The notes under the pieces: model-generated
The model's database searches: none
The model's input: the letters and a program-made list of their open reading frames with translations, nothing else
Told to the model about the DNA's origin: nothing
Translations under genes and position numbers: made by a program
Source of the DNA: Sporosarcina psychrophila
Lineage (GTDB): Bacteria > Bacillota > Bacilli > Bacillales_A > Planococcaceae
Length of the DNA stretch: 64,000 bases
Assembly (NCBI RefSeq): GCF_001590685.1
Contig: NZ_CP014616.1
Coordinates: 3,719,001 to 3,783,000 of the forward strand
Direction: 5' to 3'
Shown: one piece after another, positions 1-64,000 of the stretch
How the letters are laid out: every line of letters starts with the position of its first letter
Numbering within the stretch: the first letter of the stretch is position 1

Positions 1-889
1 CCTTTTCTGGCGTATCTTTAAAGGCTGGTCGTAAATGTTCCGGTCGGATGCCCGCAACAAGTTGATACTCAGGGATACCAATAACTTCCTCAGACGGTAC
101 CGGCAAACGCAGTATATCTCCAATGACGATTGCTGATGCTTTTTTATCGACATCGGAATATGCTAAATTCATTGGTGGTGAACCGATGAACGTGGCGACA
201 AATGGATTGGCCGGATTGTTGTAAATATCAATCGGTTTTCCGACTTGTTGGATCTTTCCTTCATGAAGGATCATAATACGGTCGCCCATCGTCATTGCCT
301 CAACTTGGTCATGCGTCACATAAATCATTGTAATACCTAGCTTCCGCTGGATCCGTCTGATTTCCGTACGCATATGAGCCCGCAACTTCGCATCCAAATT
401 AGATAACGGTTCATCCATAAGGCAAATTGGCGATTCACTCACAATTGCCCGGGCAAGCGCAACTCGCTGCCGCTGACCACCTGATAGTTCACGTGGCTTC
501 CTTTTTAAGTAATCGGTGAGCCCCAACATCTTCGCCACTTCAGCTGCCCGTTCTCGCTGTACAGCTTTCTTCACTTTTTTCACATCGAGCCCAAACGTAA
601 TATTTTGTTGAACTGTCAAATGTGGATAAAGCGCATAGTTTTGGAATACCATTGAAAGGTCACGCTTATCGGGTGATAAGTGATTGGCAACCTGATCACC
701 GATTTTAAGTGTGCCACTCGTAATATTCTCAAGACCCGCAATCATCCGGAGCATCGTGCTTTTCCCACAACCGGAAGGACCGACAAGGACAAAAAACTCG
801 CCAGGCTCAATGGTTACGTTTATATTGGAGATAACATCCACTTGTTTATCGTATGATTTTGATAAATTAATAAGCTCCACTTTTTTCAT
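1..889 (-). CDS. Sugar ABC transporter ATP-binding subunit (UgpC/MsmX type), partial
   Basis: This is the N-terminal 296 residues of an ABC ATPase of the carbohydrate-importer (CUT1) class; the window edge cuts off the C-terminus. Translating the minus strand from the ATG at 889 gives Walker A GPSGCGKST near residue 38, the Q-loop FQNYALYPHL, signature LSGGQRQRVALARA, Walker B CLMDEPLSNLDAKLR and the switch histidine in YVTHDQVEAMT. A TOBE-type segment with GIRPEHLRP follows. Proteins of this class energise uptake of maltodextrins, glycerol-3-phosphate or other sugars, and often serve several permeases. The substrate cannot be told from the ATPase, and its permease genes are not in the window. 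The glycerophosphodiesterase at 1510 makes a glycerol-phosphate link possible but unproven. Confidence 0.9.
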   Translation of the reverse strand, partial: MKKVELINLSKSYDKQVDVISNINVTIEPGEFFVLVGPSGCGKSTMLRMIAGLENITSGTLKIGDQVANHLSPDKRDLSMVFQNYALYPHLTVQQNITFGLDVKKVKKAVQRERAAEVAKMLGLTDYLKRKPRELSGGQRQRVALARAIVSESPICLMDEPLSNLDAKLRAHMRTEIRRIQRKLGITMIYVTHDQVEAMTMGDRIMILHEGKIQQVGKPIDIYNNPANPFVATFIGSPPMNLAYSDVDKKASAIVIGDILRLPVPSEEVIGIPEYQLVAGIRPEHLRPAFKDTPEK

Positions 890-924
890 AAATTCAATCC
901 CTTTCCATTAGAAAACCCAATTAA

Positions 925-1160
925 GAAAAGCGCAAGGCGCCGTCCAGCCCCGACAGGCATAAGTGAAAAGGAAGGCAGTCGAAGATCGCGACGTCCTGTC
1001 GCAACAAGGAGGGATGTAGTTCAATCCCTCCCCACTGCATACCTGCCTCCTTGCAGGTACGAGGAGGCGTACTTCAGAGCCCCCACAGCAAAACGGCTTT
1101 CAAGGATCAGAGCCTGTGAGCCTCCGAGGGGTTGGCGCCTGGAGCTAGACACTGTTCTAA
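925..1160 (+). repeat. GCGC-type dispersed repeat, copy 1 (with inserted hairpins)
   Basis: The left end (AAGAAAAGCGCAAGGCGCC, then a CCCCGACAGGCATAAG segment) and the right end (GGCGCCTGGAGCTAGAC) match, in inverse orientation, the copy at 63836-63955. The middle holds extra hairpins, including GGAGGGAT/ATCCCTCC at 1008-1031, which recurs at 41740-41763. No coding potential was seen. Similar imperfect palindromic repeats are common between genes in Bacillaceae. Confidence 0.7.
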
Positions 1161-1304
1161 ATCAAAAAACTGATACTTTCTTATCTTTTTAAAAGGCGAT
1201 AAGTTCAACTCTCTGGTATACCTTTCTATAAAAAGAATCTATTCCCTGCATTTTTATCGGAATCTTTACAAACATTTACATTCGTATATAGTAATAATTT
1301 AACA

Positions 1305-1475
1305 AATAGAATGTTCTTTCAACACCGCTTTGTCGCTTGGTGATGGCCTCACGCAATAAGCCCGCCAGAAGATCACTGTCGGTCTTATTGCTTCGGCTCA
1401 CACTTGTCGCTCCTTCGCTAGATTTGTTCGGTATTCTGGTGAGGTATACCACCTAGGTAATTCTAAATAAATGGT
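1305..1475 (+). repeat. TTGAA-type dispersed repeat, copy 1
   Basis: The stretch from CAACACCGCTTTGTCGC to ACCACCTAGGTAATTC is repeated in inverse orientation at 41590-41850. The shared blocks include the segments around GTGATGGCCT, GCAATAAGCCCG and GTCGCTCCTTCGCTAGA. It is related more distantly to the copies at 4072, 14112 and 61072 (GGGGATGCC, ATAAGCC, GTCTTATTGCTTCGGCT). Together with the preceding repeat it fills most of the 890-1509 gap. No gene is visible. Confidence 0.75.
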
Positions 1476-1509
1476 CCCGAATATATAGTTAAAATAAGGA
1501 GTGATTGCG

Positions 1510-2388
1510 ATGAAAAGAGTAATGGTGGTGCTTCTATTGCTTTTACTGTCATCTGGTTCTACGAAGCCCACTGTTGAACGTGCGACTTTACCTGATGATG
1601 AATTCCTTGTCATCGCCCATCGCGGTGCATCCGCATATGCACCACCTCACACGTTAGCCGCCTATGAGTTAGCTGTGCAGATGGGTTCAGACTATATCGA
1701 ACTTGATTTACACATGACAAAGGACGGAAAACTGGTTGCCTTACATGACTCCTATTTAATGTTTCAGGATACTGAACAAGCTGTTGCTGATGTGACATTT
1801 AATGAACTTCAACTCTATTTGCCGGGTGAGGAATTTAATGAAACGAACCCTCGGTATGCTTCACCTATTTATAAGCAATTGCGCATTGTTGAATTAGAGG
1901 ATATCTTTCTCCATTTCGGTGACTCGGTCAATTACTATATTGAAATGAAATCGCCCAATAAGTATCCAGGTATCGAAAAAGAACTCCTAAGGCAACTTCG
2001 AGCTAATAATCTTCTCTCCAGTGATAATGGTATACCAAAAGTAATCATTCAATCATTCAGTGAAAATAGTTTGAAGAACATATTCGACATGGAACCATCT
2101 ATTCCGCTTATCAAATTATATTCATTCGACAAGGAAGCACATCTTTCAAAAAAGAAAGTACGGAAGCTACTAAAGTATGCATCAGGTGTAGGTTTGAACG
2201 TGGATTCAGTGACAAAGAAATTTATAGACGCGATGCATAAAGAAGGATTGGACGTCCATCCTTTCACCGTCAACGACGAAAAGACAATCCGTAAACTTAT
2301 AGAACTTGGAGCAGATGGTGTATTCACAGATAAACCTGATATCGCCGTTCGTGTAAAAAGTGAAGAAAGCAGTTTGGATGCCGACTAG
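1510..2388 (+). CDS. Secreted glycerophosphodiester phosphodiesterase
   Basis: This 292-residue GDPD-family enzyme is expected to hydrolyse glycerophosphodiesters (deacylated lipids or teichoic acid fragments) to glycerol-3-phosphate and an alcohol, outside the membrane. An N-terminal hydrophobic signal of about 16 residues has no lipobox cysteine. The family HR...ExD...H pattern is present: AHRGASAY, IELDLHMTKDG and LVALHD, with a further metal-ligand glutamate in YYIEMKSP and the C-terminal GADGVFTDKP. The usual PENT/PEHT segment reads PPHT here, so a normally conserved glutamate is missing. The ATG at 1510 is preferred over the GTG at 1501 because AAGGAG ends at 1501, 8 nt upstream of the ATG. 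A terminator overlaps the stop codon. Confidence 0.9.
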   Translation: MKRVMVVLLLLLLSSGSTKPTVERATLPDDEFLVIAHRGASAYAPPHTLAAYELAVQMGSDYIELDLHMTKDGKLVALHDSYLMFQDTEQAVADVTFNELQLYLPGEEFNETNPRYASPIYKQLRIVELEDIFLHFGDSVNYYIEMKSPNKYPGIEKELLRQLRANNLLSSDNGIPKVIIQSFSENSLKNIFDMEPSIPLIKLYSFDKEAHLSKKKVRKLLKYASGVGLNVDSVTKKFIDAMHKEGLDVHPFTVNDEKTIRKLIELGADGVFTDKPDIAVRVKSEESSLDAD

Positions 2389-2404
2389 GGTCCAAACTGC
2401 TTTT
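2366..2404. terminator. Bidirectional terminator between convergent genes
   Basis: An inverted repeat AAAGCAGTTTGGA/TCCAAACTGCTTT is followed by T's on the plus strand. It spans the stop codon of the phosphodiesterase and sits 5 bp from the stop of the convergent acyl-CoA ligase. Confidence 0.85.
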
Positions 2405-2408
2405 CATA

Positions 2409-3908
2409 TTATATGTTGACTGGGTCTCTAAGTATTGTTTTCAACACTTTTCCGCTGGCATTCCGCGGTAGTGTGTCGAGAAATTCGATAGCAGCTGGTA
2501 TTTTAAAGGAGGCCAGCTGGCTTTTACAAAAATCGATGACTGCTTGTTCAGTAAGCGTATTCCCTTCTTTTAAAACGATGTACGCTTTTGCTACTTCTCC
2601 GTATATTTCATGAGGAATACCAACGACTGCTGCCTCGAGTACCTCTGGAATGGCATATAACACTTCTTCCACTTCTACCGGATATACGTTTTCTCCCCCG
2701 CGGATGATCATATCCTTTTTACGGTCCACAATATAAAGCAGTCCGTCTTCATCAAAACGACCGAGATCACCACTGTACATCCAGCCACCCTTTATCGTTC
2801 GTGCAGTTTCTTCTTCATTTTTCAAATACCCTTTCATCACTTGAGGGCCTTTCACAGCGATTTCACCCACCTGACCTGTCGGAAGCGGTTCACCAAACTC
2901 ATCCATTACCTGTACTTCGGTTTGTGGCAAAGGTTCGCCTACAGAACCGATTTTTGACAATGCATGTTGATCTTTCAGCGTAGTCGCACCCGGTGAATTT
3001 TCCGTCTGCCCATACAAGTTTTGTACGTTGACGTCTGGGAATAACGCTTTCACTTTTTTCACAAGTTCATAAGGCATCGGCGCTGCTCCATAGCAGAACA
3101 GTCGTAAATTGGATAAATCCGCTTTTTCCAGCGACGGCGTATTCAGAAGAATACTGTACATGGCCGGCACACCGAAAAATATCGTCGCGCGTTGTTGCTC
3201 CATCGTACGAATTGTTGCTTCTGGAGAAAACGTTTCTTCAATGATGACCATTCCGCCTTGGTAAATGACGGGTATGCTAAATACATGACTTGCAGCACAG
3301 TGGAAAAGCGGAGCCACAATATGCATGCGATCATCCTGATCCATTTCCATCGATTCACTCCATATTTCAGCGATTGCAGCAACATTTCTGTTGGTTAGCA
3401 TAACGCCTTTCGGCCGACCGGTTGTTCCAGATGTGTAAAAGACAACCGCTGTATCAGCATCGAATGCTTCCCGTCGTTCGACAAGACGGTGTTCACCGTC
3501 TATAATAGCTTCGAATTCACGATCGATCACCATTTTATATTGTAACGCGGGTAATTTACCTTCGAGTAAATCAAACACAGTTGCCAGTCGCTCATCATAA
3601 ATGAGCCCTTTCGCTTCTGAATGCGCTAAAATGTAGTTCATTTCCGGTGCAGTTAACTTTGTATTGATGGGTAGCGCTGTAAATCCGCCTATTTGACATG
3701 CATAGTAGCCTATTAAAAAGGAATCCGAATTCATCAGACAAAATGCTAAAATGTCATCTTTCACATAACCTAAATCTTGAAAATGCCCTGCTAGATTCTC
3801 AGCTTTACGATAGAATTCCCCGTATGAAAGTTCTTTTCCATTAAACGATGTAATAACTCTTTCTGGATATGCCTCGGAAATAATCTTCAGTTTCTCTGCA
3901 ATAAACAT
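2409..3908 (-). CDS. Fatty-acid--CoA ligase (AMP-binding)
   Basis: This ANL-superfamily enzyme (499 aa) should activate a carboxylic acid with ATP to an acyl-adenylate and then an acyl-CoA, in the cytoplasm. The P-loop FYTSGTTGRPKG lies near residue 165, the A5 motif NLYGQTEN near 305, A7 MYSGDLGRFDEDG near 380, A8 VDRKKDMIIRGGENVYP near 400 and the A10 lysine in LPRNASGKVLK near the C-terminus. The length is normal for medium- or long-chain ligases; chain length cannot be judged. The ATG at 3908 is chosen because AAAGGGGG sits 7 nt upstream; a TTG two codons earlier is too close to that site. It stands alone, convergent with the phosphodiesterase. Confidence 0.9.
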   Translation of the reverse strand: MFIAEKLKIISEAYPERVITSFNGKELSYGEFYRKAENLAGHFQDLGYVKDDILAFCLMNSDSFLIGYYACQIGGFTALPINTKLTAPEMNYILAHSEAKGLIYDERLATVFDLLEGKLPALQYKMVIDREFEAIIDGEHRLVERREAFDADTAVVFYTSGTTGRPKGVMLTNRNVAAIAEIWSESMEMDQDDRMHIVAPLFHCAASHVFSIPVIYQGGMVIIEETFSPEATIRTMEQQRATIFFGVPAMYSILLNTPSLEKADLSNLRLFCYGAAPMPYELVKKVKALFPDVNVQNLYGQTENSPGATTLKDQHALSKIGSVGEPLPQTEVQVMDEFGEPLPTGQVGEIAVKGPQVMKGYLKNEEETARTIKGGWMYSGDLGRFDEDGLLYIVDRKKDMIIRGGENVYPVEVEEVLYAIPEVLEAAVVGIPHEIYGEVAKAYIVLKEGNTLTEQAVIDFCKSQLASFKIPAAIEFLDTLPRNASGKVLKTILRDPVNI

Positions 3909-4071
3909 CGCCAAGCCCCCTTTAATGTCCCTCGTTAATTATTAGATAATTATAAATAGTAAAACACCTTAATGCAAGATAATTGATAGTAAGTACAAAT
4001 CCTTTAGTATGTTGAAAATGTATTATAGGATAGTAATAGCTTGATTTCATTATGAATACGACTACATGAGC

Positions 4072-4130
4072 TAAGATAAAGATTCCCTTCAAGTCCGCTT
4101 CGGCGCTTGGGGATGTCTTCGCTTTGTTTT
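4072..4130 (+). repeat. TTGAA-type dispersed repeat, truncated copy
   Basis: The segment AAGATTCCCTTCAAGTCCGC with the following CGGCGCTTGGGGATG matches the left half of the copy at 14112-14213. The right half is missing. It lies in the promoter gap between the acyl-CoA ligase and the divergent membrane protein. Confidence 0.6.
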
Positions 4131-4182
4131 CACCTGTAATATCTATGCTCAATATATATAGAAACAGAAAGGGGCGATAAGA

Positions 4183-4755
4183 GTGGCATCTGCGCTAAAT
4201 AAAATATTTTGGGGGACACTCCTCGTTTTTCTAGATTTTAATATTAATCATTTCGATATCTTTCCTGATTTCCTCGGTTATCTATTCATCTACCTAGGTT
4301 TAGCAGGATTAGTCTCCTATTCGAACCACTTTTCGAAAGCTAAACTTTATGTATTACTACTCGCAGTAGTGTCTGTTCCGTTAATCTACCAATTCGAAGA
4401 AACTTTTGTGGGCCAGCCGCAACTGACAACAACTACTTTTTTGCTAATGGGCATGTTTACAGTCATCACGCTTATCCACTTGGGATTCGTCTATCACCTT
4501 ATGCGCGGGCTACTAGAAATCACACAAGAAGTCTCATTCCAACCACTTGAGAAGAAAACGGACCATTTGTTGCGTTTCTATATCATTCTGACAGTCAGCT
4601 CGCAAATTATTCCACTTTTTATATTTATCTTACCCGAAGTGGCTCTGTTGCCAATCATACTCGTACTAGCGATTGTGTCCTTTATTGTCGAAATCATGTT
4701 ACTTGTGTTGATTCGTCAATTTCGGTCAAAAAGCTTAGAACAAGACATGAATTGA
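4183..4755 (+). CDS. Small multi-pass membrane protein, function unknown
   Basis: I do not recognise the family. The 190-residue product has about five strongly hydrophobic segments (near residues 8-45, 55-72, 85-108, 130-150 and 155-178) and a short polar C-terminus, so it is an integral membrane protein. The start is GTG at 4183, with AAAGGGG about 8 nt upstream. No catalytic motif or charged transport signature is apparent. It is transcribed alone and ends at a strong bidirectional terminator shared with the next gene. Confidence 0.75.
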   Translation: MASALNKIFWGTLLVFLDFNINHFDIFPDFLGYLFIYLGLAGLVSYSNHFSKAKLYVLLLAVVSVPLIYQFEETFVGQPQLTTTTFLLMGMFTVITLIHLGFVYHLMRGLLEITQEVSFQPLEKKTDHLLRFYIILTVSSQIIPLFIFILPEVALLPIILVLAIVSFIVEIMLLVLIRQFRSKSLEQDMN

Positions 4756-4798
4756 AAAAATCCTGTAAGAAGTTATTTCACTTCTTACAGGATTTTTT
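4755..4798. terminator. Bidirectional rho-independent terminator
   Basis: A perfect 13-bp stem TCCTGTAAGAAGT/ACTTCTTACAGGA (4761-4773 / 4780-4792) is flanked by A6 on the left and T6 on the right, so it serves both convergent genes. Confidence 0.95.
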
Positions 4799-4808
4799 GT
4801 AGGGTTAT

Positions 4809-5120
4809 TTAGTTGGATAATCTTTGTTCAATTTTGTTGGTTTGTCTTTTTAGACCTTCAACTTCTCTAAATAAAAGATCAACGTCAGCCTGGGTGCTGT
4901 GATTTTTATCGCGTATATCTTTGCGGATTTCAGTAAAATTCTCTGTTGTTAAAGTAATACTGTGTCGAATTGTGGCTTTAATTTCTTCTTGCCCTTTTTC
5001 CACACTGTCGAATCGTTTATTAATACTGTCCAATTGTTTATCGACACCAGTAAATTTTTCATCCACATCACTTCTGAATTCCTTGAGTTCGACCATCAAT
5101 TGTTTCAAAAGTTCTTCCAT
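4809..5120 (-). CDS. Small coiled-coil protein, function unknown
   Basis: This 103-residue, highly charged protein shows heptad patterning over nearly its whole length (for example VDKQLDSINKRFDSVEK near residues 25-42 and LFREVEGLKRQTNKIEQRL at the C-terminus). It is soluble, with no signal peptide or transmembrane segment, and should form a rod-like oligomer. The ATG at 5120 has GAGGTG 8 nt upstream. Similar short coiled-coil proteins are common in Bacillales without assigned function. Confidence 0.75.
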   Translation of the reverse strand: MEELLKQLMVELKEFRSDVDEKFTGVDKQLDSINKRFDSVEKGQEEIKATIRHSITLTTENFTEIRKDIRDKNHSTQADVDLLFREVEGLKRQTNKIEQRLSN

Positions 5121-5232
5121 ATATACAACACCTCATTTCGCTAGATAATAGTTCTTTTATTATACCATGTTTGAGGTAGGCCTTCCATTCCTTAAGACCT
5201 CCTACAACTAATCTAAAGGCTTTCAAAGTTGT

Positions 5233-6096
5233 CTACATTCGATATACAAACTGGACAGTACCACCGTTTTTCAATTGGGCCACTTTCGGCAGATCAGCCT
5301 TTGAAACCGTACCGATTGTCGCATATCCTCCCGTCGTTTGTGCATCTGCCATTAGAATAATTGGCTGACCATTCGTCGGGACCTGTACAGTTCCAAACTG
5401 AGTCGCTTCGCTGACAATGTCTCCACTATCAATAAACCCAAGTGGAGGCCCATTGAAAAAGTAACCCATTCGATCTCCCCCGCGGTACGAATAGGTGGCG
5501 TTTAGAAATGTATCCACACTCGATTTTTCGAACAGGTCCATATGCGGACTTTTGAACAATTCAATCGTAATGTCTTCAGTATAATTCGGGATTTTATCAA
5601 CAAGTAAACCACGGTTCAAACGCTTTTGTTTTAATGAATTCGCATAAAGGAGAGTCTCTTTTTTGACGGTCTCACCAATTAACCCCCTCGGATAACTGGA
5701 ACTGCTACCCAAAATCTCCTTAACTGCATACCCGCCTTCTGGAATAATGTACGCAATCGCACCGCTAATCGGTTTAGAAAATGAAATCGTTTGCCCTTTC
5801 CATATCTGAAACGTTTTCCAGAGTGGTGCTGGCGTTTCCCCGTCAATCATTGCCCCTAAATCTGCTCCTGCAAGGACAATTCTATGATCGGTTAATACCT
5901 CTATCAGTAAGCCACCTAAGAAAATTTCTAGTGCATTTGCGCCTTCATCATTCCCAATAATGTCTTGACCTAGCTGAAATGCCTCTCTATCCATAGGTCC
6001 CGCAACTGGCATACCGAAACGCCGGAAACCGAATCTACCCTGGTCCTGTATCGTGGCATAGACGCCAGATTTGACGACCCGAAATAACGGAATCAT
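5233..6096 (-). CDS. pxpC: 5-oxoprolinase subunit C (KipA-like)
   Basis: This is a 287-residue member of the biotin-dependent carboxylase-like/KipA family, now known as PxpC, a partner of PxpA and PxpB in ATP-dependent hydrolysis of 5-oxoproline to glutamate. The N-terminal VKSGVYATIQDQGRFGFRRFG and GMPVAGPMD segments and the C-terminal ADAQTTGGYATIG are family hallmarks. Its start overlaps the pxpA stop by 4 bp (ATGA), indicating translational coupling as last gene of the pcp-pxpB-pxpA-pxpC operon. In Bacillus subtilis the homologues KipI/KipA were first described as effectors of the sporulation kinase KinA. The pcp linkage favours the metabolic role here. Confidence 0.9.
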   Translation of the reverse strand: MIPLFRVVKSGVYATIQDQGRFGFRRFGMPVAGPMDREAFQLGQDIIGNDEGANALEIFLGGLLIEVLTDHRIVLAGADLGAMIDGETPAPLWKTFQIWKGQTISFSKPISGAIAYIIPEGGYAVKEILGSSSSYPRGLIGETVKKETLLYANSLKQKRLNRGLLVDKIPNYTEDITIELFKSPHMDLFEKSSVDTFLNATYSYRGGDRMGYFFNGPPLGFIDSGDIVSEATQFGTVQVPTNGQPIILMADAQTTGGYATIGTVSKADLPKVAQLKNGGTVQFVYRM

Positions 6097-6857
6097 ATCG
6101 CGTCACCTAGTGCGCTAACACGAACATTAACAGATGCCAATGCTTCACGAATTTGACGGGCATGGGACGCCACACCCTGTCCATCGCCATGGAAACAAAT
6201 TGTATCTGCTTGTAATGAAATCATTTCTCCAGTTATTGTTTGCACCTGCTTGTTTAACACAATATCCATCACTTGTTTTTCAATTTCTTCATATGTATGG
6301 AGGACAGCTTCCGGCAATAACCTGGAGCACAATGTACCTTCTGCCGTATACCTGCGATCTGCAAATGCTTCACCCGCCGTTTTTAGGCCGAATTTATTCC
6401 CAGCCTGCACTAATTCACTATTACAAAGCCCATATAAATACGCATTCGGTGCAGCATCATAAACTGCTTCTGCAATTGCATCAGCAACAGTCCGGTTAAT
6501 CGAAGCAGTATTATAAAGGGCACCATGCGGCTTCACATGATTCAACGTAACACCTTGTATGTCGCAAAACTGTTTGAGTGCACCGATTTGATAGACGACT
6601 GCATTGTAAATTTCACGGGGGGACATCATCAGCTCTCTTCTTCCAAACCCCTGTAAATCGGGATAACCGGGATGTGCGCCGATTGAAATCTTTTGTCTAG
6701 CCGCTTGTTCTACCGTTTTCTGCATAACATTAAAGTCACCGGCATGAAATCCGCACGCAACATTGGCAGATGTTATCGAGCTAAATAGTGCTTCATCTTC
6801 CCCAATCTTAAATTGTCCAAAACTTTCACCGACATCTGCATTTAGATCAATTCGCAT
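6093..6857 (-). CDS. pxpA: 5-oxoprolinase subunit A (LamB/YcsF family)
   Basis: The 254-residue TIM-barrel-like subunit of prokaryotic 5-oxoprolinase begins with the diagnostic DLNADVGESFG, followed by SANVACGFHAGD (residues about 30-41), IGAHPGYPDLQGFGRR and NHVKPHGALYN, with CFHGDG near the C-terminus. The length matches the family. The start ATG overlaps the pxpB stop by one base (TAATG) and the stop overlaps pxpC, so the three subunits are translated as a coupled set. This fits the requirement for all three in 5-oxoproline cleavage. Confidence 0.95.
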   Translation of the reverse strand: MRIDLNADVGESFGQFKIGEDEALFSSITSANVACGFHAGDFNVMQKTVEQAARQKISIGAHPGYPDLQGFGRRELMMSPREIYNAVVYQIGALKQFCDIQGVTLNHVKPHGALYNTASINRTVADAIAEAVYDAAPNAYLYGLCNSELVQAGNKFGLKTAGEAFADRRYTAEGTLCSRLLPEAVLHTYEEIEKQVMDIVLNKQVQTITGEMISLQADTICFHGDGQGVASHARQIREALASVNVRVSALGDAI

Positions 6858-7606
6858 TACAATCCCTCCTTTACAAACTGCATAATCATTTCAGGTTCAC
6901 GCGCTAACTCTTCTTTCATCTCATTAAAGGTTTCAAGAGATATGGAACGAAATTTCAATTGATCACCTGCACGTATTAAAAACGGTTCAACGCGTTTCAA
7001 ACAGTATAGATCGACTGGTGTCCGCCCGATTATATTCCAACCTCCAGGAGATTCTATCGGGTAAATACCTGTCTGCGTGCCTCCAATTCCAACCGTTCCT
7101 TTAGGTACGCTTAATCGTGGTTTTTCCAAACGTGGGACATGGAGTATCTCCGGCAATTCCCCGAGGTACGGAAATCCTGGTAAAAAACCAATCATATACA
7201 CCTTATAGCTTGTGCCTGTATGTATAGCGATTACCTCTTCACGTGTCAGCCCTGTATGGTCGCAAATCCGCGGTATATCTTCACTAAACAAGGTGTCATA
7301 ACAGACTGGTATTTCAATGGTACGCGTGTTTACACTCAATATACTGTCAGTTCTGTTCACCCACTTTTTCAGTAATTCTTCAATGATTACACTAGGGTTC
7401 ACAAGTTCTTTGCGATAAAAAACAGTTACCGTTTTATTACTCGGTACGACCTCTTCAAGTAAATGATTCCTGTCACTTTCAACAACCTGACAAAATTGCT
7501 GGATTGTGTGATAGATTTCTCGGCTCGTCTCCGGGCCAAAGTCGAAACGTATTGTTTGTTCGTTCATCACCATTGCACGGGGGATAATTTGCTTGTTAGG
7601 ATTCAT
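6857..7606 (-). CDS. pxpB: 5-oxoprolinase subunit B (KipI-like)
   Basis: This 249-residue KipI/PxpB-family protein carries the family's central GTSYKVYMIGFLPGFPYLGE and the VPKGTVGIGGTQTGIYP and SPGGWNIIGRTP segments. It should form a complex with PxpC and, with PxpA, hydrolyse 5-oxoproline using ATP. The first in-frame ATG (7606) overlaps the last codons of pcp by 11 bp; ATGs at codons 12 and 14 are alternatives, and none has a strong Shine-Dalgarno, so the start is uncertain. Coupling from pcp translation is likely. Confidence 0.9.
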   Translation of the reverse strand: MNPNKQIIPRAMVMNEQTIRFDFGPETSREIYHTIQQFCQVVESDRNHLLEEVVPSNKTVTVFYRKELVNPSVIIEELLKKWVNRTDSILSVNTRTIEIPVCYDTLFSEDIPRICDHTGLTREEVIAIHTGTSYKVYMIGFLPGFPYLGELPEILHVPRLEKPRLSVPKGTVGIGGTQTGIYPIESPGGWNIIGRTPVDLYCLKRVEPFLIRAGDQLKFRSISLETFNEMKEELAREPEMIMQFVKEGL

Positions 7607-8210
7607 CAGCAGATAGCACTTCGATGCATACGGCGACGCCTTTTTTCAAATCTTCATGTGACCAGCTTGGAATTTTGCCATGTTCAATCGCCAATTCATG
7701 TGAAGCAGGTATATGAAGGAAACCCGATTTCATCGTTGGGCGTTGTGTTGCTGCATAATGCAGTCCTTCATACATAACGTTGTTGCACAAATAGGTACCA
7801 GCAGTATTTGAAACTTCAGCCGGCAGCCCTTCTTCTAGTAATCGATTCACCATTGCGCGAACTGGCAGTGTTGACATATATCCCGCTTCACCTTGCGCTT
7901 GAATTTGTTCATCAACAGGCGTATTACCATTATTATCAGGCTCGCCGTCTTTCACATTAATTGCAATCCGTTCAGGCGTCATTTTAAAACGGCCTCCCGC
8001 AAGCCCCAGTGAAATCACTGCATCTGGTTTTAGCGCTTCAATATGAGTAAGAAGTTGCTCGCCGGATGATTGGAAGTCTACCGTCAATACTTCACTGTGA
8101 ATTTTGTAATTGCCGATCACTTTGCCATGCAGTTCTTCTACGATTTTCATCGTCGGATTAACAGTGAATTTTAAAAAGGGCTCAAACCCTGTAAGTAAAA
8201 GTGTTTTCAT
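7596..8210 (-). CDS. pcp: Pyrrolidone-carboxylate peptidase
   Basis: This cytosolic cysteine peptidase (C15 family, 204 aa from the chosen start) removes N-terminal pyroglutamate from peptides. The N-terminal LLTGFEPF, the catalytic-glutamate region around GLAGGRFKMTPERIAIN, the cysteine in NTAGTYLCNNVMYEGLH and the histidine in GFLHIPA are all present. The open frame extends to 8273, but the ATG at 8210 matches the conserved N-terminus and has AGGT 7 nt upstream. As first gene of an operon with pxpBAC it supplies the 5-oxoproline that the downstream enzyme opens to glutamate, a peptide salvage route. Confidence 0.95.
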   Translation of the reverse strand: MKTLLLTGFEPFLKFTVNPTMKIVEELHGKVIGNYKIHSEVLTVDFQSSGEQLLTHIEALKPDAVISLGLAGGRFKMTPERIAINVKDGEPDNNGNTPVDEQIQAQGEAGYMSTLPVRAMVNRLLEEGLPAEVSNTAGTYLCNNVMYEGLHYAATQRPTMKSGFLHIPASHELAIEHGKIPSWSHEDLKKGVAVCIEVLSADES

Positions 8211-8344
8211 CATGATGACCTGCTTTCTTATTATCATTGTTGTTACTATAACGGTAGTTTTATATTTTTTCAATACTCCGGTGATTACAAATTCAGTGTT
8301 CTTTTGGATTGCTATTCTGTGAGCATGCTTAATTGATTGATTGT

Positions 8345-8968
8345 CAGCGGTATTTGATCGGGTGACGGGCTGATATGATTGGTGGCTGGTATATATGATC
8401 GGCTGTCAGTGGTATTTGATCGGTAGCCAGGATATATGCTCGGATCTCAAGGTGATATGATTGGTGGCCTGGATATATGCTCGGCTGTCAGGGGTATATG
8501 ATCGGTAGCCGGGATATATGCTCGGATCTCAAGGTGATATGATTGGTGGCCTGGATATATGATCGGCTATCAGGGGTATATGATCGGTAGCCGGGATATA
8601 TGATCGGCTGTCAGTGGTATACGATCGATGGCCGGCGTATATGCTTCGGGTGTCACGGTGATATGATCGGTGGCCGGGATATATGATCGGGTGTCAGGGG
8701 TATATGATCGGGTCACGGGATATATGCTCGGTTGTCACGGTTATATGATCGGTTCACGAGGGATATGCTCGGGTGTCACGGTTATATGATCGGTTCACGA
8801 GGGATATGCTCGGGTGTCACGGTTATATGATCGGTTCACGAGGGATATGCTCGGGTGTCACGGTTATATGATCGGTTCACGAGGGATATGACGGTTATAT
8901 GATCGGTTCACGAGGGATATGCTCGGGTGTCACGGTTATATGATCGGTTCACGAGGGATATGATCGCT
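8345..8968. repeat. Phased TATGATCG array 1
   Basis: About 30 copies of a degenerate core TATATG(A/C)TCGG fill the gap between pcp and the glgP terminator. Counting the TG step of successive cores gives 8355, 8376, 8396, 8417, 8437, 8458, 8478, 8499, 8519, 8540, 8560, 8581: strictly alternating 21 and 20 bp. The right third is a nearly perfect 41-bp tandem repeat (from about 8740), indicating recent expansion. The period is not a multiple of three, and no open frame spans it. Related arrays lie at 25025-25510 and 30930-31500. Function is unknown. Confidence 0.9.
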
Positions 8969-8987
8969 CCCCTTCGTTTTCCAACAC

Positions 8988-9019
8988 AAAAAGGACTCCC
9001 CGTTAAAGGATAGCCCCCA
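8988..9019 (-). terminator. Terminator of the glgP transcript
   Basis: On the minus strand GGGCTATCC, a TTTAAC loop, then GGGGAGTCC (one A-G mismatch) are followed by TTTTT. The CTATCCTTTAACGGG part recurs in the terminator at 25527, also next to a TATGATCG array. Confidence 0.75.
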
Positions 9020-9069
9020 TTATTTCCTTGATCAAACAACTGTCTTTGCTACATGCCATTCCATTTGAT

Positions 9070-11502
9070 TCAAACCTGTTTTTTCAACTTCCAGATCTCT
9101 GTCGCATAATCTTGGATTGTTCGGTCGCTGGAGAACTTTCCTGAGTGAGCGACATTCGTTACACTCTTATGAAGCCAGGATAATTTATCACGGTACGTCT
9201 GCTCCACTAGTTCGTGAGTTTCAAGATAAGGCTCAAAATCTTTTAAGACAAAATAAGGATCATTTTGGGATAGAATATTGTAATAAATATCTTTGAACTC
9301 AATTTCATGCGATCCAAATTCACCCTGATTTAATTGGTCTAAAATCCGGCTAATCCTGTCATCCGTATTGTAAATATCCGTAGCATTATAACCGCCATGT
9401 TGATGGTAATTCAATACTTCATCCGCTTTTAAACCGAAAATGAAAATATTTTCATTGCCAACGGCCTCTTTAATTTCAACATTTGCACCATCTAGCGTAC
9501 CAATTGTTAAAGCGCCATTCATCATCATTTTCATGTTGCCCGTACCTGATGCTTCCTTACTCGCAGTTGATATCTGTTCACTAACATCGGCTGCTGGTAT
9601 AATTTTTTCAGCAAGGCTAACATTATAGTTTTCTAAAAATACAACTTTTAGTTTACCCTGAATAGCCGCATCGTGGTTCACAATCGAGGCGACCTTATTA
9701 ATAAGCTTGATTACTTCTTTCGCTAAATGGTAACTCGGTGCGGCCTTTGCTCCGAAAATAAATGTGCGAGGAATCATATCTAGATTTGGATTTTCTTTTA
9801 ATTCATTGTATAAATAAATAATGTGGAAAATATTAAGTAACTGACGTTTGTATTCATGAAGCCGTTTAATTTGTACATCAAAAATTGATTGATCATCTAC
9901 TAAAATACCCGTGCGCTCATGAATGAGGTTCGCTAATATTTGCTTATTTTCATGCTTCACTTGATGAAATTTCTCTAAAAATGAAGCATCCTTCGAATAT
10001 TTTAATAAGCTGATAAGCTGTTTGGGGCGTTGTATCCACTGTGGACCAATTGATTCTGTTATAAGTCCCGATAATTTAGGATTTGCTTGCAACAGCCAAC
10101 GGCGATGGGTGATTCCGTTCGTCTTATTGTTAAAACGATCCGGGAAAAGTTCATAAAAATTCTTCATTTCCTTTTCCTTTAAAATATCCGTATGAATTTG
10201 CGCGACACCATTCACACTGAAGCTCCCAACAATTGCGAGCCGTGCCATGTGGATTTGTTCATCAGCGATAATGGCTAGCTCCGGAATTTTCTCTCTAAGC
10301 TCCTGATGATCAAACCAGAGTCCTTTGCAAAAACGCTCATTGATTTCATCAATAATCATATAAATACGCGGAAGTAGATGCTCCATCATGCCTTTAGGCC
10401 AGGTTTCAAGCGCTTCACTCAATGTTGTATGATTCGTGTAGGCAATTACTTTCGTCGTTACTTCCCAAGCACTGTCCCAACTGAAGTGCTCTTCATCCAT
10501 AAGTATTCTCATTAGTTCAGGGATTGCTAAAGTTGGGTGCGTATCGTTCACTTGAATAACCACTTTTTCAGGTAAATACTTCAACGATTTTTGATGGTTC
10601 TTTTTAAAGTCCTTAATGATATTTTGTATACTGGAAGAAACAAGGAAATACTGTTGCTTTAAGCGCAACTCTTTTCCTTCATACTTCGAATCGTCAGGGT
10701 ATAAATATCCTGAAATTTGTTCAATCGAATGCTTATGATCAAGATCATGGTAATAATGCATTCCTTCTTCTGATGAGCCGTCCCGATCTCTACCAACTGA
10801 TTCTGCACTCCAAAGACGAAGTGTATTGATCACTTCATTTTTATAGCCAACAATAGGAATATCATAAGGTATCGCCATTACCTTATCTGTATTTTCATGT
10901 TTAAATTCAATATTTCCATCATTCCGCTGAAACATATGTACGTTTCCGTGATAATGAATGCAAATAACTTCGTCTTCTTTTCGTGTTTCCCAAGCGTACT
11001 GATCCTTTAACCAATAATCCGGAAGCTCAACCTGGTTACCATGGATAATTCGCTGTTCGAATAACCCGTAACGATAACGTATTCCAAAACCATGTCCAGG
11101 ATATTTAAGTGAGGCTAATGAATCGAGAAAGCAAGCCGCTAATCGGCCTAACCCGCCATTCCCTAAACCAGCATCATGCTCTTGGGCATAGATGTTATCA
11201 GGGTCGAATCCTAACTGCTTCAGCGCCTCATTCGATTGTTCAAGCATTCCACAATTAAGCAGGTTACTTTCAATTAAACTGCCCACTAAAAACTCCATCG
11301 ATAAATAATAAACTTGTTTACAGCTTTTCTCGTTATATCTTTTTTTAGTCGATTGCCAATGCGGTAGGATCTCCTCATTGACAATTGAAGCAATCACATA
11401 ATAAATTTCTTTATTGGTCGCACCTGCTACTTCTTTACTTTTGTTTGTTTGTAATTTGCTTATGATCCGCTCTTTAAACTCATCCACAGTTAGTTCAAGC
11501 AA
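9070..11502 (-). CDS. glgP: Glycogen phosphorylase
   Basis: This 810-residue GT35 alpha-glucan phosphorylase releases glucose-1-phosphate from glycogen non-reducing ends using PLP and phosphate. The N-terminal half contains AQEHDAGLGNGGLGRLAACFLDS-type sequence near residue 110, and the PLP-lysine signature EASGTGNMKMMMNGALTIG lies near residue 655-675. The length agrees with bacterial GlgP. It is the last gene of the glg cluster, 11 bp after glgA, and ends at a terminator beside a phased repeat array. The start ATG has no upstream competitor. Confidence 0.97.
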   Translation of the reverse strand: MLELTVDEFKERIISKLQTNKSKEVAGATNKEIYYVIASIVNEEILPHWQSTKKRYNEKSCKQVYYLSMEFLVGSLIESNLLNCGMLEQSNEALKQLGFDPDNIYAQEHDAGLGNGGLGRLAACFLDSLASLKYPGHGFGIRYRYGLFEQRIIHGNQVELPDYWLKDQYAWETRKEDEVICIHYHGNVHMFQRNDGNIEFKHENTDKVMAIPYDIPIVGYKNEVINTLRLWSAESVGRDRDGSSEEGMHYYHDLDHKHSIEQISGYLYPDDSKYEGKELRLKQQYFLVSSSIQNIIKDFKKNHQKSLKYLPEKVVIQVNDTHPTLAIPELMRILMDEEHFSWDSAWEVTTKVIAYTNHTTLSEALETWPKGMMEHLLPRIYMIIDEINERFCKGLWFDHQELREKIPELAIIADEQIHMARLAIVGSFSVNGVAQIHTDILKEKEMKNFYELFPDRFNNKTNGITHRRWLLQANPKLSGLITESIGPQWIQRPKQLISLLKYSKDASFLEKFHQVKHENKQILANLIHERTGILVDDQSIFDVQIKRLHEYKRQLLNIFHIIYLYNELKENPNLDMIPRTFIFGAKAAPSYHLAKEVIKLINKVASIVNHDAAIQGKLKVVFLENYNVSLAEKIIPAADVSEQISTASKEASGTGNMKMMMNGALTIGTLDGANVEIKEAVGNENIFIFGLKADEVLNYHQHGGYNATDIYNTDDRISRILDQLNQGEFGSHEIEFKDIYYNILSQNDPYFVLKDFEPYLETHELVEQTYRDKLSWLHKSVTNVAHSGKFSSDRTIQDYATEIWKLKKQV

Positions 11503-11513
11503 GATTCTGCCCC

Positions 11514-12938
11514 CTATACACTTATTGTCGTTAACTGGTCATAAATGGTTGCATAATCTCGAGCTGAACTCTTCCAACTGAACTGACTTTTATTCACATT
11601 TTTCACCACTACCGGCCACTGAATAGGATCATGATAAATTCTTAAAGAATAGCGTAAGGTAGCCAATAAATCATCAGCATTGTAATTTGTAAAACTAAAT
11701 CCATTTCCTTCACCAGTTAGTTCGTTAAACGGTAGAACTGTATCCCTCAATCCCCCTGTCTCCCGCACAATTGGTACCGTTTTGTATTGTAAGGCAATGA
11801 GTTGGGCTAATCCACAAGGTTCAAACTTTGAAGGCATGACAAAGAAATCGGCACTTGCATATAATTGTCGCGCTACTCCTTCATCAAAAGCCAACAAGGT
11901 CACAAGTTTATTGGGATGACTCTCAGCGGCTTCCGCAAAATACGTTTCAAATTCTTCATCCCCGGTTCCTAAGACTATGAATTGAACATCTTCGTGGAGA
12001 AAATCATCTAAAATATGTTGAACAAGATGCAAGCCTTTTTGTTCAACAAGCCGAGTAATAATAATGTAGAGCGGCTTTTCAGCTATGATTGGCAATCCTA
12101 GTTTTTCTTGAAGTATAAGTTTATTCTCCTTCTTTTTAGCTCTTGAAGAACGGTAGTTAACTGCAATTGCCGGATCCGTTTGAGGATTATAATCTTTAGT
12201 ATCAATACCATTAAGCACACCGATTAAATCAGCGGACCGTTCCAAAAGAAATGGGTGAAGTTCTTCACCATAGTAAGGATCTTTTATTTCTTCTCCATAA
12301 CTCGGACTAACCGTTGTGATTTTATCTGCATGAAACAAGCCGCTTTTCAAACAATTCAGCATTCCATTCCATTCAAAACCACCGATATGCTCCCGTGACA
12401 TATCAAAGAAATCCTCAAATATATCGATTGGCATCAGCCCTTGGTACTTAATATTATGAATTGTCATGACCGTTTTCATATCGAATATTGGCTGAATAAT
12501 TTTAGCAAGAGCAACAGCCATACCCGCTTGCCAATCATGTGCGTGAAGTACGTCCGGTTTAAAATCTAGATGGGTTAATGCTTCAATAACAGCACGACTA
12601 AAAAACAAAAATCGTTCACCGTCATCGTAATACCCGTATACCCCTTTACGGGTGAAATAATACTCATTTGAAACGAAGTAATAAATGATATTGTTATATT
12701 CTAATGAATACATACTTGCTTCCGAATTACGCCAGCCAAGCGGTACATTAAAGCTCATGACATACTCCATTTTATCTCGCCATTCTAGCGGTATTTCATC
12801 ATAAAGTGGAAGAATCACTCGCACCTCGACTCCTTCATTCTCTTTCAATGCTTGTGGAAGTGACCCGATCACATCTGCTAATCCACCGGTTTTAATAAAA
12901 GGTGTGCATTCCGAAGCTACAAATAATACATTTCTCAT
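11514..12938 (-). CDS. glgA: Glycogen synthase (ADP-glucose)
   Basis: This GT5 enzyme (474 aa from the chosen start) elongates alpha-1,4-glucan from ADP-glucose. The ADP-glucose binding motif KTGGLADVIGSLP lies at about residues 16-28, DVLHAHDWQAG near 130, and the C-terminal MPSKFEPCGLAQLIAL and TGGLRDTV near 370-400. The ATG at 12938 is chosen over an upstream GTG/ATG extension because GGGAAG lies 7 nt before it and the sequence begins with the canonical MRNVLFVASE. It lies between glgD and glgP with short gaps, so cotranscription is expected. Confidence 0.97.
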   Translation of the reverse strand: MRNVLFVASECTPFIKTGGLADVIGSLPQALKENEGVEVRVILPLYDEIPLEWRDKMEYVMSFNVPLGWRNSEASMYSLEYNNIIYYFVSNEYYFTRKGVYGYYDDGERFLFFSRAVIEALTHLDFKPDVLHAHDWQAGMAVALAKIIQPIFDMKTVMTIHNIKYQGLMPIDIFEDFFDMSREHIGGFEWNGMLNCLKSGLFHADKITTVSPSYGEEIKDPYYGEELHPFLLERSADLIGVLNGIDTKDYNPQTDPAIAVNYRSSRAKKKENKLILQEKLGLPIIAEKPLYIIITRLVEQKGLHLVQHILDDFLHEDVQFIVLGTGDEEFETYFAEAAESHPNKLVTLLAFDEGVARQLYASADFFVMPSKFEPCGLAQLIALQYKTVPIVRETGGLRDTVLPFNELTGEGNGFSFTNYNADDLLATLRYSLRIYHDPIQWPVVVKNVNKSQFSWKSSARDYATIYDQLTTISV

Positions 12939-12974
12939 ATGAAATCTTCCCTTTCCAACCAACGATTTCTTTTT

Positions 12975-14081
12975 TTACATGACTTGTCTTTTTGCAACGA
13001 CATAGGGTTTATCCTTTGATCCGATTAATTGTTGATTTGCGGTCACATGAACGTCTTTATCTAATATCACATTCTCCAAATGGACACCTGCTTCAATTTT
13101 ACAACGCTGCATGATAATCGAGTTTTTTACCGTTGCACCTTCTTCTATGGTTACACCTCGAAACAATACACTGCCCTCTACCTCGCCAGCAATAATGCAA
13201 CCATTTGCCAGAATTGATTTTTTGACACTCGCTTCATTACGATATTTCGTAGGTGGCTGATTCCCAACCTTCGTCCGAATAAATGGTAGTTTATAAAATA
13301 ATGCTTTATAATTCTCCTCTGATAATAGATTCATATTATGTCGATAATAACTCTCGATGGAATTGATAAACACACCGTAACCATTGTTTTTATACGTTTG
13401 AACCTTTAACGTAGCAAGATTCTCTTTAATGCCATGGACAAAAAAATGATCTTGGTGGTGTGCGATACATTGATCAACTAACGTCATTAATAAGTCTTTA
13501 TTGATTATATAAACACCCGTGAAAAGGTCATTTTCTTGCTTATCATTCGTGATAGTAGTGACCCAGCCATCTTCGTCTGCTTCAATTCGAAATGCAGAAT
13601 CATGTTCAGTATTTAACGTCTCGATATGAGTAGTAATCAGCGTTACATCTGCTTTATTAGCAAGATGACTTTTAAATGCATCTTGATAATCTGTATTTGT
13701 TATAAATTGACTTCCGCTAATCAGTACATAGGAAGATTTTCCACGAGCAAAATAATCACGGTTATTATGAAAAAAACTCAAATCGCCTTTTGAAATATCA
13801 GATGGATCGTTCCAATCCGGTGGAAGAATAAACAAGCCACCATTGCGCTCATCCATCTCCCAGCTACCACCTGTTTGAAGATGATCCATTAAGGATCTAT
13901 ATTTATTGCGGGTAAAAATCGCTACTGACTCTACATTAGAATTCCCCATATTCGAAAGCGGAAAATCAATCAAACGATAACGACCCGCAAAAGGAATTGT
14001 GGCACCACTACGAAAATAAGTTAATTCATGAAAGTAATGATGCTCGTGTTCCAGATTAATAAGGCCCATCATTGTGTTCAT
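12975..14081 (-). CDS. glgD: ADP-glucose pyrophosphorylase regulatory subunit
   Basis: GlgD is the second subunit of the Bacillales ADP-glucose pyrophosphorylase, which boosts the activity of GlgC. The 368-residue protein keeps the nucleotidyltransferase fold (GRYRLIDFPLSNMGNSN near residue 35) and the C-terminal left-handed beta-helix (from NEASVKKSILANGCIIAG onward). The N-terminal catalytic GGGxGxRL loop is replaced, as is typical for GlgD. In Bacillus, glgD follows glgC directly. Here about 950 bp of repeat sequence separate the two, so its transcription from the glgB promoter needs to cross several hairpins. Confidence 0.93.
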   Translation of the reverse strand: MNTMMGLINLEHEHHYFHELTYFRSGATIPFAGRYRLIDFPLSNMGNSNVESVAIFTRNKYRSLMDHLQTGGSWEMDERNGGLFILPPDWNDPSDISKGDLSFFHNNRDYFARGKSSYVLISGSQFITNTDYQDAFKSHLANKADVTLITTHIETLNTEHDSAFRIEADEDGWVTTITNDKQENDLFTGVYIINKDLLMTLVDQCIAHHQDHFFVHGIKENLATLKVQTYKNNGYGVFINSIESYYRHNMNLLSEENYKALFYKLPFIRTKVGNQPPTKYRNEASVKKSILANGCIIAGEVEGSVLFRGVTIEEGATVKNSIIMQRCKIEAGVHLENVILDKDVHVTANQQLIGSKDKPYVVAKRQVM

Positions 14082-14111
14082 CTATTTTCCCCCTTAAATT
14101 GTATAGATAAG

Positions 14112-14213
14112 TTGAACTAAAGATTCCATTCAAATCCGCTGCGGCGTTCGGGGATGCCTCCCGCCCTAAGCCACGCAGCTTCACTCAGTTTATATAGGTA
14201 TTCATTTGTTCAA
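14112..14213 (+). repeat. TTGAA-type dispersed repeat with terminal inverted repeats
   Basis: This 102-bp unit starts with TTGAACTAAAG and ends with CATTTGTTCAA, so its ends are inverted repeats of TTGAAC(N)AAA. The interior shares GGGGATGCCTCCCGCC and TAAGCC with the copy at 61072-61214. It abuts the composite hairpin repeat and lies upstream of glgD within the glg cluster, like a small non-autonomous element. Confidence 0.75.
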
Positions 14214-14935
14214 CATCACATGTGTTGATTAACCAAAGTTGACCAGTAATTGACTGCTTACTTTTGTGATAAAACACTAGGCCCCCTATGTACAGGTGCT
14301 TTCGGATTGCTTTGGACTGAACGACTACTATACTATTATCGGGATTTCTTGCTGCGTAGGGATGCGACTTTGTCGCATTCCTACGCAGCTTTTTCGTTAA
14401 TCGTATGGTAGGCGTTCGTCCGTCGCTCACCAAAGATACAGGTACACGAAGTGCTAAAGCTTTTGGGAACGAGTGAATAACTACTTTGCTATCCATAGGG
14501 GAGCAGCCAAAGATGCAATTTTGGCTACTTACTCCTTCTTTAGAGCATTTCCTTTTCGAATTTAAGGCGGTATCACTTTCTACAAAGCGTCACACTGTTA
14601 CTTGTATGATATTTGCTAAAATAAGCGAATAAGCTTTATTAAAAGTGGTGAGTGCCCGAAATTTCATCTTCGGGCACTTGCAACCTTTCTAGAAAGGTTG
14701 TAATTCTTTCATTTACCAAAGTAGTTGCATTTTGTACTTGAACATTGTAGGTACGCGGCGGACGGATAGTTGCAACAGGATGACTGAAAAGGGGGTGTCT
14801 GGAAATGACGGAGTCATTTCCAGACACCTTTAACCCGCAGTAAAGGTGTTGCGAGCATTTCGTCCAAAGCGAGCCGTAAATGTACAAGTGCAAATGTAGC
14901 CTTTTATGCTTTTCTTACAGGCGCTTTATGCAAGA
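14190..14935 (-). repeat. Composite hairpin repeat, copy A (inside the glg cluster)
   Basis: This roughly 740-bp sequence, read on the minus strand, matches copies B (20840-21364) and C (38636-39080). Hairpins seen in plus coordinates: GCTGCGTAGG/CCTACGCAGC at 14351-14389 with an inner TGCGAC/GTCGCA stem; AGCCAAA/TTTGGCT with loop GATGCAAT at 14505-14526; GTGCCCGAA/TTCGGGCAC with loop ATTTCATC at 14652-14677; a perfect 20-bp palindrome CAACCTTTCTAGAAAGGTTG at 14681-14700; and a perfect 15-bp stem with 3-nt loop at 14795-14827. The loops of the second and third hairpins are complementary at 7 of 8 bases. Short frames inside it are not conserved in length between copies. Confidence 0.85.
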
Positions 14936-15035
14936 AAATAGTTATCTAGCAAATGTGGTGTAACATATATAGTTCCGATGTCACAACACCATTTCACAGA
15001 TCAGTCCACAAATCATTATACTTTTATTACATGTC

Positions 15036-16181
15036 CTAATAACTTAATGCTAAAATACCCTTCAGAGTATCTTGATTGATCACGAGCGGCTCTTCAGTAA
15101 GTCCAATGCTAATATGTGTGCCTTCAGGAATCTTTGTATTTTCCATTACAATCACTCGTTCTAGAATCGAGTTCTTCCCTACTTCTACGCCTGGATACAA
15201 GATGGATTGTTTAACCATGCTATCAGGGTGAATCACTACATTCTCAAACAATACAGAACTATCAACTGTTCCACACACCCAACATCCAGAATTGATCAAT
15301 GACTGCTTCACAACTGCAGTTTCCCCGATATACTCTGGGGGAATGTTCGTTTCGTTGGTGTATATTCTCCAGTTTTCATTATTTAACAAGAGACTCCAAT
15401 CTTTATCCAGCAGGTCCATATTGGCTTCCCAATAGCTTTCGATTGTACCGACGTCCTTCCAATAACCTTCGAAACGATACGCATACAAGCGAAGATTATT
15501 ATTAACCATCGATGGAATAATATCCTTTCCGAAATCATGACTGGATTGATTATTTTCAGCGTCCTCCAACAAATAGGATCTTAATGTTGCCCATGAAAAT
15601 ATATAAACGCCCATAGACGCTAAATTACTTTTTGGATTTTGCGGTTTTTCATCAAATTCGTAGATGCGCATGTCATCAGTTGTATTCAAAATTCCAAACC
15701 GCGATGCTTCTTCCCAAGCCACTGGAATTGCGGAAATGGTGACATCAGCACCCGTTTGTTTATGTTCTTCCAACATTGCTGCGTAATCCATTTGATAAAT
15801 ATGATCACCCGAAATGACAAGGACATATTCTGGGTCATGCCGGTCGATAAAATGAATGTTTTGATAGATTGCATCAGCCGTACCAGAATACCAGTCTCCT
15901 CCGTCTTTTGCGGTATAAGGGGAAAGTATCGTCACACCAGTGTTTTGCCGATTCAAGTTCCACGGTTTTCCATTTCCAATATGTTTATTTAATTCAAGTG
16001 GTGAATATTGAGTCATCACGCCCAATGTCTGAAGTCCTGAGTTGGCACAATTACTTAACGTGAAGTCAATAATTCGATACTTACCTCCGAAGTGCACTGC
16101 TGGTTTCGCTAAGTTGTTCGTTAATTTGCCTAAACGTTTCCCTTCTCCACCAGCCAACAACATGCCTACACAATTTTTCAT
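15036..16181 (-). CDS. glgC: Glucose-1-phosphate adenylyltransferase
   Basis: This is the catalytic subunit of ADP-glucose pyrophosphorylase (381 aa), making ADP-glucose from glucose-1-phosphate and ATP, the committed step of glycogen synthesis. The N-terminal [20 protein letters not shown] is the nucleotidyltransferase signature, with [16 protein letters not shown] and the substrate motif [11 protein letters not shown] near residue 125. The C-terminal beta-helix begins near residue 280. The start ATG overlaps the glgB stop by one base (TAATG), showing translational coupling to glgB. Downstream, the operon is interrupted by repeats before glgD. Confidence 0.97.
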
Positions 16182-18100
16182 TAATTAGCCTCCTCAATAA
16201 ATTCAGGTACTTTTTTGCATTTAAAAATTGTGATAGCTAATGGTGGTACCTTTATTTTTATATGCTGTAATAATCTGTGCCATTCTTGCGGAATGCTAAA
16301 ATGGTCAGCATCGTTTACCTGTCCAGATCCCCCGAATTGACTAGCATCTGAATTAAAAATTTCTTGATAAGTCCCAGGAGTGGGCACACCAATTTTATAG
16401 TCAAAAAGGACTTCCGGTGTGAAATTGCAGACAACGATTAGTTCTTCCCCTGGGCTTGTACTACGTCTACGAAAAGCAATCACACTTTGATCGATATTAT
16501 GAGGATCAATCCACTCAAACCCTTCAGTATTATGGTCTAATTCATAAAGTTCAGGATATTCCAGATAGAAATGATTGAGCGCTTTAACATAGTTAAAAAT
16601 TGCTTTATGAAGCGGATAATCTAAAAGTTGCCAATCCAATTGTTCTTGATCCTTCCATTCAGCATACTGTGCTAGCTCACCTCCCATAAATAATAACTTT
16701 TTACCAGGGTGCGCCATCATATAGCCATAAAGTAATCTCAGGTTTGCAAACTGCCGCCACTGATCACCAGGCATTTTATCGAGCAATGATTTTTTACCAT
16801 GAACGACTTCATCGTGTGACAGCGGTAGTAGAAAGTTTTCTGTATGTGTATACATAAATGGGAAAGTTAGTAGATTGTGATGCCATTTTCGGTAAACTGG
16901 ATCTGCTTCCATATAGGTAAGCGTGTCGTTCATCCAGCCCATATTCCATTTGAAATTAAAACCAAGCCCTCCTACATGTGTAGGTGCCGTAACAAGTGGT
17001 AAATCTGAACTGTCTTCAGCCATCATCATTGCCCCAGGCTCATATGAAAAAATAACTTCATTTAATTTGCGGATAAAGGCATATGCTTCAAGATTTTCAT
17101 CTCCACCGTATGAATTGTAGATTTTATCCTTGTCTTCCGATTTATCAAAGTTAAGATAGAGCATACTAGCTACTGCATCTACACGAATTCCATCGATATG
17201 ATATTCTTCCAACCAAAAAAGTGCATTAGAGATTAAAAAGCTTTGTACTTCAGGTCGTCCAAAGTCGAAGGTTAATGTTCCCCACAACTTTTTTTCAGCT
17301 TTACGAGGATCGGCATATTCATATAATGCCTCCCCATCAAATTGACGAAGTGCAAAATCATCCTTACAAAAGTGACCAGGAACCCAGTCCATAATTACAC
17401 CGATGTTCTGTTGATGGCACTGATCAACAAAGTATTTAAATTCATCACGTGGACCATAACGAGACGTGACAGAAAAATAACCAGTTATTTGATAACCCCA
17501 CGACAGATCAAATGGATGCTCCGCAAGTGGGAGTAATTCAATATGTGTATAACCTAGCGATTTTACATAAGGAACCAATTGATCAGCAAGTTCGCGATAT
17601 GAATAAAATTCACCGTCTACGTTTGTTTTCCAAGAGCCTAGATGAACTTCATAAATCGATACGGGTGATGAATAAACATCAAACGTTTTCTTTTCTTCTT
17701 GCCAATCATCATCACTCCACTCATATCCGGATAGAATCGGGGTTAAAGATGCCGTTTTAGGTCGAAGCTCAGATTGAAGAGCATATGGATCTGCTTTCAG
17801 TAGCACTTGACCATTCTCCGATTCAATTTCATATTTATAAGGGATGTTTTCGGGAATGTCCGTATAAAAACCAATCCATAACCCTTCGTTCGTGATTCTC
17901 TTTAATGGGTGTAAATTGCCTTTCCATTGATTAAAGTCACCGACTACATGAATTTCTTTAGCGTTAGGTGCCCACACTACAAACCGATAGCCTTGAGTAC
18001 CTTCCCATTCAATCGTATGGCAACCTAATAATTGGTGACTATGATAATTAGTACCTTGGTGAAATAAAAATAGGTCCTGTTCTGAAATATTGTAATACAT
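16181..18100 (-). CDS. glgB: 1,4-alpha-glucan branching enzyme
   Basis: GlgB (GH13, 639 aa) forms alpha-1,6 branches in glycogen. An N-terminal CBM48-like domain ([17 protein letters not shown] near residues 43-59) precedes the catalytic barrel. Catalytic residues are visible: nucleophile Asp308 in [10 protein letters not shown], acid/base Glu362 in [10 protein letters not shown] and the transition-state Asp in [14 protein letters not shown]. It is the first gene of the cluster, downstream of a sigma-E-like promoter at 18131-18160, and is coupled to glgC. Confidence 0.97.
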
Positions 18101-18130
18101 CGTGCTGACTCCTTTCTTGAGCCAATTAAG

Positions 18131-18160
18131 ATTATATTCAGGATGGTATATGAATATGAC
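18131..18160 (-). promoter_or_regulatory. Sigma-E-like promoter of the glg operon
   Basis: On the minus strand GTCATATT is followed after 14 bp by AATATAAT, 31 bp before the glgB ATG. This fits the Bacillus sigma-E pattern (TCATATT, 13-15 bp, CATACAAT) with an exact -35 and 6 of 8 bases in the -10. The B. subtilis glg operon is known to be expressed in the mother cell under sigma-E, which supports the call. Confidence 0.7.
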
Positions 18161-18646
18161 TAGTTCTTCTTTGTCATGGATCTTTTATCATTCACTTCTT
18201 TGTAATAGCTCGATAAAAAAAGAAACAACTTTCACGATCTAATGCAGCTACAGTCGTAATGTAGAACCCTTATTAGTAAGGGTTGCACCAATTTTAATAT
18301 TAGCAGATAATTATGTAAATGAATGTTAAATCGTTCTACAAATTTCTTTTATTGGTAAATTTAATGTAAATTAATGTCGAATGAATGACTTAACTCTGAC
18401 TCCACATCCATATAGAAATCAATTGCGTTACTTAGTTTTAGAATAATGTGACAACTATTTTTTAGGGAAATATATTAATTCCTGGTTAAAATTCAAGTAA
18501 GTTTCTTAAAATAGGGGTAGAACATATACTAGGAATAAGCAAGTATGAATGGCAAAAGCGGAGGTAGGTTTTAGGTATTGGCAATAGAGAACTCGGCGTC
18601 CATACGTCTTGTATGTTAGATTCAAACAAGAAAAGGGGTTGCTTTT
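18161..18646. other. Divergent intergenic region glgB / pullulanase
   Basis: About 490 bp of AT-rich DNA without a gene. It holds a palindrome AACCCTTA-TTAG-TAAGGGTT near 18266-18286 with no T-run. A CATATACTA at 18523-18531 resembles a sigma-K -10 element, but no convincing -35 was found. Confidence 0.5.
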
Positions 18647-20770
18647 GTGGAAACTCATGTAGCTTGGATCGATGATGTTCACGTGTTAACCGTTATCGTG
18701 AACGATATATCTATATTGCTGCACACGGAAGAACCTCCCGTCATTTATTGGGCAGCAAAAGAGAAGTATTTTTCGACAAAGGTTGAAAAAGTAAACGCCG
18801 ATTCCACCGTAAGGATTATTCTTTTAGAAGAACTGCCAATCGGAGAAAGTCTTGTGCTCTTATGGGGCACAGCGAAGGTCCCTGTTTACCCTAGAGCAAT
18901 CGTCCGAACGGATTGGTTTGATCAGCACTATGCTGATTTGACTACTAAATTAGGGACTGACTATGAACACTCCGCAACCACATTCTCTATTTGGGCCCCG
19001 ACGGCTACTTCTGTAAAGTTAAATTTAGATAATCGTGATTTTTTATTAAATCGACAAAAAAGTGGTCTATGGCAACTAAAAATTGATGGTGATTGGCATG
19101 GTTTTTCTTATGATTATAAGGTTATTGTCAATGGACAAACGACACGTTTGAATGACCCCTATGCAAAAGCTATGCTTGCTAACAGTGAAAAAAGCGTGAT
19201 TATAGACCCTGCTAGAACTGACCCACCTAACTTTAACAAACGAAACAGGCCAAAACTTCAGAATTTACAAGATGCAATTATCTATGAATTACATGTAAGA
19301 GACGCGACCAATCAAGAAGAAAGCGGTGTCGTTAATCGAGGTAAATATTTAGGTTTGACAGAAACAGCTACAACGACAAAAAATGGTTTTTCAACAGCGC
19401 TCACTTATATGAAAGAATTAGGTTGCACGCATGTTCAACTTTTACCAATTAATGATTTTGCACGCATAGATGAGACTAGTCCGAACGATGACTATAATTG
19501 GGGGTACGATCCATTATACTTTCAAGTACCAGAAGGCAGTTATTCCCTAACACCTAATGACCCCGTAGCAAGAATCATTGAATGTAAAAAGATGATTCAA
19601 GCGTTTCATCAGGCAGAAATCGCGGTCATCCTTGATGTCGTTTATAATCATGTTTTTATCATGGAAGAATCACCATTTGAAAAACTTGTTCCAGGCTATT
19701 ACTTCCGTTATCACAGTGATGGAAGCCTTAGCAACGGAACTGGGGTAGGTAATGATTTTGCAACAGAGCGAGCAATGGCCCGGAAATTCATTTTAGATAC
19801 GATTGAATTTTGGCTGAATGACTATCATGTAGATGGATTCCGGTTCGATTTAATGGGGGCCATCGATATCGAGACAATGAACCAAATTCATGAGCGCTGT
19901 AAAGAAGAATCAGTGCCAATAATGCTTTTAGGAGAAGGTTGGGATCTTCCAACAGCATTAGCTTCCGAAAAGAAAGCTACTTCCATGCACTCCAATCAAT
20001 TAACAGGTCTTAAATTTTTCAATGACTACTTCCGCGATTCACTCAAAGGTCAGTTATTTAACAAACACGATACTGGTTATGTAAATGGTCAAGGTCGTTT
20101 CATCGAAAGGCTGCCCCACCTCGTATCTGGAACCACTTTAGAAGAATTTGGTGCACCATTTGTGTCCGAGGTGAACCAAACAATTAACTACGTCGAATGT
20201 CACGATAACCACACACTATGGGATCGGCTTCTACTTAGCAATGATCAAGACAGCGATTTGACGCGTAAGAAAATGCACCAACTTGCTTCCGGTATCACGT
20301 TATTAAGCCAAGGGATTCCGTTTATCCATGCTGGTCAAGAATGGTTTAGAACTAAACAGGGCGATGAGAATAGCTATATTTCCAGTGATTGGATCAATCA
20401 ATTAGATTGGCGGAAAAGAGAAGTAGAAAATGACTATGTTGAATTTATTAAAACGCTGATTGCGCTTCGAAAAAAATATGATGTATTTCGCCTTACTTCT
20501 AACCAAGATATTAGGAGAAGATTATATATATTAGACACGCCCGCTCCTGTTTTTGGCTTCACATTACTTGGAGATAACGAAGATTTTGCAATCTATATTA
20601 ATCCAACAAAAAAATCCTATGAGTTGCGCTTACCTTCATCGGCAATATGGAGAGTGATGGCGAATAATAATTTTAATAAGAACACAGCGCAACAGGAAGT
20701 AAAAGGTGAATTTACTTCTGTTGATGCATACGAGTTAGTTGTCTTGAAGAAATCACGGGAGATCGAATAA
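18647..20770 (+). CDS. Type I pullulanase
   Basis: This GH13_14 debranching enzyme (707 aa) cleaves alpha-1,6 linkages in pullulan or branched glycogen. The type I pullulanase signature YNWGYDP is near residue 283. The catalytic residues are the Asp in GFRFDLMG (about 400), Glu in LLGEGWD (about 429) and Asp in VECHDNHT (about 519). An N-terminal beta-sandwich (residues 1-100) and a CBM48 (TTFSIWAPTATSVKLNL near 110-125) precede the barrel. There is no signal peptide, so it acts inside the cell, like AmyX. The start is GTG with AAGGGG 8 nt upstream. Divergent from glgBCDAP, it would provide the debranching step for glycogen use. Confidence 0.95.
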   Translation: METHVAWIDDVHVLTVIVNDISILLHTEEPPVIYWAAKEKYFSTKVEKVNADSTVRIILLEELPIGESLVLLWGTAKVPVYPRAIVRTDWFDQHYADLTTKLGTDYEHSATTFSIWAPTATSVKLNLDNRDFLLNRQKSGLWQLKIDGDWHGFSYDYKVIVNGQTTRLNDPYAKAMLANSEKSVIIDPARTDPPNFNKRNRPKLQNLQDAIIYELHVRDATNQEESGVVNRGKYLGLTETATTTKNGFSTALTYMKELGCTHVQLLPINDFARIDETSPNDDYNWGYDPLYFQVPEGSYSLTPNDPVARIIECKKMIQAFHQAEIAVILDVVYNHVFIMEESPFEKLVPGYYFRYHSDGSLSNGTGVGNDFATERAMARKFILDTIEFWLNDYHVDGFRFDLMGAIDIETMNQIHERCKEESVPIMLLGEGWDLPTALASEKKATSMHSNQLTGLKFFNDYFRDSLKGQLFNKHDTGYVNGQGRFIERLPHLVSGTTLEEFGAPFVSEVNQTINYVECHDNHTLWDRLLLSNDQDSDLTRKKMHQLASGITLLSQGIPFIHAGQEWFRTKQGDENSYISSDWINQLDWRKREVENDYVEFIKTLIALRKKYDVFRLTSNQDIRRRLYILDTPAPVFGFTLLGDNEDFAIYINPTKKSYELRLPSSAIWRVMANNNFNKNTAQQEVKGEFTSVDAYELVVLKKSREIE

Positions 20771-20839
20771 GCAAAAAGGGATAGGTAAACTCCGTTTTCA
20801 CTTGATCATTTCCATCCCGCTTTCGGCGAACTATTCATG

Positions 20840-21364
20840 ACAGATTTTCTGAGGGGACCCCGTATGGCTAGAAGATACTTTGTCACTTCTAGCCATACTC
20901 TTTTCAGTAATACTGTTACGAATAGTTGCCTGTCGCGTAGCTGCACTGTTTGAGGAAAAATGCGGTTGCTTTGGAAGTAATGAATAGATGACATTCTATA
21001 CAGATAGTAAGTGCCCGAAGATGCAATTTCGGGCACTCTTGCACGTTTTACAATGCGTTCCTTTCTTACTTTTAGCAAAGAGTATGCATCTAATCATGTG
21101 ATGCCTTATAGAAAGTGACACTTCTTTAAATTAAAAAAGAAAACACCTTACAGAAATTTACAGCCGCCAAAATTGCATCTTTGGCGACTTTTATCCAGGT
21201 AAGAAGCTAGCTATTCTTTAGTTCCCAAAACCCTTAGCACTTCGTGTACCTATGCCTTTGGAGAGCGACGGATGAAGGACCACCATAAGATTACCGAAAC
21301 AAATATGTAGCGACAAGTAGGTGATCATGTTATTTACGGGTTGTTTTTGGTTAATCAACACGTG
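20840..21364 (+). repeat. Composite hairpin repeat, copy B
   Basis: The roughly 525-bp element between pullulanase and the acyl-CoA dehydrogenase shares element order with copies A and C. A 13-bp stem GTATGGCTAGAAG/CTTCTAGCCATAC lies at 20862-20898. GTGCCCGAA/TTCGGGCAC with loop GATGCAAT is at 21011-21036. CGCCAAA/TTTGGCG with loop ATTGCATC is at 21165-21186. The two loops are perfect 8-nt complements. A shared tail (TTAGCACTTCGTGTACCT, then TTGGTTAATCAACAC) follows, and its end coincides with the stop codon of the downstream gene. It lacks the GCTGCGTAGG hairpin of copies A and C. Confidence 0.85.
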
Positions 21365-23035
21365 TTACAGTACATCACTAAAATATTTCACACTCCTCTT
21401 CACTTCCCCAATCGTTCGTTCTGGCCAATTCGTTTCGATGAAAATCTCCATCAGCTTTTCATGTCGACCTCCATGTTGTTCCGACCATTCAAGCGCAACG
21501 ACCCCTTCATAGAGTAAAGCCATAGTACGCATTAATCCCTTTGCTTCGATTGTTTGATTGTCAGGGTTCAAACTTGCAAATATCGTGAGGTCTTTTGCTA
21601 GTGTCTCCACTGCATTGGATATCCGTAGTTTCCATAAGCTTTCGGGAACAGCGTCTAGTCTTTCTGTCATTTCGTCAATGAATAACAAGTGTGCACTGAA
21701 TTTATTGACGAGCCTGAGGAGCTCCAATCCTAAAATATTCGCGGTCCCCTCCCAAACCGTTAATACTTGTGCATCGCGAAGTAACCGCGGTGTGACGAAG
21801 TCTTCTATATAGCCATTTCCACCATGCATTTCAATTGCTTCATGAGCGAAATGGATTGCCTGTTCTGCGGTTTCTTTTTTAACGAGCGCAATCTTCAGGC
21901 GGTTTAATGCAGTTTCTTCGTCAGATGCATTCCCAGAAGTTACTTTATCAAAGAGCTTAATGAGATCGAATGTTGTTGCCAGTTCGACTTCAAGCTTCGA
22001 TTTCATGGTCGCTAAACTTTCCTGGATCATCGGAAAGTCAGTCAACTTTTTACCAAATGCATTGCGTCTTTCTGCATACATCAAGGCCTCGTTGAACGCA
22101 CGGCGCATGATGCCAAGTGACGCGACGGCATTACAAATTCGTGATAAATTCAACGCTTCCATCATATAGTAGAAGCCCTTTTTGGGATCACCCACGACAT
22201 AAGCTAGAGCACCATCAAACTCCACTTCACCCGATGGTACTGCCCGCACGCCAAGCTTATCTTTCAATCTCCGAATCTTAATACCATTTAGTGAACCGTC
22301 GTCTTTTCTCCAAGGCACCGCAAATAAACTTAGTCCGCGCGAGCCTTCTGCTGAACCTTCCATTCTAGCAAGAACCATAGCGACGCCTGCCATTCCAGCA
22401 TTGGATGCAAAATACTTCTCTCCGGATAAACGATAGTTTTCACCGTCTCCCACCGCCTTCACGACGTTAGCACCTACGTCTGAACCTCCTTGTCTCTCCG
22501 TTAAAAATGTCGCACCTTCAAATAACTCCGTATCACCCGTTGCACAAACATGAGGCAGGAACTTCTCTTTTACTGCTTCATTAGCATAATGATCGAGCAA
22601 ATAAGCTGTGGCTTGCGTCAACGTCACAGGACAATGGAATCCCGGTTCTGCTTGTGATAATAAGTAGCCTTGCGCAAAACTGTAGAGGTAGTTTCCTTTA
22701 TGGCCGAGTTCCGGGATATCTTTATGAACATAGCCCACAATCCCTGTCCGATACGTTTCTTCCACTGTCTTTTTATAGCCTTCATTGACCCAGACATGTG
22801 AACGATCATCTCCGTACTTGTCATAGATTTCAAGACGGGGTTGCCCTTCACGGTCAGTATGTTTGGCACGTTCATCGATTTCATTGGCAACTAGTGAACC
22901 AAATTTCGTTAATTCTGAATGGGCATAATCGTAAAATTTAGGAGACAAGGATTCTTTTAATAGTGTTTGTAATGTCTCATCGTGCTCAAAGAAATTCAAT
23001 GGTGTTTCAATTTCCGACCTTTGCTGTAAGACCAA
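21365..23035 (-). CDS. Acyl-CoA dehydrogenase (AidB-like subgroup)
   Basis: This 556-residue flavoprotein of the acyl-CoA dehydrogenase superfamily should oxidise an acyl-CoA to the 2-enoyl-CoA, passing electrons to ETF. The long N-terminal extension, LTERQGGSDVGANVV near residue 178, RRNAFGKKLTDFPMIQ near 330 and AIEMHGGNGYIEDFVTPRLLRDA near 400 match the AidB-type branch. Substrate range in this group is often branched or medium-chain and not certain. The start is a TTG inside the end of the acyl-CoA synthetase gene (29-bp overlap), with AAGG 8 nt upstream. It is the last gene of the MerR-synthetase-dehydrogenase operon. Confidence 0.88.
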   Translation of the reverse strand: MVLQQRSEIETPLNFFEHDETLQTLLKESLSPKFYDYAHSELTKFGSLVANEIDERAKHTDREGQPRLEIYDKYGDDRSHVWVNEGYKKTVEETYRTGIVGYVHKDIPELGHKGNYLYSFAQGYLLSQAEPGFHCPVTLTQATAYLLDHYANEAVKEKFLPHVCATGDTELFEGATFLTERQGGSDVGANVVKAVGDGENYRLSGEKYFASNAGMAGVAMVLARMEGSAEGSRGLSLFAVPWRKDDGSLNGIKIRRLKDKLGVRAVPSGEVEFDGALAYVVGDPKKGFYYMMEALNLSRICNAVASLGIMRRAFNEALMYAERRNAFGKKLTDFPMIQESLATMKSKLEVELATTFDLIKLFDKVTSGNASDEETALNRLKIALVKKETAEQAIHFAHEAIEMHGGNGYIEDFVTPRLLRDAQVLTVWEGTANILGLELLRLVNKFSAHLLFIDEMTERLDAVPESLWKLRISNAVETLAKDLTIFASLNPDNQTIEAKGLMRTMALLYEGVVALEWSEQHGGRHEKLMEIFIETNWPERTIGEVKRSVKYFSDVL

Positions 23036-24533
23036 TTACTTCGCCTTCTCTCAATGGTTGTTTTAATATCTTGCCGGATGCATTACGCGGTAGAGCCTCA
23101 ACTTGTTCATACAAACGCGGTACTTTATACTGCGCAAGCTGTTCTTGCGCAAATTGTTTAACCTCTTCTAGATTAAGCACCTCACTGGCCGCAAAATAAG
23201 CCTTAACCGTTTCGCCCCATTCCGGATGCGGCACGCCAACTACTGCCACTTCATTAATTGCCGAATGTGTAATTAGTACTTCTTCAACTTCTTTCGGGTA
23301 AATATTGACTCCACCGGAAATGATCAGATCTTTTTTCCGGTCGACAACCCAAATGTAACCGTCTTCATCTATTTTCGCCAAGTCACCTGTTTTCAACCAG
23401 TCCCCTATGAATGTTTCAGCCGTTGCTTCTATATTGTTATAGTAGCCAAGCATATTGCCTTCCCCACGTAAAAGAATTTCCCCTACTTCGCCTTGTTGCA
23501 CGTCTTCCCCGTTCGGATTAACAATCCTAAACTCTGCGTGAAGCGCCGCCCGTTTTCCAATACTGCCTGCTTTCGTTTTATGTTCACTTGCGCTCAATAA
23601 CGTGCCGTTTGGACCCGCTTCTGTCAGTCCATAGACACAGATGAAGTTATCCGATTTGAACTTTTTCTGCACAAATTCAACTTCCGGTTGCGATAAAGGC
23701 GCGCTGCCGTAAATCCACCATTTCATTGAAGACAAATCAGCTGTTTCCATCTTCGGATTCTTCGCTGTCAATAAATAAACGACGGGTGCCCCGAAGAAGT
23801 GTGTTGTTTTTTCTTGTTCAACAGTATCAATTAAAAGATCAGGTGTGAATGTTGGTGTTAAGACGCTAGTCGCACCAACTATCAGCCCCGCCATGAAAAA
23901 TAGATGGAGCGGTGCAGAATGACTAAGCGGCATCATGATGAGCAAGTGACTCTCCGGTTTAATTTCCATCTCCACACAAATCATTTGCGCAACCGTTAGG
24001 ATGTTTTTATAACTGAATAACACGCCTTTCGGTTTACCTGTTGTACCGGAAGTATATAAAATGGTCGATTCACTGGAATCGGGTAAATTGCATTCAATTG
24101 AGGAATCATTATCATTGAGTACTGTTTCAAAACTGATCCACTTATCGTCTAGGGTGGCTCCTGTTTTGATTAACACTAAATTGCTATCCAGGTTTTTTAC
24201 TGATTCAAACAGCAAGTCATGTGCGATGAAGGCTTTTGCATCAGAATTCTCAAGTACATATTCGACTTCTGACAGCGTCATCTTGGCATTTATCGGGACA
24301 ATGATTGCCCCAAGTCGCTGAACCGCGAAATAGACGATAACAAATTCCGGAACGTTTGGCATATATAGAACAGCTTTGTCTCCTCGCCCAATTCCAAGAA
24401 GCTTGAGGCCGTGCGCAACACGATTCACAAGCTGATCAAGTTCTTTATACGTATAGCGTTTCCCCATTCCAATAACCGCTTCAGTCTTAGGATATTTTCT
24501 TGCATTACGCTCCAACAATTGTGAACTGTTCAT
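23007..24533 (-). CDS. Acyl-CoA synthetase (AMP-binding)
   Basis: This 508-residue ANL-family ligase activates a fatty or branched acid to its CoA thioester. It shows LYTSGTTGKPKGVLF near residue 165, YGLTEAGPN near 305, WLKTGDLAKIDEDGYIWVVDRKKDLIISGGVNIYP near 380-415 and the catalytic lysine in LPRNASGKILKQP at the C-terminus. It is 4 bp downstream of the MerR regulator gene and overlaps the dehydrogenase, so the ligase and dehydrogenase carry out consecutive steps (activation, first oxidation). Distinct from the ligase at 2409, though of the same family. Confidence 0.92.
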   Translation of the reverse strand: MNSSQLLERNARKYPKTEAVIGMGKRYTYKELDQLVNRVAHGLKLLGIGRGDKAVLYMPNVPEFVIVYFAVQRLGAIIVPINAKMTLSEVEYVLENSDAKAFIAHDLLFESVKNLDSNLVLIKTGATLDDKWISFETVLNDNDSSIECNLPDSSESTILYTSGTTGKPKGVLFSYKNILTVAQMICVEMEIKPESHLLIMMPLSHSAPLHLFFMAGLIVGATSVLTPTFTPDLLIDTVEQEKTTHFFGAPVVYLLTAKNPKMETADLSSMKWWIYGSAPLSQPEVEFVQKKFKSDNFICVYGLTEAGPNGTLLSASEHKTKAGSIGKRAALHAEFRIVNPNGEDVQQGEVGEILLRGEGNMLGYYNNIEATAETFIGDWLKTGDLAKIDEDGYIWVVDRKKDLIISGGVNIYPKEVEEVLITHSAINEVAVVGVPHPEWGETVKAYFAASEVLNLEEVKQFAQEQLAQYKVPRLYEQVEALPRNASGKILKQPLREGEVIGLTAKVGN

Positions 24534-24537
24534 TTCC

Positions 24538-24915
24538 TTAATCCCCCTTTAAATTGGTTAGTTTTTCGGTGAATTGCACAAGAAGCTGTTCCATCTCCAT
24601 CTTCATTTCCGTGAGCTCCTGAATTTTGTCTTCCACTTGTCCAATTTTTTCATTGCCAAAATCGATTGTCCGCTCCAATTGTTTTATCCCAGTCCGATCT
24701 TTGTCAAAAAGTAAAATCATCTCCTTTATTTCATCCAGCGTGAATCCGTACCTTTTTCCGCGCAAAATCAGTCTCAGCTTTACGACCTCTGCTTTCGGAT
24801 AAATCCTTCTATTTCCCGCAGTCCTGTCGGGTTTCAACAAACCAAGTTCCTCATAGTACCGGATTGTACGGGTCGACACATCATATGCCTGGGCAACTTC
24901 AGTAATATCCTTCAC
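24538..24915 (-). CDS. MerR-family regulator of acyl-CoA catabolism
   Basis: This 125-residue MerR protein has a winged helix (EVAQAYDVSTRTIRYYEELGLLKPDR at residues 5-31, then RRIYPKAEVVKLRLILRGKRYGFTLDEIKEMI) and a C-terminal dimerisation coiled coil (residues 75-120). It lacks metal-binding cysteines. MerR proteins of this size next to acyl-CoA ligase and dehydrogenase genes are usually repressors of fatty-acid or branched-chain acid degradation (LiuR type). Start GTG with AAAGGGGG about 7 nt upstream. It is first in its operon and likely autoregulates through the operator at 24969-24984. Confidence 0.9.
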   Translation of the reverse strand: MKDITEVAQAYDVSTRTIRYYEELGLLKPDRTAGNRRIYPKAEVVKLRLILRGKRYGFTLDEIKEMILLFDKDRTGIKQLERTIDFGNEKIGQVEDKIQELTEMKMEMEQLLVQFTEKLTNLKGD

Positions 24916-24945
24916 TTTAGCTCCCCCTTTGAAGTGTTGGAATTT

Positions 24946-24984
24946 TCAACTATATGTGTAGTTTAACATTGACGTTAACGTTAA
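24946..24984 (-). promoter_or_regulatory. Promoter and LiuR-like operator of the MerR/acyl-CoA operon
   Basis: TTGACGTTAACGTTAA (24969-24984) is a near-perfect 16-bp palindrome of the TTnACGTnnACGTnAA type bound by LiuR-like MerR regulators. On the minus strand its TTAACG half forms a -35, followed after 18 bp by TATAGT as -10. The operator thus overlaps the -35, consistent with repression. Confidence 0.7.
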
Positions 24985-25024
24985 TGGCAAGGGGGGTAAG
25001 GAAATTTATTAATAGAGTTAGCTG

Positions 25025-25510
25025 GTGGATATGATCGGGTGGTGAGGGGATATGATCGAATGCCTGGTTATATGATCGGGTGGCATGCGGATATGATCGA
25101 TTACCCGGTTATATGATCGGGTCGCACTCGGATATGATTGGTTGTCGGGTTATATGATCGGGACGCACTCGGATATGATCGATTACCTGGTTATAGGATC
25201 GGGACGCACTCGGATTTGATTGGGTGTCTGATGATAGGATCGGGTGCCGGGTTATATGATCGCGTCGCTCGCGGATATGATCGGTTACCAGGTTATATGA
25301 TCGCGTCGCACTCCGATATGATTGGTTGCCGGGTTATATGATCGGGTCGCTCGCGGATATGATCGGTTGCCTGGTTATATGATCGCGTCGCTCGCGGATA
25401 TGATCGGATACCAGGTTATATGATCGGGTCGCACTCGGATATGATCGGGTGTCTGATGATATGATCGCGTCGCACGCGGATATGATTGCTTACCGGGTTA
25501 TATAATCGCT
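25025..25510. repeat. Phased TATGATCG array 2
   Basis: About 24 cores of the type (T/G)ATATGAT(C/T)G(G/C) lie between the MerR operon promoter and the terminator of the aminotransferase gene. Measured TG positions 25094, 25114, 25135, 25155, 25176 and 25196 alternate 20 and 21 bp. Intervening words alternate between a GTCGC(A/T)C(T/G)C type and a TTACC(A/C/T)GG type, i.e. a 41-bp dimer. The array is followed at once by a terminator whose sequence is shared with array 1. Confidence 0.9.
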
Positions 25511-25526
25511 CACCCCTTTTTCCAAT

Positions 25527-25556
25527 AAAAAAAGGCTACCCGTTAAAGGATAGCCC
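25527..25556 (-). terminator. Terminator of the aminotransferase gene
   Basis: Minus strand: GGCTATCC, loop TTTAAC, GGGTAGCC, followed by TTTTTTT. The stem is 8 bp with one G-T pair and sits 5 bp after the stop codon. Confidence 0.9.
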
Positions 25557-25560
25557 CATC

Positions 25561-26727
25561 TCAAACACCCACACGTACTTCTTGCTTAAACCGCTGAACT
25601 GCCTTCGCCGAATCAACTGAATGACCCATTTCATTCAACGTGTCACCAATTAATTCAATCGCTTGTTCCAACATTTCCTCTGTTGTGTTCCCCATATGCC
25701 CAATTCGGAACGCTTTTCCTGCTAAATGAGCAAGTGATCCTGCTACAATCACACCTTTTTTACCAAGCGTTGCGCGGAATTCCGAGTCGCCGACACCCTC
25801 AGGATAGAGGATACAGCTCAATGTTGATGCTGCTACATTTTCATCAGCAATTGCTTTCATGCCATATTCAGAAAGCGCGGCTCGCACTGCTTTGCCGAAT
25901 GCCGTATGGCGAATAATTCTTGTCGACAAGCCTTCTGCGTGAACGAGTCTCATTCCTTCATTATAGGCATAAATCAAGTTCACTGGCGGTGTTGCAAAAT
26001 ATTTTGAAGGGTCGTTCATGACAGGAATCCAATTGTAGATATCGCAATAATAAGCCGGAACGCGTTCAATCTTCTCCCTAGCAGCCAAAGCGGTTTTGTT
26101 AAAGGCGACAATCGCTAATCCCGGTGGAACGCCAATTGCTTTTTGAGAGCCAGTCAAAATAACATCAATTTTATAATCTGGATGGCCGTATGTTTTACTC
26201 ATATCTTCTTCCATCGCAGCCGTTGCACAAACACCATCTAAAATGACAAGTGCACCATGTTTTTTCACGATTGGTACAAGTGCTTCGAGATCTGCTGCAA
26301 CACCAGTCGATGTGTCTGCATGCGTAATTGTTACTGCTTTATAATGCCCTTCAACAAGTTTCGCCTCCACTTCTTCAGGTGTAAATTGCTTGCCCCATTC
26401 CGATTGAAGCACATCCACCTCAATGCCAAAAGCTTGCCCTAATTTAATGAACCGGTCACCGAAATAACCTTGGCTGACAACTAATATCTTTTCCCCAGCC
26501 GCGACTGTGTTAACAAGCGCCATTTCCATTGCAATCGTTCCTGACCCGGCAACGACAAAAACATCCCCGTCTGTTTGCAACATTTCACGTGTCTGTTCAA
26601 TCGCATTTTTGTAAATTGCAACAAATCTCGGATCAGTATGCCCTCTTGTTTCACTCGCCATCGCATCATAAATGGAATCGACAACAGGCGTCGGTCCAGG
26701 TATCAGTAACATTTCTTCGTTTCTCAT
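25561..26727 (-). CDS. Class V aminotransferase (alanine/serine-glyoxylate type)
   Basis: This 388-residue PLP enzyme of the serine-pyruvate/alanine-glyoxylate aminotransferase group begins with LLIPGPTPV and has SGTIAMEMALVNTV near residue 65, DGVCATAAMEED near 170 and the PLP lysine in LTGSQKAIGVPPG near 195. These enzymes transfer amino groups between alanine or serine and glyoxylate or pyruvate. Since isocitrate lyase lies just upstream, conversion of glyoxylate to glycine is a reasonable role, but the amino donor is not determined. The ATG at 26727 is preferred (GGGGGG 7 nt upstream) over an upstream frame extension. It has its own terminator and is separated from aceB by another. Confidence 0.85.
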   Translation of the reverse strand: MRNEEMLLIPGPTPVVDSIYDAMASETRGHTDPRFVAIYKNAIEQTREMLQTDGDVFVVAGSGTIAMEMALVNTVAAGEKILVVSQGYFGDRFIKLGQAFGIEVDVLQSEWGKQFTPEEVEAKLVEGHYKAVTITHADTSTGVAADLEALVPIVKKHGALVILDGVCATAAMEEDMSKTYGHPDYKIDVILTGSQKAIGVPPGLAIVAFNKTALAAREKIERVPAYYCDIYNWIPVMNDPSKYFATPPVNLIYAYNEGMRLVHAEGLSTRIIRHTAFGKAVRAALSEYGMKAIADENVAASTLSCILYPEGVGDSEFRATLGKKGVIVAGSLAHLAGKAFRIGHMGNTTEEMLEQAIELIGDTLNEMGHSVDSAKAVQRFKQEVRVGV

Positions 26728-26823
26728 TCTATTTCCCCCCACTTATTTTCAAAATACAATTACTAGCTCTAGTACTACTTCCATACTTGTTGAGTAAACC
26801 CTCTTATATTGGATCAAGGCAAG

Positions 26824-26862
26824 TAAAAACGGCTTTATTCCACTTGTAGGAATAGAGCCGTT
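26824..26862 (-). terminator. Terminator after the aceA-aceB-zinc ribbon transcript
   Basis: AACGGCTTTATTCC/GGAATAGAGCCGTT (26828-26841 / 26849-26862) forms a 14-bp stem with one mismatch, followed by T's on the minus strand. Confidence 0.85.
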
Positions 26863-26868
26863 GCTATG

Positions 26869-27018
26869 TCACTCTTCATTCGAACCAATACACCGCTCGC
26901 ACTCAAACAATGGGGATTCAATCTGCTCTACAATTTCACATCCACATTCACGACAAATTTTTCTCGGCAATTCTTTCCTATTGTTGTTTGTTTGCATATA
27001 AATCTCCTCCACTCTCAT
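26869..27018 (-). CDS. Tiny zinc-ribbon protein (YhfH-like)
   Basis: This 49-residue protein has two Cys pairs, CRECG and CERC, separated by about 14 residues (RKICRECGCEIVEQIESPLF, then ECERCIG), forming a probable zinc ribbon. It resembles the small YhfH family of Bacillales, whose function is unknown. Two in-frame ATGs are plausible: 27018 with GGAGG 8 nt upstream, and 26997 with GGAGGA 5-8 nt upstream (42 aa). The gene starts within 25-45 bp of the aceB stop and ends just before a strong terminator, so it is probably the third gene of the glyoxylate shunt transcript. It is easily missed because of its length. Confidence 0.75.
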   Translation of the reverse strand: MRVEEIYMQTNNNRKELPRKICRECGCEIVEQIESPLFECERCIGSNEE

Positions 27019-27040
27019 ATTTTTTACCTCCATTTGTAAA

Positions 27041-28693
27041 TCAATTTAATTTTTCATACCCCGGCAGTGTCAAAAATTCAACGAAGTCATCTTGCACGAT
27101 TAATGCTGAAAACAGTTCTGCAGCTGCTTCATATTTATCAGTAGTGAACGCAGTGTCACCAACAGTCTGTTTGATTAATTCCAGTTCCTCTTGCAATACT
27201 TTTGCAACCAATTTCTCTGTAATATCCGGCCCATCGCTAAGTTTCCCTTGCGGATGACGAATCCATTGCCATACTTGTGATCTGGAAATTTCAGCTGTCG
27301 CCGCATCTTCCATCAAATTATTAATAGGAGCTGCCCCGTTCCCTCTGAGCCAAGAAGCAATATATTGAATGCCTACACTGCAATTCATTCGCAAACCTTG
27401 TTCCGTAATCGTTCCTTTTGGGACTTCCAACAGGTCATCAGCAGTTACTTTGACATCTTCTCGTTTACGACCAATCTGATTCGGTGTCGGCATATGCTCG
27501 TTGAACTGCTCCATCGCAACCGCGACAAGTCCTGGGTGCGCTACCCACGTTCCGTCATGTCCATCCGTCGCTTCACGGCGTTTATCGTCACCTACTTTGC
27601 CAAATGCTGCTGCGTTTGCTTCTGGGTCATTTTTAATTGGAATTTGTGCAGCCATCCCACCGACTGCCGGTGCATTGCGCTTATGACAGGTTTGAATACA
27701 AAGCAATGTATAAGCCCGCATGAATGGCGATGTCATCGTTACTTGCCCACGATCAGGCAAGATAACGTCCGGTTGATTGCGCAGCCGTTTAATATAGCTG
27801 AAAATATAATCCCAGCGTCCACAATTGAGACCTGCTGAATGGTCCCGAAGTTCATATAGAATTTCGTCCATTTCAAATGCCGCCGCAATCGTTTCGATTA
27901 ACACCGTTGCCCGAATTGTACCGGTTGGAATTCCAAGTTGCTGCTGCGCAAAGACAAACACATCGTTCCACAATCTTGCTTCCAAATGACTTTCAAGCTT
28001 AGGTAGGTAGAAATATGGCCCAGATCCGCGAGCGATTAATTCCTTGGCATTATGGAAAAAGTACAATCCGAAGTCAAAGAAACTTCCTGCAATCGACTCT
28101 CCATCAATTACGACATTCTTTTCCAGCAGATGCAATCCGCGCGGCCGTATCATGAGCACCGCGGGTTCATCGTTCAACTTGTATGTCTTTCCAGTGGAAT
28201 GCTGTTCAAACTCAATCGTCCGCCGAACGGCATCTTTCATATTGAGCTGTCCTTCCAACATGTTTGCCCATGTGGGAGATGTTGCATCTTCAAAACAAGC
28301 CATGAATGTTTTTGCACCTGAATTCAATGCATTGATGACCATCTTCCGACCGACAGGACCTGTAATTTCCACTCGTCTGTCCTGCAGATCATGCGGGAGG
28401 GATGCAATTGTCCAATCCCCATCCCGTATAGATTGTGTTTCGGGTAAGAAATCCAGTTTTATTCCACTGTCGATGCTACTTTGACGCTGTTGCCGGTTAG
28501 CCAAAAGCTCTCTCCGTCTTTCGTCAAAGTTATCATGAAGAGATTGTAGGAATGCAAGTGCTTCCGGCGTTAAAATCTCTTCACTTTCAGCAGTCAGTTC
28601 GCCTAAAACTTTTATAGTATGAGATGTCACTTGATTCGTAGACAGATTGATCACCCTCCCCGATTGTTGTTGGTGCCCAATTACCGATACCAT
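27041..28693 (-). CDS. aceB: Malate synthase A
   Basis: This 550-residue malate synthase condenses glyoxylate and acetyl-CoA to malate, the second step of the glyoxylate shunt. Family segments include [19 protein letters not shown] near residue 135, [36 protein letters not shown] near 265-300 and [12 protein letters not shown] near 350. The length fits the A isoform. The start is taken at the ATG at 28693, with AAGGG 5 nt upstream; roughly 20 residues precede the conserved N-terminus, so a later start is possible. It follows aceA by about 40 bp. Confidence 0.95.
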
Positions 28694-28733
28694 TCATGCC
28701 CTTCGAATTGTGGCAGCAACTTGCACCGAAAGA

Positions 28734-30014
28734 TCAAACAAATTGCGCAGTTTCCGTCGAGCCTTTCATAGCGGTTGTAGAAGATGTTCCGCCAGAAATG
28801 ATTTGTGACACTTCGTCGAAGTAACCTGTTCCAACTTCACGTTGGTGTCTAGTCGCTGTGTACCCTTTGTCTTCATTAGCAAATTCAGCCTGTTGCAGTT
28901 TTGAATAGGCCGCCATTCCATTGTCTTTATAGTCATGTGCAAGGTTAAACATGCTGTGGTTCAATGAATGGAAGCCCGCAAGTGTAACGAACTGGAATTT
29001 GTAGCCCATTTTACCGAGTTCCACTTGGTATTTCGCGATTGTCGCTTCATCCAAATTTGCTTCCCAGTTGAATGAAGGCGAGCAGTTGTAAGCAAGCATT
29101 TTCCCAGGGAATTTCGCATGGATTGCATCTGCAAACTGTTGTGCCTCTTCCAGAGATGGATGCGATGTTTCACACCAGACAAGGTCTGCATAAGGTGCAT
29201 AAGCCAATCCACGTGCAATCGCTTGATCGATACCAGGTTTCGTCCGGTAGAATCCTTCAGGCGTACGTTCTCCAGTAAGAAATTCAGCATCTACTGGATC
29301 AATATCGCTTGTGACCATATCTGCTGCATCTGCATCTGTCCGTGAAATAAGAACAGTTGGTACGCCGAGAACGTCAGCCGCAAGTCTTGCAGCAACTAAG
29401 TTACGGATTGCATTTTGTGTCGGCAGCAATACTTTACCGCCCAAGTGTCCACATTTCTTTTCAGATGCAAGTTGGTCTTCAAGGTGAACGCCTGCTGCTC
29501 CAGCTTCTATCATGCCTTTCATTAATTCGAATACGTTAAGTGGTCCACCAAAACCTGCTTCAGCATCTGCAATAATTGGTGCGAACCAGTCAAAACCGTC
29601 TACGCGTCCTTCTGAGTGGTCGATTTGGTCAGCCCGTTGAAGTGCTTGGTTGATACGTTTGACGACAGAAGGAACACTATTTGCCGGATATAAACTTTGG
29701 TCCGGATACATTTGACCCGAAAGGTTTGCATCTGCCGCCACTTGCCACCCACTTAGATAGATTGCTTGAAGTCCAGCTTTTACTTGTTGAACAGCTTGAT
29801 TTCCTGTTAGAGCACCAAGAGCATTGATGAAATCTTCTTCATGCAATGAACTCCATAAGCGAGTTGCACCTTTTGTTGCCAGTGTTTGTTCGATTAAAAC
29901 AGATCCACGCAGTTTCACAACATCTTCGGCAGTGTAAGGACGTTCAATTCCTTTCCATCTGTTATCCTCCGTCCAGCTTTTCTCCAATTGTTCAATCTGC
30001 TCTTGTCTAGTCAT
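28734..30014 (-). CDS. aceA: Isocitrate lyase
   Basis: This 426-residue isocitrate lyase splits isocitrate into glyoxylate and succinate, permitting growth on acetate or fatty acids. The catalytic loop motif KKCGH is present in [16 protein letters not shown] near residue 190, with [10 protein letters not shown] near 225 and the C-terminal [13 protein letters not shown] near 310. The ATG at 30014 matches the usual N-terminus ([13 protein letters not shown]); an AAGGTG lies about 11 nt upstream. The frame continues 12 codons upstream, but that stretch is not family-like. First gene of aceA-aceB-zinc ribbon, divergent from a LytTR regulator. The acyl-CoA genes nearby would feed acetyl-CoA into the shunt. 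Confidence 0.97.
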
Positions 30015-30074
30015 ATCTACAGTCACACCTTCCAGTTTTTTTATGTTCAACCAGTTATGAAATTAATTCTTTTG

Positions 30075-30109
30075 TACTGTTTCATAACAGCTGAAGTTGT
30101 TATACAGTA
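30075..30109. promoter_or_regulatory. Inverted repeat in the aceA / LytTR divergent promoter region
   Basis: TACTGT-TTC-ATAACA and TGTTATACAGTA form an inverted repeat with a 3-nt bulge, 61 bp upstream of aceA and about 130 bp upstream of the regulator. It is a candidate regulator site. LytTR proteins usually bind direct repeats, so the assignment is tentative. Confidence 0.45.
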
Positions 30110-30240
30110 ATATATAACAGAAGATACAAAGTTGTCTGTACTTTCCGACGAAAGGGCATTATTTTAGGATGAACTCGATTTTACGATGACGAAGTAGTTT
30201 GTTATTTTAGAGTTTCATAGAAAACAAGGGGGAAACAAAT

Positions 30241-30897
30241 ATGGTAATTACAAGAGAAACGTTAGAACAATATGTTTCTATACTAGGTGATTGGATACCG
30301 AAAGACGCCGCAATCGCGATTGCCATGGGCGACCGCTACATTTATTATGTGGAAGGCATTCAGGATATCCAACTAATAGAAGGGCAACCTGTTGTACCCG
30401 GCAGCATTGCGGATAAAGTAATTAATAAACGACTCAAAGTTGATAAAGTTATGGATAACACATTGTTCGGGTCCCCGTATTATGGAATCGGTTATCCGAT
30501 TGACCTCCAAGGCGAGCCCGCTGCACTACTCGTCATTTTGCCTTCAAACTATCATATACTGAAACAAGAACCCTTTCGTTTCCTCACGGGCAAACAGGAA
30601 GAAGAATGGTGTCCAATTCCAATTGAAGAGATCGCATATATAGAAAGCTTGCAAAAGAAAACTTGGTTTTATGTTGCAAGTGAACAATTCTGTATCAGCT
30701 ACACGCTGAAAGATTTACAATTACGACTGCCAAAGACGTTTCTACGTATCCATCGGTCTTACATTGTTAACATCCCATCTATCCAGCGCATTTCCAGGGA
30801 CATTACTTCTAATCTAGTACTTACATTGAGAGATGGGACAGAGTTGCCTGTTGGTCAGACGTATATGGCTGATGTTAGGAAAGCGCTTGGATTTTAG
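30241..30897 (+). CDS. LytTR-domain transcriptional regulator (probable glyoxylate-shunt regulator)
   Basis: The 218-residue protein ends in a LytTR DNA-binding domain (about residues 120-216: IPIEEIAYIESLQKKTWFY, LPKTFLRIHRSYIVNI, LRDGTELPVGQTYMADVRKAL). Residues 1-110 form an unfamiliar globular N-terminal domain (WIPKDAAIAIAMGDRYIYY, SPYYGIGYPIDLQGEPAALLVILPS). It has no phospho-acceptor receiver aspartate pattern, so it may sense a ligand instead of a kinase. Start ATG with a GGGGG ribosome site about 9 nt upstream. It is divergent from aceA-aceB across a 226-bp gap, so control of the glyoxylate shunt is a reasonable inference, not shown. Confidence 0.8.
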   Translation: MVITRETLEQYVSILGDWIPKDAAIAIAMGDRYIYYVEGIQDIQLIEGQPVVPGSIADKVINKRLKVDKVMDNTLFGSPYYGIGYPIDLQGEPAALLVILPSNYHILKQEPFRFLTGKQEEEWCPIPIEEIAYIESLQKKTWFYVASEQFCISYTLKDLQLRLPKTFLRIHRSYIVNIPSIQRISRDITSNLVLTLRDGTELPVGQTYMADVRKALGF

Positions 30898-30929
30898 GGT
30901 GATTAGGGGCGAGGTTGAGTGTTGGTCGT

Positions 30930-31500
30930 TTGGATATAATCGGTTGGTGAGGTTATATGATTGGTTGAATAGTGGATGTGCTCGGTGTCATTGGTATATG
31001 ATCGCTTTGACTGTGGATATGCTCGGTGTCATTGGGATATGATCGGTTGGCGGGGGTATATGATCGCTTAGACTGTGGGGATGCTCGGTTTCATTGGGAT
31101 ATGATTGCTTGGCAGTGGATATGCTCGGTTGGACTGCAGGTATGCTCGGTTAGCGGGGTTATATGATCGCTTTGACTGTGGATATGCTCGGTGTCATTGG
31201 GATATGTTCGCTTTGACTGTGGATATGCTCGGTGTCATTGGGATATGTTCGCTTTGACTGTGGATATGCTCGGTGTCATTGGGATATGTTCGCTTTGACT
31301 GTGGATATGCTCGGTGTCATTGGGATATGTTCGCTTTGACAGTGGGTATGCTCGGTGTCATTGGGATATGATCGCTTTGACTGTGGATATGCTCGGTGTC
31401 ATTGGGATATGATCGCTTTGACTGTGGATATGCTCGGTGTCATTGGGATATGTTCGCTTTGACAGTGGATATGCTCGGTTGGCGGAGTTATATGATTGGT
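30930..31500. repeat. Phased TATGATCG array 3
   Basis: About 28 cores of TATG(A/C/T)TCG(G/C) lie between the LytTR gene and the rbsB terminator. In the centre, a 41-bp unit (CTTTGACTGTGGATATGCTC half, GGTGTCATTGGGATATGTTC half) repeats nearly perfectly several times. Measured TG positions 31205, 31226 and 31246 are 21 then 20 bp apart, the same alternation as arrays 1 and 2. Words between cores differ from the other arrays, so only the core and spacing are conserved. Confidence 0.9.
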
Positions 31501-31529
31501 CTACACACTAATTTAGACACTCAAAGGAA

Positions 31530-31567
31530 TAAAAAAGCCGCCCGGAATTTAATCTAGGGCGGCTTTC
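31530..31567 (-). terminator. Terminator of the rbs operon
   Basis: Minus strand: AAAGCCGCCC, 13-nt loop, GGGCGGCTTT then further T's. The perfect 10-bp stem lies 17 bp after rbsB. Confidence 0.95.
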
Positions 31568-31583
31568 GCAATTCATTAGCATA

Positions 31584-32501
31584 TTATTTCTTGATTAATT
31601 CCAATTCAACTGGAATTGACGCTTCCACTGTTTCACCTTTAAGTGATAGAACAGCTGCTTCTACTGCTTTTTTACCGATAAGATCCGGTTTTTGAGCGAC
31701 AGTTCCAGCCAATTTGCCCGCTTCGACTGATTTTACTGCATCATCTGTTGCATCGAATCCAACAACTTTAACTTCTTTCCCTGCAGCCTCAATTGCTTCA
31801 AGAGCACCAAGTGCCATCTCGTCATTATGCGCGAACACGCCTTTAATGTCAGGGTTTGCTTGCATGATATTCTCCATAACTGTCAATCCTTCTGCACGGT
31901 TGAAATTCGCTGTTTGTTTAGCAACGATATCCAATTTACCTTTTACTATTTCATTGAAGCCCATTCCACGGTCACGTGCAGCCGAAGAACCAGCGATTCC
32001 TTCCAATTCTACAACTTTTGCTCCATCGCCAACTAACTCAGCTAAGAACTGACCAGCTAATTCTCCGCCGGCTTTATTATCTGAAGCAATATGAGAAACA
32101 ACGTCTCCGCCTTCAGAGCTTCGGTCGACTGTGATAACAGGAATTCCTGCATTGTTTGCAGATTCAACCGCGGCTACAACTGCGCTAGAATCCGTCGGGT
32201 TAATCAAAATCAAGTCCACGCCTTGTTGAATTAAATCCTCTACATCACTCGCTTGTTTTGCTGCATCATCCTGTGCATCGATAACTGTTAACGTTGCATC
32301 CATTTCTTTCGCTTGCTCTTTTGCTCCTTCGCTCAATGTTACGAAGAACGGGTTATTCAACGTTGAAATGGAAAAACCAATTTTATAACTTCCTTCTCCA
32401 CCTTTAGTTTCTTCATCTTTCTTGGCTCCTGGTGCCTCTGTTGAACATGCTGCAAGTACGAGCATAATTGCCATGATTAATACTAATTTCACTTTTTTCA
32501 T
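31584..32501 (-). CDS. rbsB: Ribose ABC transporter substrate-binding lipoprotein
   Basis: This 305-residue periplasmic-binding-type lipoprotein captures ribose outside the membrane for RbsAC. A signal peptide ends in the lipobox LAAC (Cys19). The mature protein shows family I binding-protein motifs: GFSISTLNNPFF, DAQDDAAKQASDVEDLI, INPTDSSAV, TVDRSSEGG, HIASDNKAGG and AHNDEMALGAL. It is the last gene of rbsRKDACB and is followed by the operon terminator. A binding protein for a related sugar is possible, but the full rbs context makes ribose very likely. Confidence 0.95.
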   Translation of the reverse strand: MKKVKLVLIMAIMLVLAACSTEAPGAKKDEETKGGEGSYKIGFSISTLNNPFFVTLSEGAKEQAKEMDATLTVIDAQDDAAKQASDVEDLIQQGVDLILINPTDSSAVVAAVESANNAGIPVITVDRSSEGGDVVSHIASDNKAGGELAGQFLAELVGDGAKVVELEGIAGSSAARDRGMGFNEIVKGKLDIVAKQTANFNRAEGLTVMENIMQANPDIKGVFAHNDEMALGALEAIEAAGKEVKVVGFDATDDAVKSVEAGKLAGTVAQKPDLIGKKAVEAAVLSLKGETVEASIPVELELIKK

Positions 32502-32515
32502 TTCTTAACATCCCC

Positions 32516-33457
32516 TTAAGCTGTTTTTTTACGATCCAATAGAACCGCGACCAATATAACTGCACCCTTCACCACTTGTTGGAAGAAGGAGGATACACCG
32601 ATAAGATTAAGACCATTATTCAAAACACCAATAATAAGTGCACCAATCAACGTCCCCACAATCCAACCCCGTCCACCCGTCAAACTTGTCCCCCCAAGGA
32701 CAACTGCCGCAATGGCGTCAAGTTCAAACATGTTACCTGCAGTTGGTTGAGCGGAATTTAGCCTTGATGTTAAAATCAATGCAGCAAGTGCCGCTAGCAT
32801 TCCCGTCAGTGCATAAACGTAAATTTTAATACGATCTACGCTGATTCCAGAAAGTCGTGAAGCTTCTTCATTGCCACCTACTGCGTATACGCGGCGACCA
32901 AATGTAGTCTTTTTCAAAATGAAATACAAAATCCCAAAAGTAATGGCCATCGTTATAACAGGGACAGGAATTCCGAAGAAGTACCCTTTCCCTAGCAACT
33001 GGAACGCTTGTGAATCACCAAGTCCTGAAATTGGTTTTCCTTCTGTGTATACAAGAGTCAATCCACGGTAAATCGTCATCGTCGCAAGTGTTGCGATGAA
33101 AGGAGCAACTTTTCCTTTGGCAATAATAACGCCGTTAATTGCACCAAGAACAGCTCCTAGAAGTAATCCGAGGAACATTGCGAGAAGCGGGTCCATACCA
33201 CCAGCCATTAATCCGGCAGTCACCGCTCCCGTTAAAGCTAATATCGACCCAACAGATAAATCGATGCCGCCTGTCAAAATGACGAAGGTCATCCCAAATG
33301 CTATGAGCGCATTTATCGACACTTGTCTTAAAACATTGAGTAAGTTGTTAAGCGTAAGAAAATTCGGACTCATGATTGAAATGATAATGACAATTAATAA
33401 GAGCCCAATAAGGGGTCCGATTTTTTGCAGTACCGACTGTGTATTAGATTTGAGCAA
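32516..33457 (-). CDS. rbsC: Ribose ABC transporter permease
   Basis: RbsC (313 aa) is the membrane channel subunit, with about eight to ten hydrophobic helices. Family segments include [53 protein letters not shown] and the late [17 protein letters not shown]. The TTG at 33457 is selected because GGGAGG, located inside the end of rbsA, lies 8 nt upstream. The longer frame from 33478 would place that ribosome site inside the gene. It overlaps rbsA by 14 bp, indicating coupling. Confidence 0.95.
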
Positions 33458-34940
33458 CTTTGTCACCTCCCGTAGCATAATGCATAATTCGTTCTTGCGT
33501 CATTTCAGCTTTTTGCAGTTCGGCTGTAAGAGTACCTTCATGCATGACAAGTACCCGATCTGCCATGCCAATAATTTCGGGAAGTTCCGACGAAATCATC
33601 AAAATCGCGACACCTTTTTCGGCAAGTTCATTAATGATCGAGTAAATTTCTTTTTTTGCTCCGACGTCCACACCTCGGGTCGGCTCATCTAAAATCAGCA
33701 CATTCGGTTCGATACCCAGCCATTTCGCAATAACGACTTTCTGCTGGTTTCCTCCGCTAAGCGATTTGGCAGCTTGGTTGGGACCCGACGTTCGGACACC
33801 CAACCGTTTTACCATTGTTTCGTACAACACTTTCTCTTCATTCGATTTGATGATGCCATTGCTTGAAACTTTATTGAAATTCGTTAAGCTTAAATTGTCT
33901 TTTACCGAGAAATCTACGATAAGGCCTTCCGACTTCCGGTCTTCCGTAACATAGCCGAAACCTAGTTTTTTCGCTTGTAGTGGACTGCTGATTTTCACAG
34001 GTTTTCCATTAAGAGAAATCGTTCCCTTTTGCAGTTTTTTATAACCGAATAAGGATTGAGCAACTTCGGTTCTTCCCGCTCCCATCAAACCTGCAATACC
34101 GAGAACTTCACCTTTACGCAACTCAAACGATATATCTTCGAAATGCCCGTTGCGTGTTAAACCACTTACGGTCAATTTCACATCCCCAATTATAGCGTTA
34201 CGCTCTGGGAATCGTTCACCCAGTTCGCGTCCGACCATCATCTGAACAATTTCATCAAATGACGTTTCTTTAATCTCTTTGACGCCAACATAATTGCCAT
34301 CACGTAAAATGGTAATTCGGTCACATAATGCAAAAATCTCTTCCATCCGGTGTGATATGTAAACAAACGATACACCGTTCGTTTGAAGGGCTCTGATTGT
34401 TTCAAACAACGATACGATTTCTCGCTCAGTTAGTGCAGCTGTCGGCTCGTCCATAACGATCACTTCTGCATTCGATGACATCGCTTTGGCAATCTCAATG
34501 ATTTGCTGTTTACCTACCGAAAGTTCCCGGGCAACTGTTTTTACGTCGACATCCAGTCCGAGTTCTCCCAAAATCACCTTTGCTTTCTTATTCATTTCTT
34601 TGGTTTTTAAAATACCACTTTTACCAAACGTCTTTTCATTCCCCAAAAACAAATTTTCAGCGACCGTCAAATCTGGCAATATATTTAGTTCCTGATGTAT
34701 AACTGCAATTCCAGCATGTTCTGCTTCTTTCGGGTTTTTGAAATCGACTAGCTTGCCCCTCACTTTGACTTCACCTGTATCACGTGCATAAATACCGGTT
34801 AGTATTTTCATTAGCGTTGATTTCCCCGCACCATTCTCACCCATTAAGGCATGAATCTCTCCCTTTTTCACGGAGAATTCCACATTAGTAAGAACGGAGT
34901 TCCCATCAAAAGACTTTGAAATCCCAGTCATTTCAATCAT
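33444..34940 (-). CDS. rbsA: Ribose ABC transporter ATP-binding protein
   Basis: This 498-residue duplicated ATPase powers ribose import. The first cassette has Walker [10 protein letters not shown] (residues about 34-42), [14 protein letters not shown] and [10 protein letters not shown]. The second has the degenerate GLMGAGRTE loop, [15 protein letters not shown] and [19 protein letters not shown], as usual for sugar importers of the CUT2 class. The start ATG is preceded by a GGGTGAAGAAG stretch. It lies between rbsD and rbsC. Confidence 0.97.
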
Positions 34941-35005
34941 ACTTCTTCACCCACTTTCATTTAGCAGTCTTTGACGGTGACAGTCACCCAGATCTCCGAG
35001 CTCTC

Positions 35006-35395
35006 TTAAAATATGACGCCCGACTGCAGAACAATATTTGCAAAAGGCGTTGCTTCACCGGTGCGAATGATTACTTTTGACTTGTGCGTCAATTGCTTCA
35101 AATCTTCATGTGCCAGCTTTGTTATACTTGGTAATTTAGTGCAAAGGATTTCATACACTTCAGTATTACGACTCTCTATTTCACTCGCAATAAATGCATG
35201 TTCTACTTCCAAATCTTCCAAAACCACGCCTACTATTTCAATAAAAGAAGGTTTTCCAATCGTATATGAAAGATCGATACAATGGACACCATCTGGTATA
35301 GGCAATCCGCAATCCGCTATTGTCACTTGATCGGTATGACCAAGCTTTGCAAAAACGGCTGCCAGTTCACGATTCAATATGCCATGTTTTTTCAT
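35006..35395 (-). CDS. rbsD: D-ribose pyranase
   Basis: RbsD (129 aa) interconverts the pyranose and furanose forms of ribose so that ribokinase can act. KKHGILNRELAAVFAKLGHTDQVTIADCGLPIP at the N-terminus contains the catalytic histidine region, and the C-terminal VIIRTGEATPFANIVLQSGVIF is diagnostic. The ATG at 35395 overlaps the rbsK stop (ATGA) and has GGGAG 9 nt upstream. A TTG two codons earlier is less likely. Confidence 0.97.
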   Translation of the reverse strand: MKKHGILNRELAAVFAKLGHTDQVTIADCGLPIPDGVHCIDLSYTIGKPSFIEIVGVVLEDLEVEHAFIASEIESRNTEVYEILCTKLPSITKLAHEDLKQLTHKSKVIIRTGEATPFANIVLQSGVIF

Positions 35396-36279
35396 CGCCA
35401 ATCACTCCCGAGTCGCAGTTCTACGTCAGCGCGCGCCGGCATACCACCTTGTGCACCAAATTTCTCGACGGATAAAGATGCGGCAGCGTTTGCAAACGTA
35501 ACCGCTTCAGTCAATTCAAATCCTTCGACAATCGCATACGCAAATGCACCGTTGAACGTGTCACCTGCTCCTGTCGTATCGACAACGTCTGTCTTAAAAC
35601 CTTCAATGATGACATGCTTTTCACCATCATAATAACGAGCTCCTGCACTGCCGAGTGTAACAATTAATTGATTTGGATAACTTTCCAACGCAGCCTCCAT
35701 ATCCGGCCCAAAAATTTGTTCACATTCTGTCTCATTCGGTGTTAGGTACGTAAGATATGACATAAATTCATTTTGGAAACCTCCAGCAGGTGCCGGATTC
35801 AATAACACAGGAACATTCAGATCAGCGCAGTTTTTCAACGTATGTATAATTGTCGGTATCGGTATTTCAAGTTGCAGTAAAACAAGTTTACTTGCTCGAA
35901 TCGTTTCTTTCATTTCATCAATGCATGCAGGCGTCAGTTCATAATTCGCACCTGGTACGACGATGATTCGGTTATCTCCATCCGACAACAATATATTGGC
36001 AATGCCAGTAGCTACCCCCGTACTCTCCGTTACTCCGGAAACGTCTACTGAGTTGCCCTTCAAGTTTTCCAGTAATTCCTCACCAAAACCATCATTACCA
36101 ACATTTGCCACCATATGGACATTCCCGCCAAGACGGGCTGCAGCCACTGCTTGATTGGCTCCTTTGCCTCCTGGCACCGTGGTGAATAATTGACCTAAAA
36201 CTGTTTCGCCTTGTTTTGGGAAAACATCCGTTTGCACAACTAAATCCATATTGACGCTACCGACAACCGTAATCATCAT
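35392..36279 (-). CDS. rbsK: Ribokinase
   Basis: This PfkB-family kinase (295 aa) phosphorylates ribose to ribose-5-phosphate. Motifs: VVGSVNMDLVVQTD at the N-terminus, VPGGKGANQAVAAARLGG near residue 40, and the C-terminal DTTGAGDTFNGAFAYAI with the catalytic Asp. The start ATG (36279) overlaps the rbsR stop and has GAGGAG 6 nt upstream; the next codon is also ATG. Coupled to rbsD downstream. Confidence 0.97.
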   Translation of the reverse strand: MMITVVGSVNMDLVVQTDVFPKQGETVLGQLFTTVPGGKGANQAVAAARLGGNVHMVANVGNDGFGEELLENLKGNSVDVSGVTESTGVATGIANILLSDGDNRIIVVPGANYELTPACIDEMKETIRASKLVLLQLEIPIPTIIHTLKNCADLNVPVLLNPAPAGGFQNEFMSYLTYLTPNETECEQIFGPDMEAALESYPNQLIVTLGSAGARYYDGEKHVIIEGFKTDVVDTTGAGDTFNGAFAYAIVEGFELTEAVTFANAAASLSVEKFGAQGGMPARADVELRLGSDWR

Positions 36280-37256
36280 TGTTCACTCCTCGTTGTCCCT
36301 CGAATAATCAGTTTAACCGGAACTTGAATTTCTTTTTCTTCGAGCTCTATTTCTTCAATTAACTTAATTAGCATTCGTGTAACGAGTGCCCCTAGCTTAT
36401 ATATATCTTGCGCTACTGTTGTTAGCCCAGGTGATAACATACCGCCAAGTGCTATACCGTCAAACCCGACAATTTGCAACTCATCAGGTACGATAATTCC
36501 TAGTGAATGTGCTGCTTTCAACACACCTGCCGCCGAGACATCGCTACTTGCAAAAACCCCATCAATTCCTTTGTGCTCTGACAGAAATTTTCTAGCTATC
36601 TCTTCTGATTGCTCAAAATGAAATGGACACTCGATAATATGCGTCACTATTTCCTTACCTTCTACAGCCTCTAAAAAACCGTCTAATCGGTCATCCGCCG
36701 GTCCAAGTCCTGTCGGTCCACGCATGCAGACGATATGTTGACAACCTTGTTCAATTAAATGGGCAGTTCCTAACCGTGCACCTTCTTTGTTGTTCGATGA
36801 AACTGTCGGTATCGAAGCATCTATCGTACGATCCAGTGCAACCACTGGTATATCCAAATTTTGATAATGACTCGCTTGCAACTGATTCGTTGTGACGATG
36901 AAACCCGCTACATATTTTTGCCTTAATGTCTCAATATAGTGGATTTCTTTTTCTGCTTTTTCATCCGAATTGCACAACACGACCGTATAGTCATAAGTTA
37001 GTGCAACATCTTCCACTGCACGAGCAAGCTCTGGGAAAAACGGATTCATAATATCCGGTACAATTAAGCCAATAAGTTTCGTTTGCTTCGTACTTAATGA
37101 TCGCGCAACAAGGTTCGGTTTATAATCCAATTCTTTGATTGCCCGTCCAATAACCTCTTTTGCTTCTTTACTAACATATCCTTTTTGGTTTATAAAGCGT
37201 GAAACAGTCGCTACTGAAACACCGGACTCTTTCGCTACATCCCGAATATTGGCCAA
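36276..37256 (-). CDS. rbsR: Ribose operon repressor (LacI family)
   Basis: This LacI/GalR repressor (326 aa) has an N-terminal helix-turn-helix ANIRDVAKESGVSVATVSRF and hinge region YKPNLVARSLS, followed by a ribose-binding-type effector domain (LIGLIVPDIMNPFF, GVFASSDVSAAGVLKAA, IVGFDGIALGGMLSPGLTTVAQ). The start is TTG at 37256 with AAAGGGTG 6-8 nt upstream. As first gene of the operon it should repress its own promoter through the perfect palindrome at 37274-37303. Confidence 0.95.
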   Translation of the reverse strand: MANIRDVAKESGVSVATVSRFINQKGYVSKEAKEVIGRAIKELDYKPNLVARSLSTKQTKLIGLIVPDIMNPFFPELARAVEDVALTYDYTVVLCNSDEKAEKEIHYIETLRQKYVAGFIVTTNQLQASHYQNLDIPVVALDRTIDASIPTVSSNNKEGARLGTAHLIEQGCQHIVCMRGPTGLGPADDRLDGFLEAVEGKEIVTHIIECPFHFEQSEEIARKFLSEHKGIDGVFASSDVSAAGVLKAAHSLGIIVPDELQIVGFDGIALGGMLSPGLTTVAQDIYKLGALVTRMLIKLIEEIELEEKEIQVPVKLIIRGTTRSEQ

Positions 37257-37273
37257 CTATTTCACCCTTTTCT

Positions 37274-37328
37274 ATTATGTGTGTAACCGGTTACACACAT
37301 AATACCAATCTATTGATTTGTTTGTCAA
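37274..37328 (-). promoter_or_regulatory. rbs promoter with 30-bp palindromic operator
   Basis: Minus strand: TTGACA (37323-37328), 18-bp spacer, TATTAT (37299-37304). A perfect 30-bp palindrome at 37274-37303 overlaps the -10 and start point, suited to RbsR. Its centre TGTAACCGGTTACA (37282-37295) also matches the CcpA cre consensus TGWAANCGNTNWCA exactly, so catabolite repression may act at the same site. Confidence 0.85.
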
Positions 37329-37358
37329 CAACAGTTTCATTCCATTCATTCACAATAC

Positions 37359-37402
37359 GAAAACAGCCACAAAAGTAAGTTTCACTTTTGTGGCTGTTTT
37401 TA
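37359..37402. terminator. Terminator after the pyruvyl transferase gene
   Basis: A 14-bp perfect stem ACAGCCACAAAAGT/ACTTTTGTGGCTGT (37363-37376 / 37384-37397) with T4 on the minus strand and T5 on the plus strand. It separates the surface gene from the rbs promoter. Confidence 0.9.
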
Positions 37403-37408
37403 TGTCAT

Positions 37409-38554
37409 TTACTTTTTCTTTATTGCCTTTATAAACTGCTCTGTTCCTTTCATCGATTCATCATACAAATCTTGAGAGAGTTTCTTCGTACTTTCAACCG
37501 TTGCAGGCCAGTTTTCTTTCATGTCGTTGAATGCATCCAGGAATAATGTTTGTTGTTTGTTGATGTCTCCGATTGGAAATGCATACTTTTCCAGGTCAGC
37601 AAGTTTCATGAAATCATTCACTTTATGATGATAAGAAATTGCCATGACAGGTGTTTCAGTACATGTTGCCAAAATCAAGGAATGGAGTCTCGTCCCAATA
37701 ATAATGTCTTGCTGTGCTGTCACATCAAGGATCATAGTTGGTAGTAGATTATCATCGATGATTGTCGTCTTATCTTTATGTGTCATTTTCTTCTGAATAT
37801 CTTTTGTAACATCTGCATCTTGTGGGAATTTTGTCGCGAAAAATGTCAGCTCAACATTGTCTAGTTCAGCTAGATTGTCCAGATTCTTTGCCATGCCTTC
37901 TATATAATCGTTATAGATGGCAGGATTACCTTCAGGCCAATAGCCTGCATTGTAATAAGGAACAGCTGTGATACCGATTTTCGTCGGAACTGTCGATTTC
38001 TCAACACCCGTTTGACGCAAGGAAAACGCTGGATCGCCGATAGTCAGAACGTGTTCTTTCACGCCGATTGACTTCAACAGTTCAACAGATTCGGGATCGC
38101 GTACCGAGATACTTTCTGCATGTTTAGCCATATAGCGAATGAACCATTTTCCTATACCGCTGCTTAGCGGACCCGCGCCGCATCCGTAAACAACATAAGG
38201 CGTCTTCGAATTTTTAGCCATCATTGCATATGACCCAAATAATGGCGCTTCCCTTTTATATAAATCCATTAAGATTCCGCCGCCACCAATAATCAGCAAA
38301 TCAAACGTCTTTACGATTCTCTTATTATTTTGGTACGTTTTAAAAAATGTCTTTACTGCGTTGCCATTTTTATAATACAGTGGAAAACTAGTCACTCCAT
38401 ACCGTTCTGCTGTTTGTTTAGGATTATTACTAAATACCGTTAAATCATTACTGTCTATCTTGAACGTTGACGTCACTTGTTTAATAATGCTGAATAAGAT
38501 CGCTTCGTCCCCGTTATTATCGTTGCCATAATTGCCTACAATACCTATTTTCAT
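37409..38554 (-). CDS. Polysaccharide pyruvyl transferase family protein (CsaB-like)
   Basis: This 381-residue protein of the pyruvyl transferase family has the N-terminal GNYGNDNNGDEAILFSII, LLIIGGGGILMD near residue 90, GCGAGPLSSGIGKWFIRYMAKHAESISVRDPESVELL near 125-160 and the late IIIGTRLHSLILAT near 285. Enzymes of this type add ketal pyruvate to secondary cell-wall polysaccharides, the ligand of SLH domains. Three SLH proteins are encoded within 10 kb, which supports this role. The true csaB is usually characterised by the same fold, but I cannot distinguish it from other family members. Confidence 0.85.
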   Translation of the reverse strand: MKIGIVGNYGNDNNGDEAILFSIIKQVTSTFKIDSNDLTVFSNNPKQTAERYGVTSFPLYYKNGNAVKTFFKTYQNNKRIVKTFDLLIIGGGGILMDLYKREAPLFGSYAMMAKNSKTPYVVYGCGAGPLSSGIGKWFIRYMAKHAESISVRDPESVELLKSIGVKEHVLTIGDPAFSLRQTGVEKSTVPTKIGITAVPYYNAGYWPEGNPAIYNDYIEGMAKNLDNLAELDNVELTFFATKFPQDADVTKDIQKKMTHKDKTTIIDDNLLPTMILDVTAQQDIIIGTRLHSLILATCTETPVMAISYHHKVNDFMKLADLEKYAFPIGDINKQQTLFLDAFNDMKENWPATVESTKKLSQDLYDESMKGTEQFIKAIKKK

Positions 38555-38635
38555 TAGCCGACTTCCTCTACTACATGATGAATTTAGTATAACATAGCTG
38601 TGCTACTCGATGAAAATGGAACCCTTTAGCCTGAA

Positions 38636-39080
38636 GTTGCACTTGTACATTTCCGGCTCGCTTTGGACGATGAAAGAATAGCAACCTTTCTATAGAGGTT
38701 ACACGTGCCCGAAGATGAAATTTCGGGCACGTCACCGCTTTTAATAAAGCAAAGATCATACAAGTAACAGTGTGACGCTAGATAGAAAGTGACACTGCCT
38801 TTCATTCGAAAAGGAAACGCTATTAAAAAGGAGTAAGCAGCCAAAATTGCATCTTTGGCTGCTCCTTTATAAATAGGTGAGTGGTTATTCACTCGTTCCC
38901 AAAGTTTTTAGCACTTCGTGTACCTGTAACTTTGGAGAGCAACGGACGAACGGTCACCATACGATTAACGAAAAAGCTGCGTAGGATGCGACTTTGTCGC
39001 ACCCTACGCAGCAAGAAATTCCGATAATTCTATAGTAGTCGTTCAGTCCAAAGTGATCCAAAAGCACCTGTTCATAGGGT
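38636..39080 (+). repeat. Composite hairpin repeat, copy C
   Basis: This roughly 445-bp copy, inverse to copy A, fills the gap between the pyruvyl transferase and the SLH protein. Hairpins: ACGTGCCCGAA/TTCGGGCACGT with loop GATGAAAT at 38703-38732; AGCAGCCAAA/TTTGGCTGCT with loop ATTGCATC at 38836-38863; GCTGCGTAGG/CCTACGCAGC at 38976-39012. Loops of the first two are complementary at 7 of 8 positions. Spacing words between hairpins are also conserved with copy A (for example CATACAAGTAACAGTGTGACGC and TTAGCACTTCGTGTACCTGT regions). Confidence 0.85.
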
Positions 39081-39084
39081 GTCT

Positions 39085-39130
39085 AGTGTCTTGCGCTTTT
39101 CGGGGCTAAAACGGCGCCTTCCGCTTTTCT
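39085..39130 (-). repeat. GCGC-type dispersed repeat, truncated copy
   Basis: The end GGCGCCTTCCGCTTTTCTTAT resembles the end of the copy at 63836-63955 (GGCGCTTACGCTTTTCTTAT). Only about 45 bp remain, abutting the SLH gene stop. Confidence 0.55.
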
Positions 39131-41385
39131 TATTTATTAATACTGCGGTATAGGAATGCGCTGAATTGCGCACGGTTCACAGGTTTATTCGGCTCGAAAT
39201 TGCCTTTTTCATTCCCTGTTGTAATCCCACTGTTTGCTAGAATATGAACTTGTTTATACGCCCAGTGACTTGTAGGGACGTCTTTGAATTTCTTAGACGA
39301 TTCGCCTGACAGTTTGTACGCTTTCACAAGGATTGCTGCCATTTGAGCACGTGTCAACTGGCCAGCCGGGTCGAATGTTCCGTCCCCTTTACCGCCTACT
39401 AGATTCGCACTTGCAATAGCATTAATTTCATTGTAATAACGGTGTTTTTTAGGTACGTCTTTAAACTGTTGTGTACTTGCAACAGATGCATCTAAGTTGA
39501 ACACACGACTTAAAATGACTGCCGCATGTTCTCGCGACAATGTATTTCCTGGGTTAAACTTACCATCCAAATCTCCTTGTATATAACCAAGGTCTTTTAG
39601 AAAACTTATTTCTGTATAGTATGCGTAAGTGGAAGGTATATCAGAAAACGCTGGTGTGTCATCAGACAAAACGATAGGAATGCTTGTCGTTTTCGATCCG
39701 AGTGTCACATTTACTGACCCCTTGCCTGCTTTATTAACAGCTTTAAAGGCCCCAGCCGGTGTAATCGTTCCGATATCACCTGTAACGCTCCACTTCACTT
39801 GTTCTGGAGAAAAAATGATTGGCTTTCCTAGTGCATCCGTTGCATTTGCTTTATAGGTCACGCTTGCACCTGGTTTCACTTTCGTTGTAGAAGGTACAAT
39901 TGTTAACTTAGCCGGTGCATCGACAACTGATACAGGGAATGACTGCTTCGCATTTCCATATTGCACGGAAACTCGATCTTCCCCAGCTTTTACGGCACTG
40001 TACGTTAGTCCCGAACCAGCAACGCTACCTTTTTCTGCTGTCACTTGAATCTGACTGTTGTCCACTTTTAATGGATTGTAATAAGCATCCAGTAAGTAAT
40101 TCACTGTCAAGGATGTTTTTGAACCGACAAGCATCGTACCAACTTGATTGCGCGAAACGCTAAGTTGTGCAGGTTCGCTTACAGGTGCTGTACTGATTGC
40201 TTCCATGATTGCGGACACCTGGCGTTCCGAAGAATCTGACGTCCGGTTTGCCAGCACGACCGTATTACTGCCATGATTCCGTACACCCATCGCTGTAGAA
40301 CCGCCACCATCGAAATTGAGTGCCCGATCATAGCCTTGTGCTGCTAAATAATTTGCGAATTGTGTAAGCGACATCCCGTTGCTATAGCCTCTTACGTTGT
40401 CTACTGTTACAAGATGCACTTGTTTCTTATCTTTACTAATTGCAATTGCTGTACGCGCGGTAAGTGCAGTAGCTCGTGAATTAGATGTATTCATCGTAAT
40501 ATTCACCTTGCCATCTTTCAATAGCATCGGACCGCTCGCCAACATGAACTCAGAATCCATCCATTTATCATCGATAGTCAATGCAAGGGATACATCTTCA
40601 CCCACTTGCATATTTTTGAATTTCTCAAGACCTTTTGCGCCATGGACAGAAAGAACGAATCCTGTTTTAGGTATTTCTACTTTCTCTTTCGATCCATAAC
40701 CGCGTACTTTCACAACTTTGCCCGTCAGTTTCTGGCCGTATTGTGTATTTGTAATTGGCTGTCCTGTGTCGATAACTATTTCAATTCCGTACTGATTGGA
40801 ATTCGTATGTGTCTCAATATTCTGTGGTGTGAAAATGATTGTTTCATCATCTTGACGCTGACGATTTATCCCCGTCAATAGATGGTTTGTTCCTTTGTAA
40901 TCCATACGAACACTAAAATTAAATTGATCGATTTCAGAAAGTCCATCTTTCGTCACACCAAATGCAATCGGTTGACTTACATAATTACTTGTCGAATCGG
41001 AGATCACGCCGCCATTAACAATCTCGTTCCCTTGTGAAATCAAATACATCGGCAAGCCGTTTTTCATGTCGAAAAATGAAGCATTAATCGCCCCAACGAC
41101 ACGGTTCCCATCTTTTGAATCGCGATTTGCGAGCACTGTTGTTGCTTGTCTCTTCGCAATCGGTGAAGGAAGTCCAACTTGTAATTTTGTATATGGATCT
41201 CCTAAATTGACAGATAGATGATTTATGTATTTTGAAGCTGATTGCGTATATTGAGAATAAGTTACACCCGATGATACCGGATAACTCTTCACCGCATTCT
41301 GATTGGCCGAGGCACTTGCTGGTACAGTCCAAAGAAGCGTGGCTGCTACCGCTGTCATTGCGACTTGTTTACTGAAACGTTTCAT
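39130..41385 (-). CDS. Secreted phosphodiester glycosidase-like protein with three SLH domains
   Basis: This 751-residue surface protein has a signal peptide (to about residue 27, ...PASASA), then a NAGPA-type phosphodiester glycosidase domain (about 60-395; GAINASFFDMKNGLPMYL, LTARTAIAISKDKKQVHLVTVDN, ALNFDGGGSTAM). Two bacterial Ig-like segments follow (about 400-570), then three C-terminal SLH repeats (about 575-750; for example AFSDIPSTYAYYTEISFL, QGDLDGKFNPGNTLSREHAAVIL). It should be anchored to pyruvylated wall polysaccharide. Substrate unknown: the family removes phosphodiester-linked sugars. The ATG at 41385 begins the signal peptide. Confidence 0.9.
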   Translation of the reverse strand: MKRFSKQVAMTAVAATLLWTVPASASANQNAVKSYPVSSGVTYSQYTQSASKYINHLSVNLGDPYTKLQVGLPSPIAKRQATTVLANRDSKDGNRVVGAINASFFDMKNGLPMYLISQGNEIVNGGVISDSTSNYVSQPIAFGVTKDGLSEIDQFNFSVRMDYKGTNHLLTGINRQRQDDETIIFTPQNIETHTNSNQYGIEIVIDTGQPITNTQYGQKLTGKVVKVRGYGSKEKVEIPKTGFVLSVHGAKGLEKFKNMQVGEDVSLALTIDDKWMDSEFMLASGPMLLKDGKVNITMNTSNSRATALTARTAIAISKDKKQVHLVTVDNVRGYSNGMSLTQFANYLAAQGYDRALNFDGGGSTAMGVRNHGSNTVVLANRTSDSSERQVSAIMEAISTAPVSEPAQLSVSRNQVGTMLVGSKTSLTVNYLLDAYYNPLKVDNSQIQVTAEKGSVAGSGLTYSAVKAGEDRVSVQYGNAKQSFPVSVVDAPAKLTIVPSTTKVKPGASVTYKANATDALGKPIIFSPEQVKWSVTGDIGTITPAGAFKAVNKAGKGSVNVTLGSKTTSIPIVLSDDTPAFSDIPSTYAYYTEISFLKDLGYIQGDLDGKFNPGNTLSREHAAVILSRVFNLDASVASTQQFKDVPKKHRYYNEINAIASANLVGGKGDGTFDPAGQLTRAQMAAILVKAYKLSGESSKKFKDVPTSHWAYKQVHILANSGITTGNEKGNFEPNKPVNRAQFSAFLYRSINK

Positions 41386-41589
41386 TGAAGCTACTTTACT
41401 AGTGATAAAACGACACTCTCCCTTCCTATGAATATACAGCTTACCAAAGGATTCGATATATTACCATAATCCATAAGAAGGAAATTAAGAGAAATGCAGT
41501 CTAAGTTCGCTACATCGTGTCGCAATGACTGCATGACCTACATCCTGTAGACCCAAGCGGAAGGCGCCATCTATATTTTCGGCACTACT

Positions 41590-41850
41590 TATATAGAATT
41601 AACTAGGTGGTATCCCTCACCCGTATAACGAACAACTCTAGCGAAGGAGCGACACTAATGAAAGGCAGCCAAATATCGCCGTGTCCTGCGGCAATGGCTG
41701 CACACCCGCATCCTGCAGGCGCCGGAGCAATAAGACCAAGGAGGGATGCAGTTCAATCCCTCCCTAGGGATCTTCTGACGGGCTTATTGCGTAAGGCCAT
41801 CACCTAGCGACAAAGCGGTGTTGGAAGAACAGTCTATTTGTTAAGTGCCG
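41590..41850 (-). repeat. TTGAA-type dispersed repeat, long copy
   Basis: Inverse copy of 1305-1475, with shared end blocks (GGTGGTAT, TCTAGCGAAGGAGCGAC, GGGCTTATTGCGTAAGGCCATCACC, CGACAAAGCGGTGTTG). Compared with that copy it has about 100 extra bases, including the hairpins GGCAGCCA...TGGCTGC (41663-41701) and GGAGGGAT/ATCCCTCC (41740-41763). A related hairpin GCAGTC...GACTGC lies just outside at about 41494-41536. The 41386-41908 gap holds no gene. Confidence 0.75.
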
Positions 41851-41862
41851 ACTACGTAGACA

Positions 41863-41906
41863 CAAAAAAAGCCGTCCGAGGCAGATTACTCTTCCCCGAA
41901 CCGCTC
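41863..41906 (-). terminator. Terminator of the O-antigen-ligase-like gene
   Basis: Minus strand: AGCGGTTCGGGG, 12-nt loop, CCTCGGACGGCT, then TTTTTT. The stem has one mismatch and two G-T pairs. Confidence 0.75.
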
Positions 41907-41908
41907 TA

Positions 41909-43375
41909 TTATAAGTCTTTAATTTTAAACTTCACATATTGACTTGTATAAGATGCGAACACTCCAAAGATGATGAAATAGAACATCGTATAGAATTTCA
42001 ATTCCCAAATATTATAGTAGAATCCTGAGAATCCGGTCGCAAACCAGAAGGCAATCATGAACTTGCCGAATACTGTTTTACGTTCTTTCCAGAACAGCGC
42101 AAACATTCCTAGAAGAAACGCTGAGAATAGGGCAACACCTGCAACACCAGTTTCAGCAATTACTTGAATGTACTGATTATCCGAGTAGAAATACTTTCCG
42201 CCGTAGATGTCTGAACGAATTCCATAAAACTTATAGATTGGCGATCCGTATGACAATGTCGCAGACCCGCCGAATGAACCGAATCCTGCTCCTGCAACCG
42301 GATAGTCTTTAAATACTTCAAACCCTTTATTAATATAGAAGAAACGACCACTTTCCGTCATGAGCGCCAAGTTTTTTTGATCGAACGTCTCTCCAAATCG
42401 TTCTGCGATGCTTCCTGGACTGGTGTCTGGTGCAGCAACAAGACCAAGCTCTTTGAAGTACTGTACACCGAGATTGACTGGTATATAAACAAGGATGATG
42501 GAGGCCACTCCCGCAATCACAAGTCGTTTCATAAGATGCCAGTTTTTCGACATGATAATGAAAATCACACCGAGGATAAATGCTGAAATCCAAGTTCCCC
42601 TTGAATAGGTGAGGATGAATACACCAAGGAACAAGACAAGATTAATCGTTAAGAACCATTTATATTTCTCGGTTTTGTAGATTGATTGAAGGAACAGCAC
42701 AGCAATAATTCCGAATAGCAGCAATAACGCCAGTGAATTCGGATTTCCTGGTAATCCATAGATTCTTACCAAGTTTGTCGCCGATAACGTTTTATATTTC
42801 CATACATCTGGCAATAGGAACTGCCTCATAGATAGCTTTTCGATTATGCCATGAACTGACACGATAAGGCTTGTCCATACGGTTACCCATGCAAGCCGTT
42901 GGAACCATCCTTCCGGTAACAGCATCCGTGAAACAGTATAGTAAAGCAAATACATAATAATAAATGTCCGTAGTTGAAAAATGACCGCAGAAGGTAAAAC
43001 GCCTTGGACCAGTCCACTGATAGCCCCGAACAATAGGAAAGCAAAAAATGCCCATTCAAACCATTTGAACGAAAACAGAGACTTCCAATTCTTTCTACCC
43101 GCAATGAGTACTTTTGCAAATGCGATGAACGTAATGAGATCCCCGATTAGTTTGAGGCCCGGATTCACTTCGACAAGAAATGGACGGATACTCACATAGA
43201 CTACGAGGAAAAGCAGGCTTTGTTGTGGTCTGAAAAATGCGAATAACGCAAAGAACAGGGAAGATAGAACAAGTGCAATCGACGATGGGAGCATCAATGC
43301 TACGCCGATGACCGCCAATGCTGCAATGAAATACATTGTTTCTTTATCTTTTAAATTTTCTTTTATAGTTGTCAT
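41909..43375 (-). CDS. O-antigen ligase / polymerase-like membrane protein
   Basis: This 488-residue integral membrane protein has about 10-12 hydrophobic helices and a large extracytoplasmic loop (about residues 300-400). The Wzy/WaaL-type central motif is visible: YGLPGNPNSLALLLLFG, then LVLFLGVFILTYSRGTWISAFILG, and a loop ending with AGFGSFGGS. Such proteins polymerise or ligate surface polysaccharides. In the SLH/CsaB setting, polymerisation or attachment of the secondary wall polymer or S-layer glycan is plausible. The ATG at 43375 with AAAGGG 10 nt upstream is preferred over an upstream extension. Confidence 0.85.
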   Translation of the reverse strand: MTTIKENLKDKETMYFIAALAVIGVALMLPSSIALVLSSLFFALFAFFRPQQSLLFLVVYVSIRPFLVEVNPGLKLIGDLITFIAFAKVLIAGRKNWKSLFSFKWFEWAFFAFLLFGAISGLVQGVLPSAVIFQLRTFIIMYLLYYTVSRMLLPEGWFQRLAWVTVWTSLIVSVHGIIEKLSMRQFLLPDVWKYKTLSATNLVRIYGLPGNPNSLALLLLFGIIAVLFLQSIYKTEKYKWFLTINLVLFLGVFILTYSRGTWISAFILGVIFIIMSKNWHLMKRLVIAGVASIILVYIPVNLGVQYFKELGLVAAPDTSPGSIAERFGETFDQKNLALMTESGRFFYINKGFEVFKDYPVAGAGFGSFGGSATLSYGSPIYKFYGIRSDIYGGKYFYSDNQYIQVIAETGVAGVALFSAFLLGMFALFWKERKTVFGKFMIAFWFATGFSGFYYNIWELKFYTMFYFIIFGVFASYTSQYVKFKIKDL

Positions 43376-43571
43376 GAAATATTTTCCCTTTCTACGACTA
43401 AATCGTCTCATAATAATGAACAAAGTCCTCCGTAATTATAGCATCTTATAGGACGTTGTGGCTTATTCTTTAGTTTCATATTTATTACAAATTCTACTTG
43501 TGCAAATTGAACCTTATTATTCTAGCAAACTTCTGATACTATTAAGTAAGATTATAGAAGGAGGTTTACGA

Positions 43572-45599
43572 GTGAAAAAATTAATTACTTTCACTTTACT
43601 CACACTACTCATGTTCTCCCCTGTCTTTCAGATACAAGCACAGGCGAGTGACATTAAAGGTCATCAGATGGAAAGCGACTTGAATTATTGGATTGGAAAA
43701 AACGTCATTCGTGCAGACGCAAAAGGAAATTACAATCCCAATAGAGCCGTTACTAGAGGCGAATTTGCTTCGTACATTGCACGTGCTCTTAAATTACCTG
43801 TTTCCACAAAGTACACATTCAAAGACTTAAAGGCAAACATGGGTCTAACAATTGAGATTCAAAATGCAGCCGGCGCAGGAATCCTTTCGGGTTATCCCGA
43901 TGGTACATTCAAAGCCAGCGAAAAAATTACCCGTCAACAAATGGCAGGTATGATGTATAAAGCGATGCGTTATATGGACCTTCCTGCACAAAAGACAGCT
44001 TTGAAATTTAAAGATTCAAAAAAGATTTCAGCTAACTTTGTTGACGCCGTCTCAACTGCCGTAAACTTGAACATTATTCGAGGGGATCACCGGAAAGATG
44101 GTGTTTATTTCAACCCTAAAGATAACGCAACGATTGCACACGCTTCAGCATTCCTATTCAGATTATTCGCTGCCGCGGAAGTGTTAAAACCGACAGAACC
44201 TAGTGAGCCGAGTCCAAGCGAACCGGGTAAACCCGAAGTTCCTTCTGTACCCGACGTTGATCCTGAAGTATACAAAGTAAGTACAATTTCAGGCGGAAAA
44301 CTCCTTCCCACAACGGCACTCTATAAAACTTATGAAGATGCATTGGCTGCTTACAATGCATCTTCATCTGTTAAGGCCATTGGAAAAAACAATAGGATTA
44401 TTAAAATAAAGTCTGGACGAGCTTTTGGTTCAGAAAACCCTAAACAATATACCTCTCTCTACAGCGATTCCACTTTACGGACTGAAGTAACATATATTCA
44501 AAAAGGTTATGAAATGAACTATATCGGAAGTAGTGAGAATCATGTTATTTTGGAAGTTGGTGGGTTAACTTTCTACGCGAAACCTAACGAAGTCGATCTT
44601 GTTCCAACAGAACTTGTCACGGGCAACAGCTTTTATGAAGTAGGCACAGATGGTGTCTTATATCATGATACGTATAACAACTTGACTAAAACACGTGGGG
44701 TTTATTCTATCGGTCCTGCAGCTTCATCCATGAAAAACGGGAAAAGGTATACAAGTCTTGATGGCGTTCATTTTGATGAAGTAGGTACGAAAAACACAAT
44801 TACACATTACCCATACTTCCAATTCCAATCAGTCCGTCAAACCTCTTCATACAGCGGTGCAGAACTTGATTACTTCATCACTGAGATTTTGAAAGACCGT
44901 CAGAAAACCGGTCTCGCTCGTTACAAAGATGCTCCGACAAAATCAAAGTTAATTGGTCTTGGTAATTATTTAAAAACAATTGAAGAAACACATCGTGTCA
45001 ACGCATTGTTCATTCTTGCAACAGCCATCCACGAAAGTGATTACGGAATAAGCGGAAATTCACTAACGAAAAATAATATTTTCGGTATTAAAGTGTTTGA
45101 TTCTAGTCCGGAATCAGGTGGAACATACAAACATCCCAACAATAGTGTCGATGCATTTATTAACGAATACATGAACAAAAATTACGCTAACCCGCTAGGC
45201 GGATATTCGTATGGAGCAGTTCCAGGCAATAAAGTAGTTGGCTTTAATGTCAGGTACGCTTCTGATCCAAACTGGGGAAGTAAAATCGCCGGTCATATGT
45301 GGAGAATCGATACATTCCTCGGCAAGAAGGATTACAAACAAGCGGATCTCGGCCGCATCATTTATACCGGTCCCGTAGGTGTCAATGTACGGACAAGCCC
45401 TGATCCGCTAAGTGCTAAACTATTCTCTTACAAACAGAAAGACCCCGGCGCCAATGCCGCATTCGGCTATCCAGTAGTTATTGTCGATGAAACAGTCGGT
45501 AGCGACGGTTTCAAATGGTATAAGGTAATTGCAGATAGCAATCCTCCTGCAGACTACGGCTGGATTCGTTCAGACCTTATAGAACGAATTACGGAGTAA
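43572..45599 (+). CDS. SLH-anchored N-acetylglucosaminidase autolysin
   Basis: The 675-residue protein has a signal peptide, three SLH domains (about residues 30-210), a Pro/Glu-rich linker (PTEPSEPSPSEPGKPEVP), a sporulation-related-like segment, then a glucosaminidase domain (about 450-600: LFILATAIHESDYGISGNSL contains the catalytic Glu, then NNIFGIKVFDS). It ends with an SH3-like domain (GVNVRTSPDPLSAKL ... WIRSDLIERI). It should cleave peptidoglycan glycan strands at the cell surface. Start GTG at 43572 with AAGGAGG 7 nt upstream; the frame upstream is open but not signal-like. Confidence 0.92.
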   Translation: MKKLITFTLLTLLMFSPVFQIQAQASDIKGHQMESDLNYWIGKNVIRADAKGNYNPNRAVTRGEFASYIARALKLPVSTKYTFKDLKANMGLTIEIQNAAGAGILSGYPDGTFKASEKITRQQMAGMMYKAMRYMDLPAQKTALKFKDSKKISANFVDAVSTAVNLNIIRGDHRKDGVYFNPKDNATIAHASAFLFRLFAAAEVLKPTEPSEPSPSEPGKPEVPSVPDVDPEVYKVSTISGGKLLPTTALYKTYEDALAAYNASSSVKAIGKNNRIIKIKSGRAFGSENPKQYTSLYSDSTLRTEVTYIQKGYEMNYIGSSENHVILEVGGLTFYAKPNEVDLVPTELVTGNSFYEVGTDGVLYHDTYNNLTKTRGVYSIGPAASSMKNGKRYTSLDGVHFDEVGTKNTITHYPYFQFQSVRQTSSYSGAELDYFITEILKDRQKTGLARYKDAPTKSKLIGLGNYLKTIEETHRVNALFILATAIHESDYGISGNSLTKNNIFGIKVFDSSPESGGTYKHPNNSVDAFINEYMNKNYANPLGGYSYGAVPGNKVVGFNVRYASDPNWGSKIAGHMWRIDTFLGKKDYKQADLGRIIYTGPVGVNVRTSPDPLSAKLFSYKQKDPGANAAFGYPVVIVDETVGSDGFKWYKVIADSNPPADYGWIRSDLIERITE

Positions 45600-45607
45600 A
45601 ATAGGTA

Positions 45608-45648
45608 AATCCTGTCCACTGGTGTTTAAGTGGACAGGATTTTTTTTA
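45608..45648 (+). terminator. Terminator of the glucosaminidase gene
   Basis: A perfect 13-bp stem AATCCTGTCCACT/AGTGGACAGGATT (45608-45620 / 45629-45641) followed by TTTTTTT. Confidence 0.95.
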
Positions 45649-45724
45649 CGCAATTAGCCTCCCCTAGTTAATGTGACATTGGTCATAACTTGATTAAAAA
45701 ATTTTCTGAGCACCACTTGTAACT

Positions 45725-45985
45725 GTAATGGTTAATGACTAAACTCGCATGGCTTCACTCGTAACTGTGATGGCTTATGTCTAAACTCTCATGGCTCCGC
45801 CAAGCTCTAATGGCAATTCGTCAAACTGTCATGGCTCAACTCGTAACTGTGATGGCTTACGACTAAACTCTCATGGCTTCGCCGAACTCTAATGACAATT
45901 CATCAAACTGTCATGGCTTCACTCGTAACTGTGATGGCTTATGACTAAACTCTCATGGCTTCACCCGTAACTGTGATGGCTAAAT
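45725..45985. repeat. Phased ATGGC array
   Basis: Thirteen ATGG(C) cores, each preceded by a CT(G/C)T(G/C) type word, start at 45728, 45749, 45770, 45791, 45810, 45831, 45852, 45873, 45892, 45913, 45934, 45955 and 45976. Spacing is 21, 21, 21, 19 repeated (an 82-bp superunit), then 21s. The array occupies the space between two convergent terminators. No sequence similarity to the TATGATCG arrays, but the average spacing of 20.5 bp is the same. Confidence 0.92.
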
Positions 45986-46019
45986 ATATAATCAAGATAA
46001 CAATCCCCTTTCCCCCATC

Positions 46020-46060
46020 AAAAAATCCCCCGCACTGAATGATTCCAGTGCGGAGGATTT
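46020..46060 (-). terminator. Terminator of the SLH protein at 46081
   Basis: AAATCCCCCGCACTG/CAGTGCGGAGGATTT (46023-46037 / 46046-46060): 15-bp stem with one mismatch, followed by T's on the minus strand. Confidence 0.95.
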
Positions 46061-46080
46061 CACATTTCAATCACTTTACC

Positions 46081-48348
46081 TCAAAGTGCGTCCGTATGTT
46101 CACTACCTGCCGGAAGAATATCCGACATGTTGATACGCTCAAGGCCTTTTTTAATCTTCGTCGTATAACCTAACTTGTTTTCGTTCAAATAACCCGCTTT
46201 GGAACGTATCATTTCTTCAAAGATAGGCAACTTCGATTCATCGATCGCCGACCACAATTCATAAGAATTGATCAAATCTTCCAAAGTTAAATGAACATAA
46301 TCGCGTCCAGAGAATTCACGTTCCGGCGAAATTTTATACCAAATGTCACCGTCAGGACGGATCCACTTATTCTTTTCCTTTACGATCGCTGTCTGGATAC
46401 TCGTTGCAGTAGCTAAATATGCAGGATCGTTTAACTCTTGATAAGCCAATAAAAGAATGTTCATTCCACCAAGCGCATGGTTCATGGACGTATGTGTCTT
46501 CACTTTTTGCGCCCCAGGGAAGTAATCAGAAATATAGTAGGACTCGTTGTCCACTTTGATGATATTCCCTTTTTCCTTTTGCGATACAAGCAAATTGGCA
46601 TAGTTTTTCAGACCGACATTATAGTCCTTATGTTCAAACGCTTTGCCGCCATTATACATGAATAATGCAATTTGTTCGTTGAATCGAGTATCGACGAACG
46701 GAGCCGTTATACCGTACAAGCTTTTCAGATACGTGCTTGTTACTTCTGTCTCCCAATACGTCGATTTCCCTCTGAATACATCCAAATTAGCAAATGAATT
46801 ATAGAGAAGGTTTTCATAATACCGTGCACCAGTTTCGGAGTAAAGGGCCATAACTCGGTCCTCTTTCACAAGAAGTAGATTACGACCATACCCTCTACCC
46901 GACTTCGGCATTGGTTCAACCGTTACCGCCATCTTATTGTATGGACCTTCGGCTGTGTACCATTTATTTCGTTTTTTATAATTAACTGCTGACTCAAGCA
47001 TCCAAGCGTCCATTTGCTTCCGATCCTCAAACAATCGTTCTTCAGAAGCTAGGAGCCATTGGTCAACAACATCAAAACCTCTTGACTGTAATCTGTAAAC
47101 GGAAAGTTGCGTTTCTCCAAGCATAACGCCGCTAAACGCTTCGCTTTCCTGATGTAATTCCCTCGTATGGCTTTCTGCGCCTGTAGGGTATTTCTGGTTC
47201 AGTTCAGTTGACTGGTATGACTTCCCAATCATCCGCTGAGATACTTTACCGTCTGTTTGTATTTTTTCGAAAATACCTGTGGGGTACGTCATCAAGTCAT
47301 AGCCAAATGTCTCATCCACACTTTTCTTGATTGGGAATCGACTATACTCGTGAAGCACGGCTTTCGATAATCCTTCTTCCGTCTGGATAACATCAACAGT
47401 TACTGGTATGTTTTGAGGATTTCTCAGTTCGTTGAATAAAAAATAATCGCCGTTAGGCAGTTCCCTTTTCGTCATTTTCACCGTGACGGACGGAAAGCCG
47501 CTTATGCGGTATGTGTAAATAATATCTGTAGCATGTGCATGTTTGACGGTTTTCTCTCCCGCAAACTGCATGATATAGTTCGAACGCAAATAGGTTTTGG
47601 CAGTAGTCGAAAGTGGTACTTCGACAAATTGTTGCTCATGTCGGACGGTATCAAACGTACCGTACGTATTTGGCTCCGTGAATTCTGTTGCAGGCAATTT
47701 CTCTATTAGCTTATTTTGCAGCATCGCCCTGTGTAGAAATACGACATATGTCGCGCGGTTGACAGCTGTTTTCGGATCGAATGTACCGTCTTCCTTACCA
47801 GTTGTGATACCGTGTTGCGCAAGTACTTTTACACCTAATTTATGAGATTCACTGATTTTGTTCTCGTCCTTGAACGTGATTTCTTCTCCTGTATCTTGCA
47901 ACTTGAAAGCCCGAACGATGACAGTCGCCATCTGTTCACGTGTCAAAGAGTCACCAACGCCGAACGTCCCGTCTTCTTTCCCTAAGAAAATACCGGCTTC
48001 ATATGTAGCCATGGCACCTTTCAAATGGGACGACTTTGCACTGACATCTTTAAAAATCGGCTTGTAGGATGAAAATGGCAACTCGAGTGCGTTCGTTATC
48101 AAGTTTGCTGCTTGTGCCCGTGATACCTCTAAACTTGGTCTGAACTGCTTGTCCGGATAACCGTTAATAATTTTTAAGTCGACAAGTTGTGTTACTTCAT
48201 CTTTTGCCCAGAAATCATTATGTACGTCCGTAAAGCTTGGACTAATTGGATTCGCGCTAGCATTCAATATACCAAAGCCAAACAGTGAAAGAACTACGAC
48301 AATAAGTCCGACTTTCATTGGACCTTTCATTTTTTTCTTGTGTAACAT
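46081..48348 (-). CDS. SLH-domain surface protein with large uncharacterised C-terminal region
   Basis: The 755-residue protein has a signal segment (residues 10-33), three SLH domains (about 36-215; FTDVHNDFWAKDEVTQLVDL, NGYPDKQFRPSLEVSRAQAANLI, LGKEDGTFGVGDSLTREQMA, TGKEDGTFDPKTAVNRATYVVFLHRAM), a middle beta-rich region (240-500) and a C-terminal region (520-740) with helix pairs such as YNVGLKNYANLLVSQ, HALGGMNILLLAYQELNDPAYLATA and LTLEDLINSYELWSAI. The last part resembles an alpha/alpha-toroid, like glucuronyl epimerases or lyases. I cannot name the enzyme. Anchoring to the wall polymer is expected. ATG with GGGAGGA 9 nt upstream. Confidence 0.8.
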   Translation of the reverse strand: MLHKKKMKGPMKVGLIVVVLSLFGFGILNASANPISPSFTDVHNDFWAKDEVTQLVDLKIINGYPDKQFRPSLEVSRAQAANLITNALELPFSSYKPIFKDVSAKSSHLKGAMATYEAGIFLGKEDGTFGVGDSLTREQMATVIVRAFKLQDTGEEITFKDENKISESHKLGVKVLAQHGITTGKEDGTFDPKTAVNRATYVVFLHRAMLQNKLIEKLPATEFTEPNTYGTFDTVRHEQQFVEVPLSTTAKTYLRSNYIMQFAGEKTVKHAHATDIIYTYRISGFPSVTVKMTKRELPNGDYFLFNELRNPQNIPVTVDVIQTEEGLSKAVLHEYSRFPIKKSVDETFGYDLMTYPTGIFEKIQTDGKVSQRMIGKSYQSTELNQKYPTGAESHTRELHQESEAFSGVMLGETQLSVYRLQSRGFDVVDQWLLASEERLFEDRKQMDAWMLESAVNYKKRNKWYTAEGPYNKMAVTVEPMPKSGRGYGRNLLLVKEDRVMALYSETGARYYENLLYNSFANLDVFRGKSTYWETEVTSTYLKSLYGITAPFVDTRFNEQIALFMYNGGKAFEHKDYNVGLKNYANLLVSQKEKGNIIKVDNESYYISDYFPGAQKVKTHTSMNHALGGMNILLLAYQELNDPAYLATATSIQTAIVKEKNKWIRPDGDIWYKISPEREFSGRDYVHLTLEDLINSYELWSAIDESKLPIFEEMIRSKAGYLNENKLGYTTKIKKGLERINMSDILPAGSEHTDAL

Positions 48349-48418
48349 TTACAAATATCCTCCCTCTCCTTACTTAATCTGTACAGTCATCCATCTATAA
48401 TACCATATATGGGCATAG

Positions 48419-48445
48419 AAAAACCTCCCATTTACCAGGAGGCTG
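48419..48445 (-). terminator. Terminator of the lipoprotein gene
   Basis: Minus strand GCCTCC, loop TGGTAAAT, GGGAGG, then TTTTT. Short 5-6 bp GC stem. Confidence 0.7.
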
Positions 48446-48450
48446 ATTCG

Positions 48451-48870
48451 TTACTCTATTGTCTTTTGTGCAAACGTTTCGCCATTTTTACGTGCTTGAA
48501 CATCAATTTTATAATCCGAATATTCTACTTTCAATTTTTCAGCAAACTTTTCGACAAGTTCTTTTGCTTTCTCTTCTTTCATATCAGCAGCAACATCAAA
48601 ATCGAGTAGAACGAAGCCACCGCTATCTTCTGTCACGATAATACCGACCGAAGAAACGCCTTCTTCTTTACCAAACTCTTCTTTTAAGTCATCGTCCGAT
48701 TTTGCCGTTTCTGATTTATCGACAGCTCCTTGTTCCTTAAGGTCTTTTTCAACTGCCTCACTTTTCTTCTCTTCATCAGTTTTCGGCTCATCTTTCTTAT
48801 CCGACTCCCCGCATGCACCAAGCAAAAGAGCTGATCCTAACAATGCTGCAAACAATAATGATTTTTTCAT
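48451..48870 (-). CDS. Small acidic lipoprotein, function unknown
   Basis: The 139-residue product has a lipoprotein signal (KKSLLFAALLGSALLLGACG, lipobox LGAC with Cys20). A Lys/Glu/Asp-rich low-complexity linker (21-75) and a small globular C-terminal domain (GVSSVGIIVTEDSGGFVLLDFDV ... KVEYSDYKIDVQARKNGETFAQ) follow. The family is not recognised. It should sit on the outer face of the membrane. ATG with an AGGAGGAG ribosome site. The downstream-flanking tnpB element inserted upstream of this gene, about 45 bp before its start. Confidence 0.8.
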   Translation of the reverse strand: MKKSLLFAALLGSALLLGACGESDKKDEPKTDEEKKSEAVEKDLKEQGAVDKSETAKSDDDLKEEFGKEEGVSSVGIIVTEDSGGFVLLDFDVAADMKEEKAKELVEKFAEKLKVEYSDYKIDVQARKNGETFAQKTIE

Positions 48871-48894
48871 ATTAGGTTCTCCTCCTTCATCTAA

Positions 48895-48953
48895 AGTATA
48901 TATTATCCTAACATTTGAACTACCCCCACCTTCACTACGTTTAGAGGTGGGGG
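48895..48953 (-). ncRNA. Predicted 3' end of omega RNA (reRNA) with guide
   Basis: The right end of the tnpB element carries a 9-bp hairpin AGGTGGGGG/CCCCCACCT (48923-48953), ending in GTTCAA at 48915. By analogy with TnpB systems the transcript overlapping the 3' end of tnpB would form the scaffold. The first bases beyond the element (48895-48914, reading ATGTTAGGATAATATATACT on the minus strand) would be the guide. The 5' boundary within tnpB cannot be set from sequence alone. Confidence 0.6.
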
Positions 48954-50294
48954 ATTCCTAAGAATACCGGCGTATCCGCCAATTATGGATTAGGCTAGCT
49001 CCACAGTTCCTGCGGTTAGAAGTCTTATGGCTTCTTTTTCAAGATTGATACTTGCGTTATAGTCTCGGTCGTGACACGAGTTACATGCCGGACACACCCA
49101 TTCACGTAATGCAAGAACCTTAACGTCTTTATGGCGATAGCCACAACTTGAACAGAGTTGGCTAGAGGGGAAAATTTTTGCGACAGCGATGACTGTCTTC
49201 CCGTACCACTTCGCCTTGTATTCAAGCATTGTGCGGAACTGTGACCAACTCACTTCACTGATTGCTTTGGCTAAGTTGTGGTTTTTCAGCATGTTTGATA
49301 CCTGCAAATCCTCAATTCCGATGACATCGTGGTTTTTGATGATTTCGGTGGAGACTTTATGCAAGTAATCATTTCTTTTATTTGCAATTTCTTCATGAAT
49401 ACAAGCGACTATTCTTCGTTGTTTCTGATAGTTCTTCGCCTCATGCAGGGGTTTCTGTTGATAAATCGCATGTTCTTTTCTTCTTGAAAGAATCCGTTGT
49501 GCTTTGGCTAATTTCTTTTCCAATGCGCGAAAGAATTTTGGATTTTCATAGACGGTCTCATCTGAATTTATAGCGAAATCCTTTAGACCAACATCAATAC
49601 CGACAGAAGTATTGGTTTTAGGTAGCTCACAAACCTCTGTTTCGACAAGAATGGAGACAAAATAGTTCCCGCTCGGATTCCGTCTGATTGTCGCATTCAT
49701 TATACGCCCTGAGATTTCACGGCTTTTTGCGAGTTTAACAAACCCCAACTTGGGCAATTTGATGGCATTGCCAATAACTGCAATATTACCGTTTGTCTGT
49801 TTTGTTGTGTAGGATTGGACGTTATTTCTTTTCGATTTAAAACGGGGTGGTTTGGTTTGCTTCTTAAAGAAACGGTCAAACGAGTCTGCAAGGTTGCGGA
49901 CAGCTGATTGAAGGGCGATGCTGTCCACTTCTTTTAACCAAGATAATTCCTTTTTCAATAAGGGAAGGCCAGCTGAACAAGTGCCATATGTTAGCCCTTT
50001 ACCTGTTTCTTTATAGGTGTCATTCCATTTATACAAAAAGTGATTAAAGACAAATCGGCTACATCCGATTGTTTTAGCAATGAGGACTTGTTGGTCTTGG
50101 TTTGGATAGATACGGAACTTATAGGCTTTGTTGGTCATCACAGACTTTCACCTCATTTCAAAAGGGTTTTGAGTTAATTATAGAATACACGTTCTGTTAA
50201 AGCTAGTATTTTGGGCTGCTGCCCAACCGAAATTCTTCTCCCACTTATCACTTGGCCACGCCCTTTTCGTGATTGAAGTGGGCGTCTTCTTTCG
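48915..50294 (-). mobile_element. IS200/IS605-superfamily tnpB-only element
   Basis: A 1380-bp element with tnpB only and no tnpA. On the minus strand the left end follows TTAC (50295-50298) and carries a CGCCC/GGGCG hairpin (50259-50284). The right end finishes in TCAA after the GGTGGGGG hairpin. TTAC and TCAA are the known IS608 left and right cleavage motifs, which supports the boundaries. No target duplication is expected for this superfamily. Confidence 0.75.
48990..50141 (-). CDS. tnpB: TnpB RNA-guided nuclease (IS605 OrfB family)
   Basis: This 383-residue TnpB is a likely RNA-guided DNA endonuclease. RuvC-like catalytic residues are intact: Asp in [16 protein letters not shown] (about 185), Glu in [14 protein letters not shown] (about 275) and Asp in [17 protein letters not shown] (about 360). 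A zinc ribbon [10 protein letters not shown] ... CPACN lies between the last two. The N-terminal [17 protein letters not shown] and [10 protein letters not shown] are typical. Start is GTG (50141) with GAGGTG 7 nt upstream, or the next-codon ATG. It is full length with no frameshift, so it may be active, although self-transposition would need tnpA in trans. Confidence 0.93.
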
Positions 50295-50367
50295 GTAAAT
50301 AGATAAAAAGTATAAGCGACAAGGCACACACTACTTGGTGTCGCTTATTGGTTGACTGCTATTCAGT

Positions 50368-50410
50368 AAAAAAAAGGGCCCCATTGCTGTCATTCGACTG
50401 CTGGGACCCT
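50368..50410 (-). terminator. Terminator of the GltS-type gene
   Basis: Minus strand AGGGTCCCAGCAGTC ... GACAGCAATGGGGCCCT followed by TTTTTTTT. Strong stem with small bulges, 7 bp after the stop codon. Confidence 0.85.
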
Positions 50411-50416
50411 GTTTCA

Positions 50417-51748
50417 TTATGCTTTTCTATTCAACCATTTATATTTAATTGCCATCAGATAAATAACGAATGCAAATGCAAATGTGATAGCAACAAAGAC
50501 AAATCCTTGTGAGTTCAATACAAGCATCGGAGCAAATGTCACGAGCATAATTTCAACCGGCGCAATTGGTATATAGGCCAAGCTGTAATCATCCAGCGTC
50601 TTGCTTTCCGATTTTGGATCTACGATTCTAAGTAGCGCCATACCCATAGCGACCGTTCCTGTTGTCCAGCCCCATGTGAATATCCCCTTTTCAAACCAGT
50701 ATTCCGGGAAAAACTTCTTCGAAAATACTGCGAAGAATAAAAATGCATACACAAGACCAAACACAAATAACAAAATTAACGGAACAGCATAATCAAGTAC
50801 GACTGAAATACTAATTGAACCAATTCCGAATGCAACGAGAATATCCGTTGCACTTCCACTAATTCTTGACACAACATCCTTACTGACATATTTATCCGTA
50901 TCCGTCGAATTCAATATCTTCTTCACGAACAATCCAACAAGAAATGCCAGTGAAAATGCCGGTATAACAACGCTTGGTAATAGCATTGCACCTAATTCAC
51001 TTAAATAATAACCGCCCATGGCGATAATCGTAATGATAGACAGGTGAAAAACATATGGATCAATCGAAATCGACGATACCGTATCTGTTTCAGATTTCGT
51101 TCTAGATTCTGGCGGGATTAATCCCGTTCTCATCTCGTCAGGCAAATCTTTGAACGAAGCAAGGAATGATGTATGCCCCTTCGAAGACCCCCATTTAATA
51201 AAGAGAATCCCAATTAGAATCGCACTCATAATCCCTACAGTGGCAGATGTCATAGCCAAAGAAGTCGCTTCTTCCCAGCCATTTTGCTCAAATGTCGCAC
51301 CAATTGCCGCTGCAGTTCCGTGTCCCCCTACAAAGCCGGCTGCAAGTAACAAACCGAAACCGTCATGTACATTCCAAAATGGATTAATCAGTAGAAGTGC
51401 GAATAACAATCCTCCACCCCACATTAATACCATTGCAAGTTGAGAGTACGACCACATGCTCCCGACTCTTGTCTTAATCGCATTCCAGTCAATCCGTGGT
51501 GATAGTAACGGCAGCGTTCCAAATATTACTGCTATTAAGATTGCCGGATAGACTTTCATTTGATCTGAAAACGGCAAAATTCCGAAACCATTCGGCCCTA
51601 ACAGCAAAGCCAGAAGCCCCGCAATAATACTGGCCGGCAAAAACATTTGCTGGATGAACTTAACCTTTGCTCGAATAATCGTCCCTACAAGCAGAAGCAA
51701 TGATATCAAACCGATATCCGTAAATAAAACCCATGGTGAAAAATCCAT
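50417..51748 (-). CDS. GltS-type sodium:glutamate symporter
   Basis: The 443-residue membrane transporter has about ten to twelve helices in two inverted halves. GltS-like re-entrant motifs are seen in GLLLAAGFVGGHGTAAAIGATFEQNGWEEA-type sequence (about 132-165, GGHGTAA core) and WGWTTGTVAMGMALLRIVDP in the second half (about 365-385). It is expected to import glutamate or a related dicarboxylic amino acid with sodium. ATG with AGGAG 9 nt upstream. A perfect cre match lies 66 bp upstream of the start, suggesting CcpA control. Confidence 0.85.
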   Translation of the reverse strand: MDFSPWVLFTDIGLISLLLLVGTIIRAKVKFIQQMFLPASIIAGLLALLLGPNGFGILPFSDQMKVYPAILIAVIFGTLPLLSPRIDWNAIKTRVGSMWSYSQLAMVLMWGGGLLFALLLINPFWNVHDGFGLLLAAGFVGGHGTAAAIGATFEQNGWEEATSLAMTSATVGIMSAILIGILFIKWGSSKGHTSFLASFKDLPDEMRTGLIPPESRTKSETDTVSSISIDPYVFHLSIITIIAMGGYYLSELGAMLLPSVVIPAFSLAFLVGLFVKKILNSTDTDKYVSKDVVSRISGSATDILVAFGIGSISISVVLDYAVPLILLFVFGLVYAFLFFAVFSKKFFPEYWFEKGIFTWGWTTGTVAMGMALLRIVDPKSESKTLDDYSLAYIPIAPVEIMLVTFAPMLVLNSQGFVFVAITFAFAFVIYLMAIKYKWLNRKA

Positions 51749-51813
51749 ATAACTATTCTCCTAATCTATACATTATTTTTTTGCTGAATTAAATGCCCCT
51801 TTCTTAACATCTA

Positions 51814-51827
51814 TGTAACCGATTACA
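51814..51827. promoter_or_regulatory. cre site (CcpA) upstream of the GltS-type symporter
   Basis: TGTAACCGATTACA matches the cre consensus TGWAANCGNTNWCA at every defined position. It lies in the 51749-52104 gap, 66 bp upstream of the symporter start. The rest of that AT-rich gap shows no gene or clear hairpin. Confidence 0.7.
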
Positions 51828-52104
51828 CGAATATAAAAAGCATATTTTTTATCAACTCATATTACAATAACATTTATTAAAGTTCTAGTAAATTTAACGG
51901 ACTACTTAGAATTCCTTAATGAATTCACAATTGGAAACTAACTAAAAACTCTTTTAAATAAAGAAATATATTCATCATCATTAAATGACTTTCAAGAATA
52001 TTTCCTACATAAAATATATATATATTCGTAACATTCGACAGCAATTTGTTCGTCAAAATTTTAGAGACTGCATATAAATAGAAGGAAGCTTGGAGGGATA
52101 AAAA

Positions 52105-53190
52105 GTGATAACGATAAGTTTGTGTATGATTGTGAAAAATGAAGAGGAAGTAATAGGTAGATGTTTAGATTCTGTTTGCGAGTTAGTGGATGAAATCAAT
52201 ATTGTGGATACAGGGTCTGACGACCGAACAAAAGAAATCGTAAATAAGTACACCAATCGAATTTTTGATTTTCAGTGGATTGACGATTTTTCAGCTGCAC
52301 GGAATTTCTCATTCCAACAAGCAACAATGGATTATGTTCTTTGGCTCGATGCGGATGATGTATTTACAGCTGAAGATCAGGAAAAGTTCAAGTTATTGAA
52401 ACAATCCTTACAACCAACGATTGATGCTGTTTCAATGAATTACCATTTAAGTTTTGATCATGAAGGCAACGTGACCTCCCTTTTGAGGAGATATCGTCTA
52501 GTAAAAAAAGTAAATGAGTTTAAATGGATAGGAGCGGTACACGAGTTTCTTTCCGTGTCAGGAAATCTATTCGATAGTGATGTAGCAGTTACCCACTCCC
52601 CTTTAAGCCATGATAGTGAACGTAATATCACGATCTATAAAAAGTTGTTAGCTTCAGGGAAAACATTGTCCCCCCGTGATACATTCTATTACGCCAATGA
52701 ATTGATGGATCATAGTGATTTTGAAACAGCAGTCCTTTACTATGAGGAGTTTTTAGATTCGAAACTGGGCTGGATTGAAGACAATATTAGGGCGTGTTTC
52801 AGACTGGCTGACTGCTACCATAAATTAAATGACAAGAATAAAGAACTTAGTTCTACCTTACGAACCCTTGCCTATGACGTTCCTCGTCCCGAAGCGTGTT
52901 GCCGACTCGGGTATTACTTTATGGAACAATTTAAAAACCACGAGGCTATCCACTGGTATAGTCAAGCGTTCCTTTATGAAAATCATCAACAGATAGGCTT
53001 TCAAAACACCTCATTTTCTACTTGGCTACCCAATCTTCAATTATGTGTTCTTTACGATCGCTTAAAACAGTACGACAAAGCCTATCATCATAATGAATTA
53101 GCCCGAAAATACAAACCAAATAATGACAGTATAATGAAAAATAAAACATATTTAGATGAAGTAATTAAAAATAATCAGGAGAAAATTTAA
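52105..53190 (+). CDS. Family 2 glycosyltransferase with TPR-like C-terminus
   Basis: The 361-residue cytosolic protein has a GT-A fold: ISLCMIVKNEEEVIGRCLDSV at the N-terminus, EINIVDTGSDDRTKEI, and the metal-binding LWLDADDVF near residue 90. A helical C-terminal region (about 190-350) has TPR-like pairs (FETAVLYYEEFLDSKLGW, NHEAIHWYSQAFLYENH, YDKAYHHNELARKYKPNN). This layout is shared by SunS-like and spore-glycoprotein glycosyltransferases. Its position 327 bp upstream of a collagen-like spore protein suggests it glycosylates the Thr-rich repeats. Start GTG with GGAGGG 7 nt upstream. Confidence 0.85.
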   Translation: MITISLCMIVKNEEEVIGRCLDSVCELVDEINIVDTGSDDRTKEIVNKYTNRIFDFQWIDDFSAARNFSFQQATMDYVLWLDADDVFTAEDQEKFKLLKQSLQPTIDAVSMNYHLSFDHEGNVTSLLRRYRLVKKVNEFKWIGAVHEFLSVSGNLFDSDVAVTHSPLSHDSERNITIYKKLLASGKTLSPRDTFYYANELMDHSDFETAVLYYEEFLDSKLGWIEDNIRACFRLADCYHKLNDKNKELSSTLRTLAYDVPRPEACCRLGYYFMEQFKNHEAIHWYSQAFLYENHQQIGFQNTSFSTWLPNLQLCVLYDRLKQYDKAYHHNELARKYKPNNDSIMKNKTYLDEVIKNNQEKI

Positions 53191-53284
53191 GAGTCAATAC
53201 ACATAGCCAGCAGAATGAGTATTTGTGTAGCCTACAGTTGAAATTCATTCAAGAACTACTTTCAGTAGCTTCATATATCTAACT

Positions 53285-53321
53285 AACTAGCCGCTTCGAC
53301 AACTTGTCGGAGCGGCTAGTT
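53285..53321 (+). terminator. Hairpin after the glycosyltransferase gene
   Basis: AACTAGCCGCT/AGCGGCTAGTT (53285-53295 / 53311-53321), 11-bp perfect stem with an inner CGACA/TGTCG stem. It is not followed by a T-run, so termination is uncertain. Confidence 0.5.
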
Positions 53322-53516
53322 GGTTGGGGGCATCAGTGTCCAAGATGGCGAGCATATTCAAAACCAAAGCCCTTTCCTTAATAAACCTGGATAAATATTA
53401 AAGAAATCTCCCGCCCTCTCTGTGGCATTTCCTAATCTATTATTTTATGCACGTAGTTGATTGCCCGTCCCCCCAACTATTGCTCGAATAGGATGTTACA
53501 GAAAGGGGGTGAAAAA

Positions 53517-56682
<3,166 letters not shown>

Positions 56683-56744
56683 TAAATTAAAATGTACGGA
56701 AATACAATTCTAAATAAAGCTCATAGACACCAAATACAAAAGTT

Positions 56745-56781
56745 AAGCCCCTTTCATTTCACAATGAAAGGGGCTTTTTAA
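56745..56781 (+). terminator. Terminator of the collagen-like gene
   Basis: AAGCCCCTTTCATT/AATGAAAGGGGCTT (56745-56758 / 56763-56776), perfect 14-bp stem followed by TTTTTA. On the minus strand it may also help end the ilv-leu operon. Confidence 0.9.
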
Positions 56782-56849
56782 AAAATTATATTGTTCGAAA
56801 TAGTAATTATCACGATGATCCTTATTGTGTTATAAAAACTGCATTTCCA

Positions 56850-57827
56850 TTAGAAATTAAGTACAGAGTCATTACATTCCGTTATACAATTCCCTAACTT
56901 ACCAACATCAAAATTTCCGCCCGAAACGATAACACCGATTCGGTTAGATGAAACAGGTAATTTCTTATTCAAGACAGCAGCAACCGCTGCGGCTGCCGCT
57001 CCTTCAACAAGCATTTTCTCGCGTTCTAACATGAAAAGAATGGCTGATGAAATTTCTTGTTCCGTCACTGTAATCATATCGTCTACATAATTGTGAATGA
57101 TATCCATCGTTACTTTACCAGGTTCTCTGACGCAAATCCCTTCTGCTATCGTCGGTAAAAAGTGAGTCAGATTACTTTTTCTACCGTGATAAGTCGAAGC
57201 AATTGCAGGTGCATTTGCGGCCTGAACGCCAATCACTTTTACCGAAGGCCGTATTGTTTTCACAGCAAGTGCAGTCCCTGCTAAAAGTCCTCCACCACCT
57301 GCTGGTACAACAATTGTATCCAAGTCCGGTTGCTGTTGCAGCATTTCCATCGCAACCGTTGCCTGACCCTCAATAATTGTTATATCATCGAAAGGATGGA
57401 TAAACGTTGCACCTGTTGCCAGTTGTTCAGTACGAGCGGCTTTATAAGCCTCATCGAAATTTTTCCCAACTAGCTTAACAGTTGCCCCGTATTTCCGGGT
57501 AGCAGCCACTTTTGCCGCTGGAGTCGTTTCAGGCATGAATATTGTAACTCTGGCGCCCACTTTCCGTCCTGCCAATGCAACACCTTGTGCATGATTTCCC
57601 GCAGAAGCCGCAAGTAAACCTTTCGCACATTCTTCTGCTGTCAGTTGAGAAATTTTGTTGAACGCGCCGCGTACTTTAAACGACCCTGTCTTCTGTAAGT
57701 TTTCAAGTTTCAAATACACTTCGGATTGTGTCCATTCATTCAATGTCTCCGATTGTTTAATAGGTGTGCGGTGAACAATTTCAGTTAAGCGTTCAAATGC
57801 TTCGAATAAGCGCGCTGTTTCATACAA
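56850..57827 (-). CDS. ilvA: Threonine ammonia-lyase, short form without ACT domain
   Basis: This PLP enzyme (325 aa) deaminates threonine to 2-oxobutanoate, the isoleucine precursor. Motifs: KTGSFKVRGAFNK with the PLP lysine (about residue 50), AASAGNHAQGVALAG (about 73), VPAGGGGLLAGTALAV (about 175) and VIVSGGNFDVGKL at the C-terminus. It lacks the C-terminal ACT-like regulatory domain of classical biosynthetic IlvA and has the size of TdcB-type enzymes. It follows leuD by 36 bp and closes the ilv-leu operon, so the role is biosynthetic by context. The start is uncertain: TTG at 57827 has a poor ribosome site, while GGGAG sits 8 nt before an ATT codon at 57833. Confidence 0.85.
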   Translation of the reverse strand: MYETARLFEAFERLTEIVHRTPIKQSETLNEWTQSEVYLKLENLQKTGSFKVRGAFNKISQLTAEECAKGLLAASAGNHAQGVALAGRKVGARVTIFMPETTPAAKVAATRKYGATVKLVGKNFDEAYKAARTEQLATGATFIHPFDDITIIEGQATVAMEMLQQQPDLDTIVVPAGGGGLLAGTALAVKTIRPSVKVIGVQAANAPAIASTYHGRKSNLTHFLPTIAEGICVREPGKVTMDIIHNYVDDMITVTEQEISSAILFMLEREKMLVEGAAAAAVAAVLNKKLPVSSNRIGVIVSGGNFDVGKLGNCITECNDSVLNF

Positions 57828-57863
57828 ATTCCCAATTACACCATCTCCCTTTTAAGTTAATGT

Positions 57864-58454
57864 TTACGCGTTTTGATGTTGTTTTTCATAGTTAGAAATT
57901 TGTTCTTCATATTGGAAAGTCAAGGATATTTCATCCCAACCATTTAATAACATTTCTTTATAGTACGGGTCGATATCAAACGAATAGGACTTGCCATCCT
58001 GCCCTGTCACCGACTGTTTAACAAGATTAACTTCTACTGAGTAAGGATCTTTTTGCCCACTTGCCAACAACTCTTCTACTTCCGACATTGTTAATTTAAT
58101 TGGAAGCAAACCGTTTTTCATACAGTTATTATAGAAGATATCCGCATAGCTTGGCGCGATGACGACATTGAATCCATAGTCTAAAATCGACCACGGTGCA
58201 TGTTCACGAGAGGAGCCGCACCCAAAGTTTTCTTGAGCAACGAGGATTTTAGATCCTTTGAACCGCTCATCATTCAGTACGAAATCTTGAACTTCGCTTC
58301 CATCAGCATTATGTCGCCAGTGATAAAACAAATATTTTCCAAACCCTGTTCGCTCAATTCGTTTCAAGAACTCTTTCGAAATAATCTGGTCGGTATCGAC
58401 GTTTTTACGATCGAGCGGCGTTATGACGCTAACAACTTCATTAATCGGTTCCAT
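57864..58454 (-). CDS. leuD: 3-isopropylmalate dehydratase small subunit
   Basis: LeuD (196 aa) pairs with LeuC to isomerise 2-isopropylmalate to 3-isopropylmalate. Diagnostic segments: PLDRKNVDTDQIISKEFLKRI (about 13-33), VAQENFGCGSSREHAPW (about 72-88) and APSYADIFYNNCMKNGLLPI (about 100-120). The length is standard. It is 19 bp downstream of leuC. Confidence 0.97.
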   Translation of the reverse strand: MEPINEVVSVITPLDRKNVDTDQIISKEFLKRIERTGFGKYLFYHWRHNADGSEVQDFVLNDERFKGSKILVAQENFGCGSSREHAPWSILDYGFNVVIAPSYADIFYNNCMKNGLLPIKLTMSEVEELLASGQKDPYSVEVNLVKQSVTGQDGKSYSFDIDPYYKEMLLNGWDEISLTFQYEEQISNYEKQHQNA

Positions 58455-58473
58455 CTAATCATCCTTTCCTCAA

Positions 58474-59883
58474 TTATGAATGAACAGCTTCCAATTCCCG
58501 TACATCTATAAAATGGCCTGCAATTGCTGAAGCTGCTGCCATGGCCGGACTTACAAGATGTGTCCGTGCCCCTGCCCCTTGTCGTCCTTCGAAATTTCGA
58601 TTAGATGTTGAAGCGCACCGTTCACCTACAGGAACTACATCATCATTCATTGCTAGGCACATACTGCAACCCGATTCCCGCCACTCGAATCCAGCTTCAA
58701 GAAATACCGAATCTAATCCTTCATCCTCTGCCTGTTTTTTAACAGTGCGTGAACCAGGAACGACAATTGCTGTGACAGATGGATGGACTTTCTTCCCTGC
58801 AATCACTTTTGCCGCTGCACGTAAATCACTCAATCTTGCATTTGTGCATGAACCAATGAAGACATGCTGGATATCAATCGACTTCAGCGGAGCACCTTCT
58901 TCAAGCCCCATATACGTTAGTGCTTGTTTCAATGCGTCTTTATCCGATTCTGATTCAAAATCTTTCGCATAGGGAACGTTCGCTGAAATACCAGAACCCA
59001 TTGAAGGGTTTGTTCCCCAAGTCACAAATGGTTCGATTTCATCTGCATTCATTTCAAGAATCGTATCATAGGCTGCACCTTCATCTGTTGCAAGCGATAG
59101 CCAGTGTGCAGCTGCCGCTTCAAATTCTTGACCTTCGGGAACATATTTGCGTCCTTTTAAGTAAGCAACAGTTGTTTCATCTGGGCTTATTAAACCAGCT
59201 TTCGCCCCTGCTTCAATGGACATATTACAAACGGTCATCCGTTCTTCCATCGTCAAATCACGGATTGCTTCACCCGTAAATTCAACAATATGACCTGTGC
59301 CCATATCAATTCCGAATTTGGCGATAATTGCTAAAATGACATCTTTTGCGGTAACACCGAATCCAAGTTTACCGTTAATGCGGATTTCCATTGTTTTCGG
59401 TTTTGATTGCCACAATGTTTGTGTCGAAAGGACATGCTCGACTTCACTAGTTCCGATGCCAAATGCAATTGCTCCGAACGCCCCGTGTGTGGATGTATGG
59501 CTATCGCCGCAGACAATTGTTTTACCAGGCTGTGTTAGTCCAAGTTCTGGCCCGATTATATGGACAATTCCTTGATCTGGATGGTCCATATTTGCAAGTG
59601 GGATTTCAAATTCATCACAATTTGTTTGTAATGTGTTTATTTGTTTCCGAGCAATTGGATCTTTAATCTCATCACGGTTTCGTGTCGGAACGTTATGATC
59701 CATGGTTGCAAAACAGAGATCGGGTCTGCGCACGGTACGATTCGCAAGTCGCAGCCCTTCAAACGCCTGCGGAGAAGTCACTTCATGTAGTAAATGAAGA
59801 TCGATATAGAGCAAATCAGGCTTCCCTTGTTCTTCGTAGACGATATGCTGATTCCAGATTTTCTCGATGATATTTTTCGCCAT
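58474..59883 (-). CDS. leuC: 3-isopropylmalate dehydratase large subunit
   Basis: LeuC (469 aa) carries the 4Fe-4S cluster of the isomerase. Cluster ligands are visible in [14 protein letters not shown] (about residue 345) and [12 protein letters not shown] (about 405-415). The N-terminal ATMDHNVPT and [15 protein letters not shown] are family signatures. ATG at 59883; leuD follows closely. Confidence 0.98.
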
Positions 59884-59918
59884 ATGGCAGCCCTTCCTCT
59901 CTGATCAATTGAATATGG

Positions 59919-61019
59919 TTAAACGTATGAAAACATAATGCTATTCGAGACGAATTGTGTATCAAGTTCGTCAATGACTTTGTCCGTCCACTCTTTTGTC
60001 GATAAAACCCGTTTACCCGGTTCTACAAGATCGGCTGTGAAGAAACCGTCTTCGAACACTGTGTTAACTGCTTCTTCAATCGCTGATGCTTCCGTGTCTA
60101 GGTTGAATGAATACTTCAACATCATTGCAACGGATAGAATCGCTGCAGCTGGATTTGCTAAACCAAGTCCTGCAATTTCGGGCGCGGAACCGTGGACTGG
60201 TTCGTATAATCCAAAACCATCCGAACGGATACTTGCTGACGGAAGTACGCCAAGTGACCCTGTGATTACAGATGCCTCATCACTTAGAATGTCTCCAAAC
60301 ATATTTTCCGTTACGACAACGTCAAATGCTGCCGGATTTGTAATCAATTTCATAGCAGTGGAATCGACTAACATATGCTCCACTTCAATATCTGGATATG
60401 CTTTCTTCTTTTCTTCAACAACTTCACGCCATAGCTTACTCGTTTCAAGTACATTTGCTTTATCAACAGAAGCTACTTTCCCTCTACGTAAGCGAGCAAT
60501 TTCAAACGCTTTAACAACAATACGTTCAATCTCTTCGCGTGTATAAACGAGTGAATCCACTGCGGCATCTGCCGTCCGACGACTTGGTTCTCCGAAATAA
60601 AGACCACCTGTCAATTCCCTGACGATCATCATATCTACATCTTTTGCCACTTCTTCTTTTAGAGGAGATGCATGGAGTAAGGATGGTACAGCTTTCACAG
60701 GCCGAAGATTAGCAAACAAGTCGAAATGTTTCCGAATCGCAAGTAGTCCTTTTTCCGGTCTCAACGCTGATGGATTTTGGTCCCATTTCGGACCCCCTAC
60801 AGCACCGAGAAGTACCGCGTCACTCGCTTCACATAGTGCTACCGTTTCATCTGGAAGTGGATTTTGATGTTTGTCAATTGCAACGCCGCCAATTACTCCG
60901 TACTCTACATGGAAGGTGTGGCTAAAACGTCTTGCAATCACTTCAAGTACCTTCACTGCTGCTTCAGTCACTTCTGGGCCGATTCCATCACCTGGTAATA
61001 CTGCTACTTTCTTCTCCAT
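59919..61019 (-). CDS. leuB: 3-isopropylmalate dehydrogenase
   Basis: LeuB (366 aa) oxidatively decarboxylates 3-isopropylmalate with NAD. Signatures: VAVLPGDGIGPEVT at the N-terminus, VRELTGGLYFGEPS near residue 135, and VTENMFGDILSDEASVITGSLGVLPSAS near 235-262. AAGGAGGAG lies 7 nt upstream of the ATG. It is separated from leuA by about 200 bp that hold a dispersed repeat; leuC follows by about 35 bp. Confidence 0.98.
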   Translation of the reverse strand: MEKKVAVLPGDGIGPEVTEAAVKVLEVIARRFSHTFHVEYGVIGGVAIDKHQNPLPDETVALCEASDAVLLGAVGGPKWDQNPSALRPEKGLLAIRKHFDLFANLRPVKAVPSLLHASPLKEEVAKDVDMMIVRELTGGLYFGEPSRRTADAAVDSLVYTREEIERIVVKAFEIARLRRGKVASVDKANVLETSKLWREVVEEKKKAYPDIEVEHMLVDSTAMKLITNPAAFDVVVTENMFGDILSDEASVITGSLGVLPSASIRSDGFGLYEPVHGSAPEIAGLGLANPAAAILSVAMMLKYSFNLDTEASAIEEAVNTVFEDGFFTADLVEPGKRVLSTKEWTDKVIDELDTQFVSNSIMFSYV

Positions 61020-61071
61020 AGAACTTCTCCTCCTTATTGTTTTTGAATCTATTTATGCTCACTATATTAAG

Positions 61072-61214
61072 TTGAAATAAAAATTCCATTGACTTCGCTT
61101 CGACGCTGGGGATGCCTCCCGCCATAAGCCAAGCAGCTTCGCCACTAGTCTTATTGCTTCGGCTACCCCTTTAAGGCGCCTTCGCTTAGTTTGTATAGGT
61201 ATTTATTTGTTCAA
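61072..61214 (+). repeat. TTGAA-type dispersed repeat between leuA and leuB
   Basis: This 143-bp unit has ends TTGAAATAAAAATTCC and ATTTATTTGTTCAA (inverted repeat of TTGAA(C)AAA). The interior GGGGATGCCTCCCGCC, ATAAGCC, GTCTTATTGCTTCGGCT and TTCGCTTAGTTTGTATAGGTATT is shared in part with 14112-14213 and 1305-1475. It sits inside the leu operon in place of the usual short leuA-leuB gap. Confidence 0.75.
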
Positions 61215-61223
61215 TGTAACTGG

Positions 61224-63816
<2,593 letters not shown>

Positions 63817-63835
63817 TTAGTTTGTATAATGCTGT

Positions 63836-63955
63836 CTAGACTCCAGCGCCTAGAGGCTCGGGTCATAAGTCGGTCCGGCTGTGCGGCAAAGAACGCCGCT
63901 TCGCCAGCCCATCTTATGCCTGTCGCCTCTGAACAGGCGCTTACGCTTTTCTTAT
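63836..63955 (-). repeat. GCGC-type dispersed repeat, copy between ilvN and ilvC
   Basis: This imperfect palindromic unit runs from TCTAGACTCCAGCGCC to GCTTACGCTTTTCTTATT. Inner arms CATAAGTCGGTCCGGCTG and CAGCCCATCTTATG are partly complementary, so it can fold into one long stem. It is inverse to the copy at 925-1160 and sits inside the ilv-leu operon. Confidence 0.7.
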
Positions 63956-64000
63956 TTCAAAATAGATAACTGAGGTAATTGGACTTTCTGTGTTTCACGA
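63952..64000 (-). CDS. Possible C-terminus of acetolactate synthase small subunit (partial)
   Basis: Minus strand from 64000 gives RETQKVQLPQLSILK and a TAA stop at 63952. The frame and place (just before ilvC) fit the end of ilvN/ilvH in the usual ilvB-ilvN-ilvC order. Only 15 residues are visible, and they overlap the repeat, so the call rests mainly on context. Confidence 0.4.
   Translation of the reverse strand, partial: RETQKVQLPQLSILK

Follow-up and report, generated by a model that had tools for sequence, protein, structure and literature searches.

The locus and its arrays

The window analysed here is a 64-kb stretch of the genome of Sporosarcina psychrophila, a soil bacterium whose genome is one 4.67-Mb contig. 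It contains four arrays of short direct repeats, which are given below with the genes and signals around arrays 1 and 2. Genes were called by a codon-usage caller, and the gene names were assigned by eye.

7596..8273, minus strand: pyroglutamyl-peptidase-like gene, on the opposite side of array 1 from glgP
8273-8245, minus strand: promoter-like site at the pyroglutamyl-peptidase-like gene, from a scan
8353..8966, plus strand: array 1, with 31 chained TATG[AC]T[CT]G cores, 23 of them exact, at steps of 21/20
8988..9019, minus strand: terminator-like stretch behind glgP, past array 1, recognised by eye
9070..11502, minus strand: glycogen phosphorylase-like gene (glgP), 3' end towards array 1
25030..25508, plus strand: array 2, core as in array 1, with 24 chained cores, 17 of them exact
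25532..25557, minus strand: terminator-like stem with a T tail of the aminotransferase gene, immediately beyond array 2, from the terminator scan
25561..26742, minus strand: aminotransferase-like gene, 3' end towards array 2
30935..31498, plus strand: array 3, core as in array 1, with 28 chained cores, 17 of them exact; flanking genes convergent
45714..45981, plus strand (by the core as written): array 4, with a different core, AACTSTVATGGC (ATGGC); flanking genes convergent

A chained core has at most two mismatches to TATG[AC]T[CT]G. In array 1, the chained cores run from 8353 (TTTGATCG) and the earliest exact core, TATGATCG, lies at 8394. This array departs from the 21/20 steps twice, in a single step of 22 bp and in a break where a unit is truncated (near 8888-8898). 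Tandem Repeats Finder (TRF) reported periods of 20, 31, 41, 72, 82 and 123. The first-pass annotation of this DNA had located the TG steps at 8355, 8376, 8396 and onwards, and these positions were correct. It had also stated that the array is neither CRISPR nor coding, which agreed with our finding of no constant repeat of CRISPR length at array 1 and no long ORF across it. The steps of array 4 are 21-21-19-21, which sum to 82, or 4 x 20.5 bp. The terminator-like stretches of glgP and of the aminotransferase gene are alike (41 bp at 90%), and the one behind glgP is absent from the terminator scan output.

Elsewhere in the window, the Rfam sRNA family Bacillaceae-1 (RF01690) is represented twice on the plus strand, at 41485-41551 and 41654-41719. 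An ORF at 48990-50141 resembles IS605-type OrfB/TnpB by eye, in a genome without a match to the Y1 transposase family. The region 53652-56183 is a long tract of the 9-bp unit GCTACTGGA in tandem (262 copies by TRF), with Gly-Ala-Thr-rich, collagen-like frames; it holds two long plus-strand ORFs in different frames, which suggests a frameshift.

Extent and period of the arrays in the genome

The arrays of the window had been described as a three-locus family. This number is too low, as at least 38 arrays of TATG[AC]T[CT]G were found in the genome by pattern searches and in fetched stretches. The 38 loci combine pattern matches with sampled stretches, and elsewhere an array needs adjacent exact cores to be caught. 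Among the 721 steps at these loci, 697 were of 20 bp (376) or 21 bp (321), and the remaining ones were of 22 bp (8), 19 bp (4) or double steps (12). Alternation of 20 and 21 bp had been called strict; it is common, occurring in 449 of 599 successive 20/21 pairs of the 38 rows, but some arrays are nearly all 20.

A two-core pattern matched 288 times in the genome (194 forward, 94 reverse), while the same pattern written backwards as a control had no match in the same genome, indicating that the arrays are not a product of chance. In an untargeted sample of intergenic DNA from this genome, the autocorrelation of 7-mers peaked at 41, 82, 123, 103, 40, 21 and 20 bp, irrespective of the core. In relatives, identical intergenic 7-mers peaked at 20, 40 and 60 (G039), at 39, 42, 78 and 84 (G050) and at 82, 64 and 42 (G035); G014 (100-kb sample) and G043 (140-kb sample) showed neither 20/21 word chains nor such a 7-mer peak. 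Lone motifs outside the arrays were counted in intergenic DNA, with 42 observed against 42 expected from one Markov sample per locus. A chance level of this kind would be predicted if it is the rows that count and not isolated sites.

The mean of about 20.5 bp is reached differently by lineage, through 20/21 in the window genome, mostly 20 in Fictibacillus and 21 in Planococcus. Steps of 21-21-21-19 occur in one Psychrobacillus array, in one array of Bacillus FJAT-22090, and in the arrays of a second core family of the window genome, GTTGRACACT, which has steps of 21 and 19 bp and lies at the following places.

L169, 12896-13299 and 18562-18795: GTTGRACACT arrays
L170, 3666-3799: GTTGRACACT array
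L171, 7093-7325: GTTGRACACT array
L178, 2315-2569: GTTGRACACT array

The proposal of a fixed two-turn pitch was sustained as to the pitch of about 20.5 bp, but the 20/21 alternation is one way of several to keep it (20, 21 or 21-21-21-19). Several unrelated cores share the period, a diversity that a single protein cannot account for and that counts against the protein-row explanation proposed below. It suggests either related proteins of other specificities or a more general physical cause of the period.

A mirror core, GCTCGTAT, which is the reverse and not the complement of TATGCTCG, forms arrays of the same spacing in G011, G017, G010 and G039 (L157-L168) and others. The backwards control pattern matches 18 of the 200 sampled genomes of the order, and its matches in the five Sporosarcina genomes inspected are arrays or array-like repeats of this mirror core. 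Matches of the mirror pattern were also seen in the g8 genomes G081, G159 and G187.

Placement relative to genes and to replication

A gene 3' end is faced by 36 of the 38 loci, and at 34 of these 36 the stop codon is no more than 200 bp away. Where both flanks were called (n=36), the flanking genes were tandem at 24 arrays (16 '--' and 8 '++'), convergent at 12 and divergent at none, compared with 266 tandem, 66 convergent and 93 divergent among 425 array-free gaps of at least 100 bp (Fisher p 0.0003). In other Bacilli, 1 of 72 array rows was divergent among the matches listed; this count covers 90 of at least 118 stretches, giving 96 rows of which 72 had both flanks, with orthologues between strains retained and with the non-Bacilli stretches and L096, L133 and L151 left out. 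The first-pass annotation had proposed a genome search for the TATG core with 20/21 spacing, and the outcome was 38 loci that lie nearly all past gene 3' ends, together with arrays in related genomes. Such an address beyond gene ends suggests that the arrays may be boundaries.

Many array ends adjoin an A-run and a hairpin which by eye resembles the terminator of the facing gene; the consensus terminator scan placed a terminator next to one of the three arrays scanned. The flanking genes were varied in kind (by eye), and a regulon was rejected on this ground. The flanks themselves are unrelated among loci, the glgP and aminotransferase pair being the sole one that is shared. In G002 (C18:35079-35153, near L211), a 25-residue stretch that is 68% like the aminotransferase C-terminus was observed just behind glgP and beside an array. 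It hints that an array end may have been copied together with the 3' sequence of a gene.

Transcribed arrays might instead work as RNA, as targets of Rho or of some other RNA-binding protein. Compared with shuffled versions of the sequence, the minus-strand RNA of array 1 folds less (z +2.9, with 20 of 20 shuffles folding as well or better), while the plus strand folds more (z -4.4). However, the orientation of arrays to their neighbours varies, '--' prevailing here and '++' in Fictibacillus among the matches listed, a spacing of two DNA turns would serve no evident purpose in RNA, and no Rfam family was found at the arrays. With opposite z-scores on the two strands and no Rfam family, this line led nowhere, and we consider an RNA-level element very improbable.

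In the window genome, the GC skew changes sign at 2.34-2.58 Mb (with L229 and L239 as exceptions), which puts the origin near coordinate 0. At 31 of the 38 loci (31:7, p 0.0001), including 11 of the 12 convergent ones, the core is on the lagging side, and a single locus of the 38 falls in 1.525-2.825 Mb around the terminus, which is 28% of the genome (p 0.00007). These observations speak for a replication or chromosome-organising element, in which polar sites around the origin would load or guide a chromosome-handling protein. On the other hand, the opposite lean by local skew was found in Fictibacillus (24 of 33 rows) and Amphibacillus (9 of 11), the rows not being deduplicated and being among the matches listed. 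The polarity is thus lineage-specific. A universal replication-polar signal was rejected for this reversal, and we judge an organising element of this kind to be improbable.

REP-like elements are known for intergenic placement at 3' ends and for a replication-linked orientation. The placement and orientation of our arrays recall them, and the arrays might accordingly be mobile elements moved by a Y1 (RAYT/IS200) transposase. Yet 8 of 10 array-rich genomes, the window genome among them, lack Y1_Tnp (PF01797) and 9 of 10 array-poor genomes have it, and the flanks are unrelated bar one pair. Mobility by a Y1 transposase was largely contradicted by this distribution and seems to us scarcely credible.

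Conservation of the core

The unit profile of the window genome has a constant part of 8-13 bp, and the core TATG[AC]T[CT]G sits within a wider (G/T)(A/T)TATGMTYGGTT motif. GATC had been pointed out in many cores, but it is not the constant part and is not supported as a key; at position 5, roughly three in four units have A and one in four have C. The LexA half-site is TATGTTCG, and it was rejected as the core since T seldom occupies position 5 (9 cases).

A rival explanation is that the arrays are neutral minisatellites, made by tandem duplication and gene conversion only, with a core shared by descent. Duplication does contribute to array growth in the window genome, where spacer identity is 0.675 within arrays against 0.405 between them. 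Copy numbers also vary between orthologues, and the terminator stretch common to the glgP and aminotransferase loci is in favour of the same explanation. Nevertheless, where units of this genome lying two steps apart have spacers that are 80% or more equal, they differ by 0.00-0.03 at T1, G4, T6 and G8, by 0.09-0.16 at positions 5, 7 and 9, and by 0.10 on average in the spacers. For neighbouring units under the strictest threshold, which left 12 pairs, no difference between core and spacer was seen (ratio 1.23, interval 0.16-1.90).

The arrays of genus g7 have 3-6 cores with spacers that differ between units. From 20 loci fetched, 17 sequences make up five orthologous sets. Pairwise differences between orthologous arrays amounted to 8/784 in the core and 230/1029 in the spacers, as compared with 582/2291 in the upstream and 483/2744 in the downstream flanks; the pairs are non-independent, and core columns were labelled from sequences at most one mismatch off the core. 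The core and spacer differences were 0/400 and 110/520 in set B, 0/88 and 21/104 in set C, 3/144 and 78/210 in set E, and 1/32 and 10/39 in set F, with a weak contrast in set A (4/120 and 11/156). Several indels between orthologous arrays are of one or two whole units and one is of a single base. Among the 61 steps below 50 bp between exact cores, 58 were of 21 bp, two of 42 and one of 22, and spacer identity was 0.466 within arrays against 0.522 between. Slippage cannot set the spacing in g7, because the 21-bp step is kept although the spacers are no more alike within arrays than between them.

Judged by these alignments, natural selection evidently maintains the core in one related group at least, g7, and its putative sequence-specific recognition is well supported. 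The first-pass annotation had argued for selection on a repeated sequence-specific contact and against slippage alone; g7, which keeps its cores while spacers diverge and holds the 21-bp step with unique spacers, agrees with the former, but duplication also acts in the window genome. Neutral minisatellites are contradicted for g7 by this divergence of spacers around a kept core and by the fixed step, and the occurrence of the same core in several genera is a further argument against them. We regard them as a quite improbable account of the whole.

Another property of the g7 arrays (L254-L273) is that 16 of 20 start with one inverted core, forming an CGCGCATA-6 bp-TATGCGCG palindrome. An inverted core at the array start was found in 0 of 38 rows of the window genome and 0 of 68 rows tested in other Bacilli. 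Within 120 bp of the 38 rows of the window genome, there was no inverted core upstream and one downstream.

In 8 of 14 array sets, and in the average over the sets, A/T content peaks at the half-unit harmonic of about 10 bp, the sets sharing cores. The core TAT-GATC also resembles the classical gyrase cleavage consensus. Both features are consistent with a topoisomerase sink, that is, phased sites at which gyrase or topoisomerase IV would wrap and cleave the DNA and absorb positive supercoils past gene ends in the manner of BIME-2, as is the location of the arrays past gene 3' ends and never between divergent genes. In a published account, gyrase sites of E. coli carry a G/C pattern phased at 10 bp, occur beyond transcribed operons on the downstream side and are enriched in BIME-2 (PMC6379681), a pattern and location that favour the same mechanism. 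However, the strictness of T1, G4, T6 and G8 exceeds the needs of a bendability signal, the half-unit harmonic is not the dominant one in the window genome's own array set, and the shared cores of the 14 sets weaken the count. Moreover, the flanking genes do not appear specially highly expressed (by eye). On balance, a topoisomerase sink seems unlikely.

Distribution and orthologous loci

Of 200 genomes sampled from the order, 52, representing 10 of 17 genera, had at least three TATG[AC][TG]CG cores at 19-21-bp spacing, and 34 had three TGCGCG cores. Genera with this design, among the matches listed, include Fictibacillus, Amphibacillus, Planococcus, Psychrobacillus, Rossellomorea, Solibacillus, Thalassobacillus and others. 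In genus g7, 6 of 7 sampled genomes had three-core TATGMKCG matches. The first-pass annotation had counted absence from close relatives, with no bound protein, against its interpretation. Within the genus of the window genome, 9 of 61 genomes were positive for three TATGMTCG cores and 52 were without them, which tells against the interpretation, whereas the presence of arrays in other genera tells for it.

G044 had 657 three-core TATGMKCG matches, the top count of the 200 genomes; one of its arrays, at L034, has 34 cores. In other species, long open frames run through arrays of 21-bp units (388 aa at L034), so that a coding role may be possible there. About 25 of at least 118 stretches, among the matches listed, lie outside the Bacilli, and the 15 of them that were inspected are all near-identical tandem units, 10-bp repeats or within ORFs. 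A viral origin was rejected, as viral contigs had two matches, both within ORFs.

At the aminotransferase 3' end across the genus, G002 has a full array with the same core, G031 a short one and G009 a decayed one; arrays with other cores stand there in G014 (TTATTGGCG), G050 (TTTGCGCG) and G037 (TATGCGCG), and no array was seen in the stretch displayed for G011, G017, G035 and G043. The gene glgP was found in 3 of 13 genomes, and its 3' end bears an array in G002, a decayed one in G031 and none in G009. The decayed or missing arrays at orthologous ends in G031 and G009 indicate that no single array is indispensable. One in-frame TGA was reported in the aminotransferase orthologues of G017, G011 and G043 (L218, L219 and L220).

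Proposed function

Taken together, the conserved bases, the two-turn spacing and the chance level of lone motifs suggest cooperative binding in rows by a sequence-specific protein. We propose that each array is a row of sites for such a DNA-binding protein and most likely forms a boundary between transcription units; we hold this leading explanation tentatively, at a little short of an even chance. The putative protein would read the 8-bp core TATG[AC][TG]CG, in the form TATG[AC]T[CT]G in the window genome. One core per 20-21 bp, or two helical turns, would set the bound molecules on one DNA face, where they could touch each other. Rows past the 3' ends of transcription units would most likely act as boundaries, in which the protein-coated stretch may stop read-through transcription and/or separate the topology of the neighbouring units. 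Change of the arrays mainly by whole units would keep the phase.

A broader form of this explanation is a bacterial insulator system, in which a protein common to many Bacilli would form short chromatin-like boundary fibres on phased TATGMKCG sites where transcription units end, and lineages would have re-tuned the core across the genome while keeping the boundary positions and the two-turn pitch. We think this broader form possible but rather unlikely. Once the protein is named, the question of dedicated bacterial boundary structures between genes opens.

Comparison with known repeat systems

The iterons of plasmid origins are direct repeats near 20-22 bp that place a protein on one DNA face, and they belong to one origin with a rep gene. 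Our arrays have the same repeat size and one-face geometry but stand at no fewer than 38 chromosomal loci beside ordinary genes, and no replication initiator gene was recognised by eye among the genes facing them. CRISPR repeats are constant over about 23-47 bp and have unique spacers, while only 8-13 bp are constant in the array units.

TAACTGA heptamer repeats of Beggiatoaceae and Cyanobacteria (PMC4679880) are likewise a short conserved word in intergenic direct-repeat sets with a patchy distribution across taxa. According to that report, they stand mostly just upstream of start codons, for which a translation role was suggested, whereas our arrays stand past gene 3' ends. BIME-2 and REP elements resemble the arrays as intergenic repeats, and the gyrase sites, in PMC6379681 as cited above, lie downstream of transcription as the arrays do. 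By contrast, REP units are palindromic and the units of the window-genome arrays are direct repeats without an adjoining inverted core; the Y1 transposase (PF01797) of RAYT-borne REP elements is absent from the window genome.

The closest published elements that we found are the STAR repeats of S. aureus. As described in the part of PMC3532100 considered here, STAR elements of Staphylococcus are, like the arrays, direct repeats in intergenic DNA that combine a conserved motif with spacers particular to each locus; they too occupy tens of loci per genome and are patchy between species. Their motif, T[GAT]TGTTG[GT]GGCCC[CA], is 14 bp long, GC-rich, repeated at least 40 bp apart and mostly present in 1-7 copies (PMC3532100). 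This motif is missing from the unit profile of the window genome, and 697 of 721 array steps are 20 or 21 bp. The same part of PMC3532100 describes no helical phasing for STAR and no neighbourhood common to two species, whereas the arrays are phased and array sites are shared by different species.

No description of such arrays was recognised in the open-access PMC literature, where three cores searched as whole words had 0 matches; this does not prove absence. Since the tested defining features of STAR and of RAYT-borne REP elements are lacking, we call these elements intergenic repeat arrays outside any named family. Among the many bacterial intergenic repeats without known use, the signature of this class is one site per two helical turns, and it combines evidence of selection that does not depend on how arrays grow, a well-defined location past gene ends and a countable, wide distribution.
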